Below, piece after piece: positions 1 to 29,306 of a DNA stretch of 29,306 nucleotides; position 1 is the first letter of the stretch, and each line of letters begins with the position of its first letter. Under the pieces are notes generated by a model, which saw only the letters and a list, made by a program, of their open reading frames with translations, searched no databases and was not told the DNA's origin. The translations under genes and the position numbers were made by a program. Origin of the DNA: a virus; IMG/VR virus record IMGVR_UViG_3300030007_000015, positions 1 through 29,306 of that record; one strand, 5' to 3'.

Positions 1-163
1 AATCGAAGCTAATTTCCAGCCCCTGTGACTGGCTGCCGTCTTTACCGAAGGTATAAACGGCGGAGGTGATTACGCCCTCGTAAGCGCCGTTCTCGGAAAT
101 ACCCATGCCTGCGCCAGCTTTCTTGGCGGCTTCAGCGTCGAATTTAAAGCTCATTGGTTGCAT
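1..163 (-). CDS. Phage SSB-like/DUF669-type protein, N-terminal part only
   Basis: This leftward gene runs off the left edge, so only its first 54 residues are visible (begins MQPMSFKFDAEAAKKAGAGM). The ATG at 163 overlaps the TGA of the upstream ATPase gene by one base and has an AGGAG motif about ten bases upstream, which favours it over the second ATG at 154. The position next to a Walker-type ATPase and an exonuclease is typical of phage recombination modules that carry a DUF669-type or other single-strand-binding protein. That assignment is by context and general resemblance only. No catalytic motif is expected or seen. Confidence 0.55.
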   Translation of the reverse strand, partial: MQPMSFKFDAEAAKKAGAGMGISENGAYEGVITSAVYTFGKDGSQSQGLEISFD

Positions 164-846
164 CAGATTGTTGCTCCTAAGGAATCAGACAGGAAGTCGC
201 AGATGGCGACGTCCACAGCTTTGAGGTCATTGTCCATTTCGGACAGGTCAGGGAATAAGTCAGGCGGTGCTTTGGCGGTGTCGTTGTCGTCACCTTTGAT
301 CAGAAAGACATGCTTACCGTCCTTCTTAATGGCGCGCAGAACGATGGAGAAATAGCCCTCTGGGGTCAGCTTTTCGTTAAGCATCTTCCCAGCGGTCTTC
401 ATGCGGATTTTGCCTTCGCTCTCTTCTGTGTGAGCCAGAAAGTAAACGCGAACGTCGTCCGGCAGCTGCGTGGCCGCAGTGATGATTCGCCAGACGTGAT
501 CCGCCATTTCAGTGAACTTGGTGTAGCCGGTTTGGTAGGCGCGCATCATGTTTTCGTGCTGCATCACCACTTGGAAGTCATCGATGATGAGCACCTTCCG
601 CGTTTTCGACAGAACCATGCGCTGGATCTTGTCCTGCACATCATTCCAGTCGTCGGTTCGAAACACGTTGCCGCGCTGGGCCACGCCGTCGGCGTCTGGC
701 TGGCCGTTGATGCGCCAGCCTTTCGAGCGGAAGGGCAGCAGTTTGGGGATGCATTGGATAAGCAGGCATTCATCTGGCTGGAAGTTTCGCAGGCTGTATG
801 ACTTGCCCGCGCCAGAGTCGCCAAGGATCAGAACTGGAGTACCCAT
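163..846 (-). CDS. Sak4-like/AAA_24 nucleotide-binding recombination ATPase
   Basis: This is a 227-residue P-loop ATPase. Walker A is GDSGAGKS at residues 9-16, and a Walker B-like strand KVLIIDD lies near 84-90. Size and layout fit the phage AAA_24/Sak4 family, RecA-fold proteins thought to assist single-strand annealing together with a phage SSB. The ATG at 846 overlaps the stop of the exonuclease gene by one base, and AGGAG lies upstream, so the genes are translationally coupled. The downstream partner is the SSB-like gene. The ATP-binding call is firm. The annealing role is inferred from neighbours, and a general AAA-type ATPase remains possible. Confidence 0.75.
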   Translation of the reverse strand: MGTPVLILGDSGAGKSYSLRNFQPDECLLIQCIPKLLPFRSKGWRINGQPDADGVAQRGNVFRTDDWNDVQDKIQRMVLSKTRKVLIIDDFQVVMQHENMMRAYQTGYTKFTEMADHVWRIITAATQLPDDVRVYFLAHTEESEGKIRMKTAGKMLNEKLTPEGYFSIVLRAIKKDGKHVFLIKGDDNDTAKAPPDLFPDLSEMDNDLKAVDVAICDFLSDSLGATI

Positions 847-1520
847 CAGAACATCGCTCCTAAGTAATGGCGCATGGTGAACTGCTGGTCTTCGTTCAGC
901 TTATCCATATTGGATAAACACCAGCGAAAATAGCCCGCATCCTTTGCGGCTATATCAGCAAAGGTTTCATTTCGGTACTTTCCGAATTTCATGATGTGGA
1001 GCAGGGAAGGTTGCTTTGTGATTTCCCTCATTTCAGCGATCTTCCATTTCGCTAGGCTGTTCATGTATAGAAGGGTTGTGGCCGTTACGTAACAGTCATA
1101 AAGCGCACGGTGCGCATACAAACCTTCCGGTACGTCCGGATCCAATCCGAAGCGGTACCGCAGATACTGGTTGCCGTGTGACTTCTCTTCCGGCCAGAGT
1201 TTGCGAGCCAGCTTCATCGTGCAAACCCATGGCGCCAGAATCATCGGCAGCTTTTCCCGGTCGAATGCCGCGTTGTGAGCGACGTAGATATCAGCGCCCA
1301 AGTACTTATCAATCACAGCGTCGAGCGGCGGCGCATCAGCGACCATATCTTCGGTGATGTGGTGCAATTCCATGGCCTCAAAACCGATGGGCTCAGGGGG
1401 CTTTACAAAGTCGCTGAGAGGGTTACAAATTTCACCGTTTACGATATCGACGCTGGCGATCTCGCAGACGCCGCCCTCGATAGAGGTTGTTTCGGTATCA
1501 ATGACTCGGAAAGTGGTCAT
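846..1520 (-). CDS. DnaQ-like DEDDh 3'-5' exonuclease with ExoX-type C-terminus
   Basis: This is a 224-residue protein. Exo I is IDTE (D8, E10), Exo II is AHNAAFD (D87) and Exo III is HRALYD (H137, D142). That is the DEDDh arrangement of DnaQ/exonuclease X enzymes, which remove 3' nucleotides using two metal ions. The C-terminal segment (LLHIMKFGKYRNETFADIA, about 173-191) matches the small domain found after the nuclease in ExoX-like phage proteins. The reading frame opens 72 bases earlier, but the ATG at 1520 preceded by AGGAAA gives a start directly before the catalytic strand. It probably serves phage recombination or repair with the adjacent ATPase and SSB-like protein. Confidence 0.85.
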   Translation of the reverse strand: MTTFRVIDTETTSIEGGVCEIASVDIVNGEICNPLSDFVKPPEPIGFEAMELHHITEDMVADAPPLDAVIDKYLGADIYVAHNAAFDREKLPMILAPWVCTMKLARKLWPEEKSHGNQYLRYRFGLDPDVPEGLYAHRALYDCYVTATTLLYMNSLAKWKIAEMREITKQPSLLHIMKFGKYRNETFADIAAKDAGYFRWCLSNMDKLNEDQQFTMRHYLGAMF

Positions 1521-1686
1521 GCTGATTTCCTGTATCGGTTTGCGCGTCGAGATTTGCCTCGAGGTGAGCCAGGCGCATGGCCAGCCGCTCAAGGGTCGCA
1601 GGGGGTATGCAGCGGGCGACGCATATCGAGAGGATCAGGTCTTCTGTCACCTGCTCCTCAGTGGGCACGTTAACGTTTATTGCCAT
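1498..1686 (-). CDS. Small hypothetical phage protein (62 aa)
   Basis: This is a short leftward gene, starting MAINVNVPTEEQVTEDLILS. Its ATG lies inside the last codons of the upstream membrane-peptide gene and its end overlaps the exonuclease start by 23 bases, so it would be read by coupling in a compact early operon. No clear Shine-Dalgarno sequence is seen. The residues suggest an amphipathic helical protein with no recognised domain. No function can be assigned. The dense overlap with both neighbours and the absence of a gap if it is included support it being real. Confidence 0.55.
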   Translation of the reverse strand: MAINVNVPTEEQVTEDLILSICVARCIPPATLERLAMRLAHLEANLDAQTDTGNQHDHFPSH

Positions 1687-1838
1687 GGCGCGTTTACCAG
1701 CATCATTGTGGAAACGATCAGGGCAAAAAGAATGCCGAAGAAAACATAGCGACCAAGCATGTTGGGCTGCCAGTTACTGACGTCATCGCCGGTCAGCTTG
1801 TACCGGTATTGCTCCCTTTTTGCTGCGTTCATTTCCAT
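1677..1838 (-). CDS. Small single-pass membrane protein (53 aa)
   Basis: The start is at the ATG at 1838 (MEMNAAKREQYRYKLTG), preceded by AGAGGG at proper spacing. The frame remains open further upstream but has no comparable site. Residues about 30-49 (YVFFGILFALIVSTMMLV) form one hydrophobic segment after a charged N-terminal half, so a small inner-membrane protein is likely. Its start region overlaps the end of the CxxC protein gene and its end overlaps the next small gene. Small membrane peptides in PL operons are sometimes inhibitors or exclusion factors, but nothing in this sequence shows such a role. Confidence 0.6.
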   Translation of the reverse strand: MEMNAAKREQYRYKLTGDDVSNWQPNMLGRYVFFGILFALIVSTMMLVNAPWQ

Positions 1839-2215
1839 GATGTTTTCCCTCTGGCGCCGCGCGTGGTTGGCGCTGCCTTCGTGCGTTTCTGCATCTGCAG
1901 CATGTAGGCGCAAATGCCCTCTTTGCAGACCGTGTGAGTTTTGCTTCCGCGATACTGCTCAACCGTGACAAGCTGCAAATCGGCCGGCAGCCGGAACTTG
2001 CCACAGTAGTCGCACATCAGCGACTCAACATGCTCAGTCGCTGATGCGCAGATGACGGCTTCTCCATACTGGCGGGGCGTGCCCGCCTGGTCGGTATAGA
2101 AAACTGCATTAGCGCGGCATTCGTTGAATGTCACCAACTGGCGGCCAATGCGCAGCGGCGTGCCCGGCGGCAGTGCGGCGAGGCGTTCTCTCGATAATTT
2201 GGGGATGATCTGCAT
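1829..2215 (-). CDS. Hypothetical protein with paired cysteine motifs (128 aa)
   Basis: The ATG at 2215 follows AAGGAG at good spacing. The protein contains CDYCGKF (about residues 69-75) and CKEGIC (about 97-102), a four-cysteine pattern that could bind zinc. It ends in a basic tail rich in Lys, Arg and Thr, which might contact nucleic acid. It lies just downstream of a strong leftward terminator (2282-2307), so its expression should depend on read-through or antitermination from PL. The family was not recognised. Zinc binding and nucleic-acid contact are inferences from residue pattern only. Confidence 0.65.
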   Translation of the reverse strand: MQIIPKLSRERLAALPPGTPLRIGRQLVTFNECRANAVFYTDQAGTPRQYGEAVICASATEHVESLMCDYCGKFRLPADLQLVTVEQYRGSKTHTVCKEGICAYMLQMQKRTKAAPTTRGARGKTSWK

Positions 2216-2281
2216 AGCAGCTCCTTATTTAGTCCATGACAAAACGCCCGCGGTGACTGGCAGGCTTCTTTGCGATGGATG

Positions 2282-2307
2282 AAAAAAAGCCCTCGGGGCG
2301 CGAGGGC
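2282..2307 (-). terminator. Rho-independent terminator in the leftward early operon
   Basis: On the minus strand, GCCCTCG, a five-base loop and CGAGGGC form a perfect seven-pair GC-rich stem, followed directly by seven Ts. It lies inside the PL operon, after the structured non-coding stretch and before the CxxC protein gene. It would behave like a lambda tL terminator that antitermination must overcome. Confidence 0.8.
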
Positions 2308-2336
2308 AAACACAGCATGGAGAGTTGTTAGAGAGT

Positions 2337-2405
2337 CGTGCGGCCGGATTCGAACCGGATCCGGGGTAGGGAACCCCGCGCATTGCCTTTTATGCTACCG
2401 ACACA
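2337..2405 (-). tRNA. Degenerate tRNA-like element (possible Gly-CCC)
   Basis: The minus strand reads as a partial cloverleaf. A T-arm has a TTCGAAT loop on a four-pair CCGG stem. An anticodon arm CGGGG/CCCCG has loop TTCCCTA (anticodon CCC). A four-pair D-like stem is GCAT/ATGC. The acceptor stem pairs only with a bulge (CGG/CCG plus GTG/CAC), the outer T-stem pair is mismatched, the D loop lacks a normal GG, and no CCA follows. It could be a decayed phage tRNA, a tRNA mimic or chance structure. Working tRNA status is not supported. Confidence 0.35.
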
Positions 2406-2481
2406 ACGGCCATGCCCACTCATCTGCATCCACGGATACGCACGAACAATGAGTAAGGGAATGAGTAGGCATGCCGTTGTG
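2402..2481. repeat. Long imperfect inverted repeat (21-22 bp arms)
   Basis: The arm at 2402-2423 (CACAACGG, CATGCC, ACTCAT) is matched in reverse complement by 2461-2481 (ATGAGT, GGCATG, CCGTTGTG) with one bulged base and one mismatch. The 37-base loop contains a smaller ATCC/GGAT hairpin. Two short perfect hairpins follow at 2483-2500 (GCTGGG/CCCAGC) and 2517-2533 (GCCCTG/CAGGGC). No reading frame explains this. Together with the tRNA-like fold and terminator it fills the gene-free stretch 2216-2543, which suggests a structured RNA. Confidence 0.6.
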
Positions 2482-2543
2482 AGCTGGGATGATGCCCAGC
2501 TAGTGGTCTTAACGAAGCCCTGACCCGCAGGGCAGCGGTAAAA

Positions 2544-2675
2544 TCACTTCGCTTCAAACACTTTCATAGCTGTTTCAATTCTTGCCGCCGTGCCTGCGTT
2601 AGGCTCAATCTGCTGGATGCGCTGAGCGTCTTGCAGCAACTGAGCGATGATGTGTTTTAATTCTTCGTTGCTCAT
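2544..2675 (-). CDS. Small hypothetical helical protein (43 aa)
   Basis: This is a complete 43-residue frame beginning MSNEELKHIIAQLLQDAQRI and ending KVFEAK. The ATG at 2675 has a GGTGAG element seven bases upstream. The sequence is predicted by eye to be mostly helical and acidic/amphipathic, without cysteines or membrane segments. It lies between the 60-aa gene upstream and the structured non-coding region downstream in the leftward operon. No family was recognised. The ribosome site and the fit into an otherwise empty interval support it. Confidence 0.6.
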   Translation of the reverse strand: MSNEELKHIIAQLLQDAQRIQQIEPNAGTAARIETAMKVFEAK

Positions 2676-2712
2676 TATCTCACCCCTTAATAACGTGATT
2701 AAAAAGGGCCGC

Positions 2713-2895
2713 CTAAGCAGCCTTGAAACCTGTCACCTCTATCCTGCATATCGGATAGGTGTAGAGCTTGTTGTCCTGAACAATTTTCTGTGCGGCTTCC
2801 ATGGTTTCGGCGCTATCGCAGAACTTGATGTTCTCGTAATACGAGCCGTCGTCGCTCTCCGGCTTGCCAGCCAGAATCGTGAAACAAAGTGACAT
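2713..2895 (-). CDS. Small hypothetical phage protein (60 aa)
   Basis: This 60-residue protein (starts MSLCFTILAGKPESDD) has AGAGGA upstream of the ATG at 2895. It starts immediately after the stop of the 66-aa gene. The pattern of short strands and one helix suggests a compact globular fold, but no known motif is visible. It belongs to the promoter-proximal part of the PL operon, where lambdoid phages keep host-takeover and inhibitor genes. That context does not assign a function. Confidence 0.65.
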   Translation of the reverse strand: MSLCFTILAGKPESDDGSYYENIKFCDSAETMEAAQKIVQDNKLYTYPICRIEVTGFKAA

Positions 2896-2896
2896 G

Positions 2897-3097
2897 TTAT
2901 TTTCCTCTCATAACGTGATTAGTTGCTTTACAGGTGTGCGTTTCTTCGGCCAGATAAACTATTTCCATCGCCTTACCGGTATTTTCCGCTTTGCCAAATA
3001 TTCGGTTGCAGTGATGGCACAGCACCGTCGCTTCACCGCGCCCGCTCACACCCCAAGTGATATCGTTTTGCTTGATTGGCTGTGATTCAGTAATCAT
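2897..3097 (-). CDS. First gene of the PL operon, small cysteine-containing protein (66 aa)
   Basis: The ATG at 3097 follows GGGGAAGGAAAAG, a strong ribosome site. The protein begins MITESQPIKQNDITWGVSGR and contains CHHC (about 27-30) and a later single Cys in HTCK, suggesting an incomplete zinc-binding pattern. It is the first gene after the roughly 170-base PL leader, the place where lambda keeps N. It has no arginine-rich N-terminal helix, so it does not look like an N antiterminator. Function unknown. Confidence 0.65.
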   Translation of the reverse strand: MITESQPIKQNDITWGVSGRGEATVLCHHCNRIFGKAENTGKAMEIVYLAEETHTCKATNHVMRGK

Positions 3098-3127
3098 CTT
3101 TTCCTTCCCCGTTTAGTGGTTTTATGT

Positions 3128-3180
3128 CTGCCGTCTCGTGTTGACAGCGGCAGGGTAAAAACACTTCTCCCTTAAAGAGC
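3128..3180 (-). promoter_or_regulatory. nut-like element in the PL leader (boxA plus hairpin)
   Basis: On the minus strand the leader carries GCTCTTTAAG (3180-3171), close to the boxA consensus bound by NusB/NusE. It is followed by a hairpin at 3153-3128 with CTGCC/GGCAG and GTC/GAC stems around the loop AACACGA. BoxA then a hairpin is the order of lambdoid nut sites. No N-like protein is visible in the window. The assignment is by motif only. Confidence 0.45.
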
Positions 3181-3275
3181 TTATTTGCGGTCGATCCCTC
3201 TCGGGGCCGGAAGTGATTACATCGCTCACCTCATCGCGTGCTGCTTAGTTGGCGTCCTGCCGTTTCGATGGAATG

Positions 3276-3304
3276 AATTTATCTCAAAGATAAAGATTGG
3301 TAAA
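3276..3304 (-). promoter_or_regulatory. Leftward early promoter PL with CI/Cro operator
   Basis: On the minus strand, TTTACC (3304-3299), a 17-base spacer and TAAATT (3281-3276) form a sigma-70 promoter. A palindromic operator TTTATCT-N3-AGATAAA (3278-3294) covers the spacer and -10. The same arrangement, with the identical 17-bp operator, occurs at PR. The start of transcription would be near 3269, leaving a leader of about 170 bases before the first gene. Confidence 0.65.
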
Positions 3305-3361
3305 TAGCAAAATGATAAATATTTTATATTATCTGAGGGTGATTTTGATAAATACATGAAT

Positions 3362-3389
3362 AATAAAGATAAATTAATTTATCTTTATT
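3362..3389. repeat. Perfect 28-bp AT-rich palindrome
   Basis: Bases 3362-3389 are a perfect palindrome with half AATAAAGATAAATT. Each half carries the operator half-site TTTATCT in everted orientation. It lies between PL and the cI terminator. Together with further partial GATAA/TTATC sites at 3313-3356, it may contribute extra repressor binding, or act as a cruciform or bend. The gene-free interval 3098-3448 otherwise holds the PL leader, PL and the cI terminator. Confidence 0.55.
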
Positions 3390-3401
3390 TTGTTTGGGCG
3401 T

Positions 3402-3426
3402 AAAAAAACCAGCTCAAGGCTGGCTT
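3402..3426 (-). terminator. Terminator of the cI transcript
   Basis: On the minus strand, AAGCCAGC, loop CTTGA and GCTGGTTT form an eight-pair stem (one G-U pair), followed by a run of Ts down to 3402. It begins 23 bases beyond the cI stop and separates cI transcription from the PL region. Confidence 0.75.
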
Positions 3427-3448
3427 CTTTAGCATTTATGGATGGGGG

Positions 3449-4201
3449 TTAACCTAAGCGTGAGTAGGCCATCTGCCATTTTCCGACGATAAACCCTTCT
3501 ATGTGAAAGGATTCTTCGTTTTCATTATTAATTTCCCAGCGCTCATATTTTGTATTGTCACTGATTACAACAATCCTATCCTTTAGCATTTGAAGGCGTT
3601 TTATATGCGACCCCTCGCCATAGCTGAACGCATAAATGCCGTCACTTCGAAACGTTTTAACCGTGATATCAATAATGACAAGCTCGCCCGGGTCAATCGT
3701 CCCAATCATGCTATCGCCAGCCGCAGTGGTCAATTTTAGAGAAGACGCCGGTCTGCCACCGAACATGCGCTTAGCGTATTCGGGATCAACTTCTATAGAC
3801 TGAATTATCTCCGGATAATCACTATTCATACGACCAACCCCGCAACTATGCTCCGCATCTAACAATTCCAATCTGTATGGATGATCAGTATAGTTTTTAG
3901 AGATGTTTTGCAAGTCAAAAGCGCCGCTTTTGCTAGATTCAGTATTGGAAATGCGAGTTAATCCTGGAGTGTCTTCCGATTGCGGAACATCTAACCAGCC
4001 ACGGTTTAGACCAAGATTGGTCTCTACTCTGCGTGCAATTATGTCCCCAACGTTACGAGTCGCATTCACACTAATCAGCTGGCTAAGCTGAGACGCAGGC
4101 AACCCGATTGCATCAGCAAACTGCGATTTAGTCTTACCCTCACGAATAAAAGCATCCATAAGGGCGCGCAAGTTATTGCGTCTGAAGTCTTTAGTTTCCA
4201 T
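3449..4201 (-). CDS. cI: CI-type phage repressor with S24/LexA-like autoprotease domain
   Basis: The protein has 250 residues from the ATG at 4201. An in-frame TTG at 4243 lies upstream but is less likely. Residues 1-70 form a helix-turn-helix (KSQFADAIGLPASQLSQLIS, about 25-44). The C-terminal half is a LexA/UmuD-like peptidase with Ser164 in GDSM and Lys201 in HIKRL, the 37-residue spacing seen in LexA. A likely cleavage bond is Cys120-Gly121, as in UmuD. It should bind the twin operators at PL and PR, keep the prophage silent, and self-cleave when RecA is activated. It is divergent from the cro-like gene. Confidence 0.9.
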   Translation of the reverse strand: METKDFRRNNLRALMDAFIREGKTKSQFADAIGLPASQLSQLISVNATRNVGDIIARRVETNLGLNRGWLDVPQSEDTPGLTRISNTESSKSGAFDLQNISKNYTDHPYRLELLDAEHSCGVGRMNSDYPEIIQSIEVDPEYAKRMFGGRPASSLKLTTAAGDSMIGTIDPGELVIIDITVKTFRSDGIYAFSYGEGSHIKRLQMLKDRIVVISDNTKYERWEINNENEESFHIEGFIVGKWQMAYSRLG

Positions 4202-4258
4202 TCCCGAATGTTCCCACGTATTAGCAATATGATAAATATCCAAAATGCTAAATTCGCG

Positions 4259-4287
4259 TTGTCATTAATTTATCTTTGAGATAAACT
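4259..4287 (+). promoter_or_regulatory. Rightward early promoter PR with CI/Cro operator
   Basis: TTGTCA (4259-4264), a 17-base spacer and TAAACT (4282-4287) form the promoter for the cro-like gene. The operator TTTATCT-N3-AGATAAA (4269-4285) is the exact counterpart of the PL operator and blocks the spacer and -10. A second, weaker site with one good half (TTTATCT at 4291) follows. The promoter for cI must overlap this region, but no convincing one could be chosen. Confidence 0.7.
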
Positions 4288-4318
4288 CATTTTATCTTTA
4301 ACGAAAAAGGTAACTAAA

Positions 4319-4552
4319 ATGAGCAATGATTTACTCCGCTGGCGCAAAGAGGCTAACAAGGAAGAGTGGTTTGCTCTTGCTCAACACGTTGGGACCTCTG
4401 TTGGCTACATGAACCTGATTGCATATGGCGTTCGCCGAGCATCTCCCGACCGCGCCGAAGCAATCGAGAAGGGCACTAAATTGATAGGCAAACATTCACC
4501 AGTAACCAAAGAAAGCCTTGTTTTCGCAACTGCCCGCGTAAACGCGGCATAA
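4319..4552 (+). CDS. Cro-like helix-turn-helix regulator (77 aa)
   Basis: This is the first gene after PR and divergent from cI, with AAGG upstream of its ATG. The 77 residues contain a compact helix-turn-helix-like segment (WFALAQHVGTSVGYMNLIAY, about 17-36) and a downstream basic stretch. The -GTSVGYMNLI-A-G-RRASPDRA- pattern resembles YdaS/Cro-type regulators that pair with LexA-like repressors. It probably competes with CI at the shared operators and lowers early transcription during lytic growth. The role is inferred from position and fold. Confidence 0.8.
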   Translation: MSNDLLRWRKEANKEEWFALAQHVGTSVGYMNLIAYGVRRASPDRAEAIEKGTKLIGKHSPVTKESLVFATARVNAA

Positions 4553-4585
4553 CTACGCACTCAATCAACACGGAAATATTAAGCA

Positions 4586-4900
4586 ATGCAACACGCAATT
4601 ACTTGCAACACATCAGTGATTTGCAAGCCGGAAGTACTCGAGGGGTTTTGGCTGAAATCAGTACTGGAATTTGGGAATAAACCCCTGGCGAAGCAGATGG
4701 GAATTCATCCGACCGCGCTTAGTCGCGACAAGGCTCGGATCGCTAAGTTGGCGAGTCAAATGGTTCACCAACTTGGGCTGCCTGCTGGATCAGTCGAAGT
4801 GCTCGGGTGTGAGCAGAATGTCGTGATAACCGGTGCCGAAGCAAAAGCGTTGCTTTTGATGCTTGAGCATATCCGGGAGCCGAAATCTCAGGAGGCGTAA
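4586..4900 (+). CDS. cII: CII-like transcriptional activator
   Basis: This 104-residue protein lies in the third position of the immunity/early operon, where lambdoid phages carry cII. A DNA-binding helix-turn-helix is visible around PLAKQMGIHPTALSRDKARI (about residues 33-52), comparable to the lambda CII segment that follows TEAVGVDKSQISRW. CII proteins activate promoters for repressor establishment and integration. The C-terminal part is longer and different from lambda CII, so a generic regulator remains possible. The stop overlaps the ATG of the next gene (TAATG). Confidence 0.65.
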   Translation: MQHAITCNTSVICKPEVLEGFWLKSVLEFGNKPLAKQMGIHPTALSRDKARIAKLASQMVHQLGLPAGSVEVLGCEQNVVITGAEAKALLLMLEHIREPKSQEA

Positions 4901-5167
4901 TGAACCATATCGAATTTATTGAGCACCACATCATGCAAAAACTGACTGCTGATGGAGTATCGGTGGGGATCGCTCAGGGGGGGGGCAAGCTATGCGCTTG
5001 AACATTATCGCCGCTGCTCACAAGCCAGCGCCAAAGGCAAGATTTTCGACGACTGCATGCGCCTGGCTAAAGCGTGGGCTGATAAGCATGGCACCGCGAA
5101 AGACAAGCCGGTTAGCACCAAAAAGAAAAGCCGCACTGCTGGAACAGTACGGCCATCACTTCTTTAA
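4900..5167 (+). pseudogene. Small early phage gene with apparent +1 frameshift at a G9 run
   Basis: From the ATG at 4900 (MNHIEFIEHHIMQKLTADGV) translation hits a TGA after 33 codons, just past a run of nine Gs at 4977-4985. If the run had eight Gs the frame would continue as GGASYALEHYRRCSQASAKG to the stop at 5165-5167, giving an 88-residue protein with consistent helical character on both sides. The Shine-Dalgarno GGAGG lies before the start. The break may be a sequencing error, a real mutation or reversible slippage. No function is recognised, and the gene lies between cII-like and the initiator. Confidence 0.6.
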
Positions 5168-5190
5168 AAACCACTGAGGTTTTAACCATT

Positions 5191-5352
5191 ATGCACAAGA
5201 AACGGCGCACAGCGCAACCCCAAGAAATTACCCGTTATGACTTTGTTCGGCCAGCTGATCCAATTGGTACAGCGCCCAAAGAATTCCAGCAACGTCTCGC
5301 AGCTGAATGGCGAAAAGTTCAGGATCAGCACAAGGCCAAAGCAAATGAATAG
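5191..5352 (+). CDS. Small hypothetical early protein (53 aa)
   Basis: This is a complete 53-residue frame beginning MHKKRRTAQPQEITRYDFVR and ending KANE. Its last codons overlap the ATG of the initiator gene by eight bases. A GAGGT lies 13 bases upstream of the ATG. It is basic at the N-terminus (KKRR) and has a charged helical C-terminal half (EFQQRLAAEWRKVQDQHK). It looks like the small conserved proteins often found just before O-like genes. No function is known to me. Confidence 0.65.
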   Translation: MHKKRRTAQPQEITRYDFVRPADPIGTAPKEFQQRLAAEWRKVQDQHKAKANE

Positions 5353-6412
5353 CACAGCAGAAATTATCCAATTTCGCGCACCCGAACAGCGCGAGGAGCG
5401 TCGCGTGGCTGATACAGATAACGGTTTCATGAGGCTGGCCAACTCGATAACTGATGCACTTTTGGTGTCCAGCTTAACTGAGCGCCAGATGAAAGTGATC
5501 TTAGCTGTCATGCGGAAAACGTATGGTTTTAACAAGCCTTTCGATCGGCTGACGAATACCCAAATTTCTGCAATGACGCGGATTCATCACACGCACGTTT
5601 GCACGACAAAAAACGAGCTTTTGACCCGTGGGTTTTTGGTTATGAATGGTCGCCTGATAGGGGTTAATAAGGTTGTATCTGACTGGAATAACGACATTAG
5701 CCAAAGTAGCAAAACATTAGCCAAGGCAGCTAATAAAAGTTTAGCCAAGTTGGCTAACGCACATTCGCCAAGTCAGCTAAACACAAAAGACACTCTTCAA
5801 AAGACAGAAAGACAAGATCCCCCTAAAGCCCCCGAGGGGCAAAACGGGAAGGAATTTTCAGAACACGTTCTGGCAGAAGCAAAACAGGCCCTGGAGTATT
5901 ACAACGAGCTCACAGACGGCAGCTGCCGTTCTGCAGAACCCTTCGCAGTGCTCTTGACAGAAACCAAGACCCGCAGCGCCTACACCCTGCAAGACCTGCA
6001 GTTGGTTGTTCGCTGGGTAGTCCAGACGTGGAAGCCAAGAAATAACACAGTGGCCAAGCCAGCGAACATCTGCCGCGTAAACCGGTTTGATGGCTACCTG
6101 TCTGACGCCGAAGCCTGGCAGAAGACCAGCGTTGATATCGACTGCCAAGCCGTGATTGATGCCTACAACGCAGTAACCGAAGGCAGCATGGCACCCGCCG
6201 AACTCTACCGCGACCGTGAGTTAGCGATCCGCGAACTTGCAAGCCATCTGGCTAAACAGACCGTAGACGGCTTTAGAGCGTATTTCGAAGCTTTCCTGGT
6301 CGATGCCCGCGAATACCACTTCGGTGGCCCTGACGGCCTCGGCTGGCGCGCAGATTTCGATTATCTGATGAAGCCGGTAACTCTGCGCAAAGTTCGGGAG
6401 GGTACGCTGTGA
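5345..6412 (+). CDS. Lambda O-like replication initiator
   Basis: This is a 355-residue protein from the ATG at 5345. The frame stays open to 5237, but that part is read as the 53-aa gene in another frame. Residues about 20-110 ([36 protein letters not shown]) match the N-terminal winged-helix domain of phage replication protein O, which binds origin iterons. The gene contains four 17-bp palindromic repeats (5697-5780), as expected for an origin within the initiator gene. It is followed by its helicase partner, whose GTG start overlaps this stop. The C-terminal half likely contacts the helicase. Confidence 0.85.
5697..5780. repeat. Candidate replication origin: four 17-bp palindromic iterons
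   Basis: Repeats lie at 5697-5713, 5717-5733, 5741-5757 and 5764-5780, starting 20, 24 and 23 bases apart. The consensus is close to TTAGCCAAGNNNGCTAA, and copy 3 (TTAGCCAAGTTGGCTAA) is nearly a perfect palindrome. Position inside the initiator gene, copy number and palindromic nature mirror the lambda origin. A purine-rich, AC/AG-rich tract follows (5781-5815). Confidence 0.7.
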
Positions 6413-7800
6413 TCAATCAGGAAATCGAAGCGAGTGTTATTGGTGGACTGCTGCTTGGGGGCAACACCCCGGATGCTACCGATGTGCTGGCCACTCTGGA
6501 CCCGGAATCATTTTCCGTGCCGTTCTACCGCCTGACCTTCAAAGAGATCAAGCGACAGGCGAACAATCGCGGGTTAATCGACGGGTTGCTGATTGCCGAA
6601 GCCATGGGCGATGAGCACTTCGCGAACGTCATGGACACCATGCGCAAATGTCCGTCGGCGGCAAACCTCAAGGGCTATGCGCGCATCGTCGGTGAGTTCT
6701 CGCAGATCCGCCAGTTCCAGCAACTCATGGAAACCTACTACGACCAGATCACCACGGCGAACAATCACGAACGCGCCATCGATACGATTCAGGAATTCGT
6801 CAGCCAGGTGATGAATATCAACCGCTCGCACGATGAGATCCAGCCGGTTCACATCGATGAGCTGCTGGGCTCGTATGCCGATCTGCTTGAGCATCGCCTG
6901 AAGAACGGCGAAGAGTCAGACACGTTGAAGACCGGTATCGCCGAGCTGGACGAAATCACTGGCGGCCTGAACAACGAGGACTTCATCGTCGTGGCCGCAC
7001 GTCCGGGGATGGGTAAGACCGAGTTTGCGCTTAAGGTCGCCGAAGGTGTTGCCGAAAGCACCATTCGCATCGGTGAAGAAGATTTACCGCGCGGCGTACT
7101 GATTTTCTCCATGGAAATGAGCGCTCAGCAGGTGATCGAACGCCAGTTAGCGGGCGCGTCAAATATGCCGGTTTCCGCACTTCGTAAGCCCTCCCGCATG
7201 AACGATGAGGACTGGGGCCGGATCTCAATGGGCATTAGCCGTCTGCAGGGCCTGCAGGTGTGGGTTGTCGACGCCTCCAACCTGACTATCGAGCAAATGC
7301 GAGCTATTGCCGAGCGCCTTAAGCGCAAGCATCCGAACCTGTCGCTGATCATGGCGGACTACCTTGGCCTAATCAAAAAGCCGCGCGCTGAGCGTAACGA
7401 TCTCGCTATCGCCCACATCTCTGGCAGCCTGAAGCGCATGGCGAAAGAGCTGAAAACGCCTGTTATCTCGCTGAGCCAGCTCAACCGTGACGTCGAGAGC
7501 AGGCCTAAGGGACAGAAACGCCCGGTCAACTCAGACCTGCGCGACGGCGGATCCATCGAGCAGGACGCGGACGGGATTTACATGCTGTACCGCGACGGCG
7601 TTTACGAGCCAGACAGCCCGGCGGCGCCGTTCGCTGAAATCATCGTGACCAAGAACCGATTCGGCATGCTCGGCACCGTTTACCAAGAATTCAGAAACGG
7701 CCACTTCATGTCGACCGACCAGGTCCGAGCCGCCGAAATCTGCAAAGTTCGCTCGCAGCCAGCGGCGTCACAACGCACCTACGCAAGGAGGGAACTCTGA
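6409..7800 (+). CDS. Replicative DNA helicase, DnaB family
   Basis: This 463-residue protein starts at a GTG preceded by GGGAGGG, overlapping the initiator stop. An N-terminal DnaB helical domain (about 1-110, [16 protein letters not shown]) is followed by the RecA-like ATPase: Walker A ARPGMGKT at 197-204, Walker B region [12 protein letters not shown], and the C-terminal VTKNRFG motif. This is a hexameric helicase that unwinds DNA at the phage fork. Encoding its own helicase means the phage needs no lambda P-type loader to capture host DnaB, as in P22 gene 12. The ATG of the next gene overlaps its stop. Confidence 0.93.
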
Positions 7801-8222
7801 TGGATGACTTCTGCCTGCACGAAACCACGAAAGCTCAGCTCTGGCCGGTTCTCAAAGAGTTGGTTTCGTCCGGCAAGCGCTACCGCGTCAGCATTGTTGA
7901 GTGGCGCGATAAGCGCTCACTGAGTCAGAACGCGCTGCTGTGGAAATGGAACGGTGAGATCGCCAGCCAAGTGGCCAAGGCCGGAAAGGGCAAGTTCACT
8001 GCCGAGCAGCTGCACGAATATCTGAAAGACCTGTACTGCCCGCCAAAGGCAATAACCGTGATGGGCGAAACGCGCTACGTAAAATCCACGAAGCTGCTGG
8101 ATACCGGCGAAATGACCCTGTACCTCGAGCAAGTCGATGCGTGGGCACACCAGCGCGGTTTTCGCCTGACCATTCCGGCGCGCTGTGAATATCAACAACT
8201 CAGAAATCAACAGGTGGCCTGA
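7800..8222 (+). CDS. ninB: NinB/Orf recombination mediator
   Basis: This is a 140-residue protein with the NinB pattern: N-terminal strands, the segment WRDKRSLSQNALLWKWNGEI (about 38-57), and a C-terminal VDAWAHQRGFRLTIP. Lambda Orf (NinB) binds single-stranded DNA and SSB and can replace host RecFOR in loading recombinases. It is stop/start-overlapped with the helicase upstream and RusA downstream, a standard late-early recombination block. Length and motif order match the family. Confidence 0.9.
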   Translation: MDDFCLHETTKAQLWPVLKELVSSGKRYRVSIVEWRDKRSLSQNALLWKWNGEIASQVAKAGKGKFTAEQLHEYLKDLYCPPKAITVMGETRYVKSTKLLDTGEMTLYLEQVDAWAHQRGFRLTIPARCEYQQLRNQQVA

Positions 8223-8578
8223 TGAAAACTTACGTGATTACGCCAATCTCAAAGCCTCGAATGACGCAGCGTGACCGCTGGGCGCAGCGCCCGCCAGTGC
8301 TCCGGTATCGAGCGTTTTGCGATGAGGTGCGCCTCAAGGGGATTTCTCTGCCTGAGTGCGGCTGGCACGTCACGTTTGTTTTGCCGATGCCCACCAGTTG
8401 GAGCAAAAAGAAAAAGGCTGATATGGCGGGAAAACCGCATCAGCAAAAGCCCGATAAAGACAATCTGGAAAAAGCGTTGCTCGATGCAATCTTCGAGGAT
8501 GACTGCCGAATCTGGGACGGTCGAGTGACAAAGATTTGGGGTGAATCCGGTCAGATAATCATTGGAGAAATTAGATGA
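8222..8578 (+). CDS. rusA: RusA-type Holliday junction resolvase
   Basis: This 118-residue protein has the RusA acidic cluster PDKDNLEKALLDAIFEDD (D78, D80 and D93/D94), which binds Mg2+ and cuts four-way junctions symmetrically. The basic SWSKKKKADMAGKPHQQ segment before it is also typical. The order NinB-RusA-Q is common in lambdoid phages, where RusA replaces host RuvC or resolves branches before packaging. Its ATG overlaps the NinB stop and its stop overlaps the Q start. Confidence 0.92.
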   Translation: MKTYVITPISKPRMTQRDRWAQRPPVLRYRAFCDEVRLKGISLPECGWHVTFVLPMPTSWSKKKKADMAGKPHQQKPDKDNLEKALLDAIFEDDCRIWDGRVTKIWGESGQIIIGEIR

Positions 8579-9258
8579 ATCTTGAAGCAGCTGTTAAACA
8601 TTTTTCCCCGAAAAGCCTGATGATTAGTGATTCATCTCGCGCTACCGCATCTGCGGCGCTGACCGGTACCGATGTAATGGCTGCACTGGGAATGGCCCAG
8701 TCACGGGCAGAGCTTGGTTTTGCGTTGTTCTTTGCCAAACACATGAAGGACCAAGAGAGCAGGGAGAAGGCAATCAAGCTTCTTGCTGGTGTTGCATTAC
8801 GGATGGCACCGAAGTCAATCGGGAAAGTGGCAGGGCGGCAGATGGCGAAGGCCATGCTGATCATGTGCGTGCAAGCAGTTGATGTTTATTGCCGCACCGC
8901 TGACGATCCTCACGCGCGATGCCCTCAATGCAAAGGGCGCCGGAAAGTGGCTCCAATTGCTCTTGCCAATGGCGGAGGCTTGATTTGCGATTATGCACTC
9001 ATGGGCAAGGCTGAGAGGCAGATAAGCGAGCCTGGCGAAAGAGATTGCCCGCGCTGTCACGGTACCGGCCTGAAAGCATCGCCATCTTCTCGCACGTACC
9101 GCGCCATAAATGCGTTGCTTCCAGATTTACCACAGCGCACATGGTCGCTTAACTGGAAGCCTTTCTACGACCAGTTAATAAGCCACTGCGACGCAGAGGA
9201 ATCGCATGCAGACGGGCAATTTATGCAAATAACCGGTGGTGGCACGTTGGCGGCGTAA
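8575..9258 (+). CDS. Q: Late antitermination protein Q (lambda-type family)
   Basis: The protein has 227 residues. Two CxxC pairs, CPQC (116-119) and CPRCHGTG (158-165), form the zinc-binding part of the Antiterm family, separated by a variable loop. Q binds DNA at the late promoter, joins RNA polymerase paused there, and makes it ignore downstream terminators. It is the last gene of the PR operon, followed at once by a candidate late promoter (9293-9321) and a strong terminator (9361-9390). Start ATGA overlaps the RusA stop. Confidence 0.88.
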   Translation: MNLEAAVKHFSPKSLMISDSSRATASAALTGTDVMAALGMAQSRAELGFALFFAKHMKDQESREKAIKLLAGVALRMAPKSIGKVAGRQMAKAMLIMCVQAVDVYCRTADDPHARCPQCKGRRKVAPIALANGGGLICDYALMGKAERQISEPGERDCPRCHGTGLKASPSSRTYRAINALLPDLPQRTWSLNWKPFYDQLISHCDAEESHADGQFMQITGGGTLAA

Positions 9259-9292
9259 TGCCTGATTTTAACTAAATATAGGAACGTGATGC

Positions 9293-9321
9293 TTGCAAAC
9301 TTGCCAAAAGTGTAATAGATT
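9293..9321 (+). promoter_or_regulatory. Candidate late promoter PR'
   Basis: TTGCAA (9293-9298), a 17-base spacer and TAGATT (9316-9321) match sigma-70 elements at four of six bases each. It lies 35 bases after Q and just before a strong terminator, which is the PR'-tR' arrangement Q acts on. Sequence match alone is modest, and position carries most of the weight. Confidence 0.4.
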
Positions 9322-9360
9322 TCGCCTAACCATGGGATATTAATACCCACAACACATTTA

Positions 9361-9390
9361 AACCTCGGCACTCGCCGAGGTTTTCTTTTT
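9361..9390 (+). terminator. Strong terminator after Q (tR'-like)
   Basis: AACCTCGGC, loop ACTC and GCCGAGGTT form a perfect nine-pair stem followed by a TTTTCTTTTT tract. It would stop leader transcripts from the late promoter unless Q is bound, and also closes the PR operon. Confidence 0.88.
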
Positions 9391-9391
9391 A

Positions 9392-9988
9392 TTATGTTCC
9401 TGAAAACTGTGTATGCATGGATAAATATGTCTGATATGCACCATAACCAAATGCTATCAAAGAGAGAAATCCTGCGGCAATGGCAGCAATATTAAATATA
9501 CCTCCAATTTTACGCAGTTTCTCATTCCGGCCAAGATCGCTGCTCGTATAATTTGATTGAGCTAGATATGTAAATCCTGAACATAGAACGGAAAGTGCTA
9601 CCCCAAAACAAAAAATTAGTAATCCTTTGGATACTAACAGTGCGGCAATGTCCATTGATTCCTTTCGCCATATATTTCCTATAAAAGCAAGCAACGCTAT
9701 TGAAGCGCCACCATTGATAAGCAAGCAACTTTTGGCAGCATTCATGCCTATGCTGATGGTTGATCTGAACGATTCTAGGTTGATGGCTTCATTGACTTTC
9801 ATTGTCTCAATATGTAATTGATTCTGAGCTTTGAACTCTTCTAATGAAAAATCATGACCAATGCTTACCTGCGTCTTAATTTTTTGAAGGTAGTTGAGGG
9901 TGAAATCGATATCTAATTCTTTTATTCCTTTATCTTTTAAATCGTTAACTTCCTCTATTGCTTTGTTAATTATGTGATTCGAATCCAT
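9392..9988 (-). CDS. Three-segment membrane protein, cargo (moron) gene
   Basis: This is a 198-residue protein from the ATG at 9988 (GGAGG six bases upstream), although the frame opens 39 bases earlier. The N-terminal half is a charged helical domain (DSNHIINKAIEEVNDLKDKG onward). The second half has three hydrophobic segments, around ASIALLAFIGNIW, LLIFCFGVALSVLCSGF and FNIAAIAAGFLSLIAFGYG. It is transcribed opposite to its neighbours, is visibly more AT-rich, and has its own extended -10 promoter. This is the classic place for lysogenic cargo genes between Q and lysis. Exclusion or defence is plausible but not shown, and no known family was recognised. Confidence 0.75.
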   Translation of the reverse strand: MDSNHIINKAIEEVNDLKDKGIKELDIDFTLNYLQKIKTQVSIGHDFSLEEFKAQNQLHIETMKVNEAINLESFRSTISIGMNAAKSCLLINGGASIALLAFIGNIWRKESMDIAALLVSKGLLIFCFGVALSVLCSGFTYLAQSNYTSSDLGRNEKLRKIGGIFNIAAIAAGFLSLIAFGYGAYQTYLSMHTQFSGT

Positions 9989-10017
9989 TGAAACCTCCAA
10001 GATTAAACTGTTAAGTG

Positions 10018-10045
10018 ATTCTACCACTGAGTTTTACTGATTTAA
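10018..10045 (-). promoter_or_regulatory. Promoter of the membrane-protein cargo gene
   Basis: On the minus strand, TTAAAT (10045-10040), 16 bases and TAGAAT (10023-10018) with an extended TGG before it form a good extended -10 promoter. It points at the gene starting at 9988 and lies outside CI/Q control, consistent with expression from the prophage. Confidence 0.5.
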
Positions 10046-10055
10046 TTCAATTTAT

Positions 10056-10087
10056 AAGGGCTGCCAAATTGGCTGCCCTTTCTCGTT
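10056..10087 (+). terminator. Possible terminator before the lysis cassette
   Basis: AAGGGC, a T-T mismatch, GCC, loop AAATT, GGC and GCCCTT form a mismatched but GC-rich stem followed by TTCTCGTTTT. On the plus strand it would be a second barrier that Q-modified polymerase must cross before the holin gene. The remaining bases to 10192 hold no gene. Confidence 0.5.
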
Positions 10088-10192
10088 TTAGCGCCCAGTC
10101 AATCAGCACCCATCTCACCATTCCTGCAAATCGACTGCGGCGCTAAATACCTACCGACTACGCACCCAGCTCGTCACCGAGAGGGGGAGACT

Positions 10193-10519
10193 ATGAAAAT
10201 GAATCAGCATTCTGACAATTTCGTTAATGGAGGCACGCTACTTACCATGCTCTCCTCACTTGCTGGCTTTATCACCCTTGAGCGGGTCTACATGGCAACG
10301 GCCGTTGTTGGCTTGCTGATCACCATTCTCGGGTATCTGGATAAGCACAAGGCAATCAAAGAAGCCCGGAAGAATGACGCGGAGCGCATGAAGCTAGACC
10401 GCGAGCTTCACCAGGCGACAATCGACTCGCTCAAGTACCGTACTGATACACCTGCGATCACAAAATACCCAGAAGTTTCCGAGGGGATTAAAGGCGTGCT
10501 TGAAGCCGCCAAGGACTGA
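10193..10519 (+). CDS. Holin (small two-segment inner-membrane protein)
   Basis: This is a 108-residue protein with a strong GGGGGAG ribosome site. Two hydrophobic segments lie near residues 14-28 (GTLLTMLSSLAGFIT) and 33-48 (YMATAVVGLLITILGY), followed by a long charged C-terminal tail (DKHKAIKEARKNDAERMKLD). First position in a cassette with SAR endolysin and Rz/Rz1 identifies it as the holin, here of the class II or pinholin type that depolarises the membrane and frees the SAR endolysin. The tail is longer than in phage 21 holin. A second Met at codon 3 could give dual starts. Confidence 0.75.
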   Translation: MKMNQHSDNFVNGGTLLTMLSSLAGFITLERVYMATAVVGLLITILGYLDKHKAIKEARKNDAERMKLDRELHQATIDSLKYRTDTPAITKYPEVSEGIKGVLEAAKD

Positions 10520-10521
10520 GC

Positions 10522-11052
10522 ATGGCATATTCCAGAAGCAAGCTCAGTAAGGCCGTGATCGCTCTCATCATTTCGGGCGCAAGCGCCTCGGCGATCCTAA
10601 GCCAGTTTCTCGATGAGAAGGAAGGTAACCGCCTCTTCTCTTATCAGGATGGCAAAGGAATTTGGACAATCTGCCGCGGCGCCACGCGCGTTGATGGAAA
10701 GCCAGTAACGCCGGGCATGCGCCTTAGCGCGCAAAAATGCGACCAGGTGAACCAGATTGAGCAGGATGCGGCGATTGCGTGGATTAAGAAGAACGTCCAC
10801 GTGCCGCTGACAGCCCCGCAAATTGCCGGAATTGCATCGTTCTGCCCGTACAACATCGGCCCCGGTAAATGCTTCCCGTCCACGTTCTACCGCAAGCTCA
10901 ACGCTGGCGACCGGCGCGGGGCATGCGCCGAGATAAAGCGCTGGGTGCGAGATGGCGGCAAAGACTGCAACATCCGCGCTAACAACTGTTTCGGCCAGAT
11001 CGAGCGGCGCGACCAAGAGAGCGAGCTGACATGCTGGGGGCTTGATGGTTAA
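10522..11052 (+). CDS. SAR endolysin, GH24 lysozyme
   Basis: This is a 176-residue muramidase. The catalytic triad follows the T4/P21 rule E-8aa-D-5aa-T: Glu34, Asp43 and Thr49. Residues about 8-30 (LSKAVIALIISGASASAILS) are a weakly hydrophobic, Ala/Gly/Ser-rich segment, the signal-anchor-release type that is exported by Sec, held inactive in the membrane and freed when the holin collapses the membrane potential. Several cysteines, including Cys51 close to the active site, could take part in disulfide switching. It follows the holin stop by two bases. Confidence 0.9.
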   Translation: MAYSRSKLSKAVIALIISGASASAILSQFLDEKEGNRLFSYQDGKGIWTICRGATRVDGKPVTPGMRLSAQKCDQVNQIEQDAAIAWIKKNVHVPLTAPQIAGIASFCPYNIGPGKCFPSTFYRKLNAGDRRGACAEIKRWVRDGGKDCNIRANNCFGQIERRDQESELTCWGLDG

Positions 11053-11575
11053 CAAAGCGGCTGTGATAGCAACGTTGATTATCCTTGCGCTGGTTGGCCT
11101 GCTGCTGGCGCTGGCCTTCCATTTTTATGGCGTTTCTGTAGAGGCGAATGGCAAGGTCAGCCAGCTGCAAAGCGATAACGCCTTGCAGGCGCAGACTGTC
11201 GCCACGCAGGCGTTTAACTTCCAGCGCTCAAACCAGATAGCTGGCGCCGCGCAACAATACGCCGTGCAGATAACAGGAAAGAGTCAGGAGCGTGAAATTG
11301 AATATCGAACGATTCTCAAAAGCGAGCCGACTTGTGCTCTGTCTATCCCTGCTGACATTGCTAACAGCCTGTACGACTACGCGGACCGTCTACGTGCCAG
11401 CGCAATGCACCCCGATCCCGGCCAGCCTATTACAGCCGCTGTTAGTGCCACTACCTCCCGCCGAATAACTTACTGCCAGGCGGTTTTGTGGATTGACCCG
11501 CTGCTTACCTTGATTGACCAGGCTAACAGCCAGCTCGCAGGCATTCGCCAGCACGAAGAGGCCAGACAGAAATGA
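11045..11575 (+). CDS. Rz: Rz-like inner-membrane spanin
   Basis: This is a 176-residue protein from the ATG at 11045, which follows GGGGG and overlaps the endolysin stop. Residues about 5-28 form an N-terminal transmembrane anchor (VIATLIILALVGLLLALAF), followed by a helical periplasmic part. It holds the o-spanin gene Rz1 in another frame (11292-11468), which confirms its identity. Rz pairs with Rz1 to bridge the envelope and fuse inner and outer membranes at the last step of lysis. Confidence 0.85.
   Translation: MVNKAAVIATLIILALVGLLLALAFHFYGVSVEANGKVSQLQSDNALQAQTVATQAFNFQRSNQIAGAAQQYAVQITGKSQEREIEYRTILKSEPTCALSIPADIANSLYDYADRLRASAMHPDPGQPITAAVSATTSRRITYCQAVLWIDPLLTLIDQANSQLAGIRQHEEARQK
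11292..11468 (+). CDS. Rz1: Rz1-like outer-membrane lipoprotein spanin, embedded in Rz
   Basis: This gene lies wholly inside Rz in the +1 frame. From the GTG at 11292 it gives 58 residues: a signal peptide (LVLCLSLLTLLTAC) with lipobox LTAC at Cys27, then a short proline-rich mature part ending LLVPLPPAE. There is no ATG. The AGGAG at 11286-11290 is too close to the GTG but well spaced for the TTG at 11298, so that may be the true start. Embedded position, lipobox and proline content are diagnostic for Rz1 o-spanins. Confidence 0.85.
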   Translation: MKLNIERFSKASRLVLCLSLLTLLTACTTTRTVYVPAQCTPIPASLLQPLLVPLPPAE

Positions 11576-11904
11576 TTAAGCACTTTCTCGCATGGCTGAA
11601 AAGCATCTATTTCAAACCGGCAGCCGCCGACATAAAAACACCAGAGGTAGTAACCATGTCCGAACCACTGCAAGACCAGGCTCTTAATCACACCCCCGTC
11701 ACCTCAACCATTCCAGATGTGAATATGCAGCAGCCTGCGCCAACAGCGCCAATCGCTGTGGCAGAACCAGTCAAACCACTATCTCCGCTGGAAGCGCTCA
11801 AGGCGCGCGATGATGAGTTTGTGAATTTCGTGGTGCACGGCTTGGCCGTTCTCGGCGAAGAGGCTGAGGCTGAACTGGTGGCGCTGAAAGCCAAGTATTT
11901 CTAA
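11572..11904 (+). CDS. Hypothetical protein downstream of lysis genes
   Basis: This is a 110-residue frame with an ATGA overlap to the Rz stop. An internal ATG at 11656 with AGAGGT at ideal spacing would give an 82-residue form (MSEPLQDQALNHTPVTSTIP). The first start adds a short hydrophobic N-terminus (MIKHFLAWLKSIYF). The middle is Pro/Ala-rich and the C-terminal part is an acidic helix (LGEEAEAELVALKAKYF). No family is recognised. It probably belongs to the late operon between lysis and packaging. Confidence 0.55.
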   Translation: MIKHFLAWLKSIYFKPAAADIKTPEVVTMSEPLQDQALNHTPVTSTIPDVNMQQPAPTAPIAVAEPVKPLSPLEALKARDDEFVNFVVHGLAVLGEEAEAELVALKAKYF

Positions 11905-11979
11905 GCCCGATAGAGCATTACAAGGGGCGTCAGTTTTCCTGATGCTCCTGATAATGATTTATCAACAAAGGGGTCGGCA

Positions 11980-12162
11980 ATGGCAAAGCTAAATTTAGAA
12001 GTTACACCGCCGTCCACGGCAGACGTAAACGCTGTTTTTTCAGAGGTCGAGCGCAAGTATCGAGGTAAGGCAGCCACGCCGGAAACCATCGCCGATATGG
12101 AGCGTGAAGCTGCACGACTTATTCGACGCTTAATCACTACGAAAGTGACGTTCATTAAGTAA
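11980..12162 (+). CDS. Small hypothetical phage protein (60 aa)
   Basis: This 60-residue protein (MAKLNLEVTPPSTADVNAVF) has AGGGG eight bases before the ATG. After a short N-terminal strand it is helical and charged (ERKYRGKAATPETIADMERE), ending in a basic segment. It lies directly before the small terminase gene. A seven-pair hairpin (GCGTCAG/CTGATGC) precedes it around 11926-11944. Function unknown. Position alone suggests a packaging or late regulatory role. Confidence 0.6.
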   Translation: MAKLNLEVTPPSTADVNAVFSEVERKYRGKAATPETIADMEREAARLIRRLITTKVTFIK

Positions 12163-12173
12163 GGGTACCGATC

Positions 12174-12884
12174 ATGGCAAAACCGGACTGGGGAACACTG
12201 CAAAACCAGTACCTCGCCGATCATGCCAGCACTGGAATATCCCCTAAAGAATGGTGTGATGCGCAGGGCTTAAATTACACCTCTGCGCGCAGGTACATCA
12301 AAAAGCCTGTTGCGCAGAAAACTGCGCATAAAAAATTGCGCAAATCTGCGCAAGAGCAGACGCCACAAGATAGCCAGCACGTAAGCAGCGTCAGCGCTGC
12401 GCAGGAAGAGCCGTCGGAAAACGAGGGTGTTCTAAAGCCGCAGCACGAACAATTTGCGCAGAACATTGCGCGCGGGATGACCCAAAAAGAAGCCGCAATT
12501 TGCGCTGGCTACTCCCCGACGCGGGCCGATACTCAGGCGCCCGTTCTGCTCAAGCGGCCAGACGTTCGCCGCCGCATCCGAGAGCTGCGTCAGGAAGCTG
12601 CGTTGCTCGTAACGTTCGACGCGAAGGATTTGGCTGAGCTTTCTTATAAATCGGCCCAGCAGGCATTAGTCGATAAGAAGTTTGGACAGGTCGCGCCAAA
12701 CGTTAAGAACGCCGCACAGCTTACCGGCATCGATATGGCGGCAAGCAAGACTGAGGTTAGCGTCGATTTGGCGGGCCTGAGCTACGGCAAAGTTTGCATC
12801 GTTACCCCGGCTAATTGCCCGAGCGACGTGTGGGCTTCCCACATGGAGAAGCTGCGCGCGGGAAAAACGATAGCCCAGTCATAA
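12174..12884 (+). CDS. terS: Terminase small subunit
   Basis: This is a 236-residue protein. The central segment [20 protein letters not shown] (about 87-106) and [20 protein letters not shown] (about 110-129) is the core of the Terminase_2 family: 'find pac' helices that recognise the packaging site and feed DNA to the large subunit. The N-terminal region has another helix-turn-helix-like stretch ([20 protein letters not shown]). The gene carries seven TGCGCA hexamers at 12260-12460, a likely recognition site. It overlaps the large-subunit gene at its end. Confidence 0.9.
12260..12460. repeat. TGCGCA hexamer cluster, candidate pac site
   Basis: TGCGCA occurs at 12260, 12311, 12323, 12337, 12347, 12398 and 12455, with related CTGCGCGCAG at 12283 and TTGCGCGC at 12466. 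The hexamer is a palindrome and falls in more than one codon phase (GCG-CAG, TTG-CGC-AAA), so protein sequence alone does not explain it. Phages such as P22 and SPP1 have their packaging start sites in or near the small terminase gene. Confidence 0.5.
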
Positions 12885-14128
12885 TTGACGGTGTTCTGTA
12901 CGCCTTTAGTAGTGACTGGGCGACAGATGTACTTTACGACGCGCCGATAGGTTCCGTGCGCTGGCGCTGGATGTACGGCGGTCGCGGTGGCGGTAAGTCG
13001 GTTGAAATAGCTCGCTCTCTGGTTATTCAGGGCGCGATTGAGCCGATGATCATCCTCTGCGCGCGTGAGTTCCAAAACTCAATCAACGATTCCGTGCTGG
13101 CGCTGCTGGACGCTGAGATCCACGCGCTCGGCCTCGCTCACTTCTACAAAGTAAAGAACAACGAAATCGAGGGGCGTAACGGCACCCGTTTTGCGTTTAA
13201 AGGCCTGCGTAACAACATCCAGAGCATCAAGTCGATGTACGGCATCAAGATTTGCTGGGTGGAAGAGGCGCAGACGGTATCGCAAGACAGCTGGGACACC
13301 CTCGGCCCGACCGTTCGCGCCAATAAGTCAGAAGTTTGGGTTTCCTATAACCCACGCGAGGCAACCGACCCAACGTACATGTTGATGAAGCGCCACGAAG
13401 AAGACCCGCCGGACGGTGGAGCTATCATCCGCCAGGTTAACTATCCGGATAACGCCTTCTTCCCTGACGTTCTACGGCAGGAAATGGAGTACTGCAAACG
13501 CATCGACTACGAGGCATACGAGCATATTTGGCTTGGCTTGCCGAGGGCGATTAGCGAGGCGGTTATCTTCTCCGGCAAGTACCGCGTCGAAGCATTCCCC
13601 GATGACTTGTACCTTCAGGCTGATCGACTCTTCTTTGGCGCTGACTTCGGCTTCTCGCAAGACCCTTCCACGCTCATCCGCTGCTTCATGCTCGATAACT
13701 CACTGTATATCGAATATGAGGCTTACGGCGTGGGCGTCGAGCTGGTCCAAATGGCTCAGTTCTACGACTCAATCCCCGAGGCGCGAAAGTGGCCCATTCA
13801 TGGCGATAACAGCCGACCGGAGACGATCAGCTACATCGGACAGCAAGGCTTCAACATCGATGCCGCGTCGAAATGGCCAGGCAGCGTAGAAGACGGCATC
13901 ACTTACCTTCGCAGCTTCGAAACGATAGTCATCCATGAGCGCTGTAAGCACATGGTCGATGAGGCGCGCCTCTACTCCTATAAAACCGACCGGCTGACTG
14001 GGGAAATCCTCCCGATCATCGTCGATAAACATAACCACTGTTGGGATGCCGTGCGATATGGCCTTGATGGCTACATCACCAGCGCGGACGGCCTTGGATC
14101 GTGGGCTGCACTCGGTAAAAGAGGTTAA
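12830..14128 (+). CDS. terL: Terminase large subunit, PBSX/Terminase_3-like
   Basis: This is a 432-residue packaging motor if read from the GTG at 12830. A TTG at 12815 is the only other upstream choice, and neither has a good ribosome site, so the start is uncertain and translation may be coupled to terS. Walker A is GGRGGGKS (50-57) and Walker B is ICWVEE (141-146). The RNase H-like nuclease has Asp272 (GADFGFSQD), Asp326 (HGDN) and Asp407 ([13 protein letters not shown]). It uses ATP to thread DNA into the prohead and cuts the concatemer. Confidence 0.93.
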
Positions 14129-14129
14129 A

Positions 14130-15602
14130 ATGGCCCGAAAGCAACGCCGTACTGGCGAGCAGAAAAAGCCCGTCCGTACCGGCGACGGGTACAATAATTT
14201 CACAGCAAAACTAGGCGGGAACACTGCCAACATCCAGACCGGCGGCAGCTATCAGCCCGGATACATCTCGCGTAATCGTGTCCAGCTTGAATTCGCCTAC
14301 CGCTCATCGTTCCTTGTGGGCGCTGGCGTGGATGCAATGGCAGATGACATGACCCGCAAGGGCATTAACATCAGCTCAAAATTGAAGCCAGGCCAAAAGG
14401 GAAAGTTTGAAACCTTTTGGGACGATATTGCCGCTTGGGACGAGGTAAACAACACGCTCAAGTGGTCACGCCTGTATGGCGGTGCGCTGTTGGTGGTTCT
14501 CATTGAAGGTCAGGACATGAGCACGCCGCTCAACCTCGACCGCATCAAAGAGGGCCAGTTTAAGGGGTTGATGGTATTCGACCGCTGGATGGTTAACCCA
14601 ACCTATTACGACCTCATAACGGATTATGGTCCCGATTTTGGTAAGCCTAAGTTTTACAAAGTGGTGACCAACCAGCAGGGCATTCCTCCTTGGAAAATTC
14701 ACCACTCACGTCTGGTCCGCATGGAGGGTGACTCGCTCCCCTTCCAGCAAGCTCAGACGGAAAACGGCTGGGGGATGTCGGTTGTCGAACGCATTTTCGA
14801 GCGCGTTCAAGCATTCGATACAGCGACGGTCGGCACGACTCAGCTAATCCACAAAGCGCACCTGCGAACGTATAGCATCGAAGGCTTGCGAAAAATCCTC
14901 GCGACGGGCGGCGTGATGGAGGAGGGGCTAAACAAGCACATGGATATGATCCGTGAGTTTCAGACAATCGAAGGCATGACCATCATGGATGCCAGCGATA
15001 AGTTTGAGACTCACAGTTATTCGTTTGCTGGCATCGCTGACGTCATTCTTCGCTTTGCTGAGCAGGTTTCAGGTGCTACCGGCATTCCTCTTGTGCGGCT
15101 ATTTGGTCAGTCACCCTCTGGATTTAGTACCGGAGACGGCGACCTTGAGAACTATTACAGCCGCGTTAACTCGTTGCAGGAACGGCGCTTACGCCGCCCC
15201 ATTCGCTGGCTGCTCGATATCTCATGGCGCTCTCTATTCGGCGAACCCCTGCCGGAAGACTTCACCTTCGAGTTTAACAAGCTTTGGGAAATGTCAGATA
15301 CCGACCGGGCGACCATGGCCAGCAACGTCACAACCGCGCTGGCGACTGCCGTTCGTGATATTGGCATGTCTCCCGCCGCTGCTCTGAGCGACCTGCGGAA
15401 TATGTCTGATGTGATTGGTATTGGCGGATCCATCACCGACGAGGATATTGAAAATGCGAAGTCGCAGTGGGAGGAGCCTGAACCTGAAGCCAGCGCTGCG
15501 CCGTCGTTCAGAGACCCAGTATCAGAAAAGCCTACTGGGGATAGTCAGCCAAATAAACGAAATAGTAACTGGCTCCTACGATGGTTCCCAAGCCAGCGCT
15601 GA
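14130..15602 (+). CDS. Portal protein, DUF1073/gp6-like
   Basis: This is a 490-residue protein from the ATG at 14130 with AGAGG upstream. It has the order typical of the DUF1073 portal family: YRSSFLVGAGVDAMADDMTR (about 55-74), KWSRLYGGALLVVLIEGQD, the DRWMVNP segment, and a C-terminal ATGIPLVRLFGQSPSGFSTG. It forms the dodecameric ring at the head vertex through which DNA passes and to which the tail attaches. The last 149 bases overlap the MuF-like gene in another frame. The C-terminus (EPEPEASAAPSFRDPVSEKP) looks disordered. Confidence 0.9.
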   Translation: MARKQRRTGEQKKPVRTGDGYNNFTAKLGGNTANIQTGGSYQPGYISRNRVQLEFAYRSSFLVGAGVDAMADDMTRKGINISSKLKPGQKGKFETFWDDIAAWDEVNNTLKWSRLYGGALLVVLIEGQDMSTPLNLDRIKEGQFKGLMVFDRWMVNPTYYDLITDYGPDFGKPKFYKVVTNQQGIPPWKIHHSRLVRMEGDSLPFQQAQTENGWGMSVVERIFERVQAFDTATVGTTQLIHKAHLRTYSIEGLRKILATGGVMEEGLNKHMDMIREFQTIEGMTIMDASDKFETHSYSFAGIADVILRFAEQVSGATGIPLVRLFGQSPSGFSTGDGDLENYYSRVNSLQERRLRRPIRWLLDISWRSLFGEPLPEDFTFEFNKLWEMSDTDRATMASNVTTALATAVRDIGMSPAAALSDLRNMSDVIGIGGSITDEDIENAKSQWEEPEPEASAAPSFRDPVSEKPTGDSQPNKRNSNWLLRWFPSQR

Positions 15603-16206
15603 TACCGTTGCTGGACATCTGATCGATTACTCTCAGGTTATCAATGACTGGTCCACTCAGGTCGCGCAGAAGATGTTTCTGCAAGTTGAGAGCGAAGAGT
15701 GGAATCAGTGGCGCTCGGTATCACAACAAATATCTGAGGGGCTGCGTGACATTGTCGGCAACACGCCGGTAGGTCTAGTAGCGCAGGACATCGTTTACCG
15801 CCAAGTCCAGATGATGCGGTCGCTTCCCCTTGAGGCGGCTGGACGTGTCAAAGACATTCAGGACCGCGCTATTCAGGCGGTCATTAATGGCGAGCGTCCT
15901 GAAGATCTGTACAACATGATCATGCAGTCAGGCGATGTTGCGGCCAGCCGCGCGAGGATGATTGCCCGGACCGAAATTGGACGAGCTACTGGCGCACTCA
16001 CGGAGGCTCGGGCGGTCTCGGTTGGCTCTGAGGGCTATTGGTGGCGCATCGAGGGAGCTGGTACGCGTCCATCGCATAAAAAAATGCGGGACAAGTTCGT
16101 TTACTGGCATAGCCCGCCAACGCTCGACGGCATGACCGGCCACGCCGGCTGCTTGCCTAATTGCAAATGCTGGCCTGACGTTCAGATCCCATCCCCAAGA
16201 AAATAA
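15454..16206 (+). CDS. MuF/SPP1 gp7-like head morphogenesis protein
   Basis: This is a 250-residue protein. The ATG at 15454 has GAGG upstream and gives an N-terminus typical of the family (LRRRSETQYQKSLLGIVSQI). The C-terminal Mu F domain shows MIARTEIGRATGALTEA, WWRIEGAGTRPSHKKMRDKF and the ending GCLPNCKCWPDV. MuF-like proteins are minor head components bound to the portal and may enter the cell with DNA. It starts inside the portal gene in a second frame. A terminator follows the stop. Confidence 0.85.
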   Translation: MRSRSGRSLNLKPALRRRSETQYQKSLLGIVSQINEIVTGSYDGSQASADTVAGHLIDYSQVINDWSTQVAQKMFLQVESEEWNQWRSVSQQISEGLRDIVGNTPVGLVAQDIVYRQVQMMRSLPLEAAGRVKDIQDRAIQAVINGERPEDLYNMIMQSGDVAASRARMIARTEIGRATGALTEARAVSVGSEGYWWRIEGAGTRPSHKKMRDKFVYWHSPPTLDGMTGHAGCLPNCKCWPDVQIPSPRK

Positions 16207-16207
16207 C

Positions 16208-16231
16208 AGGCCGCCATCGAGCGGCTTTTTT
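16208..16231 (+). terminator. Terminator after the portal/MuF block
   Basis: GCCGC, loop CATCGA and GCGGC form a five-pair GC stem (extendable by A-T and G-T pairs), then six Ts. It splits the head operon after the MuF-like gene and would require Q-type read-through. Confidence 0.75.
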
Positions 16232-16257
16232 AATGCCCGCAATTCAGCAGGTGAACC

Positions 16258-16455
16258 ATGACAAAAAAAATAGTTATCGACTGCCGGAAAAATGAGCACG
16301 CCGCATTTATTCAAGTGACGGTCGGTGATGTTTCTGCCGTGTATAAGCGCGCCGGTGAGATATCGGTATTGACAGCATCTGGCCTGGGCAATGTGCGCCA
16401 GGTTAAGGCGCTTCTTCGCGAGTTCGTCAGGAATTCTGACCGCTCACTGACGTGA
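16258..16455 (+). CDS. Small hypothetical protein (65 aa)
   Basis: This 65-residue protein (MTKKIVIDCRKNEHAAFIQV) follows a good AGGTGA site. It seems to alternate strands and a final helix, forming a small alpha/beta fold. It lies between a terminator and the protease/scaffold gene. No family is recognised. It could be a late regulator or a minor virion component, with no evidence for either. Confidence 0.6.
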   Translation: MTKKIVIDCRKNEHAAFIQVTVGDVSAVYKRAGEISVLTASGLGNVRQVKALLREFVRNSDRSLT

Positions 16456-16463
16456 GGTAGGCG

Positions 16464-17717
16464 ATGAAATATTTCTTCACCACCCGCCTTGGAGAGACTC
16501 GATTTCTTCAGGCGGACGGTTCGCTGCTGTGCAAGGACGTACCGATAGCGAGAACAGGGACGCAGATTTATCTACCCGAAGAGATTGATCTCGAGGCTGA
16601 TGCCAGCGGAACGGTGACCGTGTACCGATTGGAGGATGAGGTCTTTTCTCCGGAAACCATGGCGAGCTTCGAAGGTGTTGCCGTCACGCTTGGTCATCCA
16701 GAAGACGCCGATGGGAATATCGTTTTCGTTAACCCAAGCAATTACGCAGAACTGGCCCACGGCCACATTCAGAACGTGCGGCGTGGGGTTGTCGAGCAAT
16801 CGAATCTCCTGCTGGCTGACGTCCTCGTCAAACGGCAAGAGGCTATCGACGCTATTAACGCCGGGCTTCGAGATGTGAGCTGCGGTTATGACGCGCTCTA
16901 TAAACAACTCTCGCCGGGTAAGGGCAAACAATACCAAATCACTGGAAACCATCTGGCTGTCGGTATCGACAGAGGCCGGGCGGGTTCTCGCTGTGCCATC
17001 GGGGATTCAGCCCCATCCATACCTGTCAAAAAGGAGAAGCCTGCAATGTCATGGCTGAAAAAACTGGCTACGGCCATCAAAACGAAAGATGAGGATGCTT
17101 TGCAACAACTCATCGACGAAGCGCCGGATATGCCATCTGATGGCATGGGTTCGATCCCCGGCGTAACCATCAACATGAACACACCCGCGCAGGCAACATC
17201 TTTACCGATGGAAAACAAAACCACGGTGGACGATAAGCCTGACCCGGAAAAAACCGGTGATGAAGAAGTGCCCGATTGGGCTAAGGCGCTCATTGATCGG
17301 CTGGATAAGCTTGAGGGTAAGACGGCAGACGCTGACCCTGACGATTTGCCAACAACCGATGAAGATATCGAAGAGGATAAAAAAGTCACAGGTGATGCCG
17401 CGTACAAACGCAACATTATCGCTGACGCTGAGATCCTCTCTCCGGGCTTTGCTCCAAAGGGTGATAAAGGCCTAAAGCGCCAGGTGCTGAACCACGTCGT
17501 GCGCACTGGCGACAGTCTGAAAAGTTTCGGCGTGGAAGACTTCACCAAAGCGCCTAAGGCTACGGTCGACGCGGTCTTTGCCGCTGCCGTGACGCTGAAT
17601 AAAGCGAAGAACCAAATCGCGCCTCTCGGCGTGCGAACTGGTGACACCCACCGCGGGGCGGTTACACCGTCCCAACTCAATAAAATCAACGCCGACTTCT
17701 GGAAGCGCAACCCATAA
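16464..17717 (+). CDS. DUF2213 prohead protease fused to scaffold domain
   Basis: This is a 417-residue protein. Residues 1 to about 190 match the DUF2213 family, thought to be head maturation proteases, with VTLGHPED, LRDVSCGYDALY, GNHLAVGIDRGRAGSRCAIG and neighbouring conserved segments. Residues about 195-417 are acidic, low-complexity and helical (EEVPDWAKALIDRLDKLEGK), as in scaffolding domains. A second ribosome site and ATG (17046) lie exactly at the junction, so a separate scaffold can be made in the same frame. It precedes decoration and capsid genes, the usual order. Confidence 0.82.
   Translation: MKYFFTTRLGETRFLQADGSLLCKDVPIARTGTQIYLPEEIDLEADASGTVTVYRLEDEVFSPETMASFEGVAVTLGHPEDADGNIVFVNPSNYAELAHGHIQNVRRGVVEQSNLLLADVLVKRQEAIDAINAGLRDVSCGYDALYKQLSPGKGKQYQITGNHLAVGIDRGRAGSRCAIGDSAPSIPVKKEKPAMSWLKKLATAIKTKDEDALQQLIDEAPDMPSDGMGSIPGVTINMNTPAQATSLPMENKTTVDDKPDPEKTGDEEVPDWAKALIDRLDKLEGKTADADPDDLPTTDEDIEEDKKVTGDAAYKRNIIADAEILSPGFAPKGDKGLKRQVLNHVVRTGDSLKSFGVEDFTKAPKATVDAVFAAAVTLNKAKNQIAPLGVRTGDTHRGAVTPSQLNKINADFWKRNP
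17031..17036 (+). promoter_or_regulatory. Internal ribosome site for a scaffold product
   Basis: AAGGAG at 17031-17036 is nine bases before an in-frame ATG at 17046 inside the protease gene. It would start a 223-residue protein (MSWLKKLATAIKTKDEDALQ), similar to the lambda C/Nu3 layout. Confidence 0.6.
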
Positions 17718-17727
17718 GGTAACCCCC

Positions 17728-18246
17728 ATGGCTGGAAATGCTTATGTAACCCGGATGCCCCTTGGCATTTCCGGTGCAGTAACTCGCCTGCAAGATCTGA
17801 CCGCTGAGCCGGTAATTCTCGATAGCGTTAAAGTTTTCGACCAGTTTGGACTCGCGGGCAAATGGAGTGGCAATAAGTTCGTGCCACTGGAAGCTGGGGA
17901 CGACATTGCTGTCGTTGCTGGAATTCTGATCCGCCCTTACCCAACGCAGGCTCAAAAAGACATTGCTTACCTTGGCGTAACTGCGGGTGTAACCGGCGAT
18001 CGCCTCGCTCGCGGCTACATCTGCGTTAGCGTCCCTGTAGGTCAGGCAACGGCAGCAGTTAAAGACGCGAAAGTTTACGTCCGCGTGGCAGCACCAACAA
18101 CAGCAAGCCCTCTTGGCTCTTTGCTGCTTGCGCAAGACGCAACCGCTTCTAACACCCCTGAGCTACCACTGGCGAAAGTCATGGGGCCGGGAGACGGCAT
18201 CGCTGGCGCTGGCAAAGGTCACATCGAAATCGCTTACAACATTTAA
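17728..18246 (+). CDS. Head decoration/cement protein
   Basis: This is a 172-residue protein from the ATG at 17728 (TAAGGT upstream), beginning MAGNAYVTRMPLGISGAVTR. It is rich in beta strand, Ala, Gly and Val and lacks charged clusters. It sits between the protease/scaffold and major capsid genes, the normal place for decoration or cement proteins such as gp24-like cement. It would trim the outside of the capsid and stabilise it after expansion. Family naming is by context and general resemblance. Confidence 0.7.
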   Translation: MAGNAYVTRMPLGISGAVTRLQDLTAEPVILDSVKVFDQFGLAGKWSGNKFVPLEAGDDIAVVAGILIRPYPTQAQKDIAYLGVTAGVTGDRLARGYICVSVPVGQATAAVKDAKVYVRVAAPTTASPLGSLLLAQDATASNTPELPLAKVMGPGDGIAGAGKGHIEIAYNI

Positions 18247-18256
18247 GGAACACTGA

Positions 18257-19204
18257 ATGTTTACTATTGATAAAGCCACCAAAGATGCGGCTGGCGCGTT
18301 CCTCGTTGGTGAGCTGGAACGTCTTGACCAGACGCTAAACCTGCCGCTTGTTTCCTACAAGTGGTCCCGTGACATGCCACTGCGTAGTGACGTGTCTATC
18401 GCTGACGAACTGTCATCTTTCACCAACACCGACCTTGCAGCAGCGGGTGGCGTTAACCCGAATGGTAAAAACTGGATTGGCAAAAATTCAACCGCTATCC
18501 CAACTACCAACCTGTACATCGAGAAAACGGCTCAGCCACTCACTCTGTGGGGTATGGAATTGGGCTGGACATTGCCAGAGCTGGCCTCGGCGCAACAATT
18601 AGGCCGTCCGGTTGATGCGCAGAAGTACGACGCTATGCAACTCAAATGGAATATGGACGTCGATGAGCAGGTTTATATCGGCGATACCGATCTCGGCATT
18701 ACCGGATTGCTGAATCTGGCGCAGGTTATTCCCGTTGCTGCAGCTGCTGCATGGACAGCCACGACTGATCCTGACGTAATCGTGCAGGACATCAATCTGC
18801 TGCTGACATCCGCCTGGTTGTCTTCCGGCTACGCAATGTGCCCGCGTAAAGTTGGTATGGCGCCAGAGTTGTTTGGTCTGCTGACCAGCAAGAAGGTTTC
18901 ATCTGCAGGGAATATCTCCGTACTCGAGTACGTGAAGATCAACAGTATCGCCTTCCAAGAGAACGGCGAACCACTGGAAATTGTCTCCATGAAGTGGGCG
19001 AGCAAGCGCGGTTCGGCTGGCGCGCATCGTGTGGTGGCTTACACGCAGGATGAGAAATATATTCGCTTCCCGTTGGTGCCGCTGCTGAATACGCCACTGG
19101 AGTATCGCGGCATTTACCAACTGACTACCTATTACGGACGTCTTGGTCAGATCGAAGCGCCATACGGCAACACCATCGCATACCTGGATGTTCCGGTAGC
19201 CTGA
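18257..19204 (+). CDS. Major capsid protein, DUF2184-like
   Basis: This is a 315-residue protein preceded by AAGGAA, first in abundance by position (after scaffold and decoration genes). It has the pattern of the DUF2184 capsid family: PLVSYKWSRDMPLRSDVSIA, MELGWTLPELASAQQLGRPV (about 95-114), NMDVDEQVYIGDTDLGITGL and the closing YQLTTYYGRLGQIEAPYGNT. It builds the icosahedral shell with an HK97-type fold expected. No delta domain is visible at the N-terminus, consistent with a separate scaffold. Confidence 0.88.
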   Translation: MFTIDKATKDAAGAFLVGELERLDQTLNLPLVSYKWSRDMPLRSDVSIADELSSFTNTDLAAAGGVNPNGKNWIGKNSTAIPTTNLYIEKTAQPLTLWGMELGWTLPELASAQQLGRPVDAQKYDAMQLKWNMDVDEQVYIGDTDLGITGLLNLAQVIPVAAAAAWTATTDPDVIVQDINLLLTSAWLSSGYAMCPRKVGMAPELFGLLTSKKVSSAGNISVLEYVKINSIAFQENGEPLEIVSMKWASKRGSAGAHRVVAYTQDEKYIRFPLVPLLNTPLEYRGIYQLTTYYGRLGQIEAPYGNTIAYLDVPVA

Positions 19205-19210
19205 TAAATG

Positions 19211-19230
19211 TGCGGGGGAAACCCCGCCGT
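19211..19230 (+). promoter_or_regulatory. GAAA-tetraloop hairpin after the capsid gene
   Basis: GCGGGG, GAAA, CCCCGC is a perfect six-pair stem capped by a GNRA tetraloop, seven bases after the capsid stop. Only a short T run follows, so it is a weak terminator at best. It may attenuate transcription or protect the abundant capsid mRNA 3' end. Confidence 0.45.
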
Positions 19231-19244
19231 TTCTGGAGAAATCA

Positions 19245-19625
19245 ATGAAATATCTCGTATCCACTGCAGCAACGCTCCGCTTTGCTGATGGTTCTCAGGT
19301 TGAGCTGGTTCCCGGTATTCATAGCTTTGATAAGCAGGTCGCCGAGCACTGGGCGTTTGGCGCTCATGCCAAAGCCGTCAATGATTCCGAGCTTGAAAAT
19401 CTGAACTATGACGCTGATCTGACCCTAAAGGTTAATGAGCTGAAAGGTGAAATCACCGAACTGAAAGCACAGGTGGACGCCAAAGACGGTGAAATCACCG
19501 AACTGAAAGCACAGGTGGCATTACTAACCAACGCGCAAACCCCCGATGACAAAACCGAAGTGACACAGCCTGGTGCAGAACAGGAGACTGGCAATGCCAA
19601 AAAACAGTCTTCTACCAACAAGTGA
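19245..19625 (+). CDS. STY1053-like phage protein with coiled-coil repeat
   Basis: This 126-residue protein starts MKYLVSTAATLRFADGSQVE after TCTGGAG. The N-terminal half is a small beta-rich fold. Residues about 62-95 are a coiled coil carrying a 14-residue repeat (GEITELKAQVDAKD, then GEITELKAQVALLT), with a disordered Gln/Thr/Lys-rich tail. At DNA level the repeat is 31 identical bases at 19446 and 19488. It lies between capsid and connector genes, so a head-associated role is likely. The exact function is unknown. Confidence 0.7.
   Translation: MKYLVSTAATLRFADGSQVELVPGIHSFDKQVAEHWAFGAHAKAVNDSELENLNYDADLTLKVNELKGEITELKAQVDAKDGEITELKAQVALLTNAQTPDDKTEVTQPGAEQETGNAKKQSSTNK
19446..19518. repeat. 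31-bp direct repeat, period 42
   Basis: The 31 bases starting GGTGAAATCACCGAACTGAA occur at 19446-19476 and identically at 19488-19518. The period of 42 bases keeps frame and adds exactly two heptads of coiled coil, so it looks like a recent in-frame duplication. Confidence 0.85.
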
Positions 19626-20001
19626 TCAGTTTCGAACTGATTTCCCCGAATTTTCCGATCTAACGCGATATCCAGACAGTGCTGTTAACTTTTACCTAAC
19701 TCAAGCTGACAACCTACTTCTGCAAGAACGGTTCGGCGATCAGTTCGTATACCTAGCTGAGTTATTTACGGCGCATTACACAGAGCTGCGCGGGCGCCGT
19801 AGTGCGCAGGCTGCACTTGGTGCTGTCAACTCATCCGGTGGTGGCATTCTGACATCGAAATCGGTTGATAAGGTCAGTGCCAGTTACGACGTTTCGGGGA
19901 TCATTAACCCTGATGCAGGGTTCTGGAATAACACTGATTATGGACGCGAATTCTTCTGGTGGTGGGAGATGTCCGGCGCGGGTGGGAGGCAGCTGCTATG
20001 A
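19594..20001 (+). CDS. DUF4054-like head-tail connector protein
   Basis: This is a 135-residue protein from the ATG at 19594 with GGAG seven bases upstream, overlapping the previous stop. The arrangement (SDQFRTDFPEFSDLTRYPDS, FYLTQADNLLLQERFGDQFV, then a helix and a disordered SSGGGILTSKSVDKVSASYD) fits DUF4054, an adaptor-type connector that sits under the portal ring. Its last codon overlaps the next start (ATGA). The assignment is based on family pattern and position directly after the capsid block. Confidence 0.75.
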   Translation: MPKNSLLPTSDQFRTDFPEFSDLTRYPDSAVNFYLTQADNLLLQERFGDQFVYLAELFTAHYTELRGRRSAQAALGAVNSSGGGILTSKSVDKVSASYDVSGIINPDAGFWNNTDYGREFFWWWEMSGAGGRQLL

Positions 20002-20504
20002 AAAGCGGGCTGACGGTCAGGACCGATAATGCGTCAACTATCCTCGAGTCTCTTAAAAAGCTGAGCAAGACGGATGTGCTGGTGGGCATTCCCGCTGAAA
20101 AAGCGGTTCGCGAAGATGGCGAAAAGCTAAATAACGCGGAAATAGGCTACCTACAGTCTACCGGCGCGACGATACAAATTGGCGGCACCACCGTCACGCT
20201 TCCGCCTCGGCCGTTCCTCGAAATGGGGATCGAAAACACCAAACCACGCACTACCGCGCACTTGAAGGCTGCCGCTATCGCCGCACTGGAAGGAAATTCA
20301 GATGCGGCTATGCGAGAACTCGAAAGCGCCGGACAGATAGCCCGCGACGGCGCTAAATCAGTAATTTCCTCCGGTGACCAGCTTCACCTCCTATCAGACA
20401 AAACCAAAGAGAGACGGCGCGCTCAAGGCATACCAGGCGATAAGCCGCTTTATGCCCGAGGCTATCTCCTTCGGTCGATCACGTATGTGGTAAGGAGCAA
20501 ATAA
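19998..20504 (+). CDS. Virion/tail completion protein, HK97 gp10 or Mu G-like
   Basis: This is a 168-residue protein from the ATG at 19998 (GGGAGGC upstream). Key segments are KTDVLVGIPAEKAVREDGEK, NNAEIGYLQSTGATIQIGGT and PPRPFLEMGIENTKP, followed by a helix and the ending DKPLYARGYLLRSITYVV. This NAEI...PPRPFL pattern is typical of phage proteins that finish the neck or tail end. It overlaps the connector upstream and the stopper-like gene downstream by a few bases. Confidence 0.7.
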   Translation: MKSGLTVRTDNASTILESLKKLSKTDVLVGIPAEKAVREDGEKLNNAEIGYLQSTGATIQIGGTTVTLPPRPFLEMGIENTKPRTTAHLKAAAIAALEGNSDAAMRELESAGQIARDGAKSVISSGDQLHLLSDKTKERRRAQGIPGDKPLYARGYLLRSITYVVRSK

Positions 20505-20890
20505 TGCCGTTTCTCGACGTATCAGAGGTGCTGCTGGATCCGGACTTCATGGATACTTCGCTGGTTTGTCATCGCAACGTTCAAACGACTGACGAAGATA
20601 ATTTCCCGGTGAACACGCCGACGGATATCCCTTTCTCGGGTGTCGTGACTGTTGACCGGGCGCTTGAAGCTAAGCGCATGGCGGCGGGTCAGAACATCAA
20701 TGGTGCAATCCTCATTGTAACGTCATTTCGCCTCACGCAAGGTCAGCCAGGCTTCGATGCTGACGGTGTGACCTATCAAGGTCGTGAATATCGCGTGACG
20801 TTTGTTGATCCCTACACTCGCTACGGTGCCGGATTCGTACAGGCCCATTGTGAGCTGATGGACTTTAATGGAGGGACGCCGATTGAGTAA
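20504..20890 (+). CDS. Head closure/stopper-like protein
   Basis: This 128-residue beta-rich protein begins MPFLDVSEVLLDPDFMDTSL and ends AHCELMDFNGGTPIE. Size, content and position between the completion protein and the neck terminator suit a head-tail stopper that plugs DNA in the filled head. Its ATG overlaps the previous stop. No specific motif fixes the family, so the name is by context. Confidence 0.6.
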   Translation: MPFLDVSEVLLDPDFMDTSLVCHRNVQTTDEDNFPVNTPTDIPFSGVVTVDRALEAKRMAAGQNINGAILIVTSFRLTQGQPGFDADGVTYQGREYRVTFVDPYTRYGAGFVQAHCELMDFNGGTPIE

Positions 20891-21425
20891 CGACACCACG
20901 GCAGCCGGATACCTGACATCGGTTGGAGATGAGCCCACTTATGACGAGGCGCTGGAACGTGAAATCAGCCGGTGGATCCGTGGCGTCACCAGGTTGGACA
21001 AAAATCTTGTTTATCCCCGCTGGACTGACCCGCAAACCCAGATACCCAAAAATGGCACCACCTGGTGCGCATTCGGCATTACCGCCATTCCTGAGGATGC
21101 CAATCCGGCTTATATCCAGTCAGATGAAAGCGCTGAACAGTGGTCACATGAAGCCATTGATATTTTGTGCTGCTTCTATGGGCCACAGGGAATGTCAGTT
21201 GCCTCGAGGTTCAGGGATGGACTGTTCGTTTCGCAAAACAACGCCGAGCTGAATCAGGCAGGTATGACGTTTAAGCAGTGTGGCCGTCTGCAGAGTCTCC
21301 CAGAGCTCATAAATAATCAATGGGTTCGCCGGTACGATCTCAGCGTCCAGTTACGCAGAAAAATCATCCGCACCTACGGCATCAAAACATTTCTCTCGAC
21401 CCAAGTTCAATTTTTCGGAGATTAA
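20883..21425 (+). CDS. Neck terminator protein, LIC_12616/gp12-like
   Basis: This is a 180-residue protein. The best start is the TTG at 20883 (LSNDTTAAGYLTSVGDEPTY), which has GGAGG eight bases upstream. An ATG at 20868 lies within that ribosome site. The body shows NLVYPRWTDPQTQIPKNGTT, AIDILCCFYGPQG and the ending VQFFGD, the pattern of gp12-like neck/tail terminators in contractile phages. It would cap the tail tube and join it to the head. It is directly followed by the sheath gene. Confidence 0.75.
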   Translation: MSNDTTAAGYLTSVGDEPTYDEALEREISRWIRGVTRLDKNLVYPRWTDPQTQIPKNGTTWCAFGITAIPEDANPAYIQSDESAEQWSHEAIDILCCFYGPQGMSVASRFRDGLFVSQNNAELNQAGMTFKQCGRLQSLPELINNQWVRRYDLSVQLRRKIIRTYGIKTFLSTQVQFFGD

Positions 21426-21428
21426 CCT

Positions 21429-22919
21429 ATGCCTAACGGCTTATCTGTATCACGCGTTGTACGCGTGCAGGTTTCGCTCGCGCTGAGAGCCGCGCAGGGA
21501 CGAGACTTTGGGGCGCTGCTGATCCTTGGCCCGTCTGACGTCATTGTTGCGCCGGAAGTAATGCGCCTCTATAACGACATCGAAAGCGTGGCCACAGACT
21601 TTGGCACCGCTGCCGAGGAATATAAAGCTGCATTGCTTTACTTCCAACAGTCTCCGCAACCACTCGATTTGTACATCGGTAAAATGGATCGCCAGACAAC
21701 GGCGGCCACAGCAGGGAAATTAACCGGTGCCGTACTGACCTCGACCGAACAGACTCTGACTAAATTCACCGCAGTGAGCGATGGTGCGATAAAAATCTCG
21801 GTAGACGGAACGGTTAAAACAATCACCGCCGTTGACCTCTCTGCGGTGACAGATTTAGCGGGCGTCGCTACTGCACTGCAGGCCAAACTTACCGGAACGG
21901 CGGTTGCGTGGGTGGCGGGATCTAATCAATTCACGGTGACCTCAGCGACTACCGGCGTGACGTCAAAAATCGGCATTCCGGCCGCAGCTGGCACAGGAAC
22001 CGATCTTGCGCCATTGCTGGGCATCGATGCTGCACATAATCCGACTGTCGTTGATGGGATGGCAGCATCTTCCTCGCCGCTGCCATCCGTAAACACTGCA
22101 CTGAATTACTCAGCAGACTGGTACGGGCTGGTAATTTCAGACCCTGCCATGACTGATCAGGACCATCTCGACGTCTCTTCACTTATTGGCGCGGCCAGCG
22201 ATTCACGCGTTTATGGCATTACCACGAATGCGGATGCGGTCCTCGATGCAACCAGCACAACCGACGTCGCGAGCAAAGTGAAGGCCGCGGGCTATGGGCG
22301 CTCGTTCGTCCAATACAGCCAGGTTAACTACGCCGCGGCATCGGCATTCGGCCGGGCGTTCACCGTTAATTTCCTTGGCAACAACACCACCATCACGCTG
22401 AAGTTCAAACAGGAACCCGGCATCACAGCAGAGACAATCACCGCGCAGCAGGCCGATACGCTGAAAGCCAAAAACTGCAACGTTTTCGTCCGATACGCCA
22501 ATGACACTGCCATCATTCAGGAAGGTGTTATGGCGAATGGCGACTTCTTTGACGAACGCCATGGGCTCGACTGGCTGCAGAACTACGTGCAGAACAATCT
22601 GTGGAATCTGCTTTATACCTCGACAACAAAAATCCCGCAGACCGAAGCTGGTGTAACGCGCCTGCTAACGAATGTGGAACAGTCGATGGACCAGTCTGTG
22701 ACGAATGGTCTGGTTGCGCCTGGTACTTGGACTGGCGGTTCGATTGGGCAGCTGAGTCCAGGCGACACGCTGACAAAAGGCTATTACGTTTATGCCGCGC
22801 CACTTTCAACGCAAGCACAAGCTGACCGTGAGGCCCGTAAAGCGCCAGTCATTCAGGTGGCCTGCAAACTTGCCGGCGCTGTTCATTTTGCTGACGTTTT
22901 AATCGACGTCGTTCGCTAA
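21429..22919 (+). CDS. Contractile tail sheath protein, DUF3383
   Basis: This 496-residue protein begins [20 protein letters not shown] and matches the DUF3383 family: [20 protein letters not shown] (about 27-46), [20 protein letters not shown], a long variable middle, then [20 protein letters not shown] and [20 protein letters not shown]. Sheath proteins form the outer contractile layer that drives the tube into the host. Their presence shows the tail is of myovirus type. The tube protein follows after nine bases. Confidence 0.88.
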
Positions 22920-22928
22920 GGATAAAAA

Positions 22929-23369
22929 ATGTCGACTTATTCTTTTCTTGATGTAACCGCGTCGCTAAGCGGACCAACGGGTGTTATCGATCTCGGGCAG
23001 GGCTCTGCTAACTCCGAGGAAGGTATCACCCAGACAATGGGTGGCAGCAAAAACACCATGACCGTTGGTGCTGACGGTGAAGTGATGCACAGCCTGCACG
23101 CTGACAAGTCTGGCAGCATCACGGTGACGCTCCTCAAAACCTCTCCGGTGAATAAGAAACTGTCTCTGGCCTATAACGCACAGAGCCAGTCCTCATCAAC
23201 TTGGGGCAATAACGTGATTGTGATCCGCAACTCAGCGTCTGGTGATATTTCCACCGCGCGCTCGTGCGCATTCCAAAAACAGCCTGACTTCAATAATGCC
23301 AAAGAAGGCGGAACGGTCGCCTGGGTATTCGACTGCGGCAAGATTGACCAACTGCTTGGGGAGTTTTAA
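22929..23369 (+). CDS. Tail tube protein, DUF3277-like
   Basis: This 146-residue protein starts MSTYSFLDVTASLSGPTGVI, with AAGGA upstream. The beta-rich layout (DKSGSITVTLLKTSPVNKKL, AFQKQPDFNNAKEGGTVAWV, FDCGKIDQLLGEF) is that of DUF3277 tube proteins, known in KPP10-like phages. It would polymerise as the inner tube under the sheath. Position between sheath and tail chaperone genes agrees. Length is typical. Confidence 0.85.
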   Translation: MSTYSFLDVTASLSGPTGVIDLGQGSANSEEGITQTMGGSKNTMTVGADGEVMHSLHADKSGSITVTLLKTSPVNKKLSLAYNAQSQSSSTWGNNVIVIRNSASGDISTARSCAFQKQPDFNNAKEGGTVAWVFDCGKIDQLLGEF

Positions 23370-23372
23370 TCG

Positions 23373-23798
23373 ATGGAATTTGAAATTAAGGGCATTCAGT
23401 ATCGCGTCGCCAAACTCAGTGTTTTCGAGCAACTGAAAGTGTCCCGCAAGTTGCTACCGGTTATGGCTGGCATGGTGTCAGATTTCCGTAACGTACAGAC
23501 ACAAATCAACGACAAAGACACCGAAGGCGCAATGAGTACCATTCTGCCAAAAATCGCCAATGCGGTATCGGCGATGAGTGATGATGATGTGAACGCGATA
23601 CTGTTCCCATGCCTCTCAGTCGCGTCTCGTTTTCACATGAAGGGGTGGGTGCCAGTCTGTCAGCAGGGGGCAATGGCTTTTGATGATATTGACCTTCTGA
23701 CGATGTTGCAGCTGGTGGCCCGGGTGGTGGCTGATTCATTGGGAAATTTTTTGCAAGGACTCCCTACCAGCGAGACGGAAGCGCAGCCTGCGGAATAA
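23373..23798 (+). CDS. Tail assembly chaperone, unshifted form
   Basis: This 141-residue protein (MEFEIKGIQYRVAKLSVFEQ) is located between the tube and tape measure genes, the fixed place of tail chaperones. It is helical, with a central SDDDVNAILFPCLSVASRFH stretch. Codons 124-126 form the slippery site A_AAT_TTT (23744-23750). Most ribosomes would continue in frame to EAQPAE. A fraction shift by -1 into 78 further codons. Chaperones of this kind coat the tape measure protein while the tail assembles. Confidence 0.85.
   Translation: MEFEIKGIQYRVAKLSVFEQLKVSRKLLPVMAGMVSDFRNVQTQINDKDTEGAMSTILPKIANAVSAMSDDDVNAILFPCLSVASRFHMKGWVPVCQQGAMAFDDIDLLTMLQLVARVVADSLGNFLQGLPTSETEAQPAE
23744..23750 (+). 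other. Programmed -1 ribosomal frameshift site A_AAT_TTT
   Basis: The heptamer AAATTTT is in the correct phase for tandem slippage (GGA AAT TTT TTG), obeys X_XXY_YYZ, and lies 48 bases before the zero-frame stop. The -1 frame is open from here to 23986. This is the layout of lambda G/GT. Confidence 0.85.
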
Positions 23799-23986
23799 CC
23801 TTCAACAACCTGCCGGGCGGAGAAGATTCTATTCTTCGCCCGGTGCTGGCGTTCGGTATTGATCAGAAAGACCTCGACAGCGGCGCGGTAGACCTCTGCC
23901 GCATTGCCTTGCTCAATGACTACCTCGACATGCGCGAGGATAACGAATCCCGTGTAGATAAATGGAGAGCGGCCAATGAGCGGTAA
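23750..23986 (+). CDS. Tail assembly chaperone, -1 frame extension
   Basis: The extension encodes 78 residues in the -1 frame (from FARTPYQRDGSAACGITFNN onward) and ends at the TAA at 23984-23986, ten bases into the tape measure gene. It has no good start codon of its own, so it is expected only as a 204-residue fusion made at the slippery site. Segments SILRPVLAFGIDQKDLDSGA and ALLNDYLDMREDNESRVDKW are well-formed helical protein sequence, which supports real coding. By analogy with lambda gpGT it binds the tape measure protein. Confidence 0.82.
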   Translation, partial: FARTPYQRDGSAACGITFNNLPGGEDSILRPVLAFGIDQKDLDSGAVDLCRIALLNDYLDMREDNESRVDKWRAANER

Positions 23987-26000
23987 TGCGGATACTATTA
24001 AGGACTTTTTGATCTCGCTTGGGTTCGACATTGATGAGTCCGGGGCTGATAAGTTTGATGCTGTCCTGAAAGGCGTCACTGCTAACGTGCTGAAGGTTGG
24101 CGCGGTTGTGGAAGGCACTGCGCTGGCCGTCGTAGGCTTTACAACTCAGATCGCCAATGGTCTGGATAAAGTCTACTGGGCATCACAGCGCACCGGTGCC
24201 AGCGTGCAGGGCATTAAAGCGCTGGGCTATGCCGCTTCGCAAACGGGTGCCAGTGCTGAATCTGCGATGTCTTCCCTCGAAGGACTGTCGAGCTTCATGC
24301 GCAACAGTCCGGGCGCGGAGGGTTTCCTGAACCGCCTGGGCGTTCAGACTCGTGACGTCAGCGGCAAAATGCGCGACACGGCATCCATTTTCACGGGTGT
24401 CGGCCAGAAGCTCAACAACATGCCGTACTACCGTGCCAGACAGTATGCGCAGATGCTCGGCATTGATGAAAATACGCTGATGGCAATGCGGCGCGGGCTC
24501 GGTCAATTCAGTTCCGAGTATGCGCTGACCGCTAAAAAGATTGGTTTCAATGCCGAAGTGGCAGCGAAGCAATCCAATATCTTCATGACCTCCATGCGCG
24601 GCCTCACGGCCACCCTCGGGCAGGCACGCGACAAGATTGGCTCTAACCTGGCTGGTGGTCTGGCCGGTAGCATTGATTCCCTAAATAAGCAGCTACTCGA
24701 CAACTGGCCCAAAATTGAAGCCGTGTTGATGAAGGTGATCAAAGGCATTCTTTTTGCGGGCGATGCCGTTACTCGCGTTTTGTGGCGAACAGGGCAGGCC
24801 GTTGGCGACGTCATCGGCTGGTTTAAAAAGCTGGACCCGGTGACGCAGCAACTCATCATGCTGTTTGGTGGCCTGCTGGTCGCCTGGCGTTTGCTGAATA
24901 CCGCGTTTCTTTCCTCTCCGATCGGCATTGTCACTTCCCTTGTATTGGCACTCGGCCTGCTCTGGGATGACTATCAGACGTGGAAAGAAGGCGGGAAAAG
25001 CCTGATTGACTGGGGGAAATGGAAGCCAGAGATCGACGCAGCCCTTAAGGCGATGAACGAGCTTAAAGCGTCCATTAAAAACATCGGCCTTGAGGTCGCA
25101 AAACTCCTCAACATCAATCTGAGCAACTGGACGCTAAAAGGCGACATCGAGAACCTGACGAAGCAATTCGGTGAGTTCGGCAAAATGATGTCGATGATTG
25201 GCGATCTTCTTAATGCCTTGAAGGACGGCAACTGGAAGCAGGCATACAGCATCGGCAAGCAATTGATGGCGCAGGGACAGGATCAGCCTGATGCGCTTCC
25301 TGAAGTATCAGCTGCTGCAGTCCGACACCGTGAAGCGGCCTTGGGTTTTTATAACGATTTAAACGGCAAGCTTAATTCGTGGCTCCCTGAATGGGCGGGT
25401 GGTTCGCCTGCAGAACCAGAGCAGCACGGTCAATCGGTAAAACGGCCACAGGCGACTTCAAAGGGTAAGGCGCTGCTCGATTGGATGGCTCCAACCTTTA
25501 ATAAGCTTGAATCGCTCTACCGATTACCAGACGGTCTGCTGAAAAGCGTGGCTATCACTGAGTCTGGAGGTAACCAGCTTGCGATGTCAGGTGCTGGCGC
25601 TAAGGGCTTGTTCCAGTTTATGGACGGTACCGCGAAGGATATGGGCCTGCGTGGCAATGATGTCTTTGATCCGGAGAAGTCCGCACAGGCGGCTGCGAAG
25701 TATCTCAGCCAGCTGCTTAAGCAGAACGGCGGTGACCTCAATAAAACGTTGGCTTCGTATAACTGGGGCATTGGTAACGTGCAGCGTTATGGCATGGGCC
25801 TGATGCCGCAGGAGACGCGCAATTACATTCCGAAGGTAATGAGCAACATGCCCGCGGCTGGTGGGACGCCAATTCAGCAGGAGACGAATATTCACATTCA
25901 TGGTGTCTCTGACCCTCGCGAAGCTGCAAGACTCACCGTTGATCGCCAGAAAAGCGTGAACTCTCAATTAACGCAACAACTACCGATGGTGCCGGGCTAA
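23976..26000 (+). CDS. Tape measure protein with lytic transglycosylase domain
   Basis: This 674-residue protein starts at ATG 23976, overlapping the chaperone extension. The N-terminal half is helical (GADKFDAVLKGVTANVLKVG). A hydrophobic region lies about residues 275-330 (LIMLFGGLLVAWRLLNTAFL, GIVTSLVLALGLLW). An SLT domain lies about 515-620 with catalytic Glu529 in AITESGGNQ and the following GAKGLFQFM and ASYNWGIGNV motifs. It sets tail length and, when injected, likely cuts peptidoglycan and helps DNA cross the inner membrane. Confidence 0.9.
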   Translation: MSGNADTIKDFLISLGFDIDESGADKFDAVLKGVTANVLKVGAVVEGTALAVVGFTTQIANGLDKVYWASQRTGASVQGIKALGYAASQTGASAESAMSSLEGLSSFMRNSPGAEGFLNRLGVQTRDVSGKMRDTASIFTGVGQKLNNMPYYRARQYAQMLGIDENTLMAMRRGLGQFSSEYALTAKKIGFNAEVAAKQSNIFMTSMRGLTATLGQARDKIGSNLAGGLAGSIDSLNKQLLDNWPKIEAVLMKVIKGILFAGDAVTRVLWRTGQAVGDVIGWFKKLDPVTQQLIMLFGGLLVAWRLLNTAFLSSPIGIVTSLVLALGLLWDDYQTWKEGGKSLIDWGKWKPEIDAALKAMNELKASIKNIGLEVAKLLNINLSNWTLKGDIENLTKQFGEFGKMMSMIGDLLNALKDGNWKQAYSIGKQLMAQGQDQPDALPEVSAAAVRHREAALGFYNDLNGKLNSWLPEWAGGSPAEPEQHGQSVKRPQATSKGKALLDWMAPTFNKLESLYRLPDGLLKSVAITESGGNQLAMSGAGAKGLFQFMDGTAKDMGLRGNDVFDPEKSAQAAAKYLSQLLKQNGGDLNKTLASYNWGIGNVQRYGMGLMPQETRNYIPKVMSNMPAAGGTPIQQETNIHIHGVSDPREAARLTVDRQKSVNSQLTQQLPMVPG

Positions 26001-26602
26001 TGGATATTCTCTCTGCTATTTTTCGGCAGCAATCGCGGCGGATTGGTCTGCTTATACCCAGCGTGGTGGAATCAGAAAAACACTCGGATACGCTCGAAAT
26101 CACAGAGCATCCGGTTGAAAAACCAGCGACCACCAGTAATTCGGGTTTTATCGCTGATCATGCTTATAAGCGCCCCAGTGAGGTCACGATGGAATGTGGC
26201 TTTGCTGGTGGTGGCTCTCTTTTGGATTTTGTGAACACATCCTCTATTGGCCTGAAACTTGGCCTGAGCCCACAGGAGACCTATCAGGAGTTACTGGATC
26301 TGCAAGCCTCACGCGTACCGTTCGACGTGGTGACCGGCAAGCGAACCTACAACAACATGCTGGTCCGCGCCATTGAAGTCATGACAGATAAAACCAGCGA
26401 GAACGTACTCAAATGCACGTTGACGCTGCGTGAAGTCATCATGACCCAGACGCAGACCGTATCAGTTGCCGATAAGTCCGAAATGCAGGATGGTGTCAGC
26501 ACCTCTGCGGTACAGAACACGGGTAACAAGTCTTTGACGCCGCCTAATGAGTCATTGCTCAATAAATTAGGCAGCGGCGTTACGTCAGCCTTCGGGGGAT
26601 AG
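26000..26602 (+). CDS. Dit-like baseplate protein
   Basis: This 200-residue protein's ATG overlaps the tape measure stop. It has a beta-rich core with HSDTLEITEHPVEKP, GFIADHAYKRPSEVTMECGF and LDLQASRVPFDVVTGKRTYN, the pattern of Dit-like proteins that initiate the baseplate around the tube end, then a disordered C-terminus. The place directly after the tape measure gene and before plug and hub genes fits that role. The family name is fairly secure, and the exact stoichiometry is unknown. Confidence 0.8.
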   Translation: MDILSAIFRQQSRRIGLLIPSVVESEKHSDTLEITEHPVEKPATTSNSGFIADHAYKRPSEVTMECGFAGGGSLLDFVNTSSIGLKLGLSPQETYQELLDLQASRVPFDVVTGKRTYNNMLVRAIEVMTDKTSENVLKCTLTLREVIMTQTQTVSVADKSEMQDGVSTSAVQNTGNKSLTPPNESLLNKLGSGVTSAFGG

Positions 26603-26603
26603 C

Positions 26604-26909
26604 ATGCAGGCAAATGAAATACCCTTATCTCCGGATAACCAGCAGTTCCGCATTCTGCTTGGCGATACGACTTACATGCTGAGAATTATTTGGCGTGATG
26701 CCGCCGGCTGGATCATGGATGTTCAGGACAGCGGAGGAGTTGTGCTATTGACTGGCGTACCGCTACTGACAGGTGCCAATTTACTCGAACAATATCCTCA
26801 ACTGGGCATCAATGGTGCGCTGGTGGTTGTCACCGATAACGGCGCACCGGATGACCCAACCAAAACCAATCTTGGCACCTCAAGCCATCTCGCGTTTCTA
26901 CAGGAATAA
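26604..26909 (+). CDS. Baseplate plug protein, Pam3 gp18-like
   Basis: This 101-residue protein (MQANEIPLSPDNQQFRILLG) contains the compact beta pattern TTYMLRIIWRDAAGWIMDVQ and LLTGVPLLTGANLLEQYPQL, the signature of small baseplate plug proteins in contractile phages. It would close the centre of the baseplate between Dit and hub. Its start lies one base after the Dit-like stop, and the next gene starts two bases after its own. Confidence 0.8.
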   Translation: MQANEIPLSPDNQQFRILLGDTTYMLRIIWRDAAGWIMDVQDSGGVVLLTGVPLLTGANLLEQYPQLGINGALVVVTDNGAPDDPTKTNLGTSSHLAFLQE

Positions 26910-26911
26910 AC

Positions 26912-27982
26912 ATGTCGATTAACTGGATGCGCCATTTTGAACTGCAGCTTTTAGACCAGAACGGCCAGGGTGTTTCTCTGTCCGATTTTAAAGTTACGTT
27001 TCATATTCAGTGGGCAGACACGAAGTGGCCGCGCGTGGCCGAGGTGAAAGTTTATAACCTATCGACCGACACCACGAACAAAATACTCGGACAGGAGTTT
27101 TCCAAAATCCGGATCATCGCCGGGTATGACGGTATTGCGCCGGACGTTGACGCCGGTCAGGTCGGCATTGCCCGCGATATTAATAGCGAACAAGTGGGGC
27201 AGTCGAACGGCCAGAACTTTGGCCTGATATTCGACGGTGACATTCGTTTTACGGTGACCGGGAAGGACAACATCACTGACTCATGGGTGCTCATTCAGGC
27301 CATCGGTGACCATGAAGCCTTCCTGTTCGCACGAACCAAGACCACTATCGCCGCTGGTTACACGGTGGCCGACCTGCACCAGGTGACGATGCAGGGTTTC
27401 AATGCGTTCGGCGTTACCCAGGGCATCACTGGCGACATGCCGACAACCGTGTTCCCGCGCGGGCGGGTGCTCTATAACGCATCCCGCAACGTGATGGACA
27501 ATATCGCGAAGCAGTGTAATGCGACGTGGCAGCTGGTGGATGGTCAGGTGCAGATGGTGCCGGAGGATAAGTACATCCATGAGGCGATTGTCCTGAATGC
27601 TGACACCGGCCTGATCGGCATGCCTCAGCAGACTATGGGAGCCGGAGTAAACGTGCGCTGCCTCATTAATCCGAATATCCGCATCAACGGGCTCATCCAG
27701 CTGGATCAGGCATCGGTGTATAGAACAAAATACAGTGATAGCGATATTGCTCAGTCACCAACCAGAATCGGGACGTCTGAGTATAATGGCAATATTGAAG
27801 GTGATGTATTGCCGAGTAAGAGCCAGGCGGCCAGTGTTGCGACCGATGGCGTTTATATCGTCAAATCTATCAGCTATACTGGCGACACAAGAGGTCAGGC
27901 GTGGTACATGGATTTGATGTGCTTTGCTCGTGGCGCTCGAGAGATGGTTAATCAGTCTACGCTTCAGAAATGGCAGGTATAA
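26912..27982 (+). CDS. Baseplate hub protein
   Basis: This 356-residue protein (MSINWMRHFELQLLDQNGQG) matches hub proteins of DUF3383-type contractile phages. It has an N-terminal HFELQLLDQNG and WPRVAEVKVYNLSTDTTNKI (about 40-59), the central FPRGRVLYNASRNVMDNIAK and the closing GVYIVKSISYTGDTRGQAWY. It forms the collar linking tube, plug and spike. The normal neighbour, a Gp138-like spike gene, is here separated from it by two inserted secreted-protein genes. Confidence 0.82.
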   Translation: MSINWMRHFELQLLDQNGQGVSLSDFKVTFHIQWADTKWPRVAEVKVYNLSTDTTNKILGQEFSKIRIIAGYDGIAPDVDAGQVGIARDINSEQVGQSNGQNFGLIFDGDIRFTVTGKDNITDSWVLIQAIGDHEAFLFARTKTTIAAGYTVADLHQVTMQGFNAFGVTQGITGDMPTTVFPRGRVLYNASRNVMDNIAKQCNATWQLVDGQVQMVPEDKYIHEAIVLNADTGLIGMPQQTMGAGVNVRCLINPNIRINGLIQLDQASVYRTKYSDSDIAQSPTRIGTSEYNGNIEGDVLPSKSQAASVATDGVYIVKSISYTGDTRGQAWYMDLMCFARGAREMVNQSTLQKWQV

Positions 27983-27983
27983 A

Positions 27984-28337
27984 ATGGCTAAGGCCAAACT
28001 AATCCTTTGCGGTGTTATTTTCTCATTAATCGGAGTGTCTCCCGCCTTCGCTGATACTCAGTGTGGCCCATACCGCTTAACTGCTGGTAATGACGGGTTT
28101 ATGCATATTAATGGTGCAAAACCCGAGACGCAGAAAATGACCTTCCTAAAGGCTAAAGAAGACTATCAGAACATGAAAGCGGAATGGACTGTTGCAACCG
28201 ACCAGCCAGGCCGCTGGGTAGGCCTTGAATACATCAAGCGCGACGGCAAAGCCATCCTCAACGCCCAGTGGCTTCAGGCCAGTATGGACGCGCCGCGTCA
28301 GTATGCGACTTATGACTGCGTGAAGGTGAAACAGTGA
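27984..28337 (+). CDS. Secreted small protein, cargo gene A (117 aa)
   Basis: This is a 117-residue protein from the ATG at 27984 with CAGGT upstream. The frame is open earlier but within the hub gene. A Sec signal peptide (MAKAKLILCGVIFSLIGVSP, cut after AFA) precedes a mature part of about 94 residues with two Cys (TQCGPYRL and TYDCVKV) that may form a disulfide in the periplasm. It does not resemble a baseplate part. It overlaps cargo gene B by four bases. The role is unknown; alteration of the envelope of the lysogen or infected cell is a guess. Confidence 0.7.
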   Translation: MAKAKLILCGVIFSLIGVSPAFADTQCGPYRLTAGNDGFMHINGAKPETQKMTFLKAKEDYQNMKAEWTVATDQPGRWVGLEYIKRDGKAILNAQWLQASMDAPRQYATYDCVKVKQ

Positions 28338-28693
28338 AAAAATTAGCCCTGTTACTTTCCTTATTTTGTATTTGCACCTATGCATCCGCAAAGACTGTTT
28401 CTGATTTTATTAACGAGTATCCCGCATTAGCAAAGGCCCCTATCATTAAAGTTGCGATTCAGCAGGGGGCAATGGGTAATGCAGCCACTGATGCAATGAG
28501 TAATGGGGCGACAGAAAATGACATTGTTGAAGCCACTCAACGCTTGCTAGCAGACAATGGCTATGACTATGCCAGAGCTAGTTTGCGAGACCTTGCGGGA
28601 AATATCTGCGGGACCCCTGAAATAGCTGATGCATATAGTTTAAGAGATAAAGATTGCCAAATAATCAACGAAGTTGATTCAGAAATAGAGTAA
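28334..28693 (+). CDS. Secreted small protein, cargo gene B (119 aa)
   Basis: This is a 119-residue protein starting at a GTG overlapping the previous stop (GTGA), with GAAGGTGAAACA as ribosome site. A clear signal peptide (MKKLALLLSLFCICTYASA) is followed by about 100 residues with an Ala/Asn-rich helical region (QQGAMGNAATDAMSNGATEN) and two late Cys (NICGTP and KDCQ). It is likely periplasmic. It ends before a strong terminator, so genes A and B form a small transcription unit inside the baseplate operon. Family not recognised. Confidence 0.7.
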   Translation: MKKLALLLSLFCICTYASAKTVSDFINEYPALAKAPIIKVAIQQGAMGNAATDAMSNGATENDIVEATQRLLADNGYDYARASLRDLAGNICGTPEIADAYSLRDKDCQIINEVDSEIE

Positions 28694-28711
28694 TCGAATT
28701 CAAATTTCATC

Positions 28712-28735
28712 AACCCGCTTCGGCGGGTTTTTTTA
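28712..28735 (+). terminator. Terminator after secreted-protein pair
   Basis: AACCCGC, TTCG tetraloop, GCGGGTT and seven Ts form a textbook rho-independent terminator. It lies inside the tail operon, between the cargo pair and the spike gene, so downstream tail genes depend on antitermination. Confidence 0.88.
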
Positions 28736-28745
28736 TGGAGTTTTT

Positions 28746-29306
28746 ATGCCAATTCCTACTCAGTCCCAAATCGGCGGTGAGCAGCAAACCGCGCAGGCAA
28801 TTGCCGACTCCGTATCCAATCAGATCCGTGTAGCGATGCCTGGCATTATTCAGTCGTACAATCCAGCCACTGTGACTTGCACCGTATTGCCAGCCATTAA
28901 GGGTAATGATAAAGGGGGCGCTGGAACAGAATCAGTCGACCTGCCTTTGTTGGTTGACGTGCCGATCGTTTTCCCACGTGGCGGAGGCTGCACGTTGACG
29001 TTCCCTGTGAAAGAAGGGGATGAGTGCCTGCTTATTTTTGCAGACCGTTGCATTGATTTCTGGTGGCAGAGCGGCGGCGTACAGGAGCCGGTTGATTCGC
29101 GCCAGCATGACCTTAGTGACGCGTTCGCTATCGTTGGCCCACAGTCGCAGGCGCAGAAAATAAGCAATGTCAGCGCCAGTACAGCGCAGTTGCGTAGTGA
29201 TGACGGCAACGCGGTGATAGAGCTAGACCCATCAAGCCACGCAGTCAACGTTAAGACCTCTGGGGATATTGCTGCGCAGGCTTCGGGCAATGTTGCGATT
29301 ACCACA
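28746..29306 (+). CDS. Gp138-like baseplate puncturing protein, partial
   Basis: This gene runs off the right edge with 187 codons visible (MPIPTQSQIGGEQQTAQAIA). GGAG lies five bases before the ATG, partly within the preceding terminator T run. The N-terminal OB-like region (IRVAMPGIIQSYNPATVTCT, FPVKEGDECLLIFADRCIDF, WWQSGG) is typical of Gp138 N-terminal/spike family proteins. It then turns into a repetitive beta-helical stretch (AVIELDPSSHAVNVKTSGDI). It forms the membrane-piercing tip under the hub. Confidence 0.82.
   Translation, partial: MPIPTQSQIGGEQQTAQAIADSVSNQIRVAMPGIIQSYNPATVTCTVLPAIKGNDKGGAGTESVDLPLLVDVPIVFPRGGGCTLTFPVKEGDECLLIFADRCIDFWWQSGGVQEPVDSRQHDLSDAFAIVGPQSQAQKISNVSASTAQLRSDDGNAVIELDPSSHAVNVKTSGDIAAQASGNVAITT

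Follow-up and report, generated by a model that had tools for sequence, protein, structure and literature searches.

We propose that the tail assembly chaperone of the phage studied here is made in two forms, the longer of which, TAC-NC, would arise by a -1 slip of the ribosome at GGGAAATTTTTTG and would carry the domain DUF6889 at its end. On the sequence evidence presented below we hold this to be very probable. The DNA analysed (the window) is an IMG/VR virus record of 29,306 bases that is partial and without further context. A programmed -1 frameshift in the tail chaperone had been claimed in an earlier note on this DNA, and the claim gains support from the overlap of the two frames in related loci, from the slippery motifs at their junction and from a -1 homology that starts at the slip. 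Frameshifts of this kind have long been known (lambda, P2, Mu, Pakpunavirus) and the homologous site is annotated in the phages Mulock and Magia, so that the window represents an ordinary case.

Profile searches of the window yielded a standard tailed-phage module with terminase, portal, capsid, tail terminator, sheath, tube, chaperone, tape measure and baseplate genes (Table 1). The succession of a DUF3383 sheath, a KPP10_Orf10 tube, TAC_15, DUF6889 in the -1 frame and an SLT tape measure is the myovirus order, in agreement with the context assumed before. The tube family (PF11681) is named for phage KPP10, a member of the Vandenendeviridae/Pakpunavirus group. Two overlapping frames sit between the tube gene and the tape measure gene, as in the lambda G/GT-type class, whose fusion protein is produced in a low and fixed proportion relative to the short form. 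The chaperone ORF matched Phage_TAC_15 (PF21822) with 110.6 bits (curated cut-off 22), and the translation of the -1 frame matched DUF6889 (PF21829) with 45.4 bits (curated cut-off 23.9). Apart from this module, a tRNA-Gly (anticodon CCC) is predicted on the minus strand of the early region (2335-2405).

Table 1 Positions of the chaperone locus features in the window and of two related tandem loci
Feature	Position	Strand	Evidence or remark
Tail sheath protein (DUF3383, phrog_205)	21429..22919	+	Pfam E 1.5e-140; PHROG tail sheath
Tail tube-type structural protein (KPP10_Orf10)	22929..23369	+	Pfam E 1.3e-59
Zero-frame tail assembly chaperone, short form (TAC-N, lambda gpG equivalent), 141 aa	23373..23798	+	Pfam Phage_TAC_15 E 9.8e-32; phrog_1688 tail assembly chaperone E 2.9e-55
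Possible weak Shine-Dalgarno-like stimulator GGGTGGT (tentative candidate)	23722..23728	+	15 nt upstream of A_AAT_TTT
In-phase heptamer G_GGA_AAT, overlapping	23741..23747	+	sole canonical heptamer left in Bordetella/Achromobacter-type relatives
Slippery heptamer A_AAT_TTT, most likely main slip site	23744..23750	+	in phase; AAATTTT at homologous position in 126/277 distinct loci
In-phase heptamer T_TTT_TTG (P2 slip motif), overlapping	23747..23753	+
-1 extension after slip, 78 codons + stop, with DUF6889 (TAC-NC C-domain, lambda gpT-like role by analogy)	23750..23986	+	DUF6889 E 6.5e-12; phrog_4364 E 2.1e-16
Predicted frameshift fusion TAC-NC, 204 aa (126 aa zero frame + 78 aa -1 frame, T23750 read twice)	23373..23986	+	calculated; homologous joined CDS annotated in Mulock and Magia
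Tape measure protein with SLT domain	23976..26000	+	overlapped by 11 nt by the end of the -1 extension
Tandem TAC_15 loci	L202:1063-2261; L387:1017-2076

The heptamer A_AAT_TTT stands in phase with the chaperone gene, 45 nt ahead of the TAA stop codon and 48 nt ahead of its last base. It thus lies close to the zero-frame stop, as in the lambda G/GT-type class; in the same test the heptamers of lambda and P2, which served as yardsticks, start 24 and 27 nt ahead of the last base of the stop. The earlier note had missed that three in-phase heptamers overlap at this place, spelled by GGGAAATTTTTTG, of which A_AAT_TTT is the middle one. A_AAT_TTT belongs to the class H_HH.U_UU.Y. Bacterial ribosomes shift into the -1 frame most readily where the tRNA in the A site can re-pair cognately, and in E. 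coli this class ranks with the most efficient ones (PMC4066793). From stop to stop the -1 ORF comprises positions 23735-23986; past the slip it remains open for 78 codons (23750-23983, stop at 23984-23986), its last 11 nt lying within the tape measure ORF. As had also been noticed, the frame is without a usable start of its own. The first ATG, GTG or TTG that it contains, the GTG at 23843, already belongs to the conserved domain; a start there would leave 47 codons, with loss of the conserved LPxGE...RP motif.

Homologous loci were collected from IMG/VR and from prokaryote genomes; 380 were analysed, of which 278 are distinct around the junction, counts that include related sequences and do not stand for independent events. 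The DUF6889 frame is in the -1 frame relative to the chaperone and overlaps the chaperone end in 277 of the 278 distinct loci, and a slippery motif is present at the homologous position in 277 of 277 (222 with H_HH.U_UU.Y, 20 with other heptamers and 35 with a U_UUU tetramer only). Frame relation and slippery site are both kept in the relatives, as in the lambda G/GT-type class. A tblastn search of phage records with the -1 ORF gave 37 records, in most of which the homology spans the stretch from the slip site to the frame end. DUF6889 could also be an independent small gene with an internal or re-initiation start of its own, and a separate CDS is indeed annotated in several records (yong1, GZ7, ST11-OXA48phi15.1, BgManors32, ZHS). 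However, homology and conservation of the -1 frame begin at the slip site itself, upstream of the annotated DUF6889 starts. The first possible start in the window lies past most of the LPxGE...RP motif, and in 237 of 277 loci the -1 frame contains no ATG, GTG or TTG from the slip to the motif. Moreover, the -1 relation to the chaperone, for which an independent gene would have no use, is kept in all distinct loci but one. We therefore regard a separate gene as very improbable and favour synthesis of the -1 product as an extension of the chaperone.

Elsewhere in the same chaperone ORFs, H_HH.U_UU.Y was found at 0 of 33,012 codon positions, versus 222 of 277 loci at the slip site, and any in-phase heptamer at only 54 positions (0.16%); by these counts the slip site far exceeds chance. 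The codons of the site are synonymously locked, with TTT in 260 cases and TTC in none for Phe, CCT in 79 of 79 for Pro and AAT in 148 of 148 for Asn. In the rest of the chaperone ORF usage is mixed, and TTC, CCG and AAC predominate. Among 74 enterobacterial-type loci the codons GGA, AAT, TTT and TTG are fixed to 0.99-1.00. Slippage of RNA polymerase on the T-run, rather than of the ribosome, might be considered as the source of the -1 product, given the run of six T in the window and of seven in 48 loci. This is still less probable than a separate gene, since the run has at most five T, mostly four, in 127 of 277 loci, and in the Bordetella/Achromobacter-type clade the site reads GGGAAATAC or GGGAAATAT, with a strong hairpin downstream; in addition, the exact X_XXZ_ZZN phase is kept, as demanded by ribosomal but not by polymerase slippage. 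A partial record without further context might also leave room for a sequencing error, or for an indel that disables a gene of a decaying prophage. The prospect is negligible, since the same arrangement and phase recur in 277 distinct loci, among them the complete genomes of isolated phages (for example, myophage Mulock).

The earlier note had suggested an alignment of relatives in order to see whether AAATTTT and the frame are conserved, and had named as contrary evidence any relatives that lost the heptamer but kept both frames. The frame relation is conserved, whereas the exact AAATTTT is present in only 126 of 277 loci, and 35 loci correspond literally to the contrary case. These 35 retain T_TTT, which can itself slip in E. 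coli (PMC4066793), so that the site has stayed slippery although its exact heptamer has drifted. Between clades the motif varies from A_AAT_TTT, C_CCT_TTT and T_TTT_TTY to G_GGA_AAT with a strong hairpin, or U_UUU alone. One locus that seemed to be a +1 case (L232) was dismissed as such, with the indel located upstream and a -1 relation at the slip. The diverged Edwardsiella phage vB_EpM_ZHS (L018, 1049-1728) is annotated as two genes and has only GATTTTATG near the homologous place; its -1 frame nevertheless continues without a stop over the end of the chaperone, and the next protein is annotated as portal though it is in the tape measure position.

A stable RNA structure was sought in the 50 nt past the window's slip site and was not found (z +1.3). 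The rate of slippage is therefore likely set mainly by the motif, perhaps together with the upstream GGGTGGT; of its codons, CGG is fixed to 90% and GTG to 97% among 74 enterobacterial-type relatives. A hairpin of 13 bp is present at 23812-23844, just past the zero-frame stop and within the DUF6889 frame. Close relatives have similar hairpins, but more distant enterobacterial-type relatives fold differently; for this reason, and because it begins 61 nt past the heptamer and so exceeds the usual spacing, we do not claim it as a stimulator. According to Sharma et al., U_UUY tetramers require a strong stimulator, and none was found in the 35 tetramer-only relatives as a group. Compensation of these sites by a stronger downstream structure was unconvincing (mean z -0.79 versus -0.31 in control stretches). 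Downstream structure is strong (mean z -3.2) in the 20 loci with a heptamer other than H_HH.U_UU.Y, mostly GGGAAAT, a group dominated by Bordetella/Achromobacter-type relatives (L225-L243), one example of which has an unusually stable two-part hairpin (-28.7 kcal/mol, z -3.8).

Two alphaproteobacterial loci are without the frameshift. In L202, a Methylobacterium prophage that is the same as L303, and in L387, from a second genome of the same bacterial family, an unfused TAC_15 gene precedes a second, TAC_15-like gene that is fused in frame to DUF6889. The next ORF of L387 is unlike a long tape measure gene. In the predicted structure of the L202 fusion a folded N domain is connected to a helical C domain by a low-confidence linker (residues 131-154), which corresponds to the segment that is dual-coded in frameshifted relatives. 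The C domain of the window, modelled alone, consists of helices (mean pLDDT 86). A fold search of the PDB with the C-domain and with the natural fusion revealed nothing significant. Since the two-gene loci encode it in frame, the chaperone::DUF6889 fusion is presumably the functional product, which supports the model of two forms; the loci are independent support that both forms are needed.

From these observations we infer the following course of events. The majority of ribosomes would read the zero frame to its stop (23373-23798) and release TAC-N. A minority would slip back by one base at GGGAAATTTTTTG, with the P-site tRNA exchanging AAU for AAA and the A-site tRNA-Phe one UUU for another, and would then continue in the -1 frame through DUF6889 to give TAC-NC. 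Lambda uses its short form to coat the tape measure protein and the C-domain of its long form to recruit the tube protein; neither form is present in the virion (PMC5009743). By analogy to lambda gpG/gpGT, many short forms may coat the tape measure protein of the present phage, and the C-domain of a few long forms may recruit the tube protein and thereby start tail polymerisation. The assignment of these roles is suggested by gene order and chaperone family. It is a division of roles by analogy, because TAC_15 and DUF6889 have no detectable homology to lambda gpG/gpT (hhalign probability ≤2%) or to P2 gpE.

For the TAC_15 family as a whole we consider it rather probable that the frameshift is nearly universal but replaceable, that DUF6889 is the C-domain of the long chaperone, that the slip motif drifts, and that at least two loci replaced the frameshift by chaperone duplication and in-frame fusion to DUF6889. 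New here are the connection of DUF6889 with a frameshift, the survey of slip motifs across the loci, and the two-gene loci that replace the frameshift. A role is thereby proposed for DUF6889, which is filed as a family of unknown function; our literature search for mentions of DUF6889 found none, and in many phage records it is either missing or entered as a hypothetical gene of its own. The several hundred loci offer a ready natural series on the change of a slippery site with its outcome kept.

The closest known counterparts are Klebsiella phage Mulock (CPT_Mulock_014/015, MN098327) and Burkholderia phage Magia (CPT_Magia_015/016, MT701587), which share gene order, a homologous chaperone and the -1 extension with the window. 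Mulock has the same GGGAAATTTTTTG, whereas the slip site of Magia differs (C_CCT_TTT). In both, the label 'tape measure chaperone frameshift product' is already attached to the site; the Mulock paper is silent on the frameshift (PMC6856289). Lambda G/GT resembles the window in gene position, in a -1 slip shortly before the zero-frame stop and in an extension that ends at the tape measure gene, but slips at G_GGA_AAG, has a non-contractile tail and lacks detectable sequence homology. The earlier note had presented lambda as the model and the window as its myovirus version. The myovirus context is correct, but it constitutes no novelty, as contractile P2 has an annotated -1 site. P2 E/E+E' likewise slips near the end of the gene preceding the tape measure, at T_TTT_TTG, a motif also present in the window, and its proteins have no detectable sequence homology to those of the window. 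By its title, the work of Vladimirov et al. 2022 reportedly describes a T4-like phage tail chaperone system that is made without frameshifting. Such a system, as far as the title tells, would resemble the two-gene loci L202 and L387, whereas the window itself is predicted to use a frameshift. Passages in the literature list the tail chaperone frameshifts of P2 and Mu (PMC5009743; PMC2628397), and those of Mu, FluMu and D3 are cited in a passage of the latter (PMC2628397). The TAC-N/TAC-NC pair of the Vandenendeviridae/Pakpunavirus group (phage Adele, PMC12846349), published in December 2025, is likewise a myovirus chaperone with a conserved -1 frameshift at a T-rich motif; its slip motif, GTTTTT, is unlike that of the window.
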